NCBI RefSeq assembly: GCF_003289645.1
Contig: NZ_QLYX01000021.1
Location: 1-64,000 of the forward strand
Origin: Actinomadura craniellae
GTDB lineage: Bacteria > Actinomycetota > Actinomycetes > Streptosporangiales > Streptosporangiaceae
Direction: 5' to 3'
Length of the DNA stretch: 64,000 nt
The position numbers and the translations under genes were made by a program. The notes under the pieces are model-generated. The model had not been told where the DNA came from. It did no database searches and saw only the letters and a list, made by a program, of their open reading frames with translations. Below are positions 1 to 64,000 of this stretch, one piece after another; within the stretch, counting starts at the first letter, position 1; the number at the start of each line of letters is the position of its first letter.

Positions 1-1053
1 AACACCCCCCCCCCCCCCCCCCCCCCCGCCCCCCCCCCGCGCGCCCCCCCACCCCCCCCCCACCCCCCCCCCGGCCCGCGCCCCCCCCCCCCCCCACCAC
101 CCCCCGGCCCCACCCCGCACCACACCGGCCCCGACACCCCCGGCCCCTCATGGCCGCCACTGGCCGAAACCACCCCGCAACCCCAACTGGCCGGCGGGCA
201 CGTCCTGCCACCCCCACCCCCGCCCCCACCGCCCGCACCCGTACCCGAGGTCGGAGCCCACCTCGTCGAGGCCTACGGCATCCGCTTCCTCTGCGGGCCC
301 GACGACGTCGAACGCCTCATCACCGAAGTACGACGACGCGGCAAATGGGCGCAAAGCCTACGCGGCCAAGAGGTCTCCAGCGCCTCCGTCCCCGCGCTCC
401 TCCTCGTCGGCGCTCCCTCCACCGGGCAACGCCGCCTCACCCGCATGGTCGCCCGCGCCCTCGCCGACGTCGACGTCAGCAGCGGACGCGTCCACAGCCT
501 GCACGCCGACGAACTCCGCACCACCGGCCCCGACGGCCTCCGCGCCACCCTGGACCGCTACGCCGGCGACGCCCTCCTCCTCGAAGGACTGGACTCCCTC
601 ATCCTGGACGGCCCCCACGGCCCCGCCTACGCCACCGCCCTCTACCGGGCCCGCGTCGAAGGAGTCAGCGACACCGCCCTCCTCGCCACCTGCGACGGCG
701 ACCGGATCAGCGAACTGTCAGCCGCCGCCCCCGAACTCGTCACCGACTTCCGCGCCGTCCGCCTCCCCGACCTGACCGACCCCCGGCTGCGCACCGCCCT
801 CCTCGGCCTGCTGGCCGAAGAACGCCAACTGCGCCTCAGCGCCGACGCCTGGGACGTCACCGCCCGCGACCTGCCCACCCTGCACGGCCGAGGCCGGCTC
901 ACCAACGCCCGCCTCATCGAGACCTACCTCGACCGCGCCTGCACCCGCAACCTCGGCCGCGCAGCCGAAACCCAGGCCATCGGCAGCACCGGAGGCCTCC
1001 TGCTCACCGGCGCCGACTTCGACGGACTCGCCGCCGAACTCTCACCCCGCTGA
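1..1053 (+). CDS. Proline-rich protein with degenerate AAA+ ATPase domain (5' truncated by window)
   Basis: The frame is open from the first base of the window to a TGA at 1051-1053, so the start lies outside. The first ~70 visible residues are almost pure proline with Gly/Ala/Arg, encoded by C-tracts, including 23 consecutive C at 5-27. After this low-complexity linker comes an AAA+-like module. The P-loop-like GAPSTGQRR (about residue 137) stands where GxxGxGK[ST] is expected, so the Walker lysine is replaced. A hydrophobic Walker-B-like strand LLLEGLDSLIL (about 183-193) and a helical C-terminal lid follow. This resembles the CbxX/CfqX-like AAA partners seen beside actinobacterial secretion loci, but the altered P-loop makes ATP hydrolysis doubtful. 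Its 3' end overlaps the convergent ATPase gene by 12 bp. Function unknown. Confidence 0.75.
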   Translation, partial: NTPPPPPPPAPPPRAPPPPPHPPPGPRPPPPPPPPGPTPHHTGPDTPGPSWPPLAETTPQPQLAGGHVLPPPPPPPPPAPVPEVGAHLVEAYGIRFLCGPDDVERLITEVRRRGKWAQSLRGQEVSSASVPALLLVGAPSTGQRRLTRMVARALADVDVSSGRVHSLHADELRTTGPDGLRATLDRYAGDALLLEGLDSLILDGPHGPAYATALYRARVEGVSDTALLATCDGDRISELSAAAPELVTDFRAVRLPDLTDPRLRTALLGLLAEERQLRLSADAWDVTARDLPTLHGRGRLTNARLIETYLDRACTRNLGRAAETQAIGSTGGLLLTGADFDGLAAELSPR

Positions 1054-1518
1054 CCACCCGGCGGGCCCGCCACCCGCCAACGCCCGAGAGAACCACACCG
1101 TCTTCCCCGCCCCCTCGACCCGCACCCCGTACTCGGCCACCAGCGCCTCCACCAGCAACAGCCCCCGCCCGGCCTCGGCCCAATCCAGACCACCCGGATC
1201 GGTACCGCTGCGCCGCGGCCCCACCGGGCTGCCGTCACCGACCTCACCCACCAACACACCCCCGTCGACCATCAGCCGCAACCGCACCGGCCCGCACCCG
1301 TGCGTCACCGCGTTGGTCACCAACTCATCCACAACGAGCACCACATCATCGACGTCCTCGGCACCCGCCACCCGCCACTCGCGCAGAATCCGCCGGGTCA
1401 ACGCCCGCGCCCGCGCCGCCGCCCGAACCTCCGCCGCCAGCTCCCACACCGCGACCCGCGCCCCGAGCCGCACCCCGGCCCACGGCTGCCCACCTGTCTC
1501 CGCCCGACGCACACCCAC
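1042..1518 (-). CDS. RsbW/SpoIIAB-like ATP-binding protein (HATPase_c_2)
   Basis: A single GHKL/HATPase fold of about 158 residues. The N-box is seen as DELVTNAVTHG, the G1 box as EVGDGSPVG and the G2 box as EAGRGLLLVEAL. Such stand-alone proteins are anti-sigma-factor or serine-kinase-like regulators, very numerous in actinomycetes; the target of this one cannot be read from the context. I chose the GTG at 1518 because a GGGGG run precedes it by 6 nt and the homologous region begins soon after. The frame stays open to an ATG at 1638, which would add 40 residues of unlikely composition. The 3' end overlaps the preceding gene on the opposite strand by 12 bp. Confidence 0.75.
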   Translation of the reverse strand: MGVRRAETGGQPWAGVRLGARVAVWELAAEVRAAARARALTRRILREWRVAGAEDVDDVVLVVDELVTNAVTHGCGPVRLRLMVDGGVLVGEVGDGSPVGPRRSGTDPGGLDWAEAGRGLLLVEALVAEYGVRVEGAGKTVWFSRALAGGGPAGWSAG

Positions 1519-1789
1519 GACCGACCCCCTGTCCGCGCGCCCGCACACTCCCTCAACCAATGGACGCCTCCCCACCCGAACGGGTGCACCGGGTGAGAGT
1601 GATCTGGCCGACACGACACCCCACGGAATAGCCACCACCCCGAAGCGGTTAAGGTAGGTGGTGCCGGTGTGGCATGTGTCCCCCGGGCTCTACCTATCGC
1701 CTTCGCGGAATACCGCTGGGCCTCGGGCCCAGGCAGGAGCCGTGTTGTGCCTTTCGCCGTGAGGCGACCACCACACCGGCCCAAGCAAC

Positions 1790-1819
1790 GGCCCCGGCAC
1801 GAACCCTCGTGCCGGGGCC
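1790..1819. terminator. Perfect 12-bp stem-loop
   Basis: GGCCCCGGCACG at 1790-1801 pairs perfectly with CGTGCCGGGGCC at 1808-1819 around the six-base loop AACCCT. No T-run follows on either strand, so this is a candidate actinobacterial-type terminator or processing hairpin, not a canonical intrinsic terminator. It lies in the 256-bp stretch 1639-1894, between the ATPase gene and the Tn3 element, which otherwise holds nothing I recognise. Confidence 0.45.
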
Positions 1820-1889
1820 GACTCACATCCCGCAGGCATCGGTGGCACGGCAGCAACCTCGCACCCACCGGCCAAGAACCGGCTACCAG

Positions 1890-1894
1890 AACAC
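1890..1894. repeat. Left target-site duplication AACAC
   Basis: AACAC directly abuts the outer GGGG of the left terminal inverted repeat and is repeated directly after the right one at 4552-4556. Five-base target duplications are characteristic of Tn3-family transposition. Confidence 0.85.
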
Positions 1895-1940
1895 GGGGTG
1901 TCGGTAAGACTCGTGCAACCAGGTACACCCGTTTGAGTTC
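1895..1940 (+). repeat. Left terminal inverted repeat, 46 bp
   Basis: This segment starts GGGGTGTCGG at its outer edge and is the exact reverse complement of 4506-4551. Identity ends sharply on both sides: base 1894 differs outside and base 1941 inside. Most Tn3-family repeats are about 38 bp; lengths in the mid-40s are known for some branches. Confidence 0.92.
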
Positions 1941-2129
1941 TCCCAGGTCAGCGGTATCAACACCCTGATGATCCAGGACACCCTCGCGCTACCGGAGTGG
2001 GAGGACGTCCTCACCGACGCCGACCGGCGCGGCCTCACCCCGCTGTTCCACACCAACATGACGCCCTACGGCGAAATCCAGCTGCGCACCGACCGGCGCC
2101 TGGACCTCACCGACCTGCCGACGGTATAG
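1941..2129 (+). pseudogene. tnpA: Tn3-family transposase tnpA, C-terminal remnant
   Basis: Read in frame from 1941 to the TAG at 2127-2129, this gives about 62 residues. They contain NTLMIQDTLALPEWEDVLT and DRRGLTPLFHTNMTPYGEI, matching the conserved extreme C-terminus of Tn3-family transposases from memory of the family. The homology starts immediately inside the left repeat, with no start codon and no DDE catalytic region (about 900 residues are missing). The reading direction is away from the adjacent repeat. The simplest explanation is an internal deletion that fused the repeat to the tail of a tnpA that once read inward. Confidence 0.8.
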
Positions 2130-2310
2130 CAGGCCCGCGGGCCACTGGCAGCCTGGTGGATGTCCGGTGCCTCGGTAGTTCCAGACCGATCAACGCGACG
2201 CGTCCCCTTGGCAAGCCCTGTCCCGTTACCGGCGGGTAGCGCCACCTACGGTTCCACTGGTCCCCAACCCCGCACAACGAGCCGCAAGTAGTGGTGAGCA
2301 TTCTTGATGG

Positions 2311-2343
2311 CCCGGTACTCGGGTCCGTGTCACCAGGGGCAAA
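2311..2343 (+). repeat. 33-bp inverted repeat, distal arm
   Basis: This is an exact reverse complement of 2521-2553, and identity stops abruptly at both ends. The partner arm lies inside the final codons of the AraC gene, so this arm is an inverted copy of that gene's 3' end. Confidence 0.9.
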
Positions 2344-2375
2344 GCAGCCCTGAATGATCACGATTACTGTGTGTG

Positions 2376-2494
2376 CTCGCAGAAATGACCAGTTTTGCGA
2401 GGTCAGCGGGGTGTCTTGCACGGGAACGTTCGCCCGGGTCGCGATTCGCAGAAGTCCTGCCAGAAGTCCGACGTTCTGCGAGACGGTTCTGCGC
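2376..2494. other. Candidate tyrosine-recombinase resolution site (IRS/rst-like)
   Basis: A core of two 9-bp inverted motifs, CTCGCAGAA (2376-2384) and TTTTGCGAG (2393-2401), encloses 8 bp. This is the architecture of a tyrosine-recombinase crossover site. Further copies follow: TTCGCAGAA at 2445-2453, TTCTGCGAG at 2474-2482 and TTCTGCGC at 2487-2494. There is also a directly repeated CAGAAGTCC around 2449-2469. A core plus accessory repeats within about 119 bp resembles the organisation reported for the TnpI site of Tn4430. The tyrosine-recombinase remnant at the other end of the element supports the reading. Assignment is by structure only. Confidence 0.5.
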
Positions 2495-2516
2495 GGCCCT
2501 GACCAGCAACGACACC

Positions 2517-3530
2517 CTAGTTTGCCCCTGGTGACACGGACCCGAGTACCGGGGCCAGTTCGAGGCGATTGCCGGCGAAGGTGTCGCGGTACCGGCCGGG
2601 TGAAAGACCCACGTGGGTTCTGAAGAGGGTGCGGAAGTTGGCGGGGGTGCCGAGGCCGCACGAGCGGGCCACGGCCTCGACGGTCAGGTCGGTGGATTCG
2701 AGGAGTTCGCGGGCGCGGGCGAGCCTGGCGTCGATGAGCCATCGCATGGGGGGCATGCCGGTGTCGGCGTGGAAGCGGCGGATGAGAGTTCTGCGGGAGA
2801 AGCCGGCCTGGTCGGCCAGCTGGTCGACGGTGAGCGGCCGGTGCAGGTTGCGCAGGGCCCACTCGTAGAGCGATGCCGGCAGTTCGGAGGGGTCCGGCCG
2901 CACAGGACGATCGACGTACGGGGCTTGCCCGCCGGTGCGGTGCGGTGCGGCCACGAGCATGCGGGATAGCTCGTTGGCCAGGCGGGCTCCGTGGTCGCGG
3001 CGGACCAGATACAGGCAGAGGTCGAGACCGGCGGTGACGCCGCCCGAGGTCAGCACCGGCCCGTCGTCGATGAACAATTCCTCCGGCCGCACCTTCACCT
3101 CGGGATACTGCCGGGCCAGCGCCGGTGCGTAGAGCCAGTGCGTGGTGGCGTGGCGGTGGTCGAGCAGTCCGGCGGCGGCGAGTGCGAACGCGCCGGTGCA
3201 GATCGAGACCATGCGGCTCCCGCGCGCCGCTGCCCGCACGAGCGCGTTGGTGACCGCGCTGGACGGCGGGTCCGGTTCCAGGTATCCGGGGACGATGACG
3301 GTGTCAGCGGAGGCGAGAGCGTCGAGGCCTTCGGTGACGTGCAGCGCCGGACCGCCGTCCACCGGAACATGGCCTGGGCGTTCGGCGCACACGGTGAGCG
3401 TGTACGGGCCTTCTTTCCAGCTCCCGAACACCCCGCAAGGGATCCCGATGTCCAGTGCGAGGACGTTTTCCAGAGCGAGCACCACGATGCGATGCCCCGT
3501 GCCCGAGACGCCGGGAGCGCCAGCCGTCAT
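2517..3530 (-). CDS. GlxA-type AraC-family regulator with DJ-1/PfpI domain
   Basis: The 337-residue protein has two parts. Residues ~14-190 form a DJ-1/PfpI-like sensor domain containing the nucleophile-elbow-like SICTGAFALAAAG. Residues ~215-320 carry the double helix-turn-helix of AraC proteins (FSRRTLIRRFH, VARSCGLGTPANFRTLF and GLSPGRYR). GlxA-type regulators sense small metabolites and usually control an adjacent, often divergent, enzyme gene; here that is the HD hydrolase starting 95 bp away. The last 11 or so codons are encoded by one arm of a 33-bp inverted repeat. The gene is cargo of the Tn3 element. ATG at 3530 is used, with GGAGAG just upstream. Confidence 0.87.
   Translation of the reverse strand: MTAGAPGVSGTGHRIVVLALENVLALDIGIPCGVFGSWKEGPYTLTVCAERPGHVPVDGGPALHVTEGLDALASADTVIVPGYLEPDPPSSAVTNALVRAAARGSRMVSICTGAFALAAAGLLDHRHATTHWLYAPALARQYPEVKVRPEELFIDDGPVLTSGGVTAGLDLCLYLVRRDHGARLANELSRMLVAAPHRTGGQAPYVDRPVRPDPSELPASLYEWALRNLHRPLTVDQLADQAGFSRRTLIRRFHADTGMPPMRWLIDARLARARELLESTDLTVEAVARSCGLGTPANFRTLFRTHVGLSPGRYRDTFAGNRLELAPVLGSVSPGAN
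2521..2553 (-). repeat. 33-bp inverted repeat, proximal arm in AraC gene
   Basis: This is the exact reverse complement of 2311-2343. It encodes part of the AraC-type protein's C-terminal tail. The two arms flank the candidate recombination site. Confidence 0.9.
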
Positions 3531-3574
3531 ATCTCTCCATGCCTGAATGTCGCTGGCACGATCCTATCGAGAAT

Positions 3575-3588
3575 TGGCACCAGTGCCA
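3575..3588. promoter_or_regulatory. Palindromic operator candidate in AraC/HD divergon
   Basis: TGGCAC (3575-3580) and GTGCCA (3583-3588) form a perfect 6-2-6 palindrome midway between the divergent start codons at 3530 and 3626. A further TGGCAC half-site lies at about 3554-3559. The position suits a site for the neighbouring AraC-type protein. TACGGT about 8 nt before the HD ATG could be a -10 box giving a leaderless transcript. Confidence 0.5.
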
Positions 3589-3625
3589 CTGATGCTGGGA
3601 TACCGCCCGTGCCTACGGTTGGTCC

Positions 3626-4273
3626 ATGAACGATCACACCCTGGTTCCGGACCTGCCGGACACGCCCGCGGGCCGCAGCGCCGTCGAACTCGTCCGTTCG
3701 TCCGTGAGCGAGCCCGTCGCCAACCACAGCTTCCGCAGCTACGTGTTCGCGGTCCTGCTGGCCAACCACGAAGGGATGAAGGCACATTCCGAATTCGACG
3801 CCGACCTTCTCTTCCACGCGTGCGCCCTGCATGACCTCGGCACCTCCGCGTCAGCGCCCGGCAAGCAGCGCTTCGAGGTCGAGGGCGCCGACATGGCGGC
3901 CGAGTTCCTGGCCCTGCAGGGCTACGGCCCCGAGCAGGTCGACGCGGTCTGGGAGGCGATCGCCCTGCACACCTCCGGCGGTATCGCCGACCGGCGTGGC
4001 GCCCTTGTGTACCTCACCCACCACGGCATCGGCGCGGACTTCGGCCTGGGCGCCGACTACGTGACGGACGCCCAGGGACAAGCACTGCACGCCCGATACG
4101 CAAGGCTGAACATGGCGACAGCGCTGGTCGACGACATCATCCGCCAGGCCTCCCGCTCACCCGAAGCCAGCGCCCCCTACAGCCTCCCCGGCACATTCCT
4201 GCGCGAACGCTCCGAGCCCGGCGGCATGACCCTTCTCGAACACGTGTCCCACAACTCCCGCTGGGGCGCATGA
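3626..4273 (+). CDS. HD-domain hydrolase, cyanamide-hydratase-like
   Basis: The protein has 215 residues. The HD superfamily signature is visible as an early histidine in NHSFRSY (about residues 33-39) and the metal-binding HACALHDLGT (about 64-73). Two later histidines occur in AIALHTSGG and YLTHHGIG. The closest family I recall is the cyanamide hydratase-like HD group, in which a metal centre hydrates small nitrogen compounds; the substrate here is not known. It is divergent from the GlxA/AraC-type regulator, which suggests substrate-inducible expression. It is cargo of the Tn3 element. The C-terminal tail (about 185-215) has no recognisable motif. Confidence 0.8.
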   Translation: MNDHTLVPDLPDTPAGRSAVELVRSSVSEPVANHSFRSYVFAVLLANHEGMKAHSEFDADLLFHACALHDLGTSASAPGKQRFEVEGADMAAEFLALQGYGPEQVDAVWEAIALHTSGGIADRRGALVYLTHHGIGADFGLGADYVTDAQGQALHARYARLNMATALVDDIIRQASRSPEASAPYSLPGTFLRERSEPGGMTLLEHVSHNSRWGA

Positions 4274-4325
4274 CCCCCAAAGGACGGCGCGGGCTGGCCG
4301 TCGCACATCAGCTCCCGGGTCCGGA

Positions 4326-4487
4326 CCTTCCTCCGCCCTCGCCACCAACCTGCTGCGCGCAGGCGTCGACATCGTCGTCGTCGCCGAACTACTCGGCCAC
4401 GCCCGCCTCGATACCACCCGGCGTTACACCTTGCCCACCCACGCCGACCTCGAAGACGCCGTCGGACGCCTCCCCACCGACCAATAG
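4326..4487 (+). pseudogene. Tyrosine recombinase (TnpI/integrase-like), C-terminal remnant
   Basis: About 53 residues in frame to the TAG at 4485-4487 include ATNLLRAGVDIVVVAELLGH and DTTRRYTLP. This is the end of the catalytic domain of a phage-integrase/XerC-type recombinase, with the second active-site histidine (LLGH) and the nucleophilic tyrosine (RRYT). The HxxR motif that should precede ATNLL and everything upstream are missing, so the fragment cannot be functional. It reads towards the right terminal repeat, 18 bp away. Its presence suggests the parental Tn3-family transposon used a tyrosine recombinase for cointegrate resolution. Confidence 0.8.
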
Positions 4488-4505
4488 AGCAGCGCTGACC
4501 TGGCC

Positions 4506-4551
4506 GAACTCAAACGGGTGTACCTGGTTGCACGAGTCTTACCGACACCCC
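4506..4551 (-). repeat. Right terminal inverted repeat, 46 bp
   Basis: This is the exact reverse complement of 1895-1940, with the CCCC outer end at 4548-4551 followed by the duplicated target AACAC. Confidence 0.92.
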
Positions 4552-4556
4552 AACAC
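4552..4556. repeat. Right target-site duplication AACAC
   Basis: This is a direct copy of 1890-1894. Removing the element and one copy would rejoin a continuous intergenic sequence upstream of the DUF3040 gene's stop. Confidence 0.85.
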
Positions 4557-4591
4557 GGGCCGGTGCTCCGCCCTCCAGGACGGAGAGGACG

Positions 4592-4777
4592 TCAAGACAC
4601 CAACGCCACCACGCCCGCCACCACCATGGCCACCGCCACAACGGCCCCGACCACCACCCACCGGCCGCGCCGCTGCGCCACCGGCGCCGACAACCGCCGC
4701 GCCAACTGCGGGTCCTCCTGGGTCAGATGCGTCTCGATCTGCAGGAGAATCCGCTGCTCCTCCATCGACAGCGCCAT
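4592..4777 (-). CDS. DUF3040 domain membrane protein
   Basis: The 61-residue protein starts MALSMEEQRILLQIETHL, the typical DUF3040 opening (a short helical segment followed by LTQEDPQLARRL). It continues with a basic stretch QRRGRW and one C-terminal transmembrane helix of about 20 residues. The ATG at 4777 is preceded by GGAGG with 7-nt spacing; the open frame upstream to 4831 lacks support. DUF3040 proteins are small actinobacterial membrane proteins of unknown role. The Tn3 element ends 36 bp past this gene's stop. Confidence 0.85.
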   Translation of the reverse strand: MALSMEEQRILLQIETHLTQEDPQLARRLSAPVAQRRGRWVVVGAVVAVAMVVAGVVALVS

Positions 4778-4865
4778 GAACCTACCTCCGGGGGTCGGGC
4801 GGCCGCCCTGGGCGCGGCCGCGGAGTGCCATGGGGTGCCATGGTCATCCCCCGGACAAGGCCGGT

Positions 4866-6476
4866 CTACCCGCCGCCCACCGAAATCGTCGCCCCCAACG
4901 CCGGACCGCTCTCGTAATGCAACCGGTCCAGCGCCGTCACGTAGTACGTGTACGTCTGCCCCACCCGCGCCGTCGGATCAGTGACCGCCGTCGCCCCCCG
5001 CACCGTCACCAACAACCGCCGAGGATCCACCGGCCCGCACCTGGCACCCCGCCCCGGCACCCGATACACCGCATACACCGCGGCCCGAGCAGAACCACGC
5101 CACTGCACCCGCACCGACGACCCCTGCTCCCGCACCCGCACCGCCCCGGGCAACGCCGGAGCCCGCCCACCCCGGCCGGCCACCACCGGAGGAATCGCCG
5201 GCCGCGCATAATGCTCCGAACGCAACCGGCTCGCGAACCCCAACCGGTTACCCACCAGGTTCTTGGCGCTGAAATAGACATCCCCCCGCACCGCCGGATG
5301 CCCCGCGTTCAACGACAGATGCCGCGACAACTCCGCCGGGTTCCGCCACGGCCCCTTCTCCCCCACCTGATACGCCGCCTGCCCGATCGTCAACTGCACC
5401 CGGGTGCCCGCCACCTGATCGGCCCACCACTTCACCAGCACCCGATAGTCGGCGACAGCGAACCCGATCGGCCAATACAACTGCGGCGTCACATAATCGA
5501 CCCACCCCCGCCGAATCCACTTGCGGGTGTCCGCGTACACATCGTCGTAGCTGGCCAACGCCCGGGTCGCCGAACCCGCCGGATCATCGCTCTTGTTCCG
5601 CCACACCCCGAACGGGCTGATCCCGAACCGCACCCACGGCTTCGCCGCATGAATCTTCCCCGACAACGACTCCACCAGCAGATCCACATTGCGGCGCCGC
5701 CAGTCGGCACGACGCAACCCCCGACCATGCGCCTTGAACGTCGCCGTATCCGGGAACTCCTTGCCCGCCACCGGATAGGGATAGAAATAGTCATCGAAAT
5801 GCACCGCGTCGATGTCGTACTTGCGCACCACATCCATCACCGCGTTCGTCACCAACTCGCGAACCTGCGGCAACCCCGGGTCGTACCACAACCCCCCGCC
5901 ATAAGTACGCACCCAATCGGGATGCCGACGCGCCGGACTCTTGGGATGCAACTTGCGCCGATCCGGGTCACGACTGATCCGATACGGGTTGAACCAAGCA
6001 TGGAACTCCAGGTTCCGCGCATGCGCCTCCCGCACGAAGAAGTCCAACACGTCATAACCCGGATCACGCCCCTGCTTCCCGGTGATCCACTGCGACCACG
6101 GCTCGTACGGCGAGTTGTAAAACGCATCGCTGTTCGGCCGCACCTGCACATACACCGCGTTCAGGTTCAACGCCCGAGCAGTGTCCAGCAACCTCCGGTA
6201 ATCGGCCTTCTGCCGCTCCACCGACACACCCTTGCGCGACGGCCAGTCGATATTGCCCACCGTCGCGATCCACATCGCCCGCGTCTGCCGAGCCGGCGAA
6301 TCACCCGGCGGCCGCACCCCCGTGCACTCGGCCGGACCACCCCCCGCCACCGGCGCATCGGCCCTCCCCCGCCGATCGGCCTCCCCGGCCGCGGGCATGC
6401 ACCCCACCGCCAGCCCCGTGGCCGCCGCCAACGCAACCGCCCGCGCTCCTGCGATCTTCCCCGTGGTAAGTGGCAT
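4866..6476 (-). CDS. GHL10-family glycosyl-hydrolase-like lipoprotein
   Basis: The 536-residue protein has an N-terminal hydrophobic signal ending GLAVGC (Cys26), a plausible lipobox, so it is likely exported and lipid-anchored. Residues ~64-400 form a (beta/alpha)8-type GHL10 (formerly DUF187, YngK-like) domain. It opens with RAMWIATVGNIDWPS and contains HAWFNPYRIS, YDIDAVHFDDYFYPYP and VDYVTPQLYWP. A C-terminal beta-sandwich module resembling fibronectin type III (about 435-535, ending TYTYYVTALDRLHYESGP) follows. GHL10 proteins are inferred glycosidases acting on cell-wall or exopolysaccharide; substrate unknown. It is divergent from the spermidine-synthase-like gene. Confidence 0.85.
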   Translation of the reverse strand: MPLTTGKIAGARAVALAAATGLAVGCMPAAGEADRRGRADAPVAGGGPAECTGVRPPGDSPARQTRAMWIATVGNIDWPSRKGVSVERQKADYRRLLDTARALNLNAVYVQVRPNSDAFYNSPYEPWSQWITGKQGRDPGYDVLDFFVREAHARNLEFHAWFNPYRISRDPDRRKLHPKSPARRHPDWVRTYGGGLWYDPGLPQVRELVTNAVMDVVRKYDIDAVHFDDYFYPYPVAGKEFPDTATFKAHGRGLRRADWRRRNVDLLVESLSGKIHAAKPWVRFGISPFGVWRNKSDDPAGSATRALASYDDVYADTRKWIRRGWVDYVTPQLYWPIGFAVADYRVLVKWWADQVAGTRVQLTIGQAAYQVGEKGPWRNPAELSRHLSLNAGHPAVRGDVYFSAKNLVGNRLGFASRLRSEHYARPAIPPVVAGRGGRAPALPGAVRVREQGSSVRVQWRGSARAAVYAVYRVPGRGARCGPVDPRRLLVTVRGATAVTDPTARVGQTYTYYVTALDRLHYESGPALGATISVGGG

Positions 6477-6558
6477 AGTGGCCCATTGTTACTCAGCTCA
6501 CCCGGTGCCCGGGACGGAACACACCGGCCGCCCACCACACCCGGCTAGGGTGGTCGAG

Positions 6559-7233
6559 GTGGACAGCCCACCCCCACAGATCCTCGAACACACCACCGGC
6601 GCCAACGGCGAACTCATCCTGCGCCGCACCGGCCCCCACCACGAAATCATCAGCAACGGCGTCTTCCTCATGGACACCCGCAACGGCGAGTCCGAACGCC
6701 TCCTGGTCACCGCGGCCCTCGACCTCCTCAACCGCCCCGCCCACCTGGCGATCGGCGGCCTCGGCGTCGGGTTCTCCCTCGCCGCCGCCCTCCGCTCACC
6801 CCACACCACCGCGGTCACCGTCATCGAGAAAGAACCCGCCGTCATCGGCTGGCACCGCACCCACCTGCGCCACCACTCCGAAAACGCCCTCGACGACCCC
6901 CGCGTCCACATCCACCAGGCCGACCTGCTCGACTGGCTGCACACCACCACCAGCACCTACGACGCCCTCTGCCTCGACATCGACAACGGCCCCCACTGGA
7001 CCGTCACCACCGCCAACGCCGCCCTCTACGACGACACCGGGCTGCGCGCCCTCCGCGACCGCCTCACCCCCGGCGGAATACTCGCCATCTGGAGCGCCGG
7101 CGCCGCCCCCGCCTTCACCGACCGGCTGCGCACCCACTTCACCCAGGTCACCACCCGCTCCATCCCCGTCCCCCGAGGCGAACCCGACCTCGTCTATCTC
7201 GCCACCACAGCCCCGCCACCACCCCCGGTTTGA
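6559..7233 (+). CDS. Spermidine-synthase-like methyltransferase-fold protein
   Basis: About 224 residues with the polyamine-synthase-type Rossmann fold. A short N-terminal beta domain (GELILRRTGPHHEIISNG) is followed by the nucleotide-binding glycine loop AIGGLGVGFSLA, the acidic ribose-binding VIEKEPAVI and CLDIDNGPHW. The N-terminal beta domain is shorter than in true spermidine synthases, so aminopropyl transfer is unproven. I prefer the GTG at 6559, with AGGG 8 nt upstream; GTG at 6550 is an alternative. The gene runs divergently from the GHL10 gene across an ~80-bp promoter region. Confidence 0.7.
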   Translation: MDSPPPQILEHTTGANGELILRRTGPHHEIISNGVFLMDTRNGESERLLVTAALDLLNRPAHLAIGGLGVGFSLAAALRSPHTTAVTVIEKEPAVIGWHRTHLRHHSENALDDPRVHIHQADLLDWLHTTTSTYDALCLDIDNGPHWTVTTANAALYDDTGLRALRDRLTPGGILAIWSAGAAPAFTDRLRTHFTQVTTRSIPVPRGEPDLVYLATTAPPPPPV

Positions 7234-7257
7234 ACAGGTTCAACTCTCCCGTAGAGT
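7230..7257 (+). promoter_or_regulatory. Promoter of menF, probably leaderless
   Basis: TTGAAC (7230-7235) and TAGAGT (7252-7257) are separated by 16 bp, a good match to the primary-sigma consensus. The GTG start of menF is 7 nt past the -10 box, so transcription should begin at or next to the start codon. TTGAACAGGTTCAA at 7230-7243 is also a palindrome overlapping the -35 box. Confidence 0.65.
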
Positions 7258-7264
7258 TGGCCCC

Positions 7265-8506
7265 GTGAACCTCGCCGAGGATGCCCCCCACCACCTGGTG
7301 GTCCGCACCGTCCCCATCACCGACCCCGGCAACCTCCTCTCCCGACTCCCCCAACCCACCGCCCTGGCCTGGGTCCGGCACGGAGAAGGCATCGTCGGCT
7401 GGGGCGAGGCCGCCCGCATCACCATCCCCGGCGGAGACGACCGCTTCACAGCCGCCAACCACCGGCTCGCCGAACTCCTCGACACCGCCCACATCGACGA
7501 CCCCCTCCACATCCCCGGCTCCGGCCCCGTCGCCTTCGGCGCCTTCGGCTTCGACCCCAAAGCCGAATCCACCCTCATCGTCCCCGCCGCCATCCTCGGC
7601 CGCCGCAACGGACAAGCCTGGTACACCAGCATCACCCCCCGCGGCGCCACCCCCGAAACCCTCAACCTCCTCCACCCACCCCTCCCACCCACCATCACCG
7701 GCTGGAGCGACGGCACCCTCACCGCCCCCGCCTGGGCCCGCGCCGTCGCCCAAGCCGTCACCCACATCCGCGCCGGCCGACTCGGCAAAGTCGTCCTCGC
7801 CCGCGACCTCTACGCCCACGCCACCGAACCCATCGACGCCCGCACCCCCCTCGGCCGACTCGCCACCCGCTTCCCCGGCTGCTACACCTTCGCCGTCGAC
7901 GGACTCATCGGCGCCACCCCCGAACTCCTCATCCGCCGCACCGGCCACACCATCGACTCCCTCGTCCTCGCCGGCACCACCGCCCGCGGCACCGACCCCA
8001 CCGACGACCGAAACCGCGCCACCCAACTACTCAACTCCGCCAAAGACCGCGAAGAACACGCCTACGCCGCCGACATGGTCCGCGACGCCCTCACCCCCCT
8101 CTGCACCGACCTCGACATCCCCACAGACCCCCGCCTACTCACCCTCTCCAACGTCATGCACCTGGCCTCCCCCGTCCACGGCCACCTCGCCGAACAACGC
8201 TCCGCACTCGACGTCCTCGCCGCCCTCCACCCCACCCCCGCCGTCTGCGGCACCCCCACCAACACCGCCCTCGACCTCATCCGCGAACTCGAAGTCATGG
8301 ACCGAGGCCGCTACGCCGGCCCCGTCGGCTGGACCGACGCCCGCGGCGACGGCGAATGGGGCATCGCCCTACGCTGCGCCGAACTCACCGGCAACCGAGC
8401 CCGCCTCTTCGCCGGCTGCGGCATCGTCGCCGACTCCGACCCCACCGCCGAGCTCGCCGAAGCCCAGACCAAATTCCGCCCCATGCAATACGCCCTCGAA
8501 GGCTGA
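7265..8506 (+). CDS. menF: Isochorismate synthase MenF
   Basis: The 413-residue protein converts chorismate to isochorismate, the entry step of the classical menaquinone pathway. The C-terminal chorismate-binding domain (about 150-413) shows GKVVLARDLYAHA with the catalytic-base lysine region, LAGTTARGTD, the Mg-binding Glu stretch KDREEHAYAADMV, MHLASPVHG and PTPAVCGTPTNTALDLIRE, ending LAEAQTKFRPM. Length is normal for the MenF/DhbC/EntC family. A siderophore-type isochorismate synthase is excluded mainly by the menD, menC, menB and menE genes nearby. The promoter predicts a leaderless mRNA. Confidence 0.93.
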   Translation: MNLAEDAPHHLVVRTVPITDPGNLLSRLPQPTALAWVRHGEGIVGWGEAARITIPGGDDRFTAANHRLAELLDTAHIDDPLHIPGSGPVAFGAFGFDPKAESTLIVPAAILGRRNGQAWYTSITPRGATPETLNLLHPPLPPTITGWSDGTLTAPAWARAVAQAVTHIRAGRLGKVVLARDLYAHATEPIDARTPLGRLATRFPGCYTFAVDGLIGATPELLIRRTGHTIDSLVLAGTTARGTDPTDDRNRATQLLNSAKDREEHAYAADMVRDALTPLCTDLDIPTDPRLLTLSNVMHLASPVHGHLAEQRSALDVLAALHPTPAVCGTPTNTALDLIRELEVMDRGRYAGPVGWTDARGDGEWGIALRCAELTGNRARLFAGCGIVADSDPTAELAEAQTKFRPMQYALEG

Positions 8507-8573
8507 CCCCCACCGCCGATCATGAACCCCCACGTCACGATCCGGACACCACGGACGTATATCGTCAAGAACG

Positions 8574-9377
8574 ATGAACGAGCAGACACGGTGGATCGCA
8601 CTCGACGGCGCCGTCAACGTCCGTGACCTCGGCGGCCTGACCACAACGGACGGACGAACCACCCGGCACGGCCGGGTCCTACGCTCCGACAACCTCCAAG
8701 ACCTCACCCACACCGACATCAGACTGCTGCGCGACGACTTCCAGCTCAAAAACGTCATCGACCTCCGCAGCCACGCCGAAGTCGACCTGGAAGGCCCCGG
8801 CCCGCTCACCCAGATCCCCGACGTGACCGTCCACCACCTCTCCCTCTTCGCCGAAGGCGGCCTCTACACCGACGTCACCGCCGACACCCCCGACGTCGAC
8901 ATCGACAGGGTCCTCCCCTGGCAGGCCCGCGACGAGAAGGGCGACGGCCACGACTACTCGATCAACCACTACCTGGGCTACCTGCGCGACCGGGCCGACT
9001 CCATCCTCGGCGCCCTACGCGTGATGGCCCGCACCGACGGAGCCGCCCTGGTGCACTGCGCCGCCGGCAAGGACCGCACCGGCGTGGTCTGCGCCCTGGC
9101 CCTCGACGTGGCCGGCGTACGGCGGGAGGAAATCGTCGCCGACTACGTACAGACCGGTGACCGGCTCGAAGCCGTCCTCGCCCGGCTGCGCTCCAGCGAC
9201 ACCTACCGCACCGACCTCGACTCCCGCCCACCCGACAGCCACCGCCCGCACGCGCACACCATGGAGAAGTTCCTCAGCACGGTCGAAGAACGCCATGGCG
9301 GCACCCTGACCTGGCTCGACCAGCACGGCTGGACCGACAACGACACGGCGGCCCTCCGCTCCCGGCTGCTGGACTGA
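8574..9377 (+). CDS. Tyrosine-protein phosphatase (IphP/PtpB-like)
   Basis: The 267-residue protein has an N-terminal NVRDLGGL motif (residues 15-22) and the phosphatase P-loop HCAAGKDRTG (161-170), with Cys162 as nucleophile and Arg168 binding phosphate. This layout is that of atypical bacterial dual-specificity/triple-specificity phosphatases such as M. tuberculosis PtpB. It stands between menF and the convergent menD, and no link with menaquinone synthesis is evident. TATATC at 8558-8563 could be a -10 box giving a very short leader before the ATG. Confidence 0.88.
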   Translation: MNEQTRWIALDGAVNVRDLGGLTTTDGRTTRHGRVLRSDNLQDLTHTDIRLLRDDFQLKNVIDLRSHAEVDLEGPGPLTQIPDVTVHHLSLFAEGGLYTDVTADTPDVDIDRVLPWQARDEKGDGHDYSINHYLGYLRDRADSILGALRVMARTDGAALVHCAAGKDRTGVVCALALDVAGVRREEIVADYVQTGDRLEAVLARLRSSDTYRTDLDSRPPDSHRPHAHTMEKFLSTVEERHGGTLTWLDQHGWTDNDTAALRSRLLD

Positions 9378-9440
9378 GATCCTTCCCTTGTTGAGGTTCT
9401 GGGTTTGCGGGGAGGTTTTCTTGGCGTAACGCCCGGCACC

Positions 9441-9453
9441 TTTACATTGTAAA
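9441..9453. promoter_or_regulatory. Palindrome TTTACATTGTAAA
   Basis: A perfect palindrome of 6-bp arms around a central T, in the 116-bp gap between the convergent phosphatase and menD genes. The same half-sites recur at 14311, 31659 and 57804. A convergent gap is an unusual place for an operator, so the role is unclear. Confidence 0.4.
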
Positions 9454-9493
9454 TTGAAGGTTGAACGGCCGCTGGGGCGAGGAGGTTCTCGCC

Positions 9494-11164
9494 TCAGCGG
9501 TCCAGCGTCTCCAGCACCGCGGCCTGCGCCGCCTCGCGCATCCGGGCGTGCACGGCGGCGTTCTCCGCCCGGTCGGTCCGCGCCTCCACCAGGCGCAGAC
9601 CCTCCCCCACGATCGCCTTCGGCAGGTCGGCCGCCTGCTCCAGCGACGTGTACGGCACCCCGTGCGCCGCCGCCACATGCGCCAGGTCCACCGCATGCGG
9701 GGTACCGAAGACCCGCTCGAACGGGCCGGCCTCTGCCGCCTGCGGGAGCAGCGAGAAGATACCGCCACCCGCGTTGTTGACCACCACGATCGCCAGGTCC
9801 GGACGAGCGTCCCCCGGGCCCAGGATCAGCCCGTTCTGGTCATGCAGGAACGCCAGATCCCCCAGCAACGCATACGACCGGCCGCCGTGCGCCAGCGCGG
9901 CGCCGATCGCCGTGGACACCAGCCCGTCGATCCCGCTCGCCCCCCGGCTGGCCATCACCCGGATCCCGCGCCGCGGCCGCATCGTCTGGTCCAGATCCCG
10001 GATCGGCATGCTCGCCGCGGCCAGCAACAACGAACCGCCCGGCAGCATCGCCGCCAGATCCCGCGCCAACCGCGGCTCGGTGACCTCCGCAGCCGCGTCG
10101 AGCACCGCGTCGACCGCCTCCCCCGCCGCCAGATCCGCAGCCTGCCACGACTTCAACCAGGCGTCGTCGCCGGAGACCACCGGGATCTCCACCTCCTGCG
10201 CCACCTGGGTGGCCGACCGCATCGGATCGGGCCAGCGCGCCAGCGCCGGCGCCACCACGATGTGCTCCTGCGCGCCCCCCAGCAACGCCAGCAACGACCG
10301 CGACAGCCCCGGCTTCCCGAGCGTCACCACCACCTCCGGCCGGTGCGCCCCGGCGAACTCCGGCACCCCCAGCAGGAAGTGATACGACGACAGCGCGTGG
10401 TCGCCGTACCGGGCGTTCCCGTTGGGCTCCGACAGCACCGGCCAGCCCGCCATCGACGCCGCCGCGACGTACCGCTGCACGTTGACCGCGCCGTCACCGA
10501 CGACCAGCACCCCGCGCCGGGTCGGCGGCACGTGCAGCACCGACCCCGGAGTGGCCGACCGCACCCGCGTCCACGCCTTGGCGGCGGTGCCCTCCAGCGG
10601 CTCGCACCACGTCTCGTCCCCGTCCGGGACCAGCGGCTCGCGGAACGCCAGGTTCAGGTGCACCGGGCCCGGATCGGGCGCCAGCGCCAGCGACCACGCC
10701 CGGCTGCCCAGCGACCGCCAGTACGCGACCATCCCCGGCCGCTCCTCCGGAGCACCCACCTCACAACTCCACCGGACGGCCGACCCGTACAGCTTGATCT
10801 GGTCGATCGTCTGGTTGGCCCCGGTGCCGCGCAGCTCCGGCGGGCGGTCGGCCGTCAGCACCAGCAGCGGGACACCCGACTCGTGCGCCTCGATCACCGC
10901 CGGATGGAAATTGGCCGCGGCCGTCCCGGACGTGCACACCAGCGCGACCGGCCGGCCCGACCGCTTGGCCAGCCCCAGCGCCAGGAAGGACGCCGACCGC
11001 TCGTCGATGCGCACATGCAACCGGACCCGCCCGGCCGTGGCGGCGTCGTACAGCGCCAGCGCCAGCGGCGCCGACCGGGAACCGGGCGCCAGCACCACCT
11101 CGGCCATGCCGCACCGCAACAACTCGTCGACCAGAACCGCGGCCAGCGCGGTGGCCGGGTTCAC
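9494..11164 (-). CDS. menD: 2-succinyl-5-enolpyruvyl-6-hydroxy-3-cyclohexene-1-carboxylate synthase MenD
   Basis: The 556-residue thiamine-diphosphate enzyme joins 2-oxoglutarate to isochorismate, the second menaquinone step. The N-terminal domain has VVLAPGSRSAPLALAL and the ThDP-activating Glu region RIDERSASFLALGLAK. The C-terminal Pyr/PP-type domain has GASGIDGLVSTAIG and the ThDP/Mg motif GDLAFLHDQNG followed by VVVNNAGGGIFS. The start is a GTG at 11164 that overlaps the menC stop as GTGA, implying translational coupling; the longer open frame upstream is an artefact of GC-rich sequence. Length and order match MenD throughout. Confidence 0.95.
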   Translation of the reverse strand: MNPATALAAVLVDELLRCGMAEVVLAPGSRSAPLALALYDAATAGRVRLHVRIDERSASFLALGLAKRSGRPVALVCTSGTAAANFHPAVIEAHESGVPLLVLTADRPPELRGTGANQTIDQIKLYGSAVRWSCEVGAPEERPGMVAYWRSLGSRAWSLALAPDPGPVHLNLAFREPLVPDGDETWCEPLEGTAAKAWTRVRSATPGSVLHVPPTRRGVLVVGDGAVNVQRYVAAASMAGWPVLSEPNGNARYGDHALSSYHFLLGVPEFAGAHRPEVVVTLGKPGLSRSLLALLGGAQEHIVVAPALARWPDPMRSATQVAQEVEIPVVSGDDAWLKSWQAADLAAGEAVDAVLDAAAEVTEPRLARDLAAMLPGGSLLLAAASMPIRDLDQTMRPRRGIRVMASRGASGIDGLVSTAIGAALAHGGRSYALLGDLAFLHDQNGLILGPGDARPDLAIVVVNNAGGGIFSLLPQAAEAGPFERVFGTPHAVDLAHVAAAHGVPYTSLEQAADLPKAIVGEGLRLVEARTDRAENAAVHARMREAAQAAVLETLDR

Positions 11165-12144
11165 GAGACCACCCGCCCCGGCACCCCGTCCAGCTCGACC
11201 CGCGCGGCGGCCAGCCGGTCGCGCCAGCCCGCGCCGCCGGCGCCATCGACCTCGTACCGCCGCAGCGCCGCCTCGTCCACCTCGGGCCGGCGCACCGGGA
11301 TCTCCCCGGCCACCGGCCGCAGCGGATCCGTCACCACATCGCCCTCCAGCAGGGACAGCGTGGCCAGCCCGCAGGCGTACGGCAGCGCCGGCAGCGCCGC
11401 CGCCAGGGCCAGCCCGGCAGCCAACCCCACCGAGGTCTCCACCGCGCTGGACACCACCACCGGCAGCCCGCAGGCCTCGGCCACCCGCAGCGCCGCCCGC
11501 ACCCCGCCCAGCGGCTGCACCTTCAGCACCGCCACGTCCGCTGCCTCCGCCGCGCGCACCCGCAACGGATCCTCGGCCCGCCTGATCGACTCGTCGGCGG
11601 CGACCGGCACATCCACCCGCCGGCGCACCAGCGCCAGCTCCTCCAGCGTGGCGCACGGCTGCTCCACGTACTCCAGGTCGAACCGGTCGAGCAGGCGGAT
11701 CATGCGCACCGCGCGGTCAGGGTCCCAGCCGCCGTTGACGTCGACGCGGATGCGGCCCGCCGGGCCCAGCGCGTCCCGTACCGCCTCCACCCGGGCCAGG
11801 TCGTCGGCCTCGCCCTGACCGGGCTCGGCGACCTTCACCTTCGCCGTCCGGCAACCGGACTCCTCGACCAGCTCACGTGCCCGGACCGGGCCGACCGCGG
11901 GAACCGTGACGTTGACCGGGATCCGGTCGCGCACCGGAGCGGGCCAGCCCTCCTCGGCCGCCTCCCGGGCGGCCGCCAGCCAGCGGGCCGACTCGGCGGG
12001 CCCGTACTCGGCGAACGGCGAGAACTCGCCCCAGCCGGCCGGACCGTGCAGGAGCATGCCCTCCCGGGTCGTGATGCCGCGGAAACGCGTGCGCATCGGG
12101 ATGGAATAGACCCGCACTCGGTATGCCCCTCCGTCGTCGAACAC
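11161..12144 (-). CDS. menC: o-Succinylbenzoate synthase MenC
   Basis: The 327-residue enolase-superfamily enzyme dehydrates SHCHC to o-succinylbenzoate. The catalytic lysine is in TAKVKVAEPGQ, metal ligands are in RVDVNGGWD, YVEQPCATLEEL and ADESIRR, and the second lysine is in VLKVQPLGG. The start is a GTG at 12144, 13 bp after the menB stop. The stop overlaps menD by 4 bp. menB, menC and menD form one transcription unit. Confidence 0.93.
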   Translation of the reverse strand: MFDDGGAYRVRVYSIPMRTRFRGITTREGMLLHGPAGWGEFSPFAEYGPAESARWLAAAREAAEEGWPAPVRDRIPVNVTVPAVGPVRARELVEESGCRTAKVKVAEPGQGEADDLARVEAVRDALGPAGRIRVDVNGGWDPDRAVRMIRLLDRFDLEYVEQPCATLEELALVRRRVDVPVAADESIRRAEDPLRVRAAEAADVAVLKVQPLGGVRAALRVAEACGLPVVVSSAVETSVGLAAGLALAAALPALPYACGLATLSLLEGDVVTDPLRPVAGEIPVRRPEVDEAALRRYEVDGAGGAGWRDRLAAARVELDGVPGRVVS

Positions 12145-12157
12145 CCCTGTCCAGGGC

Positions 12158-13057
12158 TTAGTAATACCAGGGAAAAGGCGACCAGTCGGGCGCGCGCTTC
12201 TCCAGGAACGAATCCCGCCCCTCGGCGGCCTCGTCCGTCATGTAGGCCAGCCGGGTGGTCTCCCCCGCGAACACCTGCTGACCGACCAGACCGTCGTCGA
12301 TGAGGTTGAAGGCGAACTTCAGCATCCGCTGCGCCGTCGGGCTCTTACCGTTGATCTTCCGGCCCCACTCCAGCGCGACCCGCTCCAGCTCGGCGTGCGG
12401 CACCACCGCGTTGACCATGCCCATCCGGTGCGCGGCCTCGGCGTCGTACTCCTCGCCCAGGAAGAAGATCTCGCGCGCGAACTTCTGCCCGACCTGGCGG
12501 GCCAGGTACGCCGAGCCGAAACCGCCGTCGAAGCTCCCCACGTCCGCGTCGGTCTGCTTGAACCTCGCGTGCTCCCGGCTCGCCAGGGTGAGATCCGACA
12601 CCACGTGCAGGCTGTGCCCGCCGCCGGCCGCCCAGCCCGGCACCACACAGATCACCACCTTCGGCATGAACCGGATCAGCCGCTGCACCTCCAGGATGTG
12701 CAGCCGCCCCGAGCGCGCCGGGTCGATGGTCTCCGCGGTCTCCCCCTCGGCGTACCGGTAGCCGTCCCGCCCCCGGATCCGCTGGTCGCCGCCGGAGCAG
12801 AACGCCCACCCGCCGTCCCGCGGGGACGGCCCGTTGCCGGTCAGCAGCACGCAGCCCACGTCGCTGCTCATCCGGGCGTGATCCAGCGCCCGGTACAGCT
12901 CATCGACCGTGTGCGGCCGGAACGCGTTGCGCACCTCCGGCCGGTTGAACGCGACCCGCACCGTCCCCTGGTCCACCGCCCGGTGGTAGGTGATGTCGGT
13001 GAAGTCGAAACCCTCGACTTCCTTCCACGCGTCCGCGTCGAACAGTTCCGAAACCAT
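12158..13057 (-). CDS. menB: 1,4-dihydroxy-2-naphthoyl-CoA synthase MenB
   Basis: The 299-residue crotonase-fold enzyme cyclises o-succinylbenzoyl-CoA to form the naphthoquinone ring. Family marks are FNRPEVRNAFRPHTVDEL, the extended GGWAFCSGGDQRIRG, the oxyanion-hole segment GWAAGGGHSLHVV, and GSFDGGFGSAYLARQVGQ with EEYDAEAAHRMGMVN. The ATG at 13057 has GGAGAGG upstream. It is the first gene of the menB-menC-menD unit and diverges from menE, starting 87 bp from it. Confidence 0.95.
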   Translation of the reverse strand: MVSELFDADAWKEVEGFDFTDITYHRAVDQGTVRVAFNRPEVRNAFRPHTVDELYRALDHARMSSDVGCVLLTGNGPSPRDGGWAFCSGGDQRIRGRDGYRYAEGETAETIDPARSGRLHILEVQRLIRFMPKVVICVVPGWAAGGGHSLHVVSDLTLASREHARFKQTDADVGSFDGGFGSAYLARQVGQKFAREIFFLGEEYDAEAAHRMGMVNAVVPHAELERVALEWGRKINGKSPTAQRMLKFAFNLIDDGLVGQQVFAGETTRLAYMTDEAAEGRDSFLEKRAPDWSPFPWYY

Positions 13058-13144
13058 GTGGCCCCTCTCCTTCCGGCCCCGCCATTCAACCGCCTGCCGG
13101 AGCCGCCCGGGACCCCGGGGCGGAGCCCTATGCTTGATCGCGCC

Positions 13145-14308
13145 ATGAGCCGCCCCGTCCACGCCCTGCTGCTGCCCCCCGGACCACGCCTGTACGAGGC
13201 GCTGCGCACCGCGCTGGACGGCACCGGCCCCGCCATCTGCCCGCTGGCCCCGGACCTGCCCGGCGCGACGCTGGCCCCGCTGCTGGCCGCGCTCGCCCCG
13301 GACGCGGTCGAGACCGCGGCGGGGGTGCGGGCCCGGCCCGGCGGGATCCCGGCGGCCGACGGCACCGCCGTGCTGATCGCCACTTCCGGCTCCACCGGCA
13401 CCCCCAAGATCGTCGAACTGGGCGCCGCCGCGCTGCGGCACTCCGCCCGGGCCACCCTGACGCGGATCGGCGCCGGGCCCGGGGACCGCTGGCTGTGCTG
13501 CCTGCCGACCTCCCACATCGCCGGGATCCAGGTGCTCGTCCGGTCCCTGACGGCCGGGACCGACCCGGTGATCCACGCGCGCTTCGACGCCGCCGCGGTG
13601 GCCGCCGCCGAGGCCCGCCACCTCTCGGTGGTACCGACCCAGTTGCGCCGGCTGATGGACGCCGGTACCGACCTGGCGCGGTACGGGAGCATCCTGCTCG
13701 GCGGGGCCGCGGCGCCCGCCGGCCTGCTGGCCGCGGCCCGCGAGCGCGGCGGCCGGGTGTTCACCACCTACGGGATGAGCGAGACCTGCGGCGGGTGCGT
13801 CTACGACGGCGTCCCGCTGGACGGGGTCCGGGCCGAGGTCGGTGCGGACGGGCGGATCCGGCTGGCCGGCCCCGTGCTGTACGCCGGCTACCGGCTGGAC
13901 CCGGCGGCGACCGCCGCGGCGCGGGACGGCGAGTGGTTCGTCACCCAGGACCTCGGCGAACTGTCCGGCGGCCAGTTGCGGGTGCGCGGCCGGATCGACG
14001 ACGTGATCAACACCGGCGGGGAGAAGGTCGTGGCGGGCGAGGTCGCCGCGGTGCTGTCGCGGCACCCCTCGGTCAAGGACGTCGTGGTGGTCGGCCGGCC
14101 CGACGCCGAGTGGGGCGAGCGGGTCACCGCGGTCGTGGTGCCCGCGCATGACGCGCCGTCCCTGGCCGGGCTGCGGGCCTGGGTCCGCGAGTCCATGCCG
14201 CCGCACGCGGCCCCGCGGGAGCTGGATCTGGTCGCCGAGATCCCGTTGCTGGCTTCGGGGAAACCGGATCGAGAGCGGTTGCGGTCTGTGGAACCGAAAC
14301 ACCCGTGA
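13145..14308 (+). CDS. menE: o-Succinylbenzoate-CoA ligase MenE
   Basis: This 387-residue adenylate-forming enzyme is shorter than most of its family, as is usual for actinobacterial MenE. The phosphate-binding motif is TSGSTGTPK, followed by the core YGMSETCGG, GRIDDVINTGGEKV and a C-terminal catalytic lysine in LASGKPDRERL. It activates o-succinylbenzoate to the CoA ester used by MenB. The ATG at 13145 follows a TATGCT -10-like box (13129-13134) by 10 nt, so the leader is only a few bases. An in-frame ATG at 13130 overlaps that box and is less likely. Confidence 0.92.
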   Translation: MSRPVHALLLPPGPRLYEALRTALDGTGPAICPLAPDLPGATLAPLLAALAPDAVETAAGVRARPGGIPAADGTAVLIATSGSTGTPKIVELGAAALRHSARATLTRIGAGPGDRWLCCLPTSHIAGIQVLVRSLTAGTDPVIHARFDAAAVAAAEARHLSVVPTQLRRLMDAGTDLARYGSILLGGAAAPAGLLAAARERGGRVFTTYGMSETCGGCVYDGVPLDGVRAEVGADGRIRLAGPVLYAGYRLDPAATAAARDGEWFVTQDLGELSGGQLRVRGRIDDVINTGGEKVVAGEVAAVLSRHPSVKDVVVVGRPDAEWGERVTAVVVPAHDAPSLAGLRAWVRESMPPHAAPRELDLVAEIPLLASGKPDRERLRSVEPKHP

Positions 14309-14310
14309 CC

Positions 14311-14323
14311 TTTACATAGTAAG
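14311..14323. promoter_or_regulatory. TTTACATAGTAAG repeat motif
   Basis: This is one of four intergenic copies of a TTTAC-N3-GTAA palindromic motif. This copy begins 3 bp after the menE stop, at the start of the 279-bp gap before the sigma-factor gene. Confidence 0.4.
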
Positions 14324-14484
14324 TGAAATCCGTTCGCCGGGAGGCCCGGTGTGCGAGGGGCTGGATCTTGGGTACCTGAGTCGGGATCTTGTCTCACACC
14401 GATGGCCTGTACACAGTAAAGCGAGCGCCGTGTACCCCATGACCGGCAGGAGGTCACCCGCTGGCCTGGAGTTTTACCCACTCT

Positions 14485-14512
14485 GGGAACAAGGCACCCA
14501 ATGCGTGACGTT
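14485..14512 (+). promoter_or_regulatory. ECF/SigR-like promoter candidate before the sigma-factor gene
   Basis: GGGAAC at 14485-14490 and GTT at 14510-14512 are 19 bp apart, resembling the GGGAAT-N18/19-GTT pattern of SigR-type ECF promoters. It lies 76 bp before the sigma-factor start. Primary sigma genes of streptomycetes are known to have ECF-driven promoters. The match is short, so confidence is limited. The rest of the gap 14309-14587 shows nothing else firm. Confidence 0.3.
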
Positions 14513-14587
14513 TCGCTTAATACACGTACGCAGGCAGACAGACCATCCGCGACGTTCTCAAAACACCGAAGGGAGGGGGGCGTCTTC

Positions 14588-15880
14588 ATGCCGCGAACCG
14601 CAGTAGGGACCCCGTCCATGGAGTCGAACGCGCCCCTCGGCCGGCCCCTCGACCAGCTCCTGGCCCGGGCCCACGCCCAGGGCCACCTCACCCTCGACGA
14701 GGTCCGCTCGGCGTTCGAGACCGCGGGGATCAGCCCCGCCCACGGCCGCACCCTGCTCCGTCAGCTCGCCGAGGCCGGCGTCGACGTCTCCTCCGACGAC
14801 GAGGCCCCCCGGCGCACCGCCCGGACCAGGAACGGCCGGCGCAACACCGCCATCAAGAGCGTGCAGCCCGCCACTCCCCCGGAGCACGCGGACGGCCCCG
14901 AAGACGGAGAGATCCTCGACGCCGACGACGTCGAAATCGAAGCGCAGACCGACCTCGACGACCAGTCGACCGTCATGGGCGACTCGGTGCACACCTACCT
15001 CAAGGCGATCGGGCGGCGGCAGCTGCTCACCGCCGAGCAGGAAGTGGAACTGGCCAAGCGCATCGAGGCCGGCCTGTACGCCACCCACAAGCTGGAGACC
15101 GAAGCCGGCATGGACCCCGCCGACCGCACCGCGCTCGAGTGGGTCGCCCACGACGGCGAGGTGGCCAAGGCGCACATGCTCGAAGCCAACCTCCGCCTCG
15201 TCGTCTCCGTCGCCAAGAAGTACTCCGACCGCGGGCTGTCCCTCCTCGACGTCGTCCAAGAGGGCAACCTCGGCCTGATCCGCGCGGTGGAGAAGTTCGA
15301 CTACACCAAGGGCTACAAGTTCTCCACCTACGCGATGTGGTGGATCCGGCAGGCCATCCAGCGCGGCTTCGCCGACTCGGCCCGCACCATCCGGCTACCG
15401 GTCCACGTGCTGGAGATGCTCAGCAAGCTGAGCCGGGTCGAGCGCGACATCCACCAGCGGCTGGGCCGCGAGCCCACCCCCGAAGAGCTGGCCGTGGAGC
15501 TCGACAAGAGCCCCGAGCAGGTCCGTGAGCTGCTGCGCACCAGCCGCCAGCCGATCAGCCTCGACTCCACCATCGGAGAGGACGGGGAGACCCGCATCGG
15601 CGACCTGATCGAGGACATCGACAGCCCGGAGGCCGGCGAACTGGTCGACCGGCAACTGATGGCCGACCAGCTGCGCCGCACACTCAGCGTGCTCTCCCCC
15701 CGCGAGGAGAAGATCATGGCGATGCGGTTCGGGCTCTACGACGGCACCCCACGCACCCTGGACGAGATCGGCAAGCACCTGGGGCTGACCAGGGAACGGA
15801 TCCGCCAGCTGGAGAAGGAGTCGCTGTCGAAACTCCGCCACCCCAGCAACGCGATGTCCCTCCTGGACTTCGCTGTATAG
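14588..15880 (+). CDS. RNA polymerase primary-type sigma-70 factor
   Basis: The 430-residue protein contains a short region 1.1-like N-terminus (about 17-70) and a charged linker. Region 1.2 (about 131-165, [21 protein letters not shown]) and region 2 ([20 protein letters not shown], with the -10 recognition segment [15 protein letters not shown]) follow. Regions 3 and 4 complete it, with [20 protein letters not shown] as the -35 helix-turn-helix. A complete 1.2-to-4 set means group 1 or close group 2 (HrdB/SigB-like); the shorter N-terminus than HrdB leaves this open. ATG at 14588 follows GGGAGGGGGG by 7 nt. It stands as a single gene. Confidence 0.9.
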
Positions 15881-15950
15881 GCTGTGTTTGCTTGGCGCTC
15901 GTTCCTCGCGCTTGTCGCGGCGCCTTCGGCGCGCCGTCTTCCCTCGTCGC

Positions 15951-15983
15951 GGTGAAGATCGCTCGTACCTCACGATCTTCACC
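15951..15983. terminator. 11-bp stem-loop downstream of sigma-factor gene
   Basis: GGTGAAGATCG (15951-15961) pairs perfectly with CGATCTTCACC (15973-15983) across an 11-base loop. It lies between the convergent sigma-factor and isochorismatase-like genes, with no T-run. The surrounding gap 15881-16137 also has short GC palindromes (GGCGCC near 15920 and others) and looks like a rearranged extragenic repeat, with no coding signal. Confidence 0.45.
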
Positions 15984-16137
15984 ACTCCTCAGTCCAGACG
16001 GCGCGGGCGCCGCTCCCGAACCGCCTCGCTGCGCATCGGCGACGATCTCGTTCGTCCCGTTTCGCTTGGGGGCGGGCAGCGTTGTTCGTCTCGGCGCGTG
16101 GAACGCCCGTCGAGCAGACCGATGACGGGAGAGGGGG

Positions 16138-16800
16138 TCACTTCTTGGTGAATCCCGCGCGGACGTAGTTGACGCCCTGGCCCCAGGCGCCCATGTGGTC
16201 GCTGACGATGTCGTTGACGGCGTCGTAGGTGTCCGTGCGGGCCCAGTCGCGCTGCAGTTCGGACAGCACGCTCGCCGTGCTGACGGGGATGACGCCCTGT
16301 TGGGACATCCGTACGATCGCGGCGTCGTGGGCGGCGGTGCTGGAGCCGGCGGAGGCGTCGATGACGGCGAAGACCTCGTAACCCGCCTCGGTCGCGGACA
16401 GGGCCGGGAAGGTCAGGCAGACCTCGGTCCACAGGCCGGCCATGAGCAGGCGGCGCCGGCCGGTGGCCTCGACCGCGGCCCGGAAGGCTCCGTCCTGCCA
16501 TGCGTTGATGTAGGAGCGGTCGATGACCTCGACGCCCGGGAGGGCACGTGTGATCTCCGGGATCACCGGGCCGGAGAAGGTCTCGGCGGCGATGGAGGTG
16601 AGCACGGTGGGGAGGTCGAACACCTTGGCCAGTTTGGCGAGGGCGGTCACGTTGTTCACCAGGGTCTGCGGGTCGGCGCTGCGAGCCCCGAAGATCATCT
16701 GAGGCTGGTGGTCGATGAGCAGGAGTGCGATGTCCTCGCGGCTGAACAGGCTGGTGATGGCGCTGTCGGGCAGGTCCTGCAGAGCGCTGCTGGTGGTCAT
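16138..16800 (-). CDS. Isochorismatase-superfamily hydrolase (YcaC-like)
   Basis: The 220-residue cysteine-hydrolase-fold protein begins its core with ALLLIDHQPQMIFGARS, including the catalytic Asp. A Lys/Asp position follows around the RALPGVEVIDRSYINAW segment, and the nucleophilic Cys is in GLWTEVCLTFPALSATEAGYEV. This matches the YcaC-like amidohydrolase subgroup rather than true isochorismatases, so it should not be tied to the men genes. It diverges from an HxlR regulator 111 bp away, a common arrangement for stress- or substrate-induced hydrolases. Confidence 0.85.
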   Translation of the reverse strand: MTTSSALQDLPDSAITSLFSREDIALLLIDHQPQMIFGARSADPQTLVNNVTALAKLAKVFDLPTVLTSIAAETFSGPVIPEITRALPGVEVIDRSYINAWQDGAFRAAVEATGRRRLLMAGLWTEVCLTFPALSATEAGYEVFAVIDASAGSSTAAHDAAIVRMSQQGVIPVSTASVLSELQRDWARTDTYDAVNDIVSDHMGAWGQGVNYVRAGFTKK

Positions 16801-16829
16801 GACTACCCCCTGGAGACGTTAGGTTAGCG

Positions 16830-16864
16830 ACTTTCTTTTAGAAAGTTCACTGCTAGAACTAGCA
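16830..16864. promoter_or_regulatory. Nested palindromes in the isochorismatase/HxlR divergon
   Basis: ACTTTCT (16830-16836) and AGAAAGT (16840-16846) form a 7-3-7 inverted repeat, and TGCTAG (16851-16856) with CTAGCA (16859-16864) forms a 6-2-6 one. Outside them GCGACTT (near 16827) faces AAGTCGC (near 16885). These lie between divergent starts at 16800 and 16912. They are likely operator sites for the HxlR-family protein. Confidence 0.55.
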
Positions 16865-16911
16865 CACCTTCTCTCCATGGGCAAGTCGCTATCTATTGGT
16901 AAGCTGTCGAC

Positions 16912-17283
16912 GTGTCCGCGTACGAGCCTGACTTCTGCCCCCGCTACCACCGGACCGTTGAGATGATCGGCCGTCGATGGTCCGGAGTGATCCTGCGTGA
17001 GCTGCTCCGGGGAGCCACGCGCTTCCGGCAGATCAGCAACGCCATCCCCGACATCACCGACAAGCTGCTCTCGGAGCGGCTCAAGGGCTTCGAGCGTGAA
17101 GGCGTCGTCGAACGCGTCGTCCTCCCGACCACCCCCGTGACCATCGAGTACCGCCTCACGGACAAGGGGCGCGCCCTGGAAGCGGTCGTTCGGGAGATCT
17201 CCTCCTGGGCCGAGGCATGGCTGCCCGCCGAGAGCGAACCGGACACGGTCCAGGCCGGCACCCAGGCCGTCCGCACCGACTGA
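16912..17283 (+). CDS. HxlR-family transcriptional regulator
   Basis: The 123-residue winged-helix protein has the HxlR pattern. A cysteine near the N-terminus (DFCPRY) is followed by MIGRRWSGVILRELLRGATRF, DKLLSERLKGFEREGVVERV and the wing YRLTDKGRALEAVV. HxlR proteins sense aldehydes, quinones or oxidants through the N-terminal cysteine and usually control the divergent gene, here the isochorismatase-like hydrolase. The start is a GTG at 16912. Confidence 0.88.
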   Translation: MSAYEPDFCPRYHRTVEMIGRRWSGVILRELLRGATRFRQISNAIPDITDKLLSERLKGFEREGVVERVVLPTTPVTIEYRLTDKGRALEAVVREISSWAEAWLPAESEPDTVQAGTQAVRTD

Positions 17284-17344
17284 CCGCGCCGATCTCCGCC
17301 TTCCGGGCGCCGTGGCCCGGGAGTTCGGAACGCGGTGGGCGGTG

Positions 17345-18193
17345 TCACTCGCCGCGGCGGAACTCCAGGATCGCGACTCCGATCATCACTGCGGCCAGTG
17401 CGACGACTATGCCCAGTTGCAGCGGGACCGGGACGTGCCAGTCGCCCCAGTGCACCCCCGGGTTGAAGGCGCGTTCCACCGCCGGGTCGGCGCTGACGTG
17501 GGAGAACACCGCCTGGCGCATCGGGTCGACAATGTAGGTCAGCGGGTTGAGCAGGGTGATCGTGCTCAACCAGCTCGGCAGCCCGGACAGCGGATACAGC
17601 GCCCCGGACAGGAACATCATCGGGGTGAGCGACATCTGCATCAGGCCGAAGAAGGCCTGCATCGTCTTGATCCGCGCGGCCAGCATCACGCCGAACCCGG
17701 TGAGCGCCAGCGCGCCGAGGAACATCATGCCGAGCAGGCCCAGCATCAGGACGGGGTCGTAGGGGACGCCCACCAACCCGGCCAGCGCCAGCATCGCCAC
17801 CCCTTGCAGGGTCGCCACCAGCGCCCCGGACAGGCACTTGCCGACCACGATGGCGCCGCGACTCACCGGCGCCACCAACATCTCCCGCAGGAAACCGAAC
17901 TCGCGGTCCCAGACGATCGACCCGGCCGAGAACATCGCGGTGAACATCACCGACATGGCGCAGACCCCGGGGAAGATGAAGGTCTTCAGGTCGGCCGCGC
18001 CCGTACCGGGCATCAGCGAGGACAGGCCCGTGCCGAGCACCAGCAGGAACAGCAGCGGCTGGATCAGCCCGGTCACCATCCGCATCCGGTCGCGACGGAA
18101 CCGCAGCAGTTCCCGGTGCAGAACGATCTTCACGGCCCGCAGGTCGTGCCGCGCGCTCCGCTGCGGCACCCGGATCCCGACGGTCGCAGTCAT
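17345..18193 (-). CDS. ABC-2 type transporter permease (DrrB-like)
   Basis: The 282-residue integral membrane protein has six predicted transmembrane segments in the ABC-2 pattern. It contains ELLRFRRDRMRMVTGLIQPL at the first helix, SIVWDREFGFLREMLVAPVSR in the cytoplasmic loop, and a C-terminal MFLSGALYPLSGLPSWL stretch typical of drug or lipid exporters such as DrrB. Its ATG overlaps the stop of the upstream ATPase gene by 4 bp, so the two make one exporter. The substrate is not predictable. Confidence 0.88.
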   Translation of the reverse strand: MTATVGIRVPQRSARHDLRAVKIVLHRELLRFRRDRMRMVTGLIQPLLFLLVLGTGLSSLMPGTGAADLKTFIFPGVCAMSVMFTAMFSAGSIVWDREFGFLREMLVAPVSRGAIVVGKCLSGALVATLQGVAMLALAGLVGVPYDPVLMLGLLGMMFLGALALTGFGVMLAARIKTMQAFFGLMQMSLTPMMFLSGALYPLSGLPSWLSTITLLNPLTYIVDPMRQAVFSHVSADPAVERAFNPGVHWGDWHVPVPLQLGIVVALAAVMIGVAILEFRRGE

Positions 18194-19212
18194 CGACGCC
18201 CCCTTGCGGCCAACTTCATCCAGTCGTTCGCCGAGCCCTCCGCGTCACGGATCGTCGTGCCGGTGTAGGCCATGAACACGTCGTCCAGCGAGGGCCGTGA
18301 CACGCTCACCGAGCTGATCGCCACCCCCAGCTCCGCGAACAGCCGGGGGACGAACTCCTCACCGGCCGGCACCGAGAACGTCACCACACCCTCGTGCAAC
18401 GCGGCCTCGATGCCGAACCGGTCACGCAGCGCCGCGAGCGCCGCCTTGTCGTCCCCGGTCTGGATCCGGACCCGGTCCTCGCCCACCTCGGCCTTCAGCG
18501 CCGCCGGGGTGTCGAGCGCCACGATCCGGCCCGAGTCCATGATCGCAATGCGGTCGCAGTACTCGGCTTCCTCCATGTAGTGCGTGGTCATGAAGATCGT
18601 GATCTGCTCGGCGCGTTTGAGCCGGTCGATGTACTCCCAGATCGACGCGCGGGTCTGCGGATCAAGGCCCACCGTGGGCTCGTCCAGGAACAGCACCCGG
18701 GGCGAGTGCAGCAGCCCCCGGGCGATCTCCAGCCGGCGCCGCATACCGCCCGAGTAGGTCTCGACCCGGTCGCCGCGCCGGTCCCACAGCGCGACCATCT
18801 CCAGCACCTGCCGGATCCGGTCGGCGGTCACCGAGCGCGGCACCCCGTACAGTTCGGCGTGGAAGCGCAGGTTCTGTTCGCCGGTGAGGTACCCGTCCAG
18901 GGTCGGGTCCTGGAACACCAGGCCGATGTTGCGCCGCACGTCGTCGCGTTCGGCGACCACGTCATGGCCGGCCACCCGGGCGGTACCTCCGGACGGCCGC
19001 AGCAACGTGCAGAGCATGTTGATCGTGGTGGACTTGCCGGCCCCGTTGGGCCCCAGGAAACCGAAGGTCTCCCCCGGCGCCACGGTGAACCCGATGCCGC
19101 TGACGGCCTCGACCGTACCGAACCGCTTCTCCAGACCGTCGACCACGATCGCCGGTTCTCCGCCGCCCTCGGCGATGACGCCGACATCGGCCTCCGCAGT
19201 GGCCATCCGCAC
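18190..19212 (-). CDS. ABC transporter ATP-binding protein (DrrA-like)
   Basis: The 340-residue ATPase has Walker A GPNGAGKST (54-62), Q-loop GLVFQDPTLDGYLT, signature YSGGMRRRLEIARGL, Walker B VLFLDEPTVGLD and H-switch TTHYMEEAEYCD. The extended C-terminal domain (about 240-340) is typical of DrrA-type export ATPases. It partners the permease encoded immediately downstream (4-bp overlap). ATG at 19206 (MATAEADV) is an alternative start to 19212. Confidence 0.9.
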   Translation of the reverse strand: MRMATAEADVGVIAEGGGEPAIVVDGLEKRFGTVEAVSGIGFTVAPGETFGFLGPNGAGKSTTINMLCTLLRPSGGTARVAGHDVVAERDDVRRNIGLVFQDPTLDGYLTGEQNLRFHAELYGVPRSVTADRIRQVLEMVALWDRRGDRVETYSGGMRRRLEIARGLLHSPRVLFLDEPTVGLDPQTRASIWEYIDRLKRAEQITIFMTTHYMEEAEYCDRIAIMDSGRIVALDTPAALKAEVGEDRVRIQTGDDKAALAALRDRFGIEAALHEGVVTFSVPAGEEFVPRLFAELGVAISSVSVSRPSLDDVFMAYTGTTIRDAEGSANDWMKLAARGRR

Positions 19213-19269
19213 CTCCCAGGCGATGACATCCCACCGCAGAACCTACCCGCCCGGGCGACTTGCCCCCCT

Positions 19270-19974
19270 CTAACCGGTCTGGGCGAACGCGTCCGCGCGC
19301 GACCTGGCCTGGTCGTAGCGACGCAGCAGCAGGCCGGCCACCGCGTCATGCGCGCCCAGCGGCGGGCTCACGTGATCGGCTCCGGCCGCGCGCATCCGGT
19401 CATGGAAGAAACCGGGCGCCAGCAGGTACGCCCCGACCGCCACCCGCCGGGCGCCCCGGCGCCGCGCGGCCGCCACGACCCGGTCCAGGGACGGCTCACC
19501 GGCCGCGACGAAACCGTAGGGCACTGGCCGACGCAACCGGCGGGACAGCAACGCCGCCGCGACCCGGACGTCGTCGATGCCCGCCGGGTCCGAGGATCCG
19601 GCGGCGCCCAGCACCACCGCGTCCGCAGGCGGCACCTCGGCCAACCGGCCGGCCAGCGCGGCGGCCAGCAGCACGTGCGGGCCCAGCGGGCGGGCCACCG
19701 TCGCGTCCGGGCGGTGCTCGGCCACCCGGCCGGGAATGTCGATCAGAGCGTGGTAGCCGCGGGCCAGCAGCAGCGGCACCGCGATCACCGGCCCGTCGAT
19801 CGTGGGGAGGGCGTCCTCCAGCGAGGGCGCGGACAGTTCGGCGTAGGCCTCGGCGACCGGCAGGTCCGGGCGCATCGCCCGGACCCGGTCCAGCAGGGCC
19901 CGGATCACCGGCGGGCCCGCCTGGGTGCGCGTGCCGTGCGCGACGGCCAGCAGGGTCGGTGGAGTACCGCTCAC
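19270..19974 (-). CDS. sirB: Sirohydrochlorin chelatase SirB/CbiX
   Basis: The 234-residue protein has two CbiX-like halves. The metal-binding histidine is in LLAVAHGTRTQAG; VPLLLARGYHALIDIP and YLLAPGFFHDRM carry further His residues. It inserts Fe(II) (or Co) into sirohydrochlorin. Being the last gene of the nirB-nirD-nnaR unit, iron insertion for the sirohaem of nitrite reductase is the natural role. Its start overlaps the nnaR stop by 4 bp. Confidence 0.85.
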   Translation of the reverse strand: MSGTPPTLLAVAHGTRTQAGPPVIRALLDRVRAMRPDLPVAEAYAELSAPSLEDALPTIDGPVIAVPLLLARGYHALIDIPGRVAEHRPDATVARPLGPHVLLAAALAGRLAEVPPADAVVLGAAGSSDPAGIDDVRVAAALLSRRLRRPVPYGFVAAGEPSLDRVVAAARRRGARRVAVGAYLLAPGFFHDRMRAAGADHVSPPLGAHDAVAGLLLRRYDQARSRADAFAQTG

Positions 19975-21188
19975 AGGGCTCCCTCGACCCGCAGTGGCTC
20001 ACAGGCCAGCCGGTAACCGCGCTTGACCACGGTCTCGACGATGCCCGTCCGGCCCAGCCCGCGGCGAAGCCGGGCGACGGCCATCTCGACGGCGTGCTCG
20101 TCGGCCTGTGGCCGGCCGTCCCGGGCCCAAGCGGCCCCGGTGCCGTTGCCGACCACCCGGCTGGGCAGCACCCCGCACAGCTCGGCCCGGGAGACCACAT
20201 GGCCCGGCCGGCGGGCCAGCGCGCGCAGGATCGCCATCGGGGCGGGCGCGATCGGCCGGAGCTGACCGTCGAGCACCACCGCATGGCCGCGCAGTTCCAG
20301 CGCGTGCCCGCGAACCTCGATGCGGCGCGCCCGGCGCTCCGGCAGGTCGGACACGATGGCCCGGACCAGCGCCCCGATCCGGGCCCGCTCCGGCTGGACG
20401 GTCGGCACCCCCCGCTCGGTGAGCGACTGGGCGGTGACCGGCCCCACGCACGCGGCGACCACATTGCCGCGCAGCGCCTCGACCAGCGCGTGCTCCAGCC
20501 CGTCCTCGGCCGCGACGGCGAGCGTCGCGGCCACGGCGGGCGCGCTGGTGAAGGCGATGGCGTCGACCGTGCCCGCCACCGCCTGGCCGACCAGTCGGCG
20601 CAGCGGCGTGGAGTCGTCGGTGCGCGACCACCGGTAGACCGGGACCTCGATGACCTCGGCCCCGGCCCGGCGCAGCGCGTCGGTGAACTCCGGCAGCGGC
20701 TCGCCGTAGAGCTGCACGGCGATCCGGGTGCCGCGCAGGTCCTGGGTCAGCAGATGGTTGAGGACCTCGGTGCAGCTTTCGGACTCCGGCGACCACTCCT
20801 CCTGGAGCCCAGCCGACCTGATCGCGCCGCGGGCCTTGGGCCCCCTGGCCAGGATGCGCACACCGGCGAGCCGGTCGATGAGGGCGTCACGCAGCCCCCA
20901 GCCGTCGGCCGTCTCCAGCCAGGCCCGGAACCCGATCCCGGTGGTGACGACCGCGTAGTCCAGGGGCTGGGCGATGCAGTCGTTGGTCGAGTGCAGCAGC
21001 TCCGCGTCGTCCGACAGCGGGACCAGGCGGATCGCCGGGGCGTACACCACCCGGGCGCCGCGTCGTTCGAGCAGGGCGGCCAACTCCTCGTGCCTGCGCG
21101 CGGCCGTGACCCCGACAGCGAAGCCGGCCAGCGGCCCGCTCTCAGTGCTCATGACCGCGCTCGAGATCGTGTTCGTGCCAGGGTTCAT
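19971..21188 (-). CDS. nnaR: NnaR-like nitrate/nitrite assimilation regulator (HemD-OmpR fusion)
   Basis: The 405-residue protein joins a uroporphyrinogen-III-synthase-like domain (about 20-275: GVTAARRHEELAALLERRGA, TTGIGFRAWLE, AFTSAPAVAATLA) to a C-terminal OmpR/PhoB winged helix (about 300-395: PAPMAILRALARRPGHVVSR and VKRGYRLACEP). This architecture matches NnaR of Streptomyces coelicolor, a co-activator with GlnR of nasA, nirB and narK. Its position 39 bp after nirD and overlapping sirB supports that role. It may sense a tetrapyrrole; whether it makes uroporphyrinogen III is unlikely from the family. ATG at 21152 is an alternative start. Confidence 0.87.
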   Translation of the reverse strand: MNPGTNTISSAVMSTESGPLAGFAVGVTAARRHEELAALLERRGARVVYAPAIRLVPLSDDAELLHSTNDCIAQPLDYAVVTTGIGFRAWLETADGWGLRDALIDRLAGVRILARGPKARGAIRSAGLQEEWSPESESCTEVLNHLLTQDLRGTRIAVQLYGEPLPEFTDALRRAGAEVIEVPVYRWSRTDDSTPLRRLVGQAVAGTVDAIAFTSAPAVAATLAVAAEDGLEHALVEALRGNVVAACVGPVTAQSLTERGVPTVQPERARIGALVRAIVSDLPERRARRIEVRGHALELRGHAVVLDGQLRPIAPAPMAILRALARRPGHVVSRAELCGVLPSRVVGNGTGAAWARDGRPQADEHAVEMAVARLRRGLGRTGIVETVVKRGYRLACEPLRVEGAL

Positions 21189-21227
21189 GACGGTGGGGCT
21201 CGCTGACGGGTCGGGGCCGGCGCGGCG

Positions 21228-21587
21228 TCACGGCAGTGACACCTCTACCCGGCCGGCGGAATTGTGGCGGACGGGGTAGGTCGGGACCACCACCTGCTCG
21301 TCGTCCAGGCACTGGCCTGTACGCAGGTCGAAGACCTGCTTGTACATCGGCGAAGCCACGGTCGGGGCACCGTTCCTGGTGCCGAGGATGCCCCGCGCCA
21401 GCACGTAGGCGCCGCTGAACGGGTCGAAGTTGGACAGCGCGTACAGCTCGCCGTCGAAGGTCCGGAAGATCGCCACCTGGACTCCGTCGACCAGGGCGCA
21501 GGCCCCCCGCTCGGGCATCAGATCGACGAAGCCGCACACGTCGGTCCAGCGGTCGGAACGGGTCGGAACGGTGAGCTCGGCCGTCAT
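21228..21587 (-). CDS. nirD: Nitrite reductase (NADH) small subunit NirD
   Basis: The 119-residue protein has the Rieske-like NirD fold: VPTRSDRWTDVCGFVDLMPE, ALVDGVQVAIFRTFDGELYA, ALSNFDPFSG and ASPMYKQVFDLRTGQCL. As in NirD generally, the Rieske cysteine ligands are absent. It pairs with the catalytic NirB subunit encoded just upstream. The ATG overlaps the nirB stop as ATGA. Confidence 0.93.
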   Translation of the reverse strand: MTAELTVPTRSDRWTDVCGFVDLMPERGACALVDGVQVAIFRTFDGELYALSNFDPFSGAYVLARGILGTRNGAPTVASPMYKQVFDLRTGQCLDDEQVVVPTYPVRHNSAGRVEVSLP

Positions 21588-24097
21588 CGGGTTACCACCT
21601 CCAGTTCGGGTCCCGCCAGCAGGACCGGCTTGATCTGGTCGCGCTCCGGCTCGAACCGGATGCTCGGGTCCGGGGTGTCGGGGGCGTTCACGAACGACAC
21701 GAACCGGCGCAGCTTGTCGGGGTCCTCCAGGGTGTCGCGCCACTCGTCGGAGTAGGCGGCGACATGGCGGTCCATGGCCGCGTCGAGCTCGGCGCACAGG
21801 CCCAGCCGGTCGTCGACGATCACTTCACGCAGGTAGTCGATCCCGCCGTCCAGGCTCTCCAGCCAGCTCGCGGTGCGCTGTAGCCGGTCGGCCGTCCGGA
21901 TGTAGAACATCAGGAAGCGGTCGATGTAGCGGATCAGGGTCTGGTCGTCGAGGTCGGTGGCGAACAGGTCGGCGTGCCGCGGGCGCATCCCGCCGTTGCC
22001 CGACAGGTAGAGGTTCCAGCCCCGTTCGGTGGCGATGATGCCGAAGTCCTTGCTCTGCGCCTCGGCGCACTCCCGGGCGCAGCCCGAGACCGCGGACTTG
22101 AGCTTGTGCGGTGCCCGCAGCCCGCGGTAGCGCAGCTCCAGGCGGATCGCCATCGCGACCGAGTCCTGCACCCCGTACCGGCACCAGGTCGATCCGACGC
22201 ACGACTTCACGGTGCGCAGCGCCTTGCCGTAGGCGTGTCCGGACTCGAAGCCGGCGTCCACCAGGCGCTTCCAGATCGCCGGCAGCTGGTCGACCCGGGC
22301 CCCGAACAGGTCGATGCGCTGGCCTCCGGTGATCTTGGTGTAGAGCCCGAAGTCCCGAGCCACCTCACCGATCACGATGAGCCGGTCGGGCGTGATCTCG
22401 CCGCCGGGGATCCGCGGCACCACCGAGTAGGTGCCGTTCTTCTGCATGTTGGCCAGGAAATGGTCGTTGGTGTCCTGGAGCGCCGCCTGCTCGCCGTCCA
22501 GGATGTGCCCGTTGCCCAGGCTGGCCAGGATCGAGGCGACGGCGGGCTTGCAGATGTCGCAGCCGCGCCCCTGCCCGTGCTCGGTGATGAGCTGGGTGAA
22601 GGTGGTGATGCCGCGCACCCGCACGATGTCGAACAGCTCCGACCTGCTGTGCGGGAAGTGCTCGCACAGGGCCTTGCTGACCTCGATGCCGGCCGCGGTC
22701 AGCTCGGCGTCCAGGATCTTCTTGACCAGCGGGACGCAGCTGCCGCAGGTGGTGCCCGCCCGGGTGCAGCCCTTGACCTCGGCCAGTTCGGTCAGGGAGT
22801 CGTCGCGGATGGCGCACCGGATCGTGTCGGCCGAGACGTTGTTGCAACTGCAGATCACCGTGCTGCCGGGCAGGTCGCCGCCGGCCGCCTCGGTGCCGCC
22901 GAACAGCGCCTGCTCGGGGGTGCCGGGGAGCTGTCCCCCGATGTAGGCGCGCAGCGTGGGGTAGGAGTCGGCGTCGCCGACCAGGACGCCGCCGAGCAGG
23001 GTGCGCGCGTCGTCGCTGACCACGAGCCGCTTGTAGACCCCGGCCACCGGGTCGGTGTAGGTGACGTCGAGGGCGGCGGCGAACGGGTCGCCGAAGCTGG
23101 CGACGTCGACGCCCATCAGCTTCAGCTTGGTGGAGGTGTCGGCGCCGGCGAACGTCGCGCCGCCGTCCAGCAGCCGGTCGGCCACCACCTCGGCCATCGA
23201 GAAACATGGTCCGACCAGGCCGTACACCTGGCCGCCCACCAGGGCGCACTCGCCGACCGCGTAGATCGCCGGGTCGGCGGTGCGGCAGCCCTCGTCGACG
23301 ACGATCCCGCCGCGCTCGCCCACCGGCAGCCCGCAGCCGCGGGCCAGTTCGTCGCGGGGGCGGATGCCCGCGGAGAAGACGACCACCCGGGAGTCGATCG
23401 CCGAGCCGTCACCGAACTCGACGCGGGCCACCCGGCCGTCGTCGCCCGCGGCGAGACCGGCCATCGGCGTACCCGCATGGACCTGCATGTCCAGCGCCTC
23501 GATGTGGCGGCGCAGCATGGCGCCGCCGCCCTCGTCGAGCTGGCGCGGCATGAGCCAGGGCGCCACCTCGACCACGTGGGTGTCCAGGCCCAGCCCCTGG
23601 AGCGCGCGGGCGGCCTCCAGGCCGAGCAGCCCGCCACCGACGACCGTGCCGCTCACCGGCTCCGCCAGCGCCGCGCTGTAAGCGCGCAGCGCCTCGAGGT
23701 CGTCGATGGTGCGGTAGACGAACACCCCGGGCAGGTCCCGGCCCGGCACCGGCGGGACGAAGGGCGACGAGCCCGTTGCCAGCACCAGGGCGTCGTAGCC
23801 GACGCGCCGGCCGCTCCCGGTGGTGACGACGCGCTCGGCCCGGTCGATCCCGGTGACCGGGTCGCCGGTCAGCAGCGTCACCTCCGGATCATGAGCCGGA
23901 TAGGCCAGGTCGGCGCCCTCGGTGAGGTGAGAGGTGAGCGCCACTCGGTCGTAGGCAGAACGGGTCTCCTCGCCGATCACCGTGACCTGCCAGCGGCGGC
24001 CGGTGTCGCGCTCACGTAGCGCCTCGACCAGGCGGTGACCGGTCGGGCCATGGCCGATGACGACCAGCCGATGAAAGCCATCCCCTGCGACGTTCAT
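21584..24097 (-). CDS. nirB: Assimilatory nitrite reductase (NADH) large subunit NirB
   Basis: The 837-residue enzyme reduces nitrite to ammonium. In order it shows an N-terminal FAD/NAD domain (VVIGHGPTGHRLVEAL and LVLATGSSPFVPPVPG) and a bacterioferritin-type [2Fe-2S] domain with CSCNNVS and TTCGSC. Sulfite/nitrite reductase repeats follow, with the sirohaem/[4Fe-4S] cysteines in CVGSTWC (C-x5-C) and SGCARECAEA (C-x3-C). All four cluster ligands are present. ATG at 24097 has GAGG about 9 nt upstream, and a GlnR-type operator lies 22 nt upstream of the ATG. It starts the nirB-nirD-nnaR-sirB unit. Confidence 0.95.
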   Translation of the reverse strand: MNVAGDGFHRLVVIGHGPTGHRLVEALRERDTGRRWQVTVIGEETRSAYDRVALTSHLTEGADLAYPAHDPEVTLLTGDPVTGIDRAERVVTTGSGRRVGYDALVLATGSSPFVPPVPGRDLPGVFVYRTIDDLEALRAYSAALAEPVSGTVVGGGLLGLEAARALQGLGLDTHVVEVAPWLMPRQLDEGGGAMLRRHIEALDMQVHAGTPMAGLAAGDDGRVARVEFGDGSAIDSRVVVFSAGIRPRDELARGCGLPVGERGGIVVDEGCRTADPAIYAVGECALVGGQVYGLVGPCFSMAEVVADRLLDGGATFAGADTSTKLKLMGVDVASFGDPFAAALDVTYTDPVAGVYKRLVVSDDARTLLGGVLVGDADSYPTLRAYIGGQLPGTPEQALFGGTEAAGGDLPGSTVICSCNNVSADTIRCAIRDDSLTELAEVKGCTRAGTTCGSCVPLVKKILDAELTAAGIEVSKALCEHFPHSRSELFDIVRVRGITTFTQLITEHGQGRGCDICKPAVASILASLGNGHILDGEQAALQDTNDHFLANMQKNGTYSVVPRIPGGEITPDRLIVIGEVARDFGLYTKITGGQRIDLFGARVDQLPAIWKRLVDAGFESGHAYGKALRTVKSCVGSTWCRYGVQDSVAMAIRLELRYRGLRAPHKLKSAVSGCARECAEAQSKDFGIIATERGWNLYLSGNGGMRPRHADLFATDLDDQTLIRYIDRFLMFYIRTADRLQRTASWLESLDGGIDYLREVIVDDRLGLCAELDAAMDRHVAAYSDEWRDTLEDPDKLRRFVSFVNAPDTPDPSIRFEPERDQIKPVLLAGPELEVVTR

Positions 24098-24119
24098 GGG
24101 GCGATCCTCAGCAGGAGGC

Positions 24120-24157
24120 GTTTCGCGGCTGCGTCCCCTTTGTCACCCCCGTGTTAA
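24120..24157 (-). promoter_or_regulatory. GlnR-type operator upstream of nirB
   Basis: Read on the minus strand, four 5-mers occur at exact 11-bp intervals: TTAAC, GTGAC, GACGC and GAAAC, each separated by 6 bp. This fits the gTnAC-n6-GaAAC repeats bound by GlnR of actinomycetes. The inner edge is 22 nt from the nirB ATG. The outermost GAAAC and the adjoining AGCCGC spacer are shared with the nasA site. Confidence 0.75.
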
Positions 24158-24292
24158 AAGAAGCTCACGTTGAGATCTCCTCGTGGTCGTCCTGTGACCT
24201 ACGCCACGCAACGTTACCGCCCCGTAGCGAAACCGCCGGAGTCCCGGCCCGAACCGGTCGGTTCGGGCCGGGACTCCGGCGGGCGGCGGCGG

Positions 24293-25798
24293 TCAGGCCC
24301 GGGCCGACTCCTGCTCATCCAGCCAGCCCAGGATGCCCTCGACGGCGTCCCGGCAGCTACCGCAACCGGTGCCGGCCCGGGTCCCCTGAGCCACGTCGTC
24401 CGCCGACCGGGCGCCCTGCTCCCAGCAGTCGCGGATCCGGCCCTTGCTCACGTTGTTGCAATGACAGACGGTGGCCGCGTCCGGCATCAGGACCGGCGAG
24501 TCGCTCACGCTCGGCCCGCCGACCCCGGGGAACAGCAGGCTGAGCCGGTCGGCGGGCAGCGGCGCCGCCCGGTCGTACAGCTGGGTGAGCGTGCCCGCGG
24601 TGCTGGTCTCGCCGAGCAGGATCGCCCCGATCAGCCGGTCGTCGCGAATGACGACTTTCTTGTAGGTGCCCCGGGTGGCGTCGGCGAACTGCACCACCTC
24701 CACGCCGGGATCGTCGTCGCCATGGTGGGTCTCGCCCATCGCGGCGAGCTCGACACTGGCGGCCTTGAGCCGGGTGATCTGCCGCGAGCCGGTGTAACGG
24801 GCGGCCTCGTCGGCCCCGGTGAGCAGGTCGGCCAGCACCCGGGCCTGCTCCCAGGCGGGCGCGACCAGGCCGTAGACCGTGTCGCCGTACTGGGAGCACT
24901 CACCGATCGCCCGGATCGCGGGGTCGGTCACCGACCGGAGCGTCTCGTCCACCACGATCCCCCGGTCGACGGCGAGGCCGGCCGCCCGGGCGAGCCCCAC
25001 CTCGGGCCGCACCCCGCAGGCGAGGATCACCAGATCGGCCGCGAGCGCCTCGCCGTCGGCCAGCTCGACCCCGGTGACCCGCGTCGCACCCGCGCCCTCC
25101 GCCGCGGGCGACGGCACGGGCACGCCGCCGACCTCGTCGTCGGCCGTCCGCAACGCGGTGACATGGGCCTCCAGACGGGCCCGGATTCCCAGGCGGCTCA
25201 GGGTCCGGACCAGCACCTTCCCGGCCCCGGGGTCGAGCTGCCGTTCCATGAGGTGTCCGGCCAGATGGACCACCGTCACGGAAAGCCCGCGGCCCGCCAG
25301 GCCGCGGGCCGCTTCGATGCCGAGCAGTCCGCCGCCGACCACGACGGCGTTCCGGGCCGTCCCGGCCGCCGCGACGATGTCCCGGCAATCGTCCAGGGTG
25401 CGGAACACCAGCACGCCCCGGGGCAGGCCGTCCCCGGTACCGGGGATCGGCGGCACGAACGCCGTGCTGCCGGTGGCCAGCACCAGCGTCCCGTACGGCG
25501 TCGCGGCCCCGTCGGCGGCGTACACGACCTGCTCGGCACGGTCGATGCGATCGACCTGCACACCGAGCCGGGCGTCCACGTCGTGCGCGGCGTACCAGGC
25601 GGGGTCGACCAGGCCGATCTGGTCCGGCCGGGCCGCCCCCGCCAGCACGTTCGACAGCAGCACCCGGTTGTAGGGCTGCCGCGCCTCCGCACCGAAGACC
25701 GTCACCGGCACCTGCCGGTCGCGGTCACGCAACTCGGTGACCAGGCGGGAACCGGCCATGCCGTTGCCCACCACGACGATTCCTGCTGATCGGTTCAT
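24293..25798 (-). CDS. Nitrate reductase-associated FAD/NAD(P) oxidoreductase (NasB/NirB N-terminal-like)
   Basis: The 501-residue flavoprotein has an N-terminal FAD motif VVVGNGMAGSRLV and LVLATGSTAFVPPIPGTG. The NAD-binding VVVGGGLLGIEAARGL comes next, and a C-terminal [2Fe-2S] domain has CHCNNVSKGRIRDC and GTGCGSC. It matches the first two-thirds of NirB without the sirohaem part. This is the layout of NasB-type electron-transfer subunits that feed NADH electrons to assimilatory nitrate reductase. Its ATG overlaps the nasA stop as ATGA, so the two are coupled. It could alternatively serve nitrite reductase; the operon favours nitrate. Confidence 0.83.
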   Translation of the reverse strand: MNRSAGIVVVGNGMAGSRLVTELRDRDRQVPVTVFGAEARQPYNRVLLSNVLAGAARPDQIGLVDPAWYAAHDVDARLGVQVDRIDRAEQVVYAADGAATPYGTLVLATGSTAFVPPIPGTGDGLPRGVLVFRTLDDCRDIVAAAGTARNAVVVGGGLLGIEAARGLAGRGLSVTVVHLAGHLMERQLDPGAGKVLVRTLSRLGIRARLEAHVTALRTADDEVGGVPVPSPAAEGAGATRVTGVELADGEALAADLVILACGVRPEVGLARAAGLAVDRGIVVDETLRSVTDPAIRAIGECSQYGDTVYGLVAPAWEQARVLADLLTGADEAARYTGSRQITRLKAASVELAAMGETHHGDDDPGVEVVQFADATRGTYKKVVIRDDRLIGAILLGETSTAGTLTQLYDRAAPLPADRLSLLFPGVGGPSVSDSPVLMPDAATVCHCNNVSKGRIRDCWEQGARSADDVAQGTRAGTGCGSCRDAVEGILGWLDEQESARA

Positions 25799-27957
25799 CG
25801 CTCGCTCACTCCGTCCAGGGCCGGTTCGAGCCGTACCGCGCACACCTTGAACTCCGGCATCCGCGACACCGGGTCGAGCGCCGGGTTGGTGAGCGAGTTG
25901 GCACGGCCGGAGCCCGCCCAGTGAAAGGGCATGAACACGGTGTCGTGCCGGATGGTGTCGGTCAGCCGGGCCCGCACCACCGCGGCGCCCCGCCGGCTCG
26001 TCACCAGCACGTCCATGCCCTCGGTGATGCCCAGCCGGTCGGCCAGATCGGGATGCAGTTCGACGAAGGGGTCGGGCGAGGCGGCCACCAGCGGGTCGAT
26101 CCGGCGGGTCTGCGCCCCGCTCTGGTAGTGGGCCAGCACCCGGCCGGTGGTCAGGTAGACGGGATAGTCGGCGTCGACCTCCTCGGCCGCGCCCCGGTGC
26201 TCCACGGGGGTGAAGCGGGCCCGCCCGTCCGGGGTGGCGAACCGGTCGAGAAAGGGCCGGGGGGTGCCCGGATGATCCTCGGCCGGGCACGGCCAGAACA
26301 CCCCGCCCTCGGCCTCGATCCGTTCGTAGGTGATGCCGGAGTAGTCGGCCACCCCCCCGGCCGACGCCGCGCGCAGTTCCTCGAAGACCTCGGCGGGATC
26401 GGTGCTCCACCGGCCCGGCGCCGACAGCCGGCCGGCCAGCTCGGACAGGATCTCCAGGTCGGTGCGGACCCCGTCGGGCGGCGGCACCGCCTGGCGGCGG
26501 CGCAGCACCCGGCCCTCCAGGTTGGTCATGGTGCCCGACTCCTCCGCCCACTGGGCGGAGGGCAGCACCACGTCGGCGCGGGTCGCCGTCTCCGACAGGA
26601 CGAAGTCGGCGACCACGAGGAAGTCCAGCGCGTTGATCCGCTCCTCCACCGACCGTGCCCGCGGCGCCGACACCACCGGGTTGGAGCCGAACAGCAGCAG
26701 CGCCCGGGGACCCGTGTCGGTGCCCAGCGCGGCCAGCAGTTCGTACGCCGACCGGCCCGGCCCGGGCAGGATCTGCGGGTCGACCCCCCACACCGCCGCC
26801 ACGTGCGCACGCGCCGCCGGGTCGTCGATCTTGCGGTAGCCGGGCAGCTGGTCGGCCTTCTGGCCGTGCTCCCGGCCGCCCTGCCCGTTGCCCTGGCCGG
26901 TCAGGCAGCCGTAGCCGGAACCCTCCCTGCCGGGCAGCCCCAGGGCCAGCGCGAGATTGATGAACGCGGTGACGGTGTCGGTGCCGGCGGCGTGCTGCTC
27001 CGCGCCGCGGGCGGTAAGGATCAGCACTCGGTCACGGGTGAGCATGCGCACCGCCTCGCGCATGTGCGGCACCGGCACCCCGGTGATCCGTTCCACCCGA
27101 TCCGGCCAGTACGCGTTGATCACCGTGTGGACGGTGTCGAAGCCGGAGGTCCGCTCGGCCACGTAGCCCTCGTCGACGTAGCCCTCGACGAGAGCCAGGT
27201 GCAGCAACCCGTTGGCGAGCGCCAGGTCGGTGCCGGGCGTCGGCTGCAGGTGCAGGTCGGCCTGGCGGGCGGTGGACGTGCGCCGCGGGTCGACGACGAT
27301 CAGCGAGCCGCCGGCCGCCTTCTGGTCGATGAGGTGCCGCATGAAGGGCGGCATGGTCTCGGCGACGTTGCCGCCCACCAGCAGGATCGTGTCGGCCTGG
27401 GCCAGGTCGGTGATCGGCACCGGCAGCCCGCGGTCCATGCCGAAGGCCCGGTTGAGCGCCGCCGCGGCCGACGACATGCAGAACCGGCCGTTGTAGTCGA
27501 TCTGCGAGGTGCGCAGCGCGATCCGGGCGAACTTGCCGAGCTGGTAGGCCTTCTCGTTGGTGAGCCCGCCGCCGCCGAACACGCCCACGGCGTCGGGGCC
27601 GTACATCTCCTGGAGCCGGCCGACCTCGGCGGCGATCCGGTCCAGCGCCTCGTCCCATGAGCACGGTTCCAGCGGGGCGCCCAGATGCGCCCGCATCAGC
27701 GGGGTGGTCAGCCGGTCCGGGACCGTCAGCATCTCGGCCGCCGTCCAGCCCTTCTGGCACAGGCCGCCGGCGTTGGCGGGCACGTCGCTTCGGGGGGTGA
27801 CGGTCACCGGCCGGCCGCCGACGTTCATGCCGCACTGCAGGGCGCAGTAGGGGCAGTGCGTCGGCGTCGCGGACGGGGGGTCCGGCCCGGGGTCGAGCGT
27901 GCCGGTCACCGTGCCCGTAAGGTCGCCTGGCGCGTCGCCGATATCACTCGCGGTCAT
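25795..27957 (-). CDS. nasA: Assimilatory nitrate reductase catalytic subunit NasA
   Basis: The 720-residue molybdopterin oxidoreductase reduces nitrate to nitrite. The N-terminal [4Fe-4S] ligands are CPYCALQC with a distal GGLCQKGW. The Mo-bisMGD parts include DYNGRFCMSSAAAALNRAFG with a conserved Cys, TILLVGGNVAETMPPF, LTGQGNGQGGREHGQKADQL and ALLLFGSNPVVSAP. The C-terminal molydopterin dinucleotide-binding domain (about 600-715) has YLTTGRVLAHYQSGAQTRR. There is no Tat signal, so it is cytoplasmic. It is the first gene of nasA-nasB, with a GlnR-type operator 23 nt upstream of the ATG. Confidence 0.93.
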   Translation of the reverse strand: MTASDIGDAPGDLTGTVTGTLDPGPDPPSATPTHCPYCALQCGMNVGGRPVTVTPRSDVPANAGGLCQKGWTAAEMLTVPDRLTTPLMRAHLGAPLEPCSWDEALDRIAAEVGRLQEMYGPDAVGVFGGGGLTNEKAYQLGKFARIALRTSQIDYNGRFCMSSAAAALNRAFGMDRGLPVPITDLAQADTILLVGGNVAETMPPFMRHLIDQKAAGGSLIVVDPRRTSTARQADLHLQPTPGTDLALANGLLHLALVEGYVDEGYVAERTSGFDTVHTVINAYWPDRVERITGVPVPHMREAVRMLTRDRVLILTARGAEQHAAGTDTVTAFINLALALGLPGREGSGYGCLTGQGNGQGGREHGQKADQLPGYRKIDDPAARAHVAAVWGVDPQILPGPGRSAYELLAALGTDTGPRALLLFGSNPVVSAPRARSVEERINALDFLVVADFVLSETATRADVVLPSAQWAEESGTMTNLEGRVLRRRQAVPPPDGVRTDLEILSELAGRLSAPGRWSTDPAEVFEELRAASAGGVADYSGITYERIEAEGGVFWPCPAEDHPGTPRPFLDRFATPDGRARFTPVEHRGAAEEVDADYPVYLTTGRVLAHYQSGAQTRRIDPLVAASPDPFVELHPDLADRLGITEGMDVLVTSRRGAAVVRARLTDTIRHDTVFMPFHWAGSGRANSLTNPALDPVSRMPEFKVCAVRLEPALDGVSER

Positions 27958-27980
27958 GCCCTCGATCGTGTTCAGGGGGC

Positions 27981-28018
27981 GTTTCGCGGCTGGGTCCCGC
28001 CTGTGACCGAAGTGTTAA
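27981..28018 (-). promoter_or_regulatory. GlnR-type operator upstream of nasA
   Basis: On the minus strand TTAAC, GTCAC, GACCC and GAAAC are each spaced by 6 bp, the same phasing as before nirB. The two operators share the GAAAC box and AGCCGC spacer almost base for base and sit at the same distance (23 versus 22 nt) from their start codons. Confidence 0.75.
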
Positions 28019-28285
28019 AAGCCTCTCACTAACCAGCATTTGCAAAGGTCATAGCCTTGGTTGGCACGATCCAGGCGCGGTGATCGAGAACACCGGGAGT
28101 GATCTTCCGGCTGCTTGCCGCGCAGTTCACGTCCTGCCTTTTCCCTGATGCAACGACCGTCTTTCGGCGCTCGGGGATCATGCCTTGGACGTATCCACGG
28201 CCGTCCGCCGAAGACGCGGACCAATCCGGCCTCACCCCCGAAAGCGAGTGATCCGCAACAAGCCGGCACGCCCTAGCCTCAGGGC
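28019..28285. other. Gene-free region upstream of nasA and Nudix gene
   Basis: Together with the GlnR site this completes a 328-bp gap between the divergent nasA (27957) and Nudix (28286) genes. TAGCCT about 8 nt before the Nudix ATG may be a -10 box. I see no coding frame of convincing composition, although the stretch is somewhat less GC-rich than its surroundings. Confidence 0.5.
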
Positions 28286-28765
28286 ATGTCCGATGCCGCC
28301 TTCTACGCGTCCCTCCCCCGCACGCGCGGCGCCGCCGCAGCCCTCCTCCTCGACGACGCCGGCCGGATCCTCCTGGTCAAACCCACCTACAAGGACGGCT
28401 GGTTCCTGCCCGGCGGGGTGATCGAAGCCGGCGAGTCGCCGCTGGCCGCCTGCGTCCGGGAGTGCGAGGAGGAGCTGGGCTTCGTCCCCCGCCTCGACGG
28501 CCTGGTCTGCGTCGACTGGGGCCCGCCGCGCGACGGCGTCGACGCGGTCAACATCTTCGTGTTCGCCGGATCGATCACCGCCGAGCAGGTCAAAGGCATC
28601 CGTCTGCCGCCCGAGGAACTGTCCGACCACGTCCTGGTCACCCCCGACCGGGTACCCGACCTGGCCCCGCCGCACATCGCCCGGCGAATGGGGCCCGCGC
28701 TGCGCGGGATCACCGACGGCCGCGCCCTCTACCTGGAGGACGGGTACGAACCGGCCCTCGGCTGA
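28286..28765 (+). CDS. Nudix hydrolase
   Basis: The 159-residue protein has a Nudix box starting GGVIEAGESPLAACVRECEE and ending EELGF, with the metal-binding glutamates (REcEEELG) intact. It is preceded by the strand AAALLLDDAGRILLVKPTYK. Substrate unknown. It is a single gene inserted between nasA and narK on the opposite strand. It ends just before a strong bidirectional hairpin. Confidence 0.88.
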   Translation: MSDAAFYASLPRTRGAAAALLLDDAGRILLVKPTYKDGWFLPGGVIEAGESPLAACVRECEEELGFVPRLDGLVCVDWGPPRDGVDAVNIFVFAGSITAEQVKGIRLPPEELSDHVLVTPDRVPDLAPPHIARRMGPALRGITDGRALYLEDGYEPALG

Positions 28766-28774
28766 ACACGCCGA

Positions 28775-28801
28775 ACCCCCGGCCGAGGTGCGGCCGGGGG
28801 T
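28775..28801. terminator. Bidirectional stem-loop between Nudix and narK genes
   Basis: ACCCCCGGCCG (28775-28785) and CGGCCGGGGGT (28791-28801) pair perfectly around loop AGGTG. It lies 9 bp after the Nudix stop and 11 bp beyond the convergent narK stop. Confidence 0.7.
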
Positions 28802-28812
28802 CCTCCCGCGTG

Positions 28813-30198
28813 TCAGACCCCGGCTTCGGCCAGGCTCGTCTGGCTGACGGCGTCACCGCTCTTCACCCGGCGCAGGTAGCAGTACCAGGTGAGCGCCATG
28901 CACACACCGTAGAAGACGGCGAGGCCGGCCAGCGCCGGCCCGATCCCGGCCGTCTCCTCGATCGAGATCCGGAACGCCTGCTGGATGAGCACGCCGCCGG
29001 CCGCGCCCACCGCCGAGGAGATCCCGATCACGGCGGCGGCGTTGCGCCGGGCCAGCGCCATCGCCCGGCGCACCGCCGAGGAGTCCGCCTCGTCCACGCC
29101 GTTCAGCGCCTGCGCCCGGAAGATCGCCGGGATCATCTTGTAAGTCGAACCGTTGCCGATGCCCGTGGTGACGAACACGAACAGGAAGGCGGCCAGGAAC
29201 AGCGGCCAGTTGCCGGCGCCCACGGCCACGGCGACCGCCACGATGCCCAACCCCATCAGCAGGAAGTCGATCATCGTGACCCGCGCGCCGCCGAACCGGT
29301 CGGCCAGCCAGCCGCCCAGCGGTCGCGCCACCGAGCCGGCGAAGGCCCCCAGCCAGATGAAGTTCGCCCCCTTCACGTCCGGGAACTGCGCCTTGATCAG
29401 CACACCGAAGGAGAAGGAGTAGCCGATGAACGACCCGAAGGTGCCGATGTAGAGCACCGACATGATGACCGTCTGCGACCTGCGGGAGATGGCGACCATC
29501 TCCCGGAACGTGTAAGACGAGGTCGCCTTGGTCAGGTTGTTCATGAAGAAGTAGGAGCAGGTCGCGGCGAGCAGGATGAACGGCATCCACACCCACCCGA
29601 CCGCTACCAGGCCGAACGCCACGATCAGCGGCGGCATCGCCAGCTGCGTGACGCTCACCCCGATGTTGCCGCCGGCCGCGTTCAGGCCCAGCGGCAGCCC
29701 CTGCCGGTTCGCCGGGTAGAAATGCGTGATGTTGGACATCGAGGAGGCGAAGTTACCGCCGCCCAGGCCGGTGGTCGCCGCGATGAGCAGCAGCGCCCAG
29801 AACGGGATGTCGGGGTTCTCGATCGCATACACGAACAGGCCGCACGGGATCAGCAGCAGCAGCGCGCTGACGATCGTCCAGTTGCGGCCGCCGAACCGGG
29901 CCGGCGCGAAGGTGTAGGGGATCCGCAGCACCGCGCCCACCACGTTCGGCAGGGTGGTCAGCCACAGCTTCTGCCCCACCGACAGGGACGGCATGTTGAG
30001 CACCGCGATGCTCCACAGCAGCCACACGCAGAAGCCCAGATGCTCGGTGAGAATGGAGAAGACGAGGTTACGGACCGCGATACGGCGCCCCGTCCGCTCC
30101 CAGAACCGTTCGTCGTCGGGCTCCCAGTCGTCGATCCAGCGACCGCCCCGGGGCGGGGCCTGGCCCTGGCGGGTCACCTCGTCCGTCACCGCGGTCAT
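28813..30198 (-). CDS. narK: Nitrate/nitrite MFS transporter NarK
   Basis: The 461-residue protein has about 12 transmembrane segments. The nitrate signature is visible as TTGLGGGNFASSMSNITHFY and the following GLPLGLNAAGGNIGVS. The N-terminus carries RWIDDWEPDDERFWERTGRR before the first helix, as in actinobacterial NarK. It would import nitrate or export nitrite for the adjacent reductases. ATG at 30198 has AGGAGG 7 nt upstream. I found no clear four-box GlnR site upstream of it. Confidence 0.92.
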   Translation of the reverse strand: MTAVTDEVTRQGQAPPRGGRWIDDWEPDDERFWERTGRRIAVRNLVFSILTEHLGFCVWLLWSIAVLNMPSLSVGQKLWLTTLPNVVGAVLRIPYTFAPARFGGRNWTIVSALLLLIPCGLFVYAIENPDIPFWALLLIAATTGLGGGNFASSMSNITHFYPANRQGLPLGLNAAGGNIGVSVTQLAMPPLIVAFGLVAVGWVWMPFILLAATCSYFFMNNLTKATSSYTFREMVAISRRSQTVIMSVLYIGTFGSFIGYSFSFGVLIKAQFPDVKGANFIWLGAFAGSVARPLGGWLADRFGGARVTMIDFLLMGLGIVAVAVAVGAGNWPLFLAAFLFVFVTTGIGNGSTYKMIPAIFRAQALNGVDEADSSAVRRAMALARRNAAAVIGISSAVGAAGGVLIQQAFRISIEETAGIGPALAGLAVFYGVCMALTWYCYLRRVKSGDAVSQTSLAEAGV

Positions 30199-30345
30199 GC
30201 TCGTCCTCCTGAGGGGCCTAAGGGGTCTGACGGGGACACCCTCGGAAGTTAGGGACGCCGCGTTACGGCCGGCTGCGGATCGTGTGCCCTGAGTGCTACA
30301 TCCTCCGCACAGCCGAAACATCTCACCGTGAAGCGTTGCGGCCGG

Positions 30346-31008
30346 TCAGACCCCCGCGGGCCACCGCCGGGCGCGGACCGGGCGGCTCACCTCGGGCCAG
30401 TCGGGGGAGCGGCCGGAGGAGCGGAGCACCGCGGACCAGGGCTCCCCGACGGCCAGCGGCAGGTGCGGCACCCCCCAGTGCCAGGCGGCGACCAGCACCT
30501 CGGGGTCGGCCGGACGGTGCTCAATGCCGATGGCCCGGGCCAGGTCCCAGGCGTGCAGGTGCCACTCCACGGCGGCCGCCCCGGCGTGATCGCCCACGGT
30601 GTACTTGGTGCCCCGGTGCACCAGGTGCGTCCGGTCCCAGGCGTCGGGGATCAGGTCGACGTACGCGCCCGCCGAGACACCGAAGGACCTGATGCGGTCC
30701 GGGCCGGGTTCGGCGGGGAGCACCGCGAGCTCGGCGGCGTTCTGCCTGGCCTGCCGGCGGATCAGCACCGCCGAGGGGGCCTCGTGGGCGAACAGCTTGG
30801 CGAGCCGGCTGTCGGGCGCGTCCTGGAGGTATTCCAGGTAGTTCTCCGCGACACAGCGCAGATGCCCGGCGAGGTCGACCGCCAGCCAGTCGGCGCACGG
30901 CGTCTGGACCTGCCAGTCGGTCACTTGGTCCGCCAGCGCGCGGATGGCCTGTACCCCGTCCCTGTAGGACTCGAGTACGCGATGCCGGTCCGGCGGCGTG
31001 CGCTCCAA
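30346..31008 (-). CDS. Maleylpyruvate-isomerase-family mycothiol-dependent enzyme (DinB-like)
   Basis: About 220 residues of the DinB/MDMPI fold: an N-terminal bundle with TPCADWLAVDLAGHLRCVAE contains the metal histidine of the WxVxDLxxHL-type motif, and EWHLHAWDLARAIG carries further His ligands. Family members use mycothiol as cofactor, but the substrate is unassigned. I prefer the TTG at 31008, preceded by a GGGGGG run. TATGCG/TAGGGA promoter-like boxes fall inside the longer frame that begins at 31074. Confidence 0.75.
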   Translation of the reverse strand: MERTPPDRHRVLESYRDGVQAIRALADQVTDWQVQTPCADWLAVDLAGHLRCVAENYLEYLQDAPDSRLAKLFAHEAPSAVLIRRQARQNAAELAVLPAEPGPDRIRSFGVSAGAYVDLIPDAWDRTHLVHRGTKYTVGDHAGAAAVEWHLHAWDLARAIGIEHRPADPEVLVAAWHWGVPHLPLAVGEPWSAVLRSSGRSPDWPEVSRPVRARRWPAGV

Positions 31009-31148
31009 AGATCCCCCCGCGGTCAGAGCACTCCCTACGCATACAGGTGACCGTCGCACCGCCTGCTCAATCACCCCGGTGCTTCCCGAGTCGGTACAGT
31101 CTCAAAGTTCCGCGGCGGACGCCACTCGGCTCCCCGGCGGAACGGACG

Positions 31149-31568
31149 TCAGGCCACGGCCCCGCGCGCGGCCCGGAAACTGAGCAGGTGCGTCTCGCGG
31201 GCGGTGCGTAGCCGGTCGACCTCGTCGGTCCACGGGCGCACCTCCGAGCGCGCCTTGGCCTTGCGCCGGGCGATCTCGGCTCGGCGTCGGGCGGTGTCCG
31301 CGCGCGGGTCGGCGGGCTCGTAGCCGGCGGGCCCGATCGCCACCCGCTCGGCCGCCTCCGCCGCCAGCAGCGCGGCGCGCAGCGCCCGGTCGAACCCCAG
31401 CGACAGCTCGGTCAGCTCGGCGGCGGGACGGCTCTCGCGCTGGGCGCTCCGCAGGGCATCCTCCGCCGCGGTCGCGGCGGCCAGCCGGTCGCGGTACGCG
31501 GCGGCCAGTTCACGGTCCGCGGCGATGCGCTCCTCGACGTCCTTGCTCGTCCGGCGGCCCAGCGGCAT
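31149..31568 (-). CDS. Hypothetical Ala/Arg-rich helical protein
   Basis: The 139-residue protein is composed almost wholly of charged amphipathic helices (ERIAADRELAAAYRDRLAA, TARRRAEIARRKAKARSEV) and probably forms a coiled coil. No signal, membrane segment or family motif was recognised. ATG at 31568 has GGAGGG 6 nt upstream, which supports a real gene. It diverges from the TetR gene starting at 31680. Confidence 0.6.
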   Translation of the reverse strand: MPLGRRTSKDVEERIAADRELAAAYRDRLAAATAAEDALRSAQRESRPAAELTELSLGFDRALRAALLAAEAAERVAIGPAGYEPADPRADTARRRAEIARRKAKARSEVRPWTDEVDRLRTARETHLLSFRAARGAVA

Positions 31569-31658
31569 GGTGGTCCCTCCTGCGGTGGCGGGTGTGCTCC
31601 CCGCGTCGGAAGCACAGCGTACGCGCGCCGCGGGCCTGATGCGCGACCGGACACCCCC

Positions 31659-31671
31659 TTTACGTAGTAAG
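31659..31671. promoter_or_regulatory. TetR operator candidate TTTACGTAGTAAG
   Basis: CTTTAC and GTAAGG half-sites around GTA lie 9 bp before the ATG of the TetR gene, where an autoregulatory operator would be expected. Copies of the motif occur at 9441, 14311 and 57804. Confidence 0.55.
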
Positions 31672-31679
31672 GTAGGGGC

Positions 31680-32276
31680 ATGCCGCCTGAACCGACCGAA
31701 GCGATCGAGCAGACCGATCCCACGCCCCGGCCGCGCGAACCGCTCACCCGCGAGCGCATCATCGAGACCGCCCTGCACATCGTCGACAGCCAGGGGCTGA
31801 GCCGCCTGACCATGCGACGGCTCGGCGACGCCCTGGAGGTGGAGGCGATGGCGATCTACCACCACCTGCCGCGCGGCAAGGAGGAACTGCTGGACGGCCT
31901 CGTGGCCCACGTCGGGATCCGTCCCGCCCGGCCCGCCGGACCGGACGGCTGGCGCCCCGCGCTGGCCGACTGGGCCGCGCTCTACCGGGCCCGGCTGACC
32001 GAGCACGCCGGGGTACTGCCCCTACTCGTCACCCGCCGCAACCCGGCCGCCCTGTCCGGCACGGCGGCCTCCGTCCAGGAGGTGCTGCGGGCGGCCGGCT
32101 TCGCCGAGGAGGCCGCCGGCACCGGGGCCCACGCGCTGCTCGGCTACGTGCTCGGGCACGCCGCGCTGGAGGCGCGCGGCGGCGCCCGCGCCGCCGACCC
32201 GGAGGGCGCCGTGGACTGGGACGCGCGCTTCACCGCCGGGCTCGGGATCGTCCTCGCCGGGATCGCCGGACTCTAA
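31680..32276 (+). CDS. TetR/AcrR-family regulator with TetR_C domain
   Basis: The 198-residue protein has an N-terminal helix-turn-helix (residues ~22-70: TRERIIETALHIVDSQGLSR and LEVEAMAIYHHLPRGKEELL). A ligand domain of the classical TetR_C type (about 85-195) follows. A palindrome immediately upstream suggests autoregulation. The genes it controls are not obvious; the divergent helical protein is one candidate. Confidence 0.85.
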   Translation: MPPEPTEAIEQTDPTPRPREPLTRERIIETALHIVDSQGLSRLTMRRLGDALEVEAMAIYHHLPRGKEELLDGLVAHVGIRPARPAGPDGWRPALADWAALYRARLTEHAGVLPLLVTRRNPAALSGTAASVQEVLRAAGFAEEAAGTGAHALLGYVLGHAALEARGGARAADPEGAVDWDARFTAGLGIVLAGIAGL

Positions 32277-32503
32277 CCTTCACCGGTCCGTTCGGGGAAC
32301 GGACGGCGAGTCGTGACACCGTCGTAACGAGCGAGGAGTACCACAGGGGTGAGGCGACCTGACATGCGGGGTCACACTTCGGTGCCAGATCGACAATCGT
32401 CCCAACGGGCTATGTCGGATCGAGGGTGAACCACTGCACACTGGGACGCGTCGAACGTGACAGACAGCACACACCCACGTAGTTGAAGACCGGAGGCACG
32501 CCG

Positions 32504-32707
32504 ATGTGCCCGCATCAGCCGCCCTGTCCCCCCTCCGACGGACCCGACCGCGACGCCGCGCGGACGATGGCCAACCACCCCGAACAGGGGTGGAGCCTGC
32601 TCTGCAACGGCGTCGTCCTCTTCGAGGACACCGGTGAGCTGCTGCCCGACGGGGGAATCGTCGCGCCGCACCGCCCCACGGACCTGCCCACGCCCTCTCC
32701 AGCCTGA
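32504..32707 (+). CDS. DUF5999 family small protein
   Basis: The 67-residue protein opens MCPHQPPCPPSDGPD, then NHPEQGWSLLCNGVVLFEDT and ELLPDG, the conserved DUF5999 body of actinomycetes. Three cysteines (positions 2, 8 and about 36) could bind metal. GGAGG lies 7 nt before the ATG. Role unknown. The preceding gap 32277-32503 shows no gene. Confidence 0.88.
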   Translation: MCPHQPPCPPSDGPDRDAARTMANHPEQGWSLLCNGVVLFEDTGELLPDGGIVAPHRPTDLPTPSPA

Positions 32708-32784
32708 TCCCGCCCCCCGGCGGCGGGCCGTGATCCCCCAGAGGACTAGTCCAATCGGGTGATCATGAAGTTCCCGACCATGCC

Positions 32785-33414
32785 TCAGGCATCCGAGGAC
32801 GCCCAGCGGCGGAGCCACGGCTCCGCCGCGGCGCCGACCGCAGCCGGGTTCCGCCCGAGATCGTGGCGCTCCCCCGGCAGGACGTGAACACATGTCGCGT
32901 CCGCCGGATCGGGCACCCCGAACGGGTCACGGTCGCCGTTGACGACCAGAACCTCCGTCCCCGCCGCCCGCAGCTCACCGGCTCGCGACCGCTCCGGCCG
33001 GCCCGGCGGATGCAGCGGGAAGGCCAGCGCCAGCACCCCCCGAGCCCCCGCCTTCGCCGCCGTGCGGCAGGCCACCCGGGCCCCGTTGCTCCGCCCGCCC
33101 TGCACCAGCGGTACGTCCGGCCACCGCCGCCCCAGCGCTGCCACGACCTCCAGCCACGCCTCGTCCTGCCTGGCCGCCGATCCCGGTGACCGCCGGCCCG
33201 CCCGCCGGAACGGCTGGAGCACCCGGGCCACCGCGCCGCCCAGCCCCAGCGCCGTCTCCCGCACCGCCAGCAGGTCCGGAGCGTCCACTCCCCCGTTCGA
33301 CCCATGCGTCAACACCAGCAGGAACGCCACCGGGCCGGCCGCCTCATCCAGCGTCACCTCGGCCCGGCCGTGCACTGTCTCAAGGTCCATCACAGGGTTC
33401 GTCACGCCGTCCAT
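32785..33414 (-). CDS. Alpha/beta-hydrolase-family protein
   Basis: About 209 residues with LLVLTHGSNGGVDAPDL at the oxyanion region, a nucleophile elbow-like VQGGRSNGARVACR (Ser in GRSNG), VLVVNGDRDPFG with the acid, and a terminal His in GERHDLGRN. This matches the small KAT-type/dienelactone-hydrolase-like esterases. ATG at 33414 was chosen because the divergent oxidoreductase starts at 33443, leaving 28 bp for both promoters. Substrate unknown. Confidence 0.75.
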   Translation of the reverse strand: MDGVTNPVMDLETVHGRAEVTLDEAAGPVAFLLVLTHGSNGGVDAPDLLAVRETALGLGGAVARVLQPFRRAGRRSPGSAARQDEAWLEVVAALGRRWPDVPLVQGGRSNGARVACRTAAKAGARGVLALAFPLHPPGRPERSRAGELRAAGTEVLVVNGDRDPFGVPDPADATCVHVLPGERHDLGRNPAAVGAAAEPWLRRWASSDA

Positions 33415-33442
33415 GCCGCCACCGTAGGGCACACTGATCACC

Positions 33443-33868
33443 ATGGAGCTGATGACCGAGAGTGAGTGGCGGGACTTCGTCTCGGCCGGGACACGCACCG
33501 GCAAGGCCGCCCTCACCCGCAAGGACGGCGCGCCGCACGTGACCCCGATCTGGTTCGTGCTCGACGGCGGCGACCTCGTCTTCACCACCCACGAGGAGAG
33601 CCTCAAAGGCCGCATCCTGCGCCGGGACCCGAGGATCTCGATCTGCGTGGACGACCAGGAGCCGCCCTACTCCTTCGTGATCATCCAGGGCACGGCGGAG
33701 CTGTCGGAGGACCTCACCGAGCTCACCCGGTGGGCGACCGCCATCGGCGCCCGCTACATGGGCGCCGACCGGGCTGTGGAGTTCGGCGCCCGCAACGGCG
33801 TTCCCGGCGAGTACCTCGTCCGCGTCCCCCTCACCAGGGTCATCGCCCAGCGCGCCGTCTCGGACTGA
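33443..33868 (+). CDS. PPOX-class F420-dependent flavin/deazaflavin oxidoreductase
   Basis: The 141-residue split beta-barrel protein contains GKAALTRKDGAPHVTPIWFV, DLVFTTHEESLKGRILRRDP and SFVIIQGTAEL, typical of the PPOX/F420 family (Rv1155-like). Such enzymes use F420 or flavin to reduce small organic substrates. It likely has a leaderless mRNA because its start is only 28 bp from the divergent hydrolase gene. Confidence 0.85.
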   Translation: MELMTESEWRDFVSAGTRTGKAALTRKDGAPHVTPIWFVLDGGDLVFTTHEESLKGRILRRDPRISICVDDQEPPYSFVIIQGTAELSEDLTELTRWATAIGARYMGADRAVEFGARNGVPGEYLVRVPLTRVIAQRAVSD

Positions 33869-33885
33869 ACCCCGGCCGGGCGCGG

Positions 33886-35010
33886 TCAGGAGCCGGGCCA
33901 GTCGGCCGGCAGGTCCGGGGCCTGCGGGCCCATGGCCTGCCGCAGCCGGGCGGCGAAGCTCTCGTGCAGGTCACGGCCCCACGGGTACTCGCCCGGCACC
34001 CGGATCGCCCGGCCGAGCACCTCGGCCGTCTCCGCGTCCGTTCCCTCCACATAGCGCAACGCCAGCAGCGCGTACATGTGGTCGAGCACGCCGAACACCT
34101 CGCCGGTGAGCCCAGGAAGGGTGCCGGCGCCGACCGCGGACTCCACCGCGGGCTCCCACCACAGATCATCGGCCTCGTCGGCGCCGAAACCGCGGCGCAG
34201 CCGGTCGCGCACCTGGCCGGACACGACCGGGTCGGCGAGCCCGCGCTCCCAGACCTCGCGCGCCTCCGTACCGCGGCCGCGCAACGGCAGGGTGCGGGCC
34301 AGCAGTTCGACGGCCAGCGGGCCGACCTCCGGGTCGGCGCCCGCGCCGCCGTCGGCCAGGACCGCACCGAACGCGCCGATCGCCTGGTCGAGGTAGGCCA
34401 GCCCGATCGCCACCGCCAGCCGGTTGTAGGCGTACGGCTCGGCCTCCCGGTCGACCGTCCGCAGCGCGCCGGCCAGCACCCGCTGCGCCCGGGCGGGTTC
34501 GCCGCGCTCCAGCAGCCGCTGGGCGAGGTCGTGCGCGGCGACCGGCGCGTACCGCCCGTCGCCCGTGGCCACGGCCCGCTCCCACCAGTCGGCGGCGGCC
34601 TCGGCGTCGCCGGCGTCGTCGGCGAGCCGGGCCAGCGCCAGCAGCGCCGGCGGCAGGTAGGCCGGGTTGCCGAAGTCGACCACCAGCCGCCACGAGCGGG
34701 CCGCCGCCTCGAACTCGCCGGCCCGTTCCTGGATCAGGGCCAGGTGGTAGGCGGCGCGCGGGCCGTACTCGGGGTCTCCGGTGTCGATGGCGGCCTGGTC
34801 GGCCGCCCGGGCGGCCGCGGTGTCGCCCGCGTCGTCGCGGACCACGGCCAGCCCGAGGGCCGCCCGCGCCCGCTGGGACGTGTCGCCGAGTTCCATCACC
34901 CGCTCGAACAGCCGGGCGGCCTGGTCGAGCTCGCCGTTCTCGGCGAACCGCCGGGCCTCCTCGCACAGCAGGGACGGGTCGGCGGTCGCCTCGTCCGGCG
35001 TCGTACTCAT
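33886..35010 (-). CDS. Tetratricopeptide-repeat protein
   Basis: The 374-residue soluble protein has a series of TPR-like helical hairpins in the first ~240 residues (for example ELDQAARLFERVMELG, RAAYHLALIQERAGEFEAAA and AADWWERAVATGDGRYAP). A C-terminal helical part without catalytic motifs ends near PADWPGS. Probably a scaffold or regulatory protein; partner unknown. It ends 17 bp from the convergent F420-type oxidoreductase. Confidence 0.8.
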   Translation of the reverse strand: MSTTPDEATADPSLLCEEARRFAENGELDQAARLFERVMELGDTSQRARAALGLAVVRDDAGDTAAARAADQAAIDTGDPEYGPRAAYHLALIQERAGEFEAAARSWRLVVDFGNPAYLPPALLALARLADDAGDAEAAADWWERAVATGDGRYAPVAAHDLAQRLLERGEPARAQRVLAGALRTVDREAEPYAYNRLAVAIGLAYLDQAIGAFGAVLADGGAGADPEVGPLAVELLARTLPLRGRGTEAREVWERGLADPVVSGQVRDRLRRGFGADEADDLWWEPAVESAVGAGTLPGLTGEVFGVLDHMYALLALRYVEGTDAETAEVLGRAIRVPGEYPWGRDLHESFAARLRQAMGPQAPDLPADWPGS

Positions 35011-35143
35011 CTGGTGGCCGCCTCTGGGAATCCACGGATTTCCCCCGAGCCTAGCGACCGCTCGGGCCCCCGTCCCGCGACGGCGCCGAACCGGCGGGTC
35101 GGGGGTCCGGGACGTCCCGGACCCCCGGCCGGATCGGTTCCCG

Positions 35144-38020
<2,877 letters not shown>

Positions 38021-38087
38021 GACTGGGGAGCCTCCTGGCTGCTGCTGTGGCCGGCCATGCCGGCGGCCATGGGCCGTCGGCCGGTCT

Positions 38088-38283
38088 CCCCCTCTGTCAT
38101 CGGGACCTGAGAGCTTCACGCGGTCGCCCGCGCTTGCACCTTCGGTGGGGCGCGCCCGTGCCCGGGGCGCCCGCTTTCCAGAGGTACCTCGTCCGTGCGG
38201 TCCTTTTGCCTGAGAGGTTCCGGGGAAGTTGCCCCTTCGGCGGCCCGCGCTGGCGGCGTGGGATCTCTCCCGCACAGAGTCAT
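38088..38283 (-). promoter_or_regulatory. Tandem glycine riboswitch in the gcvP leader
   Basis: Reading the minus strand towards gcvP, the first aptamer starts GCGGGAGAGATCCC and contains CCGAAGGGGCAA and CTCAGGCAAAAGGACC. The second contains CTCTGGA, CCGAAGGTGCAAGC, GCTCTCAGGT and CGATGACAGAGGGGG. These are the conserved cores of the cooperative two-aptamer glycine riboswitch (gcvT motif). A GC-rich hairpin between the second aptamer and the ribosome-binding site (about 38045-38082) is the likely expression platform. Glycine binding is expected to turn gcvP on. Confidence 0.92.
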
Positions 38284-38551
38284 CGGCTGTCCTTTAGCAC
38301 GATACCCAACGGTTTGGGGGAACGATCTCGGCGGGCCGCAAAACGGCCCGTCCCGATCCGGCTCTCCCGGCCGGACAAGTACGATGTCCGCAGCCCACGG
38401 ATGGAGATCGGCCGACAGGACCGGCGGGCCGTGGCGTTCGGGTGACCGAGCGGGTACGTACGAGGTGTACGTCACCGGCCCGGCCCCGTCCTCGGGCCCA
38501 CACCGGGTCGGGGACCCTGCTCGCAACGATGCGACCGGACGGCGGTGTGGC

Positions 38552-41005
38552 GTGACACGGACGCGGGACAAGGCGGTGCCCCCCGGGGTCGACCGGCCCG
38601 CGAGCCTGCCCTCCGTCCCGGTCGACGAGCCGGCCCAGCCCCAGCGCATCCGGCGGCCGAGCGACCCCATCCGCTTCGCCATTTCCGTCGCCGGCCTGGT
38701 CATCGTGCTGGTCCTGATCAGCATCGCCCAGCAGACCACGCACGGGTTGCAGACCGACATCCAAGAGGGCACCGCCCGGGCGCCGCACCGGTTGCTCCAG
38801 GTGGTGGCCCTGATCTCCCGGTTCGGGGTGCTCACCGTCCCGGTGGCGTTCGCGATCGACCGGCTGCTGCGCCGTGACGGGCTGCGGATCGCCGTCGGGC
38901 TGCTCGCCGCGGTGATCTCGGTCGGGGTGACGGTGGCCCTGGACGCGTGGGTGATCCCCGCCGCCCCCGACGACCTGGCCGGCTCGCTGCTGTGGGGCAA
39001 CGGCGGGGGCGCGCCGGTGCACGCCGACATCACCCCCGTGATCGCGTTCGTCACCGCCGTCCGGCTGACCGGCCGGCCGCGCTGGCAGCTGATCACCTGG
39101 TCGGTCATCGCATTGGCCGCGCTGACCGGGCTGACCGCCGGGTACGCCTCGGCGGCCGCGCTGGCCGCCACCTACTTCCTCGGCCGGGCGATCGGTTACG
39201 GCACCCTCTACGCGGTCGGCACGCCCAATCCCCGGCCGCCGGGTGGCGCGGTGATGGCCGCGCTGCGCCGGGTCGGCCTGGTCCCCGCGCGGTCGCTGCG
39301 GCTGGCCGACGCGGCCGACGGCACCCGCCGGTACGGCGTCGCCGTGGAGACGGCCACGCCCCAGGAGGGCCGGTTGCCCGGCGGCGACTGGCAGCTCCAG
39401 GTCACCGTCCTCGACCGCGACCTGCAGAGCGCCGGACTGCTGTACCGGATGTGGTGGCTGGCGCGGCTGCGCGGCGGCGCCCCGCGCCGGGCGTTCCGCT
39501 CGCTGCGCCGCTCGCTGGAGCAGGAGTCGCTCATGGCGTACGCCGTGGGGGCGGCCGGGGCGCGCAGCCCGCGGCTGGTGGTCACCTCCGAGGTCGGCAG
39601 CGAGGCCGCCCTGCTGGCCTACGAGTACGTGCCCGGTCGCACCCTCGACGAGGTCTCCGACGAGGAGCTGACCGACGAGCTGCTCATCGACGTCTGGCGG
39701 CAGCTGGAACGGCTGCAGACCGCCCGGCTGGCGCACCGGCGGCTAGAAGGGGGGTCGGTGCTGATCTCCCCGGACGGTCGCGCTCATCTCGTCGACCTGC
39801 GCGCCGGGGAGATCGCGGCCGGGGATCTGCAGCTACGCCTGGACGTCGCCCAGCTGCTGGCCACCCTGGCGCTGCGGGTGGGCCCGGAACGGGCCGTGCG
39901 CACCGCCGTCGAGGTGCTGGGCGAGGACGCGCTGGGCCGCGTCGTACCGCTGCTCCAGCGGGTGGCGCTGAGCCGGCAGACCCGCGGGCAGGTGCGCCGA
40001 GAGAAAGACCTGCTGACCCGGATCCGGGAGCAGATCCTGCGGCTGCATCCGGAGATGGAGGTCGAGCCGGTCCGGCTGGAGCGCTTCAGGCCGCGGACCA
40101 TCGTCAGCATCGTGGCCCTGAGCATCGCGGCCTACATCGTGATCCCCCAGGTGAGCAGCGTCAACGTGGTGCGGCTCGTCACCGACGCCAACTGGTGGTG
40201 GGTGATCGTGGGGCTGGCCGCCTCGGCAACGACCTTCGTCGCCGCGGCCTTCATGCTCATGGGCTTCGTGCCGGAGCGGCTGCCGCTGTGGCGGACCATC
40301 CTGGTGCAACTGGCCGCGTCGTTCGTCAAGCTGGTGGCCCCGGCCGCGGTCACCGGGGTGGCGATCAACACCCGGTATCTCCAGCGGGCGGGGGTGCGGC
40401 CGGGCCCGGCGGTGGCCAGCGTGGGCGCCTCCCAGCTCACCGGCCTGATCATGCACATCCTGCTGCTGGCGGTGTTCGGCTTCATCACCGGGTCCTCCCG
40501 GGACGCCCCGGATCTGGCGCCGTCCCGGACGGTCATCACCGTGCTGCTGGCGGTCGGGGTGCTCGCCGGGGTGGCGGCCGCGATCCCGCCCGTCCGCCGG
40601 CTGGTGGTCAACCGGCTGAAGTCGATGTTCTCCGGGGTGCTCCCCCGGTTGCTGGACGTGTTCCAGTCACCAAAAAAGATCATCACCGGTTTTGGCGGCA
40701 CCCTGTTGCTGACCGCGGCCTTCGTGGTCTGCCTGGACGCCTCGATCCGGGCGTTCGGCGGCTCCCTGGAGTGGACCGCGATCGCGGTGGTCTTCCTCAC
40801 CGGCAACGCACTGGGCTCGGCGGCCCCCACTCCGGGCGGGCTGGGCGCCGTGGAGACGGCACTGTCGCTGGGACTGACCTTCTCCGGGCTGCCGGCTGAG
40901 ACCGCGACCTCCGCGGTGTTGCTGTTCCGGTTGCTGACCTTCTGGCTGCCGGTGCTGCCGGGGTGGGCGTCGTTCGCCTACCTCCAGCGCAAGCAGGCCC
41001 TCTGA
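38552..41005 (+). CDS. Lysylphosphatidylglycerol-synthase-like flippase with kinase-like domain
   Basis: About 817 residues in three parts. An N-terminal membrane region (ISVAGLVIVLVLISIAQQ and further helices) comes first. A soluble, degenerate protein-kinase-like domain follows (about 255-500: LAYEYVPGRTLDEV, LISPDGRAHLVDLRAGEI). A C-terminal eight-or-so-helix UPF0104/LPG-synthase TM domain (from about 515, with PAAVTGVAINTRYLQRAGV and SAAPTPGGLGAVETAL) ends it. No acyltransferase domain is present, so it may move lipid or glycolipid rather than make lysyl-PG. The GTG at 38552 fits the homologous region; an in-frame ATG at 38384 is possible but overlaps a TACGAT -10-like box. Confidence 0.78.
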   Translation: MTRTRDKAVPPGVDRPASLPSVPVDEPAQPQRIRRPSDPIRFAISVAGLVIVLVLISIAQQTTHGLQTDIQEGTARAPHRLLQVVALISRFGVLTVPVAFAIDRLLRRDGLRIAVGLLAAVISVGVTVALDAWVIPAAPDDLAGSLLWGNGGGAPVHADITPVIAFVTAVRLTGRPRWQLITWSVIALAALTGLTAGYASAAALAATYFLGRAIGYGTLYAVGTPNPRPPGGAVMAALRRVGLVPARSLRLADAADGTRRYGVAVETATPQEGRLPGGDWQLQVTVLDRDLQSAGLLYRMWWLARLRGGAPRRAFRSLRRSLEQESLMAYAVGAAGARSPRLVVTSEVGSEAALLAYEYVPGRTLDEVSDEELTDELLIDVWRQLERLQTARLAHRRLEGGSVLISPDGRAHLVDLRAGEIAAGDLQLRLDVAQLLATLALRVGPERAVRTAVEVLGEDALGRVVPLLQRVALSRQTRGQVRREKDLLTRIREQILRLHPEMEVEPVRLERFRPRTIVSIVALSIAAYIVIPQVSSVNVVRLVTDANWWWVIVGLAASATTFVAAAFMLMGFVPERLPLWRTILVQLAASFVKLVAPAAVTGVAINTRYLQRAGVRPGPAVASVGASQLTGLIMHILLLAVFGFITGSSRDAPDLAPSRTVITVLLAVGVLAGVAAAIPPVRRLVVNRLKSMFSGVLPRLLDVFQSPKKIITGFGGTLLLTAAFVVCLDASIRAFGGSLEWTAIAVVFLTGNALGSAAPTPGGLGAVETALSLGLTFSGLPAETATSAVLLFRLLTFWLPVLPGWASFAYLQRKQAL

Positions 41006-41023
41006 GGGACCCCGAAAACGGGA

Positions 41024-41632
41024 TCAGCCGGTCTTGCGCACCTTGCGGCGCCGTGCCAGCTCGTCGTTCGGGTGCGGCCCGTCGGCCGTCTCGTCGTCGC
41101 GGACCGCGCGCTCGGCCGGCAGTTCGGCCAGCCGGCCCTCCACCTCCTGCCAGACCCGGCCGAGTGCGATGCCGAACACACCCTGGCCGCCCTGCAGCAG
41201 ATCGACCACCTCGTCCGGCGAGGTGCACTCGTACACGCTGACGCCGTCGCTCATCAGGGTGATCTGCGCGAGATCGGCCACCCCGCGGTCACGCAGGTGC
41301 GACACGGCCGTGCGGATCTGCTGCAACGAAACCCCGGTGTCCAGCAATCGCTTGACGACCTTGAGAACCAGGATGTCGCGGAAACTGTAGAGCCGCTGGC
41401 TGCCCGACCCGTGCGCGGCCCGGACGCTCGGCTCGACCAGCGCCGTACGCGCCCAGTAGTCGAGCTGCCGGTAGGTGATCCCGGCCGCCGAGCAGGCCGT
41501 GGGACCCCGGTATCCGACGTTCTCGGGCGGCGCCGACACCTGTGTGTCGAACAGCAGTCCCTGCTCTCCGGCATGCTGGGACGCCATCTGCCTCTCGCGG
41601 GTCGCCTTGCCCTCGCCGCTGCTCACCGCCAC
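41024..41632 (-). CDS. resR: MerR-family regulator, ResR (Rv1830)-like
   Basis: The 202-residue protein has a MerR winged helix starting VGYRGPTACSAAGITYRQLD, YWARTALVEPS and SGSQRLYSFRDILVLKVVKR. The C-terminal stretch YECTSPDEVVDLLQGGQGVF matches Rv1830 of M. tuberculosis almost word for word by memory. ResR there controls cell-growth genes and its mutants show altered antibiotic resilience. Gene order with the nuclease, FtsR and GarA genes supports orthology. No metal-binding cysteine pattern is seen. Confidence 0.85.
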   Translation of the reverse strand: MAVSSGEGKATRERQMASQHAGEQGLLFDTQVSAPPENVGYRGPTACSAAGITYRQLDYWARTALVEPSVRAAHGSGSQRLYSFRDILVLKVVKRLLDTGVSLQQIRTAVSHLRDRGVADLAQITLMSDGVSVYECTSPDEVVDLLQGGQGVFGIALGRVWQEVEGRLAELPAERAVRDDETADGPHPNDELARRRKVRKTG

Positions 41633-41907
41633 GCGGACCTCCGGCTTCTATCAGCCCCTGGCCATTCGTCAAGGGGGTTTGACGAATTACGCCACGGGTG
41701 TTCCACCAGCACGGTAGGTGCCGGTCAGGGTGTGGTCAACGTTCGCCGTCGGCGCGTCGCATGCCCGGATGAACCGGCTTCACGTGGGCAAACTGCTCAC
41801 CTGCACACCCATCGACCTCCTACCCCGATCGTCACCCTCCGGAACGGCCAGAAGCGGACCGATGCGCTCAAGGCATGGGACGGCCCCCGGAAAGAGCCGC
41901 GGGCCGG

Positions 41908-42378
41908 TCAGCCGGCGCGGCCGAAATCCTCCGGGGAGATCGTGTCGAGGAACTCGCGGAACTTCTCGACCTCGTCCTCCTGCTCGTCGGGGATCTCCAC
42001 CCCGGCCTCCTCCAGCACATCATCGCTGGCGAAGATGGTCGCACCGGTGCGCAGCGCCAGCGCGATCGAGTCGGACGGCCGGGCACTGACCTCGACCCCG
42101 TTGGAAAAGACCAGGTCGGCGTAGAAGATGCCCTCACGCAGGGCGGTGATGTTGACGGCACGCAACTGGACGTGCAGCGCGTCGAGCACGTCACGGAACA
42201 GGTCGTGGGTGAGCGGACGGGCCGGCAGCACACCCTGTTGCGCGAACGCGATCGCGGTCGCCTCCACCGCCCCGATCCAGATGGGCAGGTAGCGATCACC
42301 GCCCGCCTCCCGCAGGAGGACGATCGGCTGGTTGGAGGGCATCTCGACCCGTACGCCGACGACCTCCATCTGCTTCAC
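41908..42378 (-). CDS. Bifunctional nuclease family protein (DUF151)
   Basis: The 156-residue protein shows the DUF151 core: VVGVRVEMPSNQPIVLLREA, YLPIWIGAVEATAIAFAQQG and RPSDSIALALRTGATIFAS. Proteins of this family were reported to have RNase/DNase activity in plants; the bacterial role is unclear. The GTG at 42378 has GGGAG 5 nt upstream. The open frame to 42435 is not supported. It corresponds to Rv1829. Confidence 0.88.
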   Translation of the reverse strand: MKQMEVVGVRVEMPSNQPIVLLREAGGDRYLPIWIGAVEATAIAFAQQGVLPARPLTHDLFRDVLDALHVQLRAVNITALREGIFYADLVFSNGVEVSARPSDSIALALRTGATIFASDDVLEEAGVEIPDEQEDEVEKFREFLDTISPEDFGRAG

Positions 42379-42498
42379 GGTGGCTCCCTCGCCTCCCCGA
42401 TCGACTACTGACCGCTCCTTGTAGCCAAAGTACACCCCGGTCCGAGCACTCCGGCGGGTCGATCACCCGGGTCGGGACGCCACGACCCGGTGCCCGGC

Positions 42499-43218
42499 TC
42501 AGTGATCAAGGCTTTCCCGCAGTCCTGCCGCGACCAGGGCGGCATGCAACTCCAGGGACAGCTCGGCCAGCCGGCGGGCGGTGTCGGCGGCCCGCTCGTG
42601 CGCGCCGGGGTTACGCCGCCGCAGCAGTGGGGCCACGACCTGCTCGATCAGGCCGACCTCGCGGTCGGCGGCGGCCTTGACCGCACGCAGGTGCCGGGCC
42701 TCGAAGCCGAAGGCGCCCAGCGCCGCCGCGGCCCGGGCCACGGTCAGCGCCTCACCCTCGTAGTACACACCGGACCGGCGCACCAGCCCGAACTCCTCGA
42801 GCTGGGCCAGCAGCACCTCCTCGATGCCCGCGCCGTCGAGCAGCTGCCGGCGGGTGAGCCGGACGGGTGGACCGGGGGCGTCCGTGTCGGCCGCCACGAG
42901 GGTGCGGGGCGCCCGTACCGGATCGGCTCCGCGGTCGGCCTCCTGCAGCCGCTCCTTGATCACCCGAAGCGGGAGATATTGATCACGTTGTGCGGAGAGA
43001 ATGAATCGCAGCCGGTCGACGTCGGCGGGACCGAACTTGCGGTAGCCCGACGGGCTGCGCTGTGGTTCGATCAGCCCCTCGGTCTCCAGGAAACGGATCT
43101 TGGAGATGGTGACGTCGGGGAAGTCCGCCCGGAGCAGGGCGAGCACGTCCCCGATCGTCATGGCGGCCCGGGAGGCGCGTGCGTTCATCGCGCCTCCGCC
43201 GATCGCCGCGTCCGCCAT
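42499..43218 (-). CDS. ftsR: MerR-family cell-division regulator FtsR
   Basis: The 239-residue protein has a MerR winged helix: MTIGDVLALLRADFPDVTIS, KIRFLETEGLIEPQRSPSGY and RFILSAQRDQYLPLRVIKER. A ~120-residue effector domain follows. It matches Rv1828 and FtsR of Corynebacterium glutamicum, an activator of ftsZ expression encoded next to OdhI/GarA, as here. ATG at 43218 has a GGTGAGG upstream; the internal ATG of MNARASRAAM is another candidate. Confidence 0.87.
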   Translation of the reverse strand: MADAAIGGGAMNARASRAAMTIGDVLALLRADFPDVTISKIRFLETEGLIEPQRSPSGYRKFGPADVDRLRFILSAQRDQYLPLRVIKERLQEADRGADPVRAPRTLVAADTDAPGPPVRLTRRQLLDGAGIEEVLLAQLEEFGLVRRSGVYYEGEALTVARAAAALGAFGFEARHLRAVKAAADREVGLIEQVVAPLLRRRNPGAHERAADTARRLAELSLELHAALVAAGLRESLDH

Positions 43219-43246
43219 GGCCTCACCCCCAGCGCGGGCTCGTCCG

Positions 43247-43789
43247 TCAGCCGTAGTGCGGGTTCGTCGGGTTGGTGAGGAAGACCAGCCGGAACTTGCC
43301 GATCTGGACCTCGTCACCGCCTGACAGCCCGGCCTGGTCGATCCGTTCCCGGTTGACGTAGGTGCCGTTCAGGCTGCCCACGTCGCGGACGGAGAACGTG
43401 CCGCCATGGCGGTAGAACTCCGCGTGCCTGCGGGAGACCGTCACGTCGTCGAGGAAGATGTCGCTCTCGGGATGGCGGCCCGCCGAGGTGCGCTCCTTGT
43501 CCAGGAGGAACCTGCTGCCGGCGTTCGGCCCCCGCTTGACCACCAGCAGGGCCGTTCCGGGCGGCAGCGCCTCGACCGCCACCTGCTCGCCCGAGGGAGG
43601 CTGTTCCTCCACCTGATCCTGCTCGAGCGCGGCCTCCAGGCCGGTCAGCGAGATCGTGGACGTGGATTCGCCCGGGGACTCCCGGGGAGGGGGCGGCACG
43701 CTCCGGGTCAGGGGCGTACCGCAGTTGGAGCAGAAACGGGCATCATCCGGGTTGGCGTGACCGCACTGCGTGCAGTAGACGCTCGGCAT
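43247..43789 (-). CDS. garA: FHA-domain regulator GarA/OdhI with zinc ribbon
   Basis: The 180-residue protein has an N-terminal zinc ribbon (CTQC at 6-9 and CSNC at 20-23). A Thr/Ser-rich segment ESTSTISLTG (41-50) offers phosphorylation sites. The FHA domain follows (about 85-170: SAGRHPESDIFLDDVTVSRR and DVGSLNGTYVN). GarA, controlled by PknB/PknG, inhibits 2-oxoglutarate metabolism in mycobacteria and corynebacteria. The zinc ribbon is an addition relative to mycobacterial GarA and is found in other actinomycetes. Confidence 0.88.
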   Translation of the reverse strand: MPSVYCTQCGHANPDDARFCSNCGTPLTRSVPPPPRESPGESTSTISLTGLEAALEQDQVEEQPPSGEQVAVEALPPGTALLVVKRGPNAGSRFLLDKERTSAGRHPESDIFLDDVTVSRRHAEFYRHGGTFSVRDVGSLNGTYVNRERIDQAGLSGGDEVQIGKFRLVFLTNPTNPHYG

Positions 43790-43876
43790 CGGTCGGCTCG
43801 GCCTCCTACCTTCGGCGTACCGCCGGCACACCCGCTTGTCGCAGGCGTCACCCGCGCTGCTCTGTCTCCAACTCCC

Positions 43877-43894
43877 CCGTCGTCAAGACGACGG
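43877..43894. promoter_or_regulatory. Palindrome upstream of garA
   Basis: CCGTCGTC (43877-43884), AA and GACGACGG (43887-43894) make a perfect 8-2-8 palindrome 87 bp upstream of the garA start, in the 242-bp gap before the DUF881 gene. It may be an operator. The gap contains no gcvH, which occupies this position in M. tuberculosis. Confidence 0.4.
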
Positions 43895-44031
43895 TTGCCG
43901 CAACCTACGCGGGGCGGGCCCCGAGGGTCAACCTGGACCGGTTTCCGGCCGCCCCCAAGCTACCTTCGCCAATGATCGCAGGTCTACGCCGCCGCGCGGG
44001 CCACCTGCGGCGAGTGACCCGGAACACCCTC

Positions 44032-44736
44032 TCAAGGAGACCGTACCGCGCTGATGGCGATCTTTTGTCGTTGCACGATCGATCCGCCGGCCCCAAGACC
44101 CTCGACGGTCTTCATCACCCCGCCGGGGATGTTGAGGGCGGTGGTCAAGGTATGCGGGTCCCCGATCGCCAGGAACCGGTACGGGGGCTGGAGACGGCGG
44201 CCGTCGACCTCGACGACCCCGCCGCCGGGCGGATCGGTGAAGTAGGTGTTCACGCCCACCCGGACGTCGCCCACCTGGATCACCTCGGCACCCGCGTCGC
44301 GCAGTTCCTGGAGGGTGTCGAGCAGCGTGTCCGCCCGGATCCGTCCCGCCGGGTCGTCGATGGTCACTTCGATCCCCGGGCCGGTGGCGGGCAGCGTGCC
44401 GGCGAGGATCCCGTACGTCGCGGCGCGCCGGCGCGCCTCCGCCAGCGCCGCCTCGCCCTCCCCGTCGCGGGCCAGGCTGTCGCGGGTGCCCTCCAGATCC
44501 CTGATGTCGCCGCGCAGCCGCTCCGAACGCTGGGACAGGTCGGAGAGGATCCCGACGAGCTCGTCCTGCCGGGCGGTGGCGAACGTGGTGTCGGCCTGGG
44601 TGGAACGCACCTGGGCCACCACCGCAAAGCCCAGCAGCAGGCACAGCAGACCGCCCGCCAACTGCCCCCGGGTGGCCCGGGGGCGCAGCAGTTCCAGCAG
44701 GCCGCGGGCCGCCCGCCCCGGCTCCTCGCCGCTCAT
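44032..44736 (-). CDS. DUF881 membrane-anchored protein (second copy)
   Basis: The 234-residue protein has one N-terminal transmembrane helix (QLAGGLLCLLLGFAVVAQV), a coiled coil (about 55-100) and a DUF881 extracytoplasmic domain with GPGIEVTIDDPAG, LRDAGAEVIQVGDVRV and YRFLAIGDPHTL. It corresponds to Rv1825. DUF881 proteins are linked by context to cell envelope or division, with no proven activity. The ATG overlaps the DUF1290 stop as ATGA. Confidence 0.87.
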   Translation of the reverse strand: MSGEEPGRAARGLLELLRPRATRGQLAGGLLCLLLGFAVVAQVRSTQADTTFATARQDELVGILSDLSQRSERLRGDIRDLEGTRDSLARDGEGEAALAEARRRAATYGILAGTLPATGPGIEVTIDDPAGRIRADTLLDTLQELRDAGAEVIQVGDVRVGVNTYFTDPPGGGVVEVDGRRLQPPYRFLAIGDPHTLTTALNIPGGVMKTVEGLGAGGSIVQRQKIAISAVRSP

Positions 44737-45065
44737 GCGCGGAACAACTTCCGGCGGATGGCGGCGGCGTTGGAGAAGATGCGGATGCCGAGGACCACGA
44801 CCACCCCCGTGGACAGTTGCGAACCGACCCCGAGCTGGTCTCCGAGGAAGACGATCAGAGCCGCGATGACGGTGTTGCTGAGGAACGAGACGACGAACAC
44901 CTTCTCGTCGAAGACGCCCTCGAGCCGGGCCCGGACGCCGCCGAGCATGGCGTCCAGGGCGGCCACGATCGCGATCGGCAGGTACGGCTGCAACCACAGC
45001 GGCACGTCGGGTTGCAGCATCAGGCCCAGGGCCACTCCGAGCACGAGGCCCAGCAGCGCGATCAC
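44733..45065 (-). CDS. Small basic family protein (DUF1290)
   Basis: The 110-residue protein has three hydrophobic helices (LLGLVLGVALGLML, LPIAIVAALDAMLGG, VSFLSNTVIAALIVFLGD) and the basic tail AAIRRKLFRA, the DUF1290 pattern. It corresponds to Rv1824 and in many Gram-positives lies near ftsZ/ftsA. It starts with GTG overlapping the preceding stop (GTGA) and its stop overlaps the next start (ATGA). The three genes are therefore translationally coupled. Confidence 0.88.
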   Translation of the reverse strand: MIALLGLVLGVALGLMLQPDVPLWLQPYLPIAIVAALDAMLGGVRARLEGVFDEKVFVVSFLSNTVIAALIVFLGDQLGVGSQLSTGVVVVLGIRIFSNAAAIRRKLFRA

Positions 45066-45946
45066 TCCGGCACCTCCTTCCCGTGGGGTTCCCCCGCGTG
45101 ACGCAGCCGCAGCGACCCCGCGCCGGGCAGCCGCACCTCGTCCGCCCGGCGCACCTCGAACCGGATCGCGAACCGCTTCTCGATGACGTGCAGCCGCCGG
45201 GCGGCGGCCGATCCGGTGAAGGCCGCGTGCAAGCGGTCGCGGTCGCCCAGGGCGGTCACCCGGTACGGGGGCGTCAGCGGCCGGTAATCCACCAGGATCG
45301 CCTCCCCCGCCGCACGGATGGCCGTGGTGGACGTCAGCCGCAGCCCGTTGATCCCGACGGCGACGGCGCCCGCCGCCCACAGCCCGTTGACGAGCAGTTG
45401 GAGGTCCTGATCGTAGACCAGCCCGGCGGCCCCGGGGCCGAGCTCCTCCTCGCCCGCCGGGGGCCGGGCGTCGTCGAGGGTGACCACCAGCCCCTCCCCG
45501 GCGACGGGCACGGCCGCCGCGGCCTCGCCGGCCCGGCGCAGTTCCTCCCGGACACGGCGGCCGGCGTCGCTGCGCGCCAGCGCGGCGGCACGCAGCCGCT
45601 CGGTCTCGGCGCGCAACCGGTCCAGCCGCCGTTGCAGTTCGTCGGTCGCGGCCGTGCGGTCGCGGACCTCCTCGATCAGCCGGGACCGCTGCTGCTGGGC
45701 CACCGGCTCGCTGCGGCGCACCTGCTCGGCCGCGACCGCGATCAGCACGCCCGTCAGGACCAGGACCAGGAGCATCCCGCCGCGGCGCGGCGGGGGGCGG
45801 TTCCCACGGCGGGCGGCCGCCGCGGCGTAGCCGGGGTCGAGCGCCTGCTCGCCCAGCAGGTCTGCCAGCAGCGACATCGACGCGTCCGGCCGGTGCCATC
45901 CGGGGCTCCACCCGGACGGCTCCTCGGCGGGGTTCGGCTCGGTCAC
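45062..45946 (-). CDS. DUF881 membrane-anchored protein (first copy)
   Basis: The 294-residue protein has a cytoplasmic N-terminus, one transmembrane helix (GMLLVLVLTGVLIAVAA at ~57-73), a long coiled coil (about 80-145) and a DUF881 domain with GEGLVVTLDDARPP, GAVAVGINGLRLT and YRVTALGDRDRL. It corresponds to Rv1823. It shares the fold of the protein encoded two genes downstream but differs in sequence, so this is an old duplication. Confidence 0.87.
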   Translation of the reverse strand: MTEPNPAEEPSGWSPGWHRPDASMSLLADLLGEQALDPGYAAAAARRGNRPPPRRGGMLLVLVLTGVLIAVAAEQVRRSEPVAQQQRSRLIEEVRDRTAATDELQRRLDRLRAETERLRAAALARSDAGRRVREELRRAGEAAAAVPVAGEGLVVTLDDARPPAGEEELGPGAAGLVYDQDLQLLVNGLWAAGAVAVGINGLRLTSTTAIRAAGEAILVDYRPLTPPYRVTALGDRDRLHAAFTGSAAARRLHVIEKRFAIRFEVRRADEVRLPGAGSLRLRHAGEPHGKEVPE

Positions 45947-45987
45947 CGCCCCATCATGGCAACCCCCGCCAAATCGGCGGTCGCCGG

Positions 45988-48486
45988 TCAGGAGCCGGCG
46001 CGCTCGACGACCTCGGCCCAGCGTTCCAGCAGGATCTGGGCGGCGTCACCGCCGGACCCCTCGGCCCACAGGTGGGTGACCGCCTCGGACGGGTCGGGCA
46101 GCACCAGCACCCAGCTGCCGTCGCCCTCGACGACCCGTACACCGTCGGTGGTGTCGACCGTCCGCTCCCCCGCGGCCTCGACGACATGACGCATCACGCT
46201 GCCCTTAGCCGCCCAGGGGGTGGGCACCGACCGGCGCAGCAGATGGGCGTCGGGGATGCGCTGCTCGATCTGCGACAGCGTCAGCCGGGTCCGGGCCACC
46301 AGCCCGAGCAGCCGGACGAACGCGGCGATCCCGTCGATCGTGGAGCTGAACTCCGGCAGCACGAAGCCGCCGCGCCCGTCGGCGGCGAAGATGATGTCGG
46401 GAGCGGCCGCCGCCTTGGTCAGCACGTCCTGGGAGGTGGAGGTCCACTCCACCCGGACGCCGTGGAACCGGCACACCTGCTCGGCCACCCGGGTGGTGGT
46501 CACCGGCAGCGCCACCCGGCCGCCGCAGCGTTCGGCCGCGATCAGGTCGAGCACCACGAGCAGCGCCCGGTCGTCGTCGATCGGCGTGCCGTTCTCGTCG
46601 ACCAGGGAGATCCGCTCCCCCACGGGGTCGAAGCGCACCCCGAACGCGGCCCGGGACGAGGCCACCAGTTCGCCCAGCCGCCGCAGGTCGCGCGCCCGCT
46701 CGGCCGGGGTCTCGGTGGGGCTGGTCTCGTCGAGCCGGCCGTTCATGGTGAGCACGTCGACGCCGATCCGGCCGAGCAGCGTGGGCAGCAGCAGCGAGGC
46801 CACCCCGCCGGCACAGTCGAGCACGATCTTCAGTTCGGCCTCGGGGACGCCCTTCATGTCCACCCGGCTCAGCAGGTCGCGGCTGTAGGTCTCGGCGATG
46901 CGCGCCGGGTAGCTCAGCTCGGCGATCTCTCCGGGGAAGGCCCGGCGGTACTCCTGCCGGCCGAACACCCGCTCCAGCTTGCGCTGCGCGGCCTGCGACA
47001 GGTCGGCGCCGTCGGCGTCCAGGAAGAGGATGTCGACGCCCTGCGGGTCGCCGGGGGTGGTGCGGATCACCACCCCGCCGGTGCAGTCCTCCCGGGCGGT
47101 CTCGAACCGGGCCACCGGCAGCGGGGCCGCTTCCAGGTCGGCCACGTTGATCGCGCTGGCGGTGAGCGCGCTGATCACCGCCCGCTTGAGCGTGCGGGCC
47201 GCCCGCGAGGCGTCCCGCGCGGTGATCACGGTGGCGCCCTTCTTGAGGGTGGTGGCGTAGGCGCTGGCCAGCCGGACGGCCAGTTCCGGGGTGATCTCCA
47301 CGTTGATCAGCCCGGAGACGCCGCGGGGGCCGAACAGGGTGCGCTGGCCGCGCGACTCCCAGATGACACTGGTGTTGACGACCGCGCCGGCCTCGATCGT
47401 CTTGAAGGGGTAGATCTTGACCTCGCTGGACAGGTACGCCTCGGCCTCGATGACGCACTCGTCGCCGACGACGGCGCCCTCCTCCACCCGGGCGCCGGCC
47501 ATCACGTCGGTGTTCTTGCCGACGACACAGCCGCGCAGGTTGGTGGAGGGGCCGACGAACACGTTGTCGTGCACCACCGCGCGGTGCAGGAACGCGCCCT
47601 CCTTGACCACCACGTTGCTGCCGAGCACGGTGAACTCGCGCAGTTCCACACCGGCCTCGACCTTGGCGTAGTCGCCGATGTAGAGCGGGCCCTTCAGCAC
47701 GGCCCCGGGATCGACCTCGGCGCCCTCGGCCTGCCAGACGCCGGGCGAGACCTCGAAGCCGTCCATCTCGACGTCGACCTTGCCCGAGAGCATGTCGGCC
47801 TGGGCCTTGAGGTAGCTCTCGTGGGTGCCGACGTCCTCCCAGTAGCAGTCGGCCACGTAACCGTAGAGGGGGGCGCCCTCGGCGAGGAGTTCGGGGAAGA
47901 CGTCGCTGGACCAGTCGACCGACTCGCCCGCGGTGACCCGGTCCAGGACCTCGGGCTCCATCACGTAGATGCCGGTGTTGACGGTGTCGGAGAAGACCTG
48001 GCCCCAGGTGGGCTTCTCCAGGAAGCGCTGGATGCGGCCCGCCTCGTCGACGATGATGATGCCGAACTCCAGCGGGTTGGGCATCCGCTTGAGGCCGATG
48101 GTGACCAGCGCGCCGCTCTCCTTGTGGAAGCGCACCATGTCGGTCAGGTCGATGTCGGTGAGGGCGTCCCCCGAGATCACCAGGAAGCGGTCGTCGCGCA
48201 GCGCCTCCTGGGCGTTCCTGACGCTGCCGGCCGTGCCGAGCGGCACCTCCTCGGTGGCGTAGTACAGCGACATCCCCAGTTCTTCGCCGTCGCCGAAGTA
48301 GTTGCGGATCAGCGCGGCCAGGAACTGGACGGTCACCACCGTCTCGGTGAACCCGTGCCGTTTGAGCAGCCGCAGCACATGCTCCATGATCGGCCGGTTG
48401 ACCACGGGGAGCAGCGGCTTCGGCTGGTTGGCGGTCATCGGCCGCAGCCGGGTCCCCTCCCCGCCCGCCATCACGACGGCTTTCAT
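45988..48486 (-). CDS. Mannose-1-phosphate guanylyltransferase/phosphomannomutase-like fusion
   Basis: The 832-residue protein has three parts. A nucleotidyltransferase domain comes first (1-235, VVMAGGEGTRLRPMT with the GDP-mannose signature). Left-handed beta-helix hexapeptide repeats follow (about 250-370). A phosphohexomutase-like region (about 380-825) ends it. In the mutase part the TASHNP phosphoserine loop is replaced by TARDASRAARTL (about 420-431), so phosphotransfer is doubtful. DGRGG-like and sugar-loop positions are also weak. The first domain should make GDP-mannose for mannosylated lipids and glycans. It lies upstream of the DUF881 set and overlaps the phosphatidyltransferase gene by 4 bp. 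Confidence 0.87.
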   Translation of the reverse strand: MKAVVMAGGEGTRLRPMTANQPKPLLPVVNRPIMEHVLRLLKRHGFTETVVTVQFLAALIRNYFGDGEELGMSLYYATEEVPLGTAGSVRNAQEALRDDRFLVISGDALTDIDLTDMVRFHKESGALVTIGLKRMPNPLEFGIIIVDEAGRIQRFLEKPTWGQVFSDTVNTGIYVMEPEVLDRVTAGESVDWSSDVFPELLAEGAPLYGYVADCYWEDVGTHESYLKAQADMLSGKVDVEMDGFEVSPGVWQAEGAEVDPGAVLKGPLYIGDYAKVEAGVELREFTVLGSNVVVKEGAFLHRAVVHDNVFVGPSTNLRGCVVGKNTDVMAGARVEEGAVVGDECVIEAEAYLSSEVKIYPFKTIEAGAVVNTSVIWESRGQRTLFGPRGVSGLINVEITPELAVRLASAYATTLKKGATVITARDASRAARTLKRAVISALTASAINVADLEAAPLPVARFETAREDCTGGVVIRTTPGDPQGVDILFLDADGADLSQAAQRKLERVFGRQEYRRAFPGEIAELSYPARIAETYSRDLLSRVDMKGVPEAELKIVLDCAGGVASLLLPTLLGRIGVDVLTMNGRLDETSPTETPAERARDLRRLGELVASSRAAFGVRFDPVGERISLVDENGTPIDDDRALLVVLDLIAAERCGGRVALPVTTTRVAEQVCRFHGVRVEWTSTSQDVLTKAAAAPDIIFAADGRGGFVLPEFSSTIDGIAAFVRLLGLVARTRLTLSQIEQRIPDAHLLRRSVPTPWAAKGSVMRHVVEAAGERTVDTTDGVRVVEGDGSWVLVLPDPSEAVTHLWAEGSGGDAAQILLERWAEVVERAGS

Positions 48487-49094
48487 CGGCCTTGCTCCGT
48501 TTCCTCGGGGCGAGCGCGGTCAGCCAGAATGAGGTGGCGCACCTGAGCGCCGTAAAGGACGGCCGCCCACCAGTAGAGGGCCGTTCCCCAAATGACGAAC
48601 GCCCAACCGATGATCTTGCCTGCCTCGGCGGCCGCGCCGGCGTGGTCGCCCAGCAGCAGCAGCGGGAACGCGTACAGCAGGCACATCGTGGCCGCCTTGC
48701 CGATGAAGTGCACCGGCAGGGTGCCGCTGTACCCCAGCCGGCGCATGATCGGGTAGATCGGCACCAGGGCGAGTTCGCGGGCCACCAGCAACACCACCAG
48801 CCAGACCGGGATGATCTCGCGCGCCGTCAGCCCGATCAGGGTGGCCAGGATGTACAGCCGGTCGGCGGCCGGGTCCAGGACGATGCCGAGCCGGCTGGTC
48901 TGGCCGAGGACGCGGGCCAGCTTGCCGTCGAGCCAGTCGGAGAGGCCGGCGAAGACCAGCAGCCCCAGCGCCCACCAGTCGAGCTCGGCCAGCACCAGCC
49001 ACAGGAACAACGGGACACCGGCCAGCCGGGCGAAGCTGAGCAGATTCGGCACCGTCCAGATCCGCTGCGGAACCTCTTCGGCCTGGGTGCTCAT
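48483..49094 (-). CDS. CDP-alcohol phosphatidyltransferase (PgsA2-like)
   Basis: The 203-residue membrane protein has the CDP-alcohol motif D-x2-D-G-x2-A-R...G-x3-D-x3-D, seen as SDWLDGKLARVLG and GIVLDPAAD, with five or six hydrophobic helices. It corresponds by position to pgsA2 (Rv1822). It joins a CDP-activated lipid to an alcohol such as glycerol-3-phosphate or inositol-phosphate; the acceptor cannot be decided here. Its stop overlaps the start of the mannose-1-phosphate guanylyltransferase gene. Confidence 0.88.
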   Translation of the reverse strand: MSTQAEEVPQRIWTVPNLLSFARLAGVPLFLWLVLAELDWWALGLLVFAGLSDWLDGKLARVLGQTSRLGIVLDPAADRLYILATLIGLTAREIIPVWLVVLLVARELALVPIYPIMRRLGYSGTLPVHFIGKAATMCLLYAFPLLLLGDHAGAAAEAGKIIGWAFVIWGTALYWWAAVLYGAQVRHLILADRARPEETEQGR

Positions 49095-49217
49095 GCGCCC
49101 TCACCTCCTCGCCCGGCGCGCTCCGAATCACTCGGATCTCCCCGAATTCCGCGCGGCCGCCTCTCTGCCGACCTTATCGGGCAGGTTTTCGGTCTCCGCC
49201 CGAGCGTCCCGACGAGA

Positions 49218-51488
49218 TCACCGCCGCGGGGAGACTGGGCCCGGCGGAACCGGCAGCTCACCGGTGTGAACGATGCCCAGCCGCCGGGTGGCCCGGGTCA
49301 GCGCCACGTACAGGTCGCCGCGGCCGCGCAGCGACTCGGCCAGGATCCGGGCGGGCTCCACGACGATCACCGTGTCGAACTCCAGTCCCTTGGCCTGCCG
49401 GACGCTCAGCACCACCACGGTGCCCGTCAGGTCGGCCCCCGCGCCGCCGGTGGCGCCGGGGACGGCGGCCACGACCTGGCGGCGCACCTCGTCGAGCAGG
49501 GCGGTGGGCACCAGCACGGCCAGCCGTCCGGCGCCCACCGCGGCGGCCTCGCGGGCCACGATCGGTCCGACACCCGCCGGGCCGATCGGTTCCCGCCAGG
49601 GCCGGACCCCGCCCGACCGGACCGACCTGGGGGCCTCGTCGTCCCGGCGGAGCCGGCCGGCGACCGCCATGATCTCGGCGGGCGTCCGGTAGTTGACGGT
49701 CAGCCGTTCCAGCCGCCACCGGTCCCCGACATAGGGCGTGAAGATCTCCGCCCAGGAGGACGCTCCCGAGAGGTCGCCGGTCTGGGCGAGGTCGCCGACT
49801 ACCGTCATCGACCGGCTGGGGCAGCGCCGCATCAGCAGCCGCCAGGCCATCGGCGACAACTCCTGCGCCTCGTCCACGATGACGTGCCCGAACGTCCAGG
49901 TCCGGTCGGCCGCCGCCCGCTCGGCCACCGTGCCGCGGGGTCCCGCCTCGAGCCGGTCGGCCAGGGCCGCCGCGTCCATCAGGTCGGCCGCCGAGAAGGT
50001 CTCCGGATCGGCCTCGTCCTCGGCGTCGATGGAGCGCGAGCCCGTCACGATGTCGAGCACGCCCTGGGCGTAGTCGACCTCCGCCCGGCGACCGCGCTCC
50101 CGCCGCGCCCGCTCCGCCCGGTCGTCCGTGCCGAGCAGTTCGGCCGCCTCGTCGAGCAGGGGCACATCCGCCTCCGCCCAGTCAGCGTCCGGGGCGCGCC
50201 GCAGCAGGTCCCGCTCGGCCGCCGGCAGCCCGGGGGCGGCGGCCGCGAGCCTGGTGGGGTCGGCGAACAGGTCCGCCAGCAGCCGCTGTGGTGTCAGGGC
50301 CGGCCACAGGTCGTTCAGCGCCGCCCGCACCCCGGGGGCGGCGGCCAGGTCCCGGCGCAGGTCCTCGATCTCGTCCGCGCCGAGCAGGTCCGCGCCGGCC
50401 TCGATGCCCGCGGACAGCCGGGCGGCGGCCGCGGCGGCCAGCGCGTCGAGCATCTCGGCCAGGAAGACCGGCCGGGCCTGGTTGTGCGGCAGGCGGGTGG
50501 CGCGGGCCCGGTCCCGCGCGCGGGCGCACCGGTTCGGGCCGACCCGCAGCCGTTGCCGGTCGACCACGACCTCCAGCCCGTCCGCCGGGGCGCGCTGGCG
50601 GTCGCGTACGGCGGCGGCCAGCACCTCCGTCATCGCGGCCCGGCCCTTGATCTCGGCGCTCGCGGGCGATTCCTCCGCGTGCGCCGGCGTCCCGGGGAAC
50701 AGGTCGCCGAGCGTGGCCAGCACCACTCCGGTCTCGCCGAGCGCGGGCAGCACCTGGCCCACGTAGCCGAGGAAGGCGGGGCTGGGGCCGACGACCAGCA
50801 CGCCCCGGCGGGCCAGCCGGTCCCGGTGCGTGTAGAGCAGGTACGCCGCCCGGTGCAGCGCGACCGCGGTCTTCCCGGTGCCCGGCCCGCCCTGCACCAC
50901 GAGCACCCCCGGGTGGGACGAGCGGACGATCCGATCCTGCTCAGCCTGGAGGGTCTCGACGATGTCGGCCATCCGGCCGGTCCGGTCGGCGGTGAGCGCG
51001 GCCAGCAGGGCGGCCTCGCCCGCCGGGCCGGCGTCCGTGCCCGGGCCGGCGGTCGAGTCGAGCACCTCGTCGTCAACGCCCGTCACGGTCCGGCGGCGGG
51101 TGCGCAGGTGCCGTCGGCGGCGGACGCCCTCGGGCGAGACGGCGGTGGCGACGTAGAAGGGGCGGGCCGCGGACGCCCGCCAGTCCACCAGCAGCGGGTC
51201 GCCCTCGGCAGACTCGGCGAAGAGGCCGATCCGCCCAACGTAGCGGCGCTCGCCGCCGTGCAGGTCGAGGCGGCCGAAGCACAGCCCGTGCTCGGCCGCC
51301 TCGACCTGGGCCAGTCGGTCGGCGTACCGGTGCGCTGCGGCGTCGCGCTCGGCCAGGCCGCGCGGGGTGCCGTCGCCCTCCGTCAGGGTGCGGGCGAGCC
51401 GGCATGCGGTCCGTTCGCGCAGGTCGTCGAGCCGGGTGTAGAGCATCGAGACGTACGCCTGCTCGCGGGCGATCTCCTGACTTGACAA
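49218..51488 (-). CDS. HelD-type UvrD-like ATPase (RNA polymerase recycling motor)
   Basis: The 756-residue superfamily-1 ATPase has a coiled N-terminal arm (about 1-60), Walker A GGPGTGKTAVALHR (about 200-213), Walker B FGHVIVDEAQELSPMAW, and motifs VNYRTPAEIM and VRQAKGLEFDTVIVVEP. The divided core with an N-terminal arm fits HelD/HelR proteins, which pull RNA polymerase off nucleic acid and in some actinomycetes confer rifamycin tolerance. I searched by eye for the rifamycin-associated element and did not find it. The start is a TTG at 51488 with AGGGAG 5 nt upstream. That start overlaps an opposite-strand promoter. Confidence 0.87.
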   Translation of the reverse strand: MSSQEIAREQAYVSMLYTRLDDLRERTACRLARTLTEGDGTPRGLAERDAAAHRYADRLAQVEAAEHGLCFGRLDLHGGERRYVGRIGLFAESAEGDPLLVDWRASAARPFYVATAVSPEGVRRRRHLRTRRRTVTGVDDEVLDSTAGPGTDAGPAGEAALLAALTADRTGRMADIVETLQAEQDRIVRSSHPGVLVVQGGPGTGKTAVALHRAAYLLYTHRDRLARRGVLVVGPSPAFLGYVGQVLPALGETGVVLATLGDLFPGTPAHAEESPASAEIKGRAAMTEVLAAAVRDRQRAPADGLEVVVDRQRLRVGPNRCARARDRARATRLPHNQARPVFLAEMLDALAAAAAARLSAGIEAGADLLGADEIEDLRRDLAAAPGVRAALNDLWPALTPQRLLADLFADPTRLAAAAPGLPAAERDLLRRAPDADWAEADVPLLDEAAELLGTDDRAERARRERGRRAEVDYAQGVLDIVTGSRSIDAEDEADPETFSAADLMDAAALADRLEAGPRGTVAERAAADRTWTFGHVIVDEAQELSPMAWRLLMRRCPSRSMTVVGDLAQTGDLSGASSWAEIFTPYVGDRWRLERLTVNYRTPAEIMAVAGRLRRDDEAPRSVRSGGVRPWREPIGPAGVGPIVAREAAAVGAGRLAVLVPTALLDEVRRQVVAAVPGATGGAGADLTGTVVVLSVRQAKGLEFDTVIVVEPARILAESLRGRGDLYVALTRATRRLGIVHTGELPVPPGPVSPRR

Positions 51489-51509
51489 AAATACTCCCTG
51501 TGGTAGAAT
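51482..51509 (+). promoter_or_regulatory. Near-consensus sigma-70 promoter, plus strand
   Basis: TTGACA (51482-51487) and TAGAAT (51504-51509) are separated by 16 bp, in an AT-rich island unusual for this genome. It points away from helD and towards no annotated gene on the plus strand. Transcription should begin near 51516. Confidence 0.75.
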
Positions 51510-51515
51510 TAGTGG

Positions 51516-51607
51516 GGGTTTCCTGATTTTATTCGCTATTTCAGGATAGTGCCTGCCCTACCAACGACGGAGCCCGCCACCGATTTCTTCGGTGACGGGC
51601 TTTTCTC
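51516..51607 (+). ncRNA. Predicted ~90-nt small RNA
   Basis: A near-consensus promoter (51482-51509) and a hairpin plus T-run (51572-51604) frame about 90 nt. They contain a first stem-like TCCTGA ... TCAGGA (51521-51526 and 51540-51545) and no credible open reading frame. The next plus-strand gene starts nearly 2 kb away at 53545. The RNA would be complementary to the helD leader if that transcript begins beyond 51516, and so could act as a cis-antisense regulator. No known RNA family was recognised. Confidence 0.5.
51572..51604 (+). terminator. Intrinsic terminator of the predicted small RNA
   Basis: A 12-position stem (GCCCGCCACCGA with TCGGTGACGGGC, one C-A mismatch) encloses the loop TTTCT. 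It is followed on the plus strand by TTTTCTC, a genuine U-run and rare among the hairpins in this window. On the minus strand there is no T-run, so it is oriented for plus-strand transcription, although it may also serve the MBL-fold gene ending at 51619. Confidence 0.75.
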
Positions 51608-51618
51608 GGCGGTACCGG

Positions 51619-52239
51619 TCAGTGACCGCGGGCGATCCACTCGGCGAGGTGGGGCGCCTCGGTGCCGATCTCGGTGCTCTCGCCGTGGCCGGTGCGGACC
51701 ACGGTCTCCGGCGGCAGCGTCAGCACCTTGGTGCGCAGCGAGTCGATGATGGTGCCGAAATCGGAGTAGGACCGGCCGGTCGCCCCCGGGCCGCCGCCGA
51801 AGAGGGTGTCGCCGGAGAAGACGGTCTCCAGCTCCGGCGCGTACAGGCAGACGGCGCCGGGCGCGTGGCCGGGCGTGTGCATCACCCGCAGCACCGTGCC
51901 GGCCACCACGATCTCCTGGTCGTCGGCCAGCGGCGCGTCCGGGGACCGGTCGGGATAGGTCATCTCCCACAGCACCTCGTCGGCCGGGTGCAGCCAGATC
52001 GGCGCGCCCAGCCGGTCGGCCAGCGCGGCGGCGGCGTTGACATGGTCGTTATGCGCATGCGTGCACACGATCGCCGTCAGCCGCCGGTCGCCGACCGCGG
52101 CGGCGATCGCCTCAGCGTCGTGCGCCGCGTCGATCACCACCACCTCGCGGTCGTCGCCCACCAGCCAGACGTTGTTGTCGACGTCCCAGCTCCCGCCATC
52201 CAGCGTGAACGTCCCGGACGTGACCAGATGCCCGATCAC
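51619..52239 (-). CDS. MBL-fold hydrolase of the formaldehyde detoxification pair
   Basis: The 206-residue metallo-beta-lactamase-fold enzyme has the metal motif [13 protein letters not shown] (HxHxDH) and further ligands in [20 protein letters not shown] and RTGHGES. Because it overlaps the mycothiol-dependent dehydrogenase gene (GTGA), the likely substrate is the S-formylmycothiol produced there. That thioesterase role is context-based. The GTG at 52239 is used. Confidence 0.85.
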
Positions 52240-53321
52240 AGCAGCACCACCGAGCGCAGCACCTCGCCGCGGTGCATCTTGTCGAAGGCGGCCTCCACAC
52301 CGTCCAGGGCGATCGTCTCGGAGACGAACCCGTCCAGGTCGAGCCGGCCCTGCAGGTACAGGTCGATCAGCATGGGGAAGTCGCGGGACGGCAGGCAGTC
52401 GCCGTACCAGGAGGACTTCAGCGCGCCGCCCCGGCCGAACACCTCCAGCAGCGGCAGTTCGATCTTCATCTCCGGGGTCGGCACACCGACCAGCACGACC
52501 GTCCCGGCCAGGTCTCGGGCGTAGAACGCCTGCTCGTAGGTCTCCGGCCGGCCGACGGCCTCGATCACCACGTCGGCGCCGTGCCCGCCGGTGAGCTCGC
52601 GGATCGTCTCCACCGGGTCGGCCGTCCGGGCGTTCACGGTGTGGGTGGCGCCGAACCCCCGCGCCCACTCCAGCTTGCGGTCGTCGACGTCCACCGCGAT
52701 GATCTTCGCCGCGCCGGCCAGCCGGGCCCCGGCCACGGCCGCGTCGCCGACCCCGCCGCAGCCGATCACCGCCACCGAGTCGCCGCGGCCGACGCCGCCG
52801 GTATTGATCGCGGCCCCGATCCCGGCCATCACACCGCAGCCCAGCAGGCCCGCCGCGGCGGGGGACGCCGCGGGGTCGACCTTGGTGCACTGGCCCGCGG
52901 CGACCAGGGTCTTGTCCGCGAACGCCCCGATGCCCAGGGCAGGCGACAGCGCGGTGCCGTCCGCCAGCGTCATCTTCTGGACGGCGTTGTGCGTGGCGAA
53001 GCAGTACCACGGACGCCCGCGCAGGCAGGCCCGGCACTGCCCGCACACCGCCCGCCAGTTCAGAATCACGTAGTCGCCCGGCTCGACCTCGGTCACGCCC
53101 TCGCCCACCGCCTCCACGACCCCGGCGGCCTCGTGCCCCAGCAGGAACGGGAACTCGTCGTTGATGCCGCCCTCGCGGTAGTGCAGGTCGGTGTGGCACA
53201 CCCCGCACGACCGGACCTGGACCAGGGCCTCCCCCGGACCGGGATCGGGCACCAGGATCGTCTCGACGGCGACCGGCGCGCCCTTCTGCCGGGCGACCAC
53301 ACCCCGTACCTGGTGGACCAT
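52236..53321 (-). CDS. mscR: S-(hydroxymethyl)mycothiol dehydrogenase MscR
   Basis: The 361-residue zinc-dependent alcohol dehydrogenase has the catalytic zinc motif [13 protein letters not shown] with FLLGHEAAG, structural zinc cysteines around [15 protein letters not shown], and the NAD motif [17 protein letters not shown]. The [11 protein letters not shown] segment is typical of the MscR/mycothiol branch. It oxidises the adduct of formaldehyde and mycothiol and may also reduce S-nitrosomycothiol. It is followed by the MBL-fold hydrolase in one unit. Confidence 0.92.
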
Positions 53322-53544
53322 GCGCTCTTCCTCTCCTCGGCGAACGGGAGCCGCGGTGCGGCCCCGGGCCGGATCCTGGCAGGCCGGCCCGTGCCGCCGG
53401 AGCGGGCTTCCGCTGTGCGGAAGACCTCCTCGTCTCCCGGCTCCAGCAAATCACGGGAGGCCGCCCTGCGGTCCCGCGAAGCGGGCGCGGGACCGATAAT
53501 GGTGGGCGCGCGGCACCCGGCGCGCACGGCGACAGGGAGGCGGG

Positions 53545-54165
53545 ATGGGCGGCGGGCGAGGACCCCTGCGCGACGCGCTGCTCGACGCGGCCGCCGAGTT
53601 GCTGTCCGAGCACGGCTACCGGGGCGTACGCGTCCAGGACGTCGCCGACGCGGTCGGGGTCAGCCGGCAGACCGTCTACAACGAGTTCGGTGACAAGTGG
53701 GGGCTGGCCCAGGCCCTGGTGCTGCGCGACAACGACCGCTACCTGGACGGCATCGACCGGATCCTGGCCGAGCACGACGATCTGTACACGGCGGTGGCGG
53801 CGGCGGTGACCTTCACCCTGAAGATGTCGGCCGACGATCCGATCAAGAAGGCCGTGCTCACCGGGTCGGGCTGCGACGAACTACTGCCACTGCTCACCAC
53901 CCGGGCCGAGCCGGTGCTGTTCACCGCCCGGGCCCGGCTGATCGACCACGCGCTCGCCCACTGGCCGCGGCTGGACGGCGCGACGGTGGCCGAGGTCGCC
54001 GACGCGGCGGTCAGGCTGGTCATGAGCCATGTGATGCTACCGGCCGAACCCGTCGAGCGGGTCGCGCGCATGATCGCCGACATGGTCACCCGCTACCTCG
54101 GCGAGCCCGTCCGCCCCGAGCCCCAGCCGGAAACCCAGATGACCGGGCAGGCCGGCGCCCACTAG
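53545..54165 (+). CDS. TetR/AcrR-family regulator
   Basis: The 206-residue protein has the TetR helix-turn-helix at about 8-55 (LLDAAAELLSEHGYRGVRVQ, VGVSRQTVYNEFGDKWGL) and an all-helical ligand domain. It diverges from mscR, starting 223 bp away, and may control it. GGGAGG precedes the ATG by 4 nt. The intervening gap has no other gene. Confidence 0.86.
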   Translation: MGGGRGPLRDALLDAAAELLSEHGYRGVRVQDVADAVGVSRQTVYNEFGDKWGLAQALVLRDNDRYLDGIDRILAEHDDLYTAVAAAVTFTLKMSADDPIKKAVLTGSGCDELLPLLTTRAEPVLFTARARLIDHALAHWPRLDGATVAEVADAAVRLVMSHVMLPAEPVERVARMIADMVTRYLGEPVRPEPQPETQMTGQAGAH

Positions 54166-54281
54166 CCTGATCCCACCTCGCGGCTGCTGAACCGGAGGTC
54201 CGGCGGGTCCGCCCGCCGCTTCGCCCTGCCTCGCCCCTCCTCGGGCGACGCGTTCCCTGCCAGCAGCCCGAAAGGTTCTCC

Positions 54282-55826
54282 ATGTCCTCCCCCCTGTCCT
54301 CCTCCGCGTCCCGCGCGCGCCAGGATCCCCGCCTGCACCGCGTCGACGACCGCTGGCTCCGCCTGCCCCATCGCCGGAACATCCCCGTCGAACTCTGCGC
54401 CGGTCCCGACGTCCCGCTGGAGCCGGGCGCCGTCGACGAGGTGCTCGCCCTGCTCGACACCGCGGACACGCTCGACCGGCTGGCCGAGGCCACCCCCGGC
54501 CTGACCGGGCCGCCCCCGCGCATCACCCGGATCGCGCTCACCCCCGACTTCCACAAGGGCGCCGGGGTCCCGATCGGCACCGTCGTCCAGACCGAGGGCG
54601 CGCTGCTCCCGCAGGCGGTGGGCAACGACGTCAACTGCGGGATGCGGCTGGAGACCACGGGACTCCCGGTCGACCGGGTCAGGCCCCGGCTGGCCGCGCT
54701 GGAGCGGCGGCTACGGCACCTGTTCTTCGAGGGAGGACGGCGGATCGCGCTGCGCCCGGCCCAGCGCGAGGCGCTGCTGCGCGAGGGGCTGCCGGGGCTG
54801 CTGCACACCGCCGGCGCCGACTGGGCCGGGCTGCGTCCCGAGGACGCCGCCGACACCGGCCGGGCGCACGCCGCGGCGTTCCCCGCGAGCGGCGCGGACG
54901 CCTTCGCTGACTGGGTCCGTGGCAGCGGCGGGGCCGGCCATGACGGCATCATCGGCGGGGTCGGCGGCGGCAACCACTTCGCCGAACTGCAGTACGTCTC
55001 GGCCGTGCACGACGCGCGGGCCGCGTACGCCTGGGGGCTGACGCCCGGCACGGTGGTGACGATGGTGCACAGCGGCTCGCTGGCGCTCGGCCACCAGGCC
55101 GGGGCCACCGCCCTGGACGGGCTGCGGTCCTCCTGGCCAGCCGGCCTGCCCCGGCCGCGCAACAAGATCCTGCCGTTCCTGCCCGGCGCCGACCCGGACG
55201 CGCCGGCGTCCCGGGCGCTGCGACGCTACCTGGACGCGTTCGGCAACGCGGCCAACTTCGCGCTCGGCAACCGCTTCTTTTTGTCCCTGATGATGCGGCG
55301 CGGGCTGGCGGCCGAGTGCGGCGACCCGGCCGCCCGCGTGGTGTACGACGCGCCGCACAACCTGTTCTGGCAGGACGGCGCCCGGACGGTGCACCGCAAG
55401 GGCGCCACCCCGGCCGGGGGGTACGCGGCGACGGCGGGCGGCCCGTACGCGATGTGGGGCGAGCCGGTGATCGTACCGGGCTCGATGGGCGCGGCCAGCT
55501 TCGTGCTGCGCGGCCTGGGCAACGCGCGCACCCTGGCCAGCGCCTGTCACGGCGCGGGCCGGCGGGTGCCGCGCGGGGCCACGGCACGGGCGGGGGACGC
55601 CGAACTGGACGCGTTCCTGCGGGAGTTCCGGGTGGTCACCCCGCTGGACCCCGGCGACCCGGCGGTGGCCCGGCGGCGCGACGTCATCGCGGCCTGGCGG
55701 CGCGACCTCAAGCAGGAGGCGCCCTGGGCCTACAAGGACATCGGGCCGGTGGTGTCGAGCCTGCGGGCGGCGGAGGTCGCCGAGCCGGTCGCCGAGTTGC
55801 GGCCGCTGCTGACCGTCAAGGGATGA
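54282..55826 (+). CDS. rtcB: RtcB-family RNA ligase
   Basis: The 514-residue protein keeps the metal and guanylate sites of RtcB: PDFHKGAGVPIGTVVQT, GNDVNCGMRLETT (Asp and Cys ligands), VGGGNHFAELQ, VHSGSLALGHQAG, YDAPHNLFW, GSMGAASFVLRG and SACHGAGRRVPRG with the GMP-accepting His. It joins 2',3'-cyclic phosphate/3'-phosphate to 5'-OH RNA ends. No archease or RtcA gene is nearby. It follows the TetR gene in the same direction after 116 bp that show no promoter I can name. Confidence 0.9.
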   Translation: MSSPLSSSASRARQDPRLHRVDDRWLRLPHRRNIPVELCAGPDVPLEPGAVDEVLALLDTADTLDRLAEATPGLTGPPPRITRIALTPDFHKGAGVPIGTVVQTEGALLPQAVGNDVNCGMRLETTGLPVDRVRPRLAALERRLRHLFFEGGRRIALRPAQREALLREGLPGLLHTAGADWAGLRPEDAADTGRAHAAAFPASGADAFADWVRGSGGAGHDGIIGGVGGGNHFAELQYVSAVHDARAAYAWGLTPGTVVTMVHSGSLALGHQAGATALDGLRSSWPAGLPRPRNKILPFLPGADPDAPASRALRRYLDAFGNAANFALGNRFFLSLMMRRGLAAECGDPAARVVYDAPHNLFWQDGARTVHRKGATPAGGYAATAGGPYAMWGEPVIVPGSMGAASFVLRGLGNARTLASACHGAGRRVPRGATARAGDAELDAFLREFRVVTPLDPGDPAVARRRDVIAAWRRDLKQEAPWAYKDIGPVVSSLRAAEVAEPVAELRPLLTVKG

Positions 55827-55885
55827 GCCCGGCCGATGACGGCGGCGTCCGCCCGGTCTCGCCGGTTCGGCGGCCGGGCGGGCCG

Positions 55886-56842
55886 TCAGGCCGCGCTGCC
55901 CCGCTCGGTGGCGGTCGCGAAGGCCGCGCGCAGCCGTCCAATCGCGAACTCGCGGGCGCGCAGCCCGTCGTCGAAGATCTCCGGCAGCAGGAAGAAGGAG
56001 TGCACCATCCCGGCGTAGCAGCGATGCGCCACGTCCACCCCGGCCTCGGCCAGCCGCGTCGCGTACGCGTCGCCTTCGTCCCGCAGCACGTCGCACTCCG
56101 CCGTGACGACCGTGGCGGGGGCGAGACCGCCCAGGTCGGGGGCGCGCAGCGGGGCCAGCAGCGGGTCGCGGCGATCGGCCCCGGCCGCGTACAGGTCGGT
56201 GAACCGGATCATGGTCTCGGCGTCGAGGCCGTGACCCCGGCCGTACGCGGCGTAGCTGGCGGTGTCGAACGCGGCGTCGGTGACCGGGTAGACCAGCAGC
56301 TGGTGGGCCAGGGGCAGGCCCTCGTCCCGGGCCCGCAGCGCGGTGACCGCCGCCAGGTTGCCGCCGGCACTGTCGCCCGCGACCGCCACCGTCCGCGGGT
56401 CGGCGCCATAGCGCTCCGGCCGGGCCACCACATCGGCGGTGACCGCCCACGCGTCCTCCACCGCGGCCGGGAAGGGGTGCTCGGGGGCCAGCCGGTAGCC
56501 GACGTTCAGCACCACGCAGCCGGCACCCGCGGCGAGTTCCCGGCAGGTGGCGTCCACGCTGTCGATGTCACCGATCACCCAGCCGCCGCCGTGGAAGTAG
56601 ACCAGGGCGGGCAGCGGCCCGGTGCCGGACGGCTCGGGGCGGTACAGCCGCACCGGGATCTCACCGCCCGGGCCGGGCACCGTCAGGTCGGCCACCTGGG
56701 GCAGTTCCCGGCACTCTCCCCGGTACGGTTCGCGCCGGGCGTGGCCGCCGCGCATATCCGCCACCGTGGGCAGGTTCTCCGCGCTGCTTCCCCAGGCGGC
56801 GAGCAGGTCCAGGAACCGTGCTGTCTGCGGGTGCAGGGCCAA
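55886..56842 (-). CDS. Hormone-sensitive-lipase-family esterase
   Basis: The 318-residue alpha/beta hydrolase has the oxyanion motif HGGGW (85-89), the nucleophile elbow GDSAGGNLAA, the acid in AECDVLRDEGDAY and the histidine in GMVHSFFLLPE. The TTG at 56842 is preceded by GGAGG with 6-nt spacing, so an unusual TTG start is well supported. The upstream ATG at 56855 is out of frame. Substrate unknown. Confidence 0.88.
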   Translation of the reverse strand: MALHPQTARFLDLLAAWGSSAENLPTVADMRGGHARREPYRGECRELPQVADLTVPGPGGEIPVRLYRPEPSGTGPLPALVYFHGGGWVIGDIDSVDATCRELAAGAGCVVLNVGYRLAPEHPFPAAVEDAWAVTADVVARPERYGADPRTVAVAGDSAGGNLAAVTALRARDEGLPLAHQLLVYPVTDAAFDTASYAAYGRGHGLDAETMIRFTDLYAAGADRRDPLLAPLRAPDLGGLAPATVVTAECDVLRDEGDAYATRLAEAGVDVAHRCYAGMVHSFFLLPEIFDDGLRAREFAIGRLRAAFATATERGSAA

Positions 56843-56902
56843 CCGACGCCTCCATCGCGTGCGGAACGGATGATCTCGACTTTATATCCGCACCGGGCGC
56901 CG

Positions 56903-57739
56903 TCATTCGTCTGACCTGGTCCGCTCGGCGGCCCGGTCACGCAGGAAGTCCGCGGTGCCGGGGTCGGCCGGGTAGAAGGACTCGATCGCCAGCTCGGCCA
57001 CGGTGATGTCGATCGGTGTCCCGAACGTCGCGATGGTGGTGAGGAAGGACAGCTCGCGGCCGTCGATCCGCAGCCGCAGCGGGACCACCACGTCACCGCC
57101 GGAGGCCGGCACCCCGGCCGTCCCGGCCCGGTCGCCCGGGTAGTCGCGCAGTTCCCGGTAGAGGTCGGTGAGCGCCGCGTCGGCGGTCAGCGCGACATGG
57201 CGGCGCACCCGGCCGATCATGTGCGCGCGCCACTCCCCCAGGTTCACGATGTGCCGGGCCAGGCCGTCGGGATGCATGCTCAACCGCAGCACGTTCAGCG
57301 GCGGCTCCAGCAGTTCGGGCGGCGCGCCCTCCAGGAAGAAGCCGGCCGCCGCGTTGGCGTCGATCAGGTTCCAGAACCGGTCGACCACCACCGCCGGATA
57401 CGGCTCGTGCCCGGCCAGCACCTGTCGCAGCGCCACCCGCACCGCGTCCATCCTCGGCTCCTCGATCGGGGTCTCGGCGTAGACCGGTGCGTATCCGGCC
57501 GCGACCAGGAGCAGGTTACGGTCGCGCAGCGGCACGTCGAGGTGCTCGGCCAGGCGCAGCACCATCGCCCGGCTGGGTGCCGACCGGCCGGTCTCCACGA
57601 AGCTCAGGTGCCGGGTGGACACGTCGGCCTCGGCGGCCAGTTCGAGCTGGCTGAGCCGGCGGCGCTGCCGCCAGGCCCGCAGCCGCTCGCCGACCGGGCG
57701 GGTGTCCTGGAGCGCGTTCTGGAGTGAGTCGGTCGTCAT
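56903..57739 (-). CDS. XRE-family regulator with MmyB-like ligand domain
   Basis: The 278-residue protein has an N-terminal XRE helix-turn-helix (LRAWRQRRRLSQLELAAEAD and VSTRHLSFVETGRSAPSR). A C-terminal PAS-like MmyB domain (about 110-270: VDRFWNLIDANAAAGFFLEG) follows and, in homologues, binds a fatty acid. Actinomycetes have many such regulators next to oxidoreductases. ATG at 57739 lies 64 bp beyond a TTTAC-N3-GTAGA palindrome. Confidence 0.86.
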   Translation of the reverse strand: MTTDSLQNALQDTRPVGERLRAWRQRRRLSQLELAAEADVSTRHLSFVETGRSAPSRAMVLRLAEHLDVPLRDRNLLLVAAGYAPVYAETPIEEPRMDAVRVALRQVLAGHEPYPAVVVDRFWNLIDANAAAGFFLEGAPPELLEPPLNVLRLSMHPDGLARHIVNLGEWRAHMIGRVRRHVALTADAALTDLYRELRDYPGDRAGTAGVPASGGDVVVPLRLRIDGRELSFLTTIATFGTPIDITVAELAIESFYPADPGTADFLRDRAAERTRSDE

Positions 57740-57803
57740 CGCGTGCGACGGTATCCGGCCGGTCGGCCGCGCGCCCATGACGTGGGAGGTAACGCCCGCC
57801 GCC

Positions 57804-57816
57804 TTTACGTTGTAGA
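57804..57816. promoter_or_regulatory. TTTACGTTGTAGA repeat motif
   Basis: This is the fourth copy of the TTTAC-N3-GTAAA-type motif, between the XRE regulator (start 57739) and the LuxR regulator (stop 57820), where it could be an operator for the former. Confidence 0.4.
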
Positions 57817-57819
57817 TTC

Positions 57820-60423
57820 CTAAAGGCTCAGGTTGAGCTCGCGCAGTTCCCGGCGCGACGAGACGCCGAGCTTCGGATAGGCCTTGTAGAGGTGGTACTC
57901 CACCGTCCGAGGGCTGAGGAAAAGCTGCGCCGCGATGTCCCGGCTGCTGGTCCCGGCCGCGGCCAGCCGGACGACCTGGAGCTCCTGCGAGGTGAGCCGG
58001 TCGAGCGGGCCGGGGGCGGGCCGGCCGGCTGCCGTCTCCCCCGTCGCCCGCAGCTCCGCGCGGGTCCGCTCGGCCCAGGGGACGGCGCCCAACCGCTCGA
58101 AGACCTCCAGCGCCGACCGCAGCCGGTACCGGGCATCCGACCGGCGGCGGGCACGGCGCAGCCACTCGCCGTACAGCAGCTCGGTCCGGGCCCGCTCGAA
58201 CGGCCGCCCGCCCTTCTCGTGCAACCGCACGGCCTCGGCGTACGGCTGCTCCTCATCGCCCAGGATCGCCCGCGAGCGCAGCGCCACCGCCTGCGCCCAG
58301 GACCGGCCGCCGCCGGCCCGCGCCCAGGACTCGAACCGGCGCAACGGCTCCTCCGCCCGCTCCGGCAGGCCCGCCCGGACCGCCGCCTCCACCTGGTCCG
58401 CGGCCGCCGGCACCGGGATCGCGGTGCGCCCGGTCCCGCCGGACCAGGCCCCCTCCAACTCGCGCAGCGCCACCTCGTACCGGCCCAGGCCGAGGTCGAG
58501 CACGCCCAGCACGGCGGCCGCCTCCGGCAGGCCCGCCGCCAGCTCCCGGCACCGTTCCTCGTCGCCTTCGATCGCCGCGATCCGCGCGGCGGCGCCGACG
58601 AGCCGGCCGGTCCGGTGCCCGAACCCGATGTCCCGGGCGATCTCGGCGGCCTCGGAGAGGCCCGCGGCGGCGTCCCGGTGCAGCCCGACCGCCACCTGCG
58701 CCCGGGCCAGGGCGCACAGCGCGCCGGGCAGTTCCCCGGCCAGGCCCAGCCGCCGGTACCGGGCCACCATGACCGTCGCGTGCTCCAGTGCGGCCTCGTC
58801 GTCGCCCAGCAGCAGGGCCGCGTCGACGGCGCGCATCCCCTCGGTCCCGTCCTCGCACTTCGACTCCAGCGGCCGGGCGACGAACTCGGCCAGCAGGGGC
58901 AGCCCGCGCCCGTAGTCGCCGCCCACCAGATGGGCCATGCCCTCGACCACGGGATCGGGCCGCCCGGCCGCGCGCAGCCGTGCCGCCGCCGTGCGGACCG
59001 CTCCGGGGTCGCCGGCGGACCAACCGTAGGCGGCCCCGGTGCGCAGCATCGACGCGGCCGTCCCGGGGTCCGTCCGCTCCGCGTGATCAATCAGCAGGCG
59101 GGCCGCCTCGCGCGGCTCGCCCTCCTCGAACTCGACGGCCGCCTGCACCACGGCCAGCCGGGCCCGCTCCGGCGGCGACTCCAGCAGGCCGGTGGCCCGG
59201 CCCGCCAGCTCGCCCGCCTGGCCGATCCGCCCGGCACGCATCGCCATGGCCGCCGCCTCGGCCAGCCGCCGGCCACGCGCGTCCGGTTCCGGCGACAGAT
59301 CGGCCGCCTGGAGGTAGCACATGGCGGCCACCTCGTACGCGGTCCGGTCGCGGGCCCGCTCGGCCCGTGCCGCCACCTCGGCCGCCACGCCCTCGTCGGG
59401 CACCGGCTGGGACGCCGCCAGATGCACCGCGCGGCAGTCGGGCTCGCTGGCCGTGTCGGCCAGCGCCCGGTGCACGGTGAGCCGCCCGGCGAGCGGAGCC
59501 GCCTGGTAGGCGGCGGAGCGGATCAGCGGGTGCCGGAACTCCAGCATGCCGCCGGTCACCCGCAGCAGGCCCGCCCGCTCGGCGTCCCCCAGGTGCTCGA
59601 CTCCGACGCCGAGCACCTGGCCGGCGTCCACCATAGCGGGCAGGTACCCCCGACCCTCCGCCGCGGCGATCAGCGCCATCAGCCGGGTCTTCTCGGGCAG
59701 CCGGTCGATCCGGGCCTGGAATCCCGCCAGCACCCGCTCGGTGACCGGCAGCGGCGCGGCGTCCCCCGGCCCCGTGCCGAACTCCAGCAGGGCCAGGGGG
59801 AAGCCCCTGGCCTCCCCGATGATCCGGTCGCGCGCCTCCGGCGACACACCGCGGTCGGTGAGCAGCCGGACCGCGTCCGCCCGGCCCAGCGGCGACGGCC
59901 TCAGCTCCGGCAGGCCGGGGGCGGGGAAGCCGTCGTCCCTGGCGGCGAAGATCATGACGATGCCCTCGGCGGCGATCCGCCGGGCCGCGAACAGCAGGGC
60001 GTCCGCGCTCGCCTGGTCGAGCCACTGCGCGTCGTCAATCACGCAGAGCAGCGGGTTCTCCTCGGCGAGTGCGGCGAACAGGGTGAGCAGGGCCAGCCCG
60101 GTGAGGAAGCCGTCCCGCCCGGGCGAGCCGTTCAGGCCGAGCGCGGCGCGCAGCGCGGTCGCCTGCGGGGTGGGCAGCGCGTCGAGCCCGTCCCGCACCG
60201 GCCACAGCAGCTGGTGCAGCCCGGCGAACGCCATGTCGGCCTCGCGCTCCACCGCGACCGCCCGGAGCACCCGGGTACCGGGCGCGGCCGCCGCGTGGTC
60301 GAGCAGCGCGGACTTGCCGATCCCCGCCTCGCCGCGCAGCACCAGGGCCCCGCTCCGGCGCTCCTGCGCCCCGGCGACCAGCCGGTCGATCTCCGTCAGC
60401 TCCGCGTCACGCCCGTACAGCAC
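57820..60423 (-). CDS. LAL-type LuxR-family transcriptional regulator
   Basis: The 867-residue STAND-type regulator has Walker A LRGEAGIGKSALLDH (about 29-43), Walker B LLCVIDDAQWLDQ, a long helical/TPR middle, and a C-terminal LuxR helix-turn-helix (about 810-867: LTSQELQVVRLAAAGTSSRD, IAAQLFLSPRTVEYHL). Such LAL regulators activate catabolic or secondary-metabolite genes on binding ATP and an inducer. The divergent Old Yellow Enzyme gene is a plausible target. The GTG at 60423 follows a TAGTTT box by about 7 nt, suggesting a leaderless mRNA. Confidence 0.89.
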   Translation of the reverse strand: MLYGRDAELTEIDRLVAGAQERRSGALVLRGEAGIGKSALLDHAAAAPGTRVLRAVAVEREADMAFAGLHQLLWPVRDGLDALPTPQATALRAALGLNGSPGRDGFLTGLALLTLFAALAEENPLLCVIDDAQWLDQASADALLFAARRIAAEGIVMIFAARDDGFPAPGLPELRPSPLGRADAVRLLTDRGVSPEARDRIIGEARGFPLALLEFGTGPGDAAPLPVTERVLAGFQARIDRLPEKTRLMALIAAAEGRGYLPAMVDAGQVLGVGVEHLGDAERAGLLRVTGGMLEFRHPLIRSAAYQAAPLAGRLTVHRALADTASEPDCRAVHLAASQPVPDEGVAAEVAARAERARDRTAYEVAAMCYLQAADLSPEPDARGRRLAEAAAMAMRAGRIGQAGELAGRATGLLESPPERARLAVVQAAVEFEEGEPREAARLLIDHAERTDPGTAASMLRTGAAYGWSAGDPGAVRTAAARLRAAGRPDPVVEGMAHLVGGDYGRGLPLLAEFVARPLESKCEDGTEGMRAVDAALLLGDDEAALEHATVMVARYRRLGLAGELPGALCALARAQVAVGLHRDAAAGLSEAAEIARDIGFGHRTGRLVGAAARIAAIEGDEERCRELAAGLPEAAAVLGVLDLGLGRYEVALRELEGAWSGGTGRTAIPVPAAADQVEAAVRAGLPERAEEPLRRFESWARAGGGRSWAQAVALRSRAILGDEEQPYAEAVRLHEKGGRPFERARTELLYGEWLRRARRRSDARYRLRSALEVFERLGAVPWAERTRAELRATGETAAGRPAPGPLDRLTSQELQVVRLAAAGTSSRDIAAQLFLSPRTVEYHLYKAYPKLGVSSRRELRELNLSL

Positions 60424-60525
60424 CCCTCAAAACTACGGGCACGACTCCCGAAACTGTACGGATTCAGGGTGCGCCGTCCGGTTCCTAGCGTCAGAACCAG
60501 CGATTTCAGCCAAGGAGGAAAGAAC

Positions 60526-61599
60526 GTGGAGAACCTTTTCGCACCCGTCGGCATCGGGAAGCTGGAGCTGCCCAGCCGGCTGGTGATGGCGCCGATGACC
60601 CGCAGCCGGGCCGCCGGCGGGCTGGTCGGCGCGCTGACGGCCGAGTACTACGCGCAACGGGCGGGCGCCGGGCTGATCGTCACCGAGGGCACCCAGCCCA
60701 GCGTGATCGGGCAGGGCTACATCGACACCCCCGGGCTGCACTCCGCCGAGCAGATCCGGGCGTGGCGGCAGGTGACCGGCGCCGTACACGCCGCCGGCGG
60801 GCGGATCTTCGCCCAGCTGATGCACGCCGGGCGGATCGGCCACCCCGCCCTCTACCCGGACGGCGCGCTGCCCGTGGCACCCTCGCCGATCGCCTCGGGC
60901 GAGCAGTTGTTCACGGGTGCGGAGATGCTCGACCACCCCGTCCCCCGGGAGATGACCGCGGAGGACATCGACCAGACCGTCCAGGACTTCGCCGCCGCCG
61001 CCCGCAACGCGATCGAGGCCGGCTTCGACGGGGTGGAACTGCACGGCGGCAACGGCTACCTGATCCAGCAGTTCCTCGCCGACAACACCAACCGGCGGAC
61101 CGATGGGTACGGCGGTCCGGTGCGGAACCGGATCAGGTTCGCCGTCGAGGCCGTCCGGGCGGTGAGCGAGGCGATCGGCGCGCAGCGGACCGCGCTGCGG
61201 GTGTCGCCGGGCGTCCCGGCCAACGGCATCGCCGAGAGCGACCCCGCCGAGGTGTACCCCGCACTGGCCGGCGCCCTGGCGGCCCACGACCTGGCGTACC
61301 TGCACGTGGTGGAGACGATGAACCGCGACGTCACGCGGCGGATCAGGGACGCCTGGCCGGGCACCCTGATCCTCAACCCGCACCCGACCCCGGGCTCCTA
61401 CCCGGCGGACGTGGAGACGGCCGCCGCGGCCCTCACCGAGGGGGTGGCCGACGCGGTCAGCCTCGGCGAGCTCTGGCTGGCCAACCCGGACCTGCCGGCC
61501 CGGATCAGGGCCGGCGGCCCGTACAACGAGGCCGACCGCGCCACCTTCTACGGTGGCGACCACCGGGGTTACACCGACTACCCGGCGCTGGAGGGGTGA
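60526..61599 (+). CDS. Old Yellow Enzyme-family alkene reductase
   Basis: The 357-residue FMN-dependent TIM-barrel enzyme has LVMAPMTRSRA with the FMN-contacting Thr, FAQLMHAGRIGHP, the active-site pair in GVELHGGNGYLIQQFL (H-x2-N), and the phosphate-binding DGYGGPVRNR. It reduces activated C=C bonds with NAD(P)H. GTG at 60526 has AAGGAGG 6-7 nt upstream. It diverges from the LAL regulator. Confidence 0.92.
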   Translation: MENLFAPVGIGKLELPSRLVMAPMTRSRAAGGLVGALTAEYYAQRAGAGLIVTEGTQPSVIGQGYIDTPGLHSAEQIRAWRQVTGAVHAAGGRIFAQLMHAGRIGHPALYPDGALPVAPSPIASGEQLFTGAEMLDHPVPREMTAEDIDQTVQDFAAAARNAIEAGFDGVELHGGNGYLIQQFLADNTNRRTDGYGGPVRNRIRFAVEAVRAVSEAIGAQRTALRVSPGVPANGIAESDPAEVYPALAGALAAHDLAYLHVVETMNRDVTRRIRDAWPGTLILNPHPTPGSYPADVETAAAALTEGVADAVSLGELWLANPDLPARIRAGGPYNEADRATFYGGDHRGYTDYPALEG

Positions 61600-61606
61600 G
61601 TGCCGG

Positions 61607-61633
61607 CCGGGCGGCCCTGGCCGGGCCGCCCGG
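61607..61633. terminator. Bidirectional stem-loop between OYE gene and thyX
   Basis: CCGGGCGGCC (61607-61616) pairs perfectly with GGCCGCCCGG (61624-61633) around CTGGCCG. The right arm abuts the thyX stop codon. There is no T-run on either side. Confidence 0.6.
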
Positions 61634-62431
61634 TCAGACCTTGCGCCACTGTGGGATCCAGGCGCCGTCCTCGATCGTGTAGTCGCCGAACAGGGCGGGG
61701 GCCTCGGCGCGGAGCAGTTCGCCGATCCGGCCGAACAGCAGCCGGATCTCCTCCTCGGCCCCGGCGGCGGTGCGCGCCTCGAGGGTGTGCCGCAGGGTGC
61801 GGACGTTGGCCGTCCACACCAGGCCGGTCGCCACGCCCTCGGGGGCGAAGCGCCGCATGAAGGAGGTCTTGTGCTTCTTCTCCGCGAACGGCACACCCTC
61901 CTCGTCGAGACCGAAGTGGCCGGCCATCCAGCCCTGGAACTCCTCCATCTGCTCCAGCAGCGCGGTGGCCCGCTTCATCAGCTCGGCGTCCTCCCGGGCC
62001 CACTCGGGGAACCAGAAGGGGATGTCCTGGAGCCGGACGAACCGCAGCGACTCCTGCGAGATGGCCACCCCGGGGCGGTGCCGGGCGAGCTCGTGGGTGA
62101 GCACCCGGCTGACGTTGTGCAGCACGAAGCTGAAGCTGACGTGCTCCAGCACCGAGCCGTGCATGCTGCGCAGGATGTTCTGCAGGTACTGCGTCTGGTC
62201 GGTGCGGACCCGGCTGACGTTGGGGTTGAGCCCCGGCTCCCAGGAGCGGTAGCACAGCCGGCCGGCGAACTCGGCCAGGTTCTGCGGGTCGTTCAGCTCG
62301 GCGTCCAGGTCTCCCCGGTCGAACCGCTCCAGCCAGCTCTCCCCGCCCACGTCCCGCAGGTAGCGCGCCAGCTCCTCGTAGTCCAACTCGGGCCGCGCGA
62401 CCAGGAACACCTCGGGCTCGACGCTCTTCAC
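61634..62431 (-). CDS. thyX: FAD-dependent thymidylate synthase ThyX
   Basis: The 265-residue flavoenzyme makes dTMP from dUMP without a thyA-type nucleophile. The ThyX motif is ELARHRPGVAISQESLRF (RHR followed by the x7-8-S core), with HGSVLEHVSFSFVLHNVSR upstream binding FAD and NVRTLRHTLEAR downstream. The GTG at 62431 has GGGGAG with 6-nt spacing; a GTG at 62446 would add five residues. The context gives no clue to a partner. Confidence 0.93.
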   Translation of the reverse strand: MKSVEPEVFLVARPELDYEELARYLRDVGGESWLERFDRGDLDAELNDPQNLAEFAGRLCYRSWEPGLNPNVSRVRTDQTQYLQNILRSMHGSVLEHVSFSFVLHNVSRVLTHELARHRPGVAISQESLRFVRLQDIPFWFPEWAREDAELMKRATALLEQMEEFQGWMAGHFGLDEEGVPFAEKKHKTSFMRRFAPEGVATGLVWTANVRTLRHTLEARTAAGAEEEIRLLFGRIGELLRAEAPALFGDYTIEDGAWIPQWRKV

Positions 62432-62490
62432 CTGCAACTCCCCCACCGATCGATGTACTGCCCCGCCACTGTAGTGGCCGGATACACCGA

Positions 62491-62519
62491 CGCCCGCCCG
62501 GAGGTTCTCCGGGCGGGCG
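62491..62519. terminator. 13-bp stem-loop upstream of thyX
   Basis: CGCCCGCCCGGAG (62491-62503) pairs perfectly with CTCCGGGCGGGCG (62507-62519) across a 3-base loop GTT. It lies between the GPGG protein stop (62570) and the thyX start (62431), all on the minus strand. It is probably a terminator of the upstream gene. Confidence 0.55.
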
Positions 62520-62569
62520 GCGGCGGTATCGGACTGGGCGGCGTCGAGGTGCCGGACAGGGTCCGGGCG

Positions 62570-62719
62570 TCAAGGATTGAAGATGCTGACGCCGCCGGGG
62601 CCGACCAGGAAGCCGATCACGATCAGGACGATCCCGAAGATCAGTTCCTTGCGGGCAATGATCACGTAGATACCGGCGATGATCAGCGCCACCGCGATGA
62701 GCCAGAGCAGAGTAATCAT
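62570..62719 (-). CDS. GPGG-motif small membrane protein
   Basis: The 49-residue protein has two hydrophobic helices (LLWLIAVALIIAGIYVIIA and LIFGIVLIVIGFLV) separated by a short charged RKE turn, ending VGPGGVSIFNP. The GPGG motif defines a known family of tiny actinobacterial membrane proteins of unknown function. ATG at 62719 begins the conserved part; the frame upstream to 62758 is unlikely. Confidence 0.8.
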   Translation of the reverse strand: MITLLWLIAVALIIAGIYVIIARKELIFGIVLIVIGFLVGPGGVSIFNP

Positions 62720-62779
62720 GGCGACGGGTTGCCCGTGACCGACCACCACAAACCGCACCCCGCTCGCGGATGTCCCAAA

Positions 62780-64000
62780 TTATGCCTTCGACATGTCCGA
62801 AACTCCGGCGGCAACGCCCTCCCGCTCCCGGCACAGCCGCAGGACGTTGGCGACGATCCGGTGCCCCGACCGGCCGGCCGCGGTCAGGATGGACTCCGGA
62901 TGGAACTGCACCGCCCAGCGCCGCCGCGCCGGATCCTCGATCGCCATCACCACGTCCCCGGTGAGCGCGGTGACCTGGAAGCCGCGCACCCGGTCCGGGG
63001 TCGCGTGCAGCGAGTGGTACCGGGCGGCGGTGAACTCGTCGGGCAGCCCGGCCAGCAGCGCGCCGCCGGTCACCTTCACCTGGCCGGGCTTGCCGTGCCA
63101 CGGCTCGGGCAGCAGCCCCAGTTCCCCGCCCGCGTGCTCGACCATCGCCTGCAGGCCCAGGCAGACGCCGAACACCGGCAGCGCCCGGGCGTCGAGCGCG
63201 TCCAGCAGGGTGGCGGTGTCGAAGTCCGCGGGACGGCCGGGGCCGGGCGAAAGGACCACCAGATCGGGCCGCACCTCGTCGAGCATCCGGACGGGAAAGC
63301 CGTGCCGCAGCGTGGTGACCTGGGCGTCCTGCTGACGGAAGTAGTCGGCCAGGGTGTTGACGAAGGAGTCCTCGTGGTCGACCAGCAGCACGGTCAGGCC
63401 CGCGCCGGCGCGCTCTTCCGGGTCCGCCGGCTCGGCGGGGGCGGCGGTCGCGTTCGCCGCGGACAGCGCCCGCAGCAGCGCGCTGGCCTTGAGGTGGGTC
63501 TCCCGCTCCTCCTCCTCGGGGTCGGAGTCGTACAGCAGGGTCGCCCCGGCGCGCACCGTCGCCACCCCGTCGCGGATCTGGGCGGTGCGCAGGGTCAGGC
63601 CGGTGTTCATCGAGCCGTCGAAGCCGACATGGCCGACCGCGCCGCCGTACCAGCGGCGCGGGGAGTCCTCCTGGTCCTCGATGAACTGCATCGCCCAGGT
63701 CTTGGGTGCCCCGGTCACGGTGACCGCCCACATGTGGGTGAGGAAGGCGTCCAGCGCGTCCAGCCCAGGACGCAGCCGGCCCTCGATGTGGTCCACGGTG
63801 TGGATCAGCCGGGAGTACATCTCGATCTGCCGCCGGCCGAGAACCCGCACGCTGCCGGGCACGCACACCCGCGACTTGTCGTTGCGGTCGACGTCGGTGC
63901 ACATGGTCAGCTCCGACTCGTCCTTGGCCGACGACAGGATGGTGCGGATCTGCTCGGCGTCCTCCAGCGCGTCGCCGCCGCGCGCGATGGTGCCGGCGAT
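62780..64000 (-). CDS. Fused anthranilate synthase TrpE-TrpG (5' truncated by window)
   Basis: The frame is open to the window end, giving 406 residues of the C-terminal part. The chorismate-binding end is visible ([35 protein letters not shown]). A linker of about 35 residues leads to a class I glutamine amidotransferase with [18 protein letters not shown], nucleophilic [19 protein letters not shown] and VQFHPES (catalytic His-Glu). Fused TrpE-TrpG proteins of this order occur in actinomycetes and in phenazine synthesis (PhzE). The primary tryptophan role cannot be separated from a specialised one because the operon lies outside. Confidence 0.9.

Follow-up and report, generated by a model that had tools for sequence, protein, structure and literature searches.

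A conserved antisense promoter over the helD start codon points to a probable convergent-promoter switch in Actinobacteria

In Bacillus subtilis, helD and pps are each governed by a pair of convergent promoters (Sudzinova et al., NAR 2026, PMC12802891). The stronger antisense promoter suppresses the sense promoter and yields a terminated ashelD RNA of ~90 nt. The start sites lie 39 bp apart (TSS to TSS), a 17-bp deletion abolished induction, and mutation of the antisense -10 element led to loss of induction by rifampicin (PMC12802891). The B. subtilis search motif of the authors permits 45-55 bp between the two -10 elements, and sites that overlap annotated regions were discarded in their survey. 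The authors state that not every helD is regulated in this manner and set the Actinobacteria, rifamycin producers included, apart because resistance genes of this phylum, helD among them, carry the RAE. In Streptomyces venezuelae, which encodes five helD genes, only the RAE-bearing one was reported to be rifampicin-induced (PMC8655204). We found no published antisense RNA at an actinobacterial helD in the open-access literature, and the passages on HelD and on antisense RNAs in a RIP-seq paper on polymerase-bound RNAs name none at helD.

Here we analysed a stretch of 64,000 nucleotides from Actinomadura craniellae (contig NZ_QLYX01000021.1, positions 1 to 64,000; hereafter the window). It encodes a class II-type HelD of 756 amino acids on the minus strand (49218-51488), which starts with TTG (51488-51486) behind a Shine-Dalgarno sequence AGGGAG (51494-51499, minus strand) and matches HelD from Mycobacterium smegmatis (PDB 6YXU) with an E-value of 5e-172. 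The protein scores below every curated cut-off of the NCBIfam HelR/HelD_MYCSM equivalogs (741.8 against 1100, 681.8 against 1051 and 455.6 against 750 bits), as do the products of eight other loci with the antisense layout described below. A probable -10 element of the helD promoter, TATCCT, is found at 51543-51548 on the minus strand (complement of AGGATA). This hexamer and its flanks, CAGGATAG, are the same in the relative L102; a recognisable sense -35 for helD was not found in the window. Directly upstream, at 51619-53321, genes for an S-(hydroxymethyl)mycothiol dehydrogenase and an MBL-fold hydrolase are both encoded on the helD strand, and read-through from them into helD is possible. 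Elsewhere in the window, a glycine riboswitch is located at 38188-38282 on the minus strand (Rfam RF00504, 66.8 bits).

On the plus strand, facing helD, lies a promoter composed of a -35 box TTGACA (51482-51487) and an extended -10 element TGG-TAGAAT (51501-51509; TGG at 51501-51503, TAGAAT at 51504-51509). The two hexamers are separated by a 16-nt spacer and together give 11 of 12 matches. It is the only promoter-like site between 46000 and 57000, where shuffled sequences lead one to expect 0.2, and also the only one in the whole window. Genome-wide, the pattern TTGACA-N16..18-TANNNT occurs at 19 sites in 7.5 Mb, as compared to 8 for a reversed control pattern. The initial annotation, made from the letters of the window, had described this promoter within an AT-rich island, and both descriptions are borne out: the GC content drops to 45% over 100 nt in a window of 72% GC, which ties for the lowest value. 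The annotation had put the element next to the helD start. The promoter does not lie beside the gene, however, but places its -35 over helD codons 1-2 and thus over the TTG start codon, and its transcript would read antisense across the leader and promoter of helD. The plus-strand TTGACAA is the complement of TTG-TCA-A at the helD start, and CTCCCT within the spacer complements the AGGGAG ribosome-binding site of helD.

The RNA predicted from this promoter is ashelD-like, ~90 nt long and spans 51516-51606 on the plus strand, with both ends placed from promoter and terminator geometry. An intrinsic terminator at 51571-51607 consists of a hairpin (51571-51601) followed by TTTCTC; its 13-nt arms (51571-51583 and 51589-51601) form 12 pairs with one mismatch. 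This geometry agrees with the ~90-nt plus-strand RNA with its own promoter and terminator that had been proposed. The predicted 95-nt strand folds 4.1 standard deviations better than shuffled sequences (z -4.1). A pattern scan of 46000-57000 did not list the hairpin among its terminators; the mismatch in the stem and the interruption of the T run are the probable reasons. Since the T tract is found on the plus strand only, we rejected the hairpin as a minus-strand terminator of the upstream genes. The RNA would leave the helD ORF behind, cross the helD leader and reach the probable helD -10, which is overlapped by a weak 6-bp inverted repeat TCCTGA/TCAGGA (51521-51546, plus strand) at the site where relatives carry a proximal terminator. 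Rfam gave no match above the gathering score in the region. A conserved RNA sequence was discarded as well, as 343 family genomes gave only weak matches to short GC-rich pieces. We likewise rejected the idea that the AT-rich island came from a phage or another mobile element: phages, plasmids and viral contigs gave no convincing matches, and a search of the genome did not reveal a second copy.

To judge conservation, we collected 80 helD relatives with 51-61% protein identity from named genomes and inspected 81 upstream regions. The same antisense promoter is found in Streptomyces, Micromonospora, Actinoplanes and relatives, Catellatospora and Dactylosporangium, and furthermore in Kibdelosporangium, Actinokineospora, Frankia, Streptosporangium and several MAGs. 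Within 909 kb around 80 actinobacterial helD genes we counted 67 promoters of the TTGACA type, 61 of which overlap the helD start in antisense orientation; the control with reversed sequence returned a single one. Exact TTGACA is present in 69 of the 81 regions, and all 69 read as an in-frame TTG start with a Shine-Dalgarno-like motif. The antisense -10, scored as present at 4 or more of 6 matches, occurs at a spacer of 16-19 in 62 of 75 loci and 23 of 27 genera, and any other 4-nt bin holds at most 8 loci. Moreover, helD codon 2 is serine TCA in all exact-TTGACA loci, while TCA makes up 2.8% of serine codons in the same genes, which argues for selection on the DNA letters and not on the amino acid. 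This argument is partly circular, as the loci were grouped by TTGACA, yet 69 of all 81 regions qualify. On the HelD tree the trait is clustered, requiring 14 changes compared to 30 in shuffles. Based on these data, the antisense promoter is almost certainly real and under selection. Free drift of both boxes, which would speak against the initial proposal, is decisively not observed; promoter boxes and position at helD are kept across genera, whereas the sequence of the RNA body is not. The suggested link to the control of helD as an RNA polymerase recycling factor is supported.

None of six true HelD_MYCSM/HelR-type loci has the antisense promoter over the start. Among 60 additional class II relatives drawn from the whole class, at most five carry it, and these belong to Frankia, Micromonospora and Pseudonocardia-like families (f19, f39 and f21, family names assigned by inference). 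A sister HelD clade from the family of the window (L188, L189, L190, L192, L180 and L182) displays an apparent ATT start preceded by GGAG as ribosome-binding site, and no conventional start codon is within reach before the conserved N-terminus; several of these loci carry an antisense TTGACG-N17-TANNNT deeper inside the gene.

We then compared the arrangement of the two promoters. In 42 of 62 loci, covering 12 genera, the two -10 elements stand 50-54 bp apart, and the start sites in relatives would be ~38-42 bp apart if transcription begins 7 nt after each -10. On the helD strand, the -10 reads TATATT in Streptomyces, TATCTT in Micromonospora and TATTCT in the Actinoplanes group. A clear sense promoter is seen in Streptomyces (TTGACG-N19-TATATT), while many others show the -10 only. 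Past the antisense -10, the antisense strand carries a hairpin and T run in 32 of 62 loci from 18 genera; the opposite strand does so in 5, and shuffles give 1.8. The pairing of these stems is kept, while their sequences vary between genera. As the terminator of Micromonospora and the Actinoplanes group begins within ~10 nt of the -10, the RNA of these genera would be ~30 nt long. In Streptomyces (e.g., L118 and L131), the sense -35 (TTGCGC, TTGTGC or TTGACG) falls within the loop or stem of a possible antisense-terminator hairpin; promoter and terminator thus use common bases.

The window copy departs from this arrangement. Its gap between the -10 elements is 33 bp, compared to 51 bp in L102, and judging from the -10 positions its start sites would be ~21 bp apart. 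Comparison of 51510-51548 with L102 and L085 suggests that ~18 bp between the promoters were lost, including the proximal terminator hairpin. With the proximal terminator missing, the distal hairpin would serve instead. The window copy may act through occlusion, may depend on a different promoter, or may be in decay.

What we observe at these loci is a promoter that lies antisense over the start codon, a terminator, deep conservation and, in relatives, a conserved spacing to the helD -10. We read this as a convergent-promoter interference switch on helD, in which the antisense promoter (P-anti-helD) faces the sense promoter, and we consider this explanation probable. That transcriptional interference is the mechanism also appears likely by analogy to B. 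subtilis; whether the switch reports polymerase inhibition, as suggested by the same analogy, is evenly balanced. In this model, polymerases starting from the strong antisense promoter would produce a short terminated RNA and run against the weaker helD promoter, and the resulting collision traffic would keep helD low through transcriptional interference. Once polymerase is inhibited or trapped, as is known for rifampicin in B. subtilis, the antisense promoter, being the busier of the two, would fall silent first and helD would be released.

An unlikely alternative is cis-antisense control, in which the RNA pairs with the helD leader and cuts its translation or stability, with polymerase collision being secondary. 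The initial annotation had proposed such pairing, and the RNA is indeed perfectly complementary to the start of the leader (~21 nt in the window and ~39 nt in relatives, estimated from the -10 positions). However, its predicted 5' end already lies past the complement of the helD Shine-Dalgarno sequence and start codon, and hence it cannot mask either. Moreover, the RNA of Micromonospora and Actinoplanes amounts to a mere terminator hairpin of ~30 nt, it is the promoter spacing and not the RNA sequence that is conserved, and the closest tested system acts by transcriptional interference instead of RNA pairing. We regard it as quite unlikely that occlusion or a roadblock alone explains the locus, i.e., that holoenzyme on the antisense promoter physically prevents initiation or elongation at helD and reports polymerase occupancy with no inhibitor-specific release. 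The predicted distance of ~21 bp between the start sites in the window, which would make simultaneous binding of two polymerases impossible, and the coverage of the helD start codon by the antisense promoter are consistent with this scenario, but the gap of 50-54 bp held by most relatives leaves room to use both promoters.

The idea that the small RNA of the initial annotation is free-standing, acts in trans and starts beside helD by chance is very improbable. It would account for a transcript with its own promoter, its own terminator and a stable fold. The body and the length of the RNA vary between genera, though, the promoter is bound to the helD start codon at every locus, and Rfam offers no match. 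The antisense promoter of a convergent pair is the more fitting description of the element. Finally, TTGACAA might merely complement a conserved helD translation start (Shine-Dalgarno sequence and TTG-TCA), with the -10 arising by chance and no promoter being present at all. The coincidence of the -35 with the start codon would fit, as would Saccharopolyspora, which retains a TTG-TCC start without a -10. Given that the -10 lies outside the ORF and is correctly spaced in 23 of 27 genera, that antisense terminators follow downstream, and that a rare codon occupies helD position 2, we consider this extremely improbable.

To relate the convergent-promoter switch to the RAE, we read the RAE core from the true HelD_MYCSM/HelR-type loci L195, L196 and L198. 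The core is absent from all 81 upstream regions, each of which shows at least two mismatches, and the best match in the window has four; RAE control of the window helD was ruled out on this ground. The genome of the window contains three RAE cores. The first (L288, C34:323900-328000) precedes an apparent operon of an Rgt-like glycosyltransferase gene and, behind it, a true HelR (1306 bits, cut-off 750). The two others (L289 and L290) are located before a second Rgt-like gene and before a rifampin monooxygenase (927 bits, cut-off 800), respectively. The RAEs thus head other genes, and the window helD stands outside the RAE-headed set of its own genome.

Our data raise the prospect that Actinobacteria possess a second, RAE-independent alarm for polymerase inhibition. 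In a large clade of helD genes of class II type, convergent promoters with near-B. subtilis spacing and the antisense -35 in the TTG start would sense trapped polymerase through promoter traffic and without any protein sensor, while the RAE regulon would operate in parallel within one cell. This proposal might equally hold or fail. The induction pattern in S. venezuelae is indirect evidence against induction by rifampicin and suggests that the actinobacterial version may answer another polymerase problem, or respond only under other conditions. If true, the sensing of polymerase inhibition by promoters alone would cross phyla, reaching Streptomyces, Micromonospora, Actinoplanes, Frankia and their relatives, and would explain why the TTG start and the rare second codon TCA are kept in these helD genes.

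How does this arrangement compare to known systems? In the interference cases of phage 186 and Shigella icsA (cited in PMC12802891), a strong promoter likewise faces a weaker one over a short stretch, but these cases involve no inhibitor sensing and no link to helD. RAE-controlled HelR (PMC10719064, PMC8655204) shares the control of class II helD genes and the tie to rifampicin; the RAE-bearing HelR of this genome is, however, a different paralog from the window helD. The closest counterpart is the rifampicin alarm of B. subtilis. In contrast to it, the actinobacterial HelD is of class II type, the antisense -35 overlaps the TTG start codon, and the strict B. subtilis motif fits none of these actinobacterial loci. 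Because the antisense -35 overlaps the helD ORF in all 69 exact loci, the filter against annotated regions in the published survey would probably have dropped them. The gap of 33 bp in the window would put its start sites ~21 bp apart, about the distance left by the 17-bp deletion that abolished induction in B. subtilis; with this gap and no recognisable sense -35, the window copy lacks the spacing feature, and we do not file it as a member of the B. subtilis kind. Common to both are the same gene, helD, a strong sigma-A-type antisense promoter lying between the ORF and a sense promoter that is only a probable one in the window, and an antisense RNA of ~90 nt with an intrinsic terminator, here predicted from sequence, while the 50-54 bp gap of the relatives falls within the 45-55 bp range of the B. 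subtilis search.
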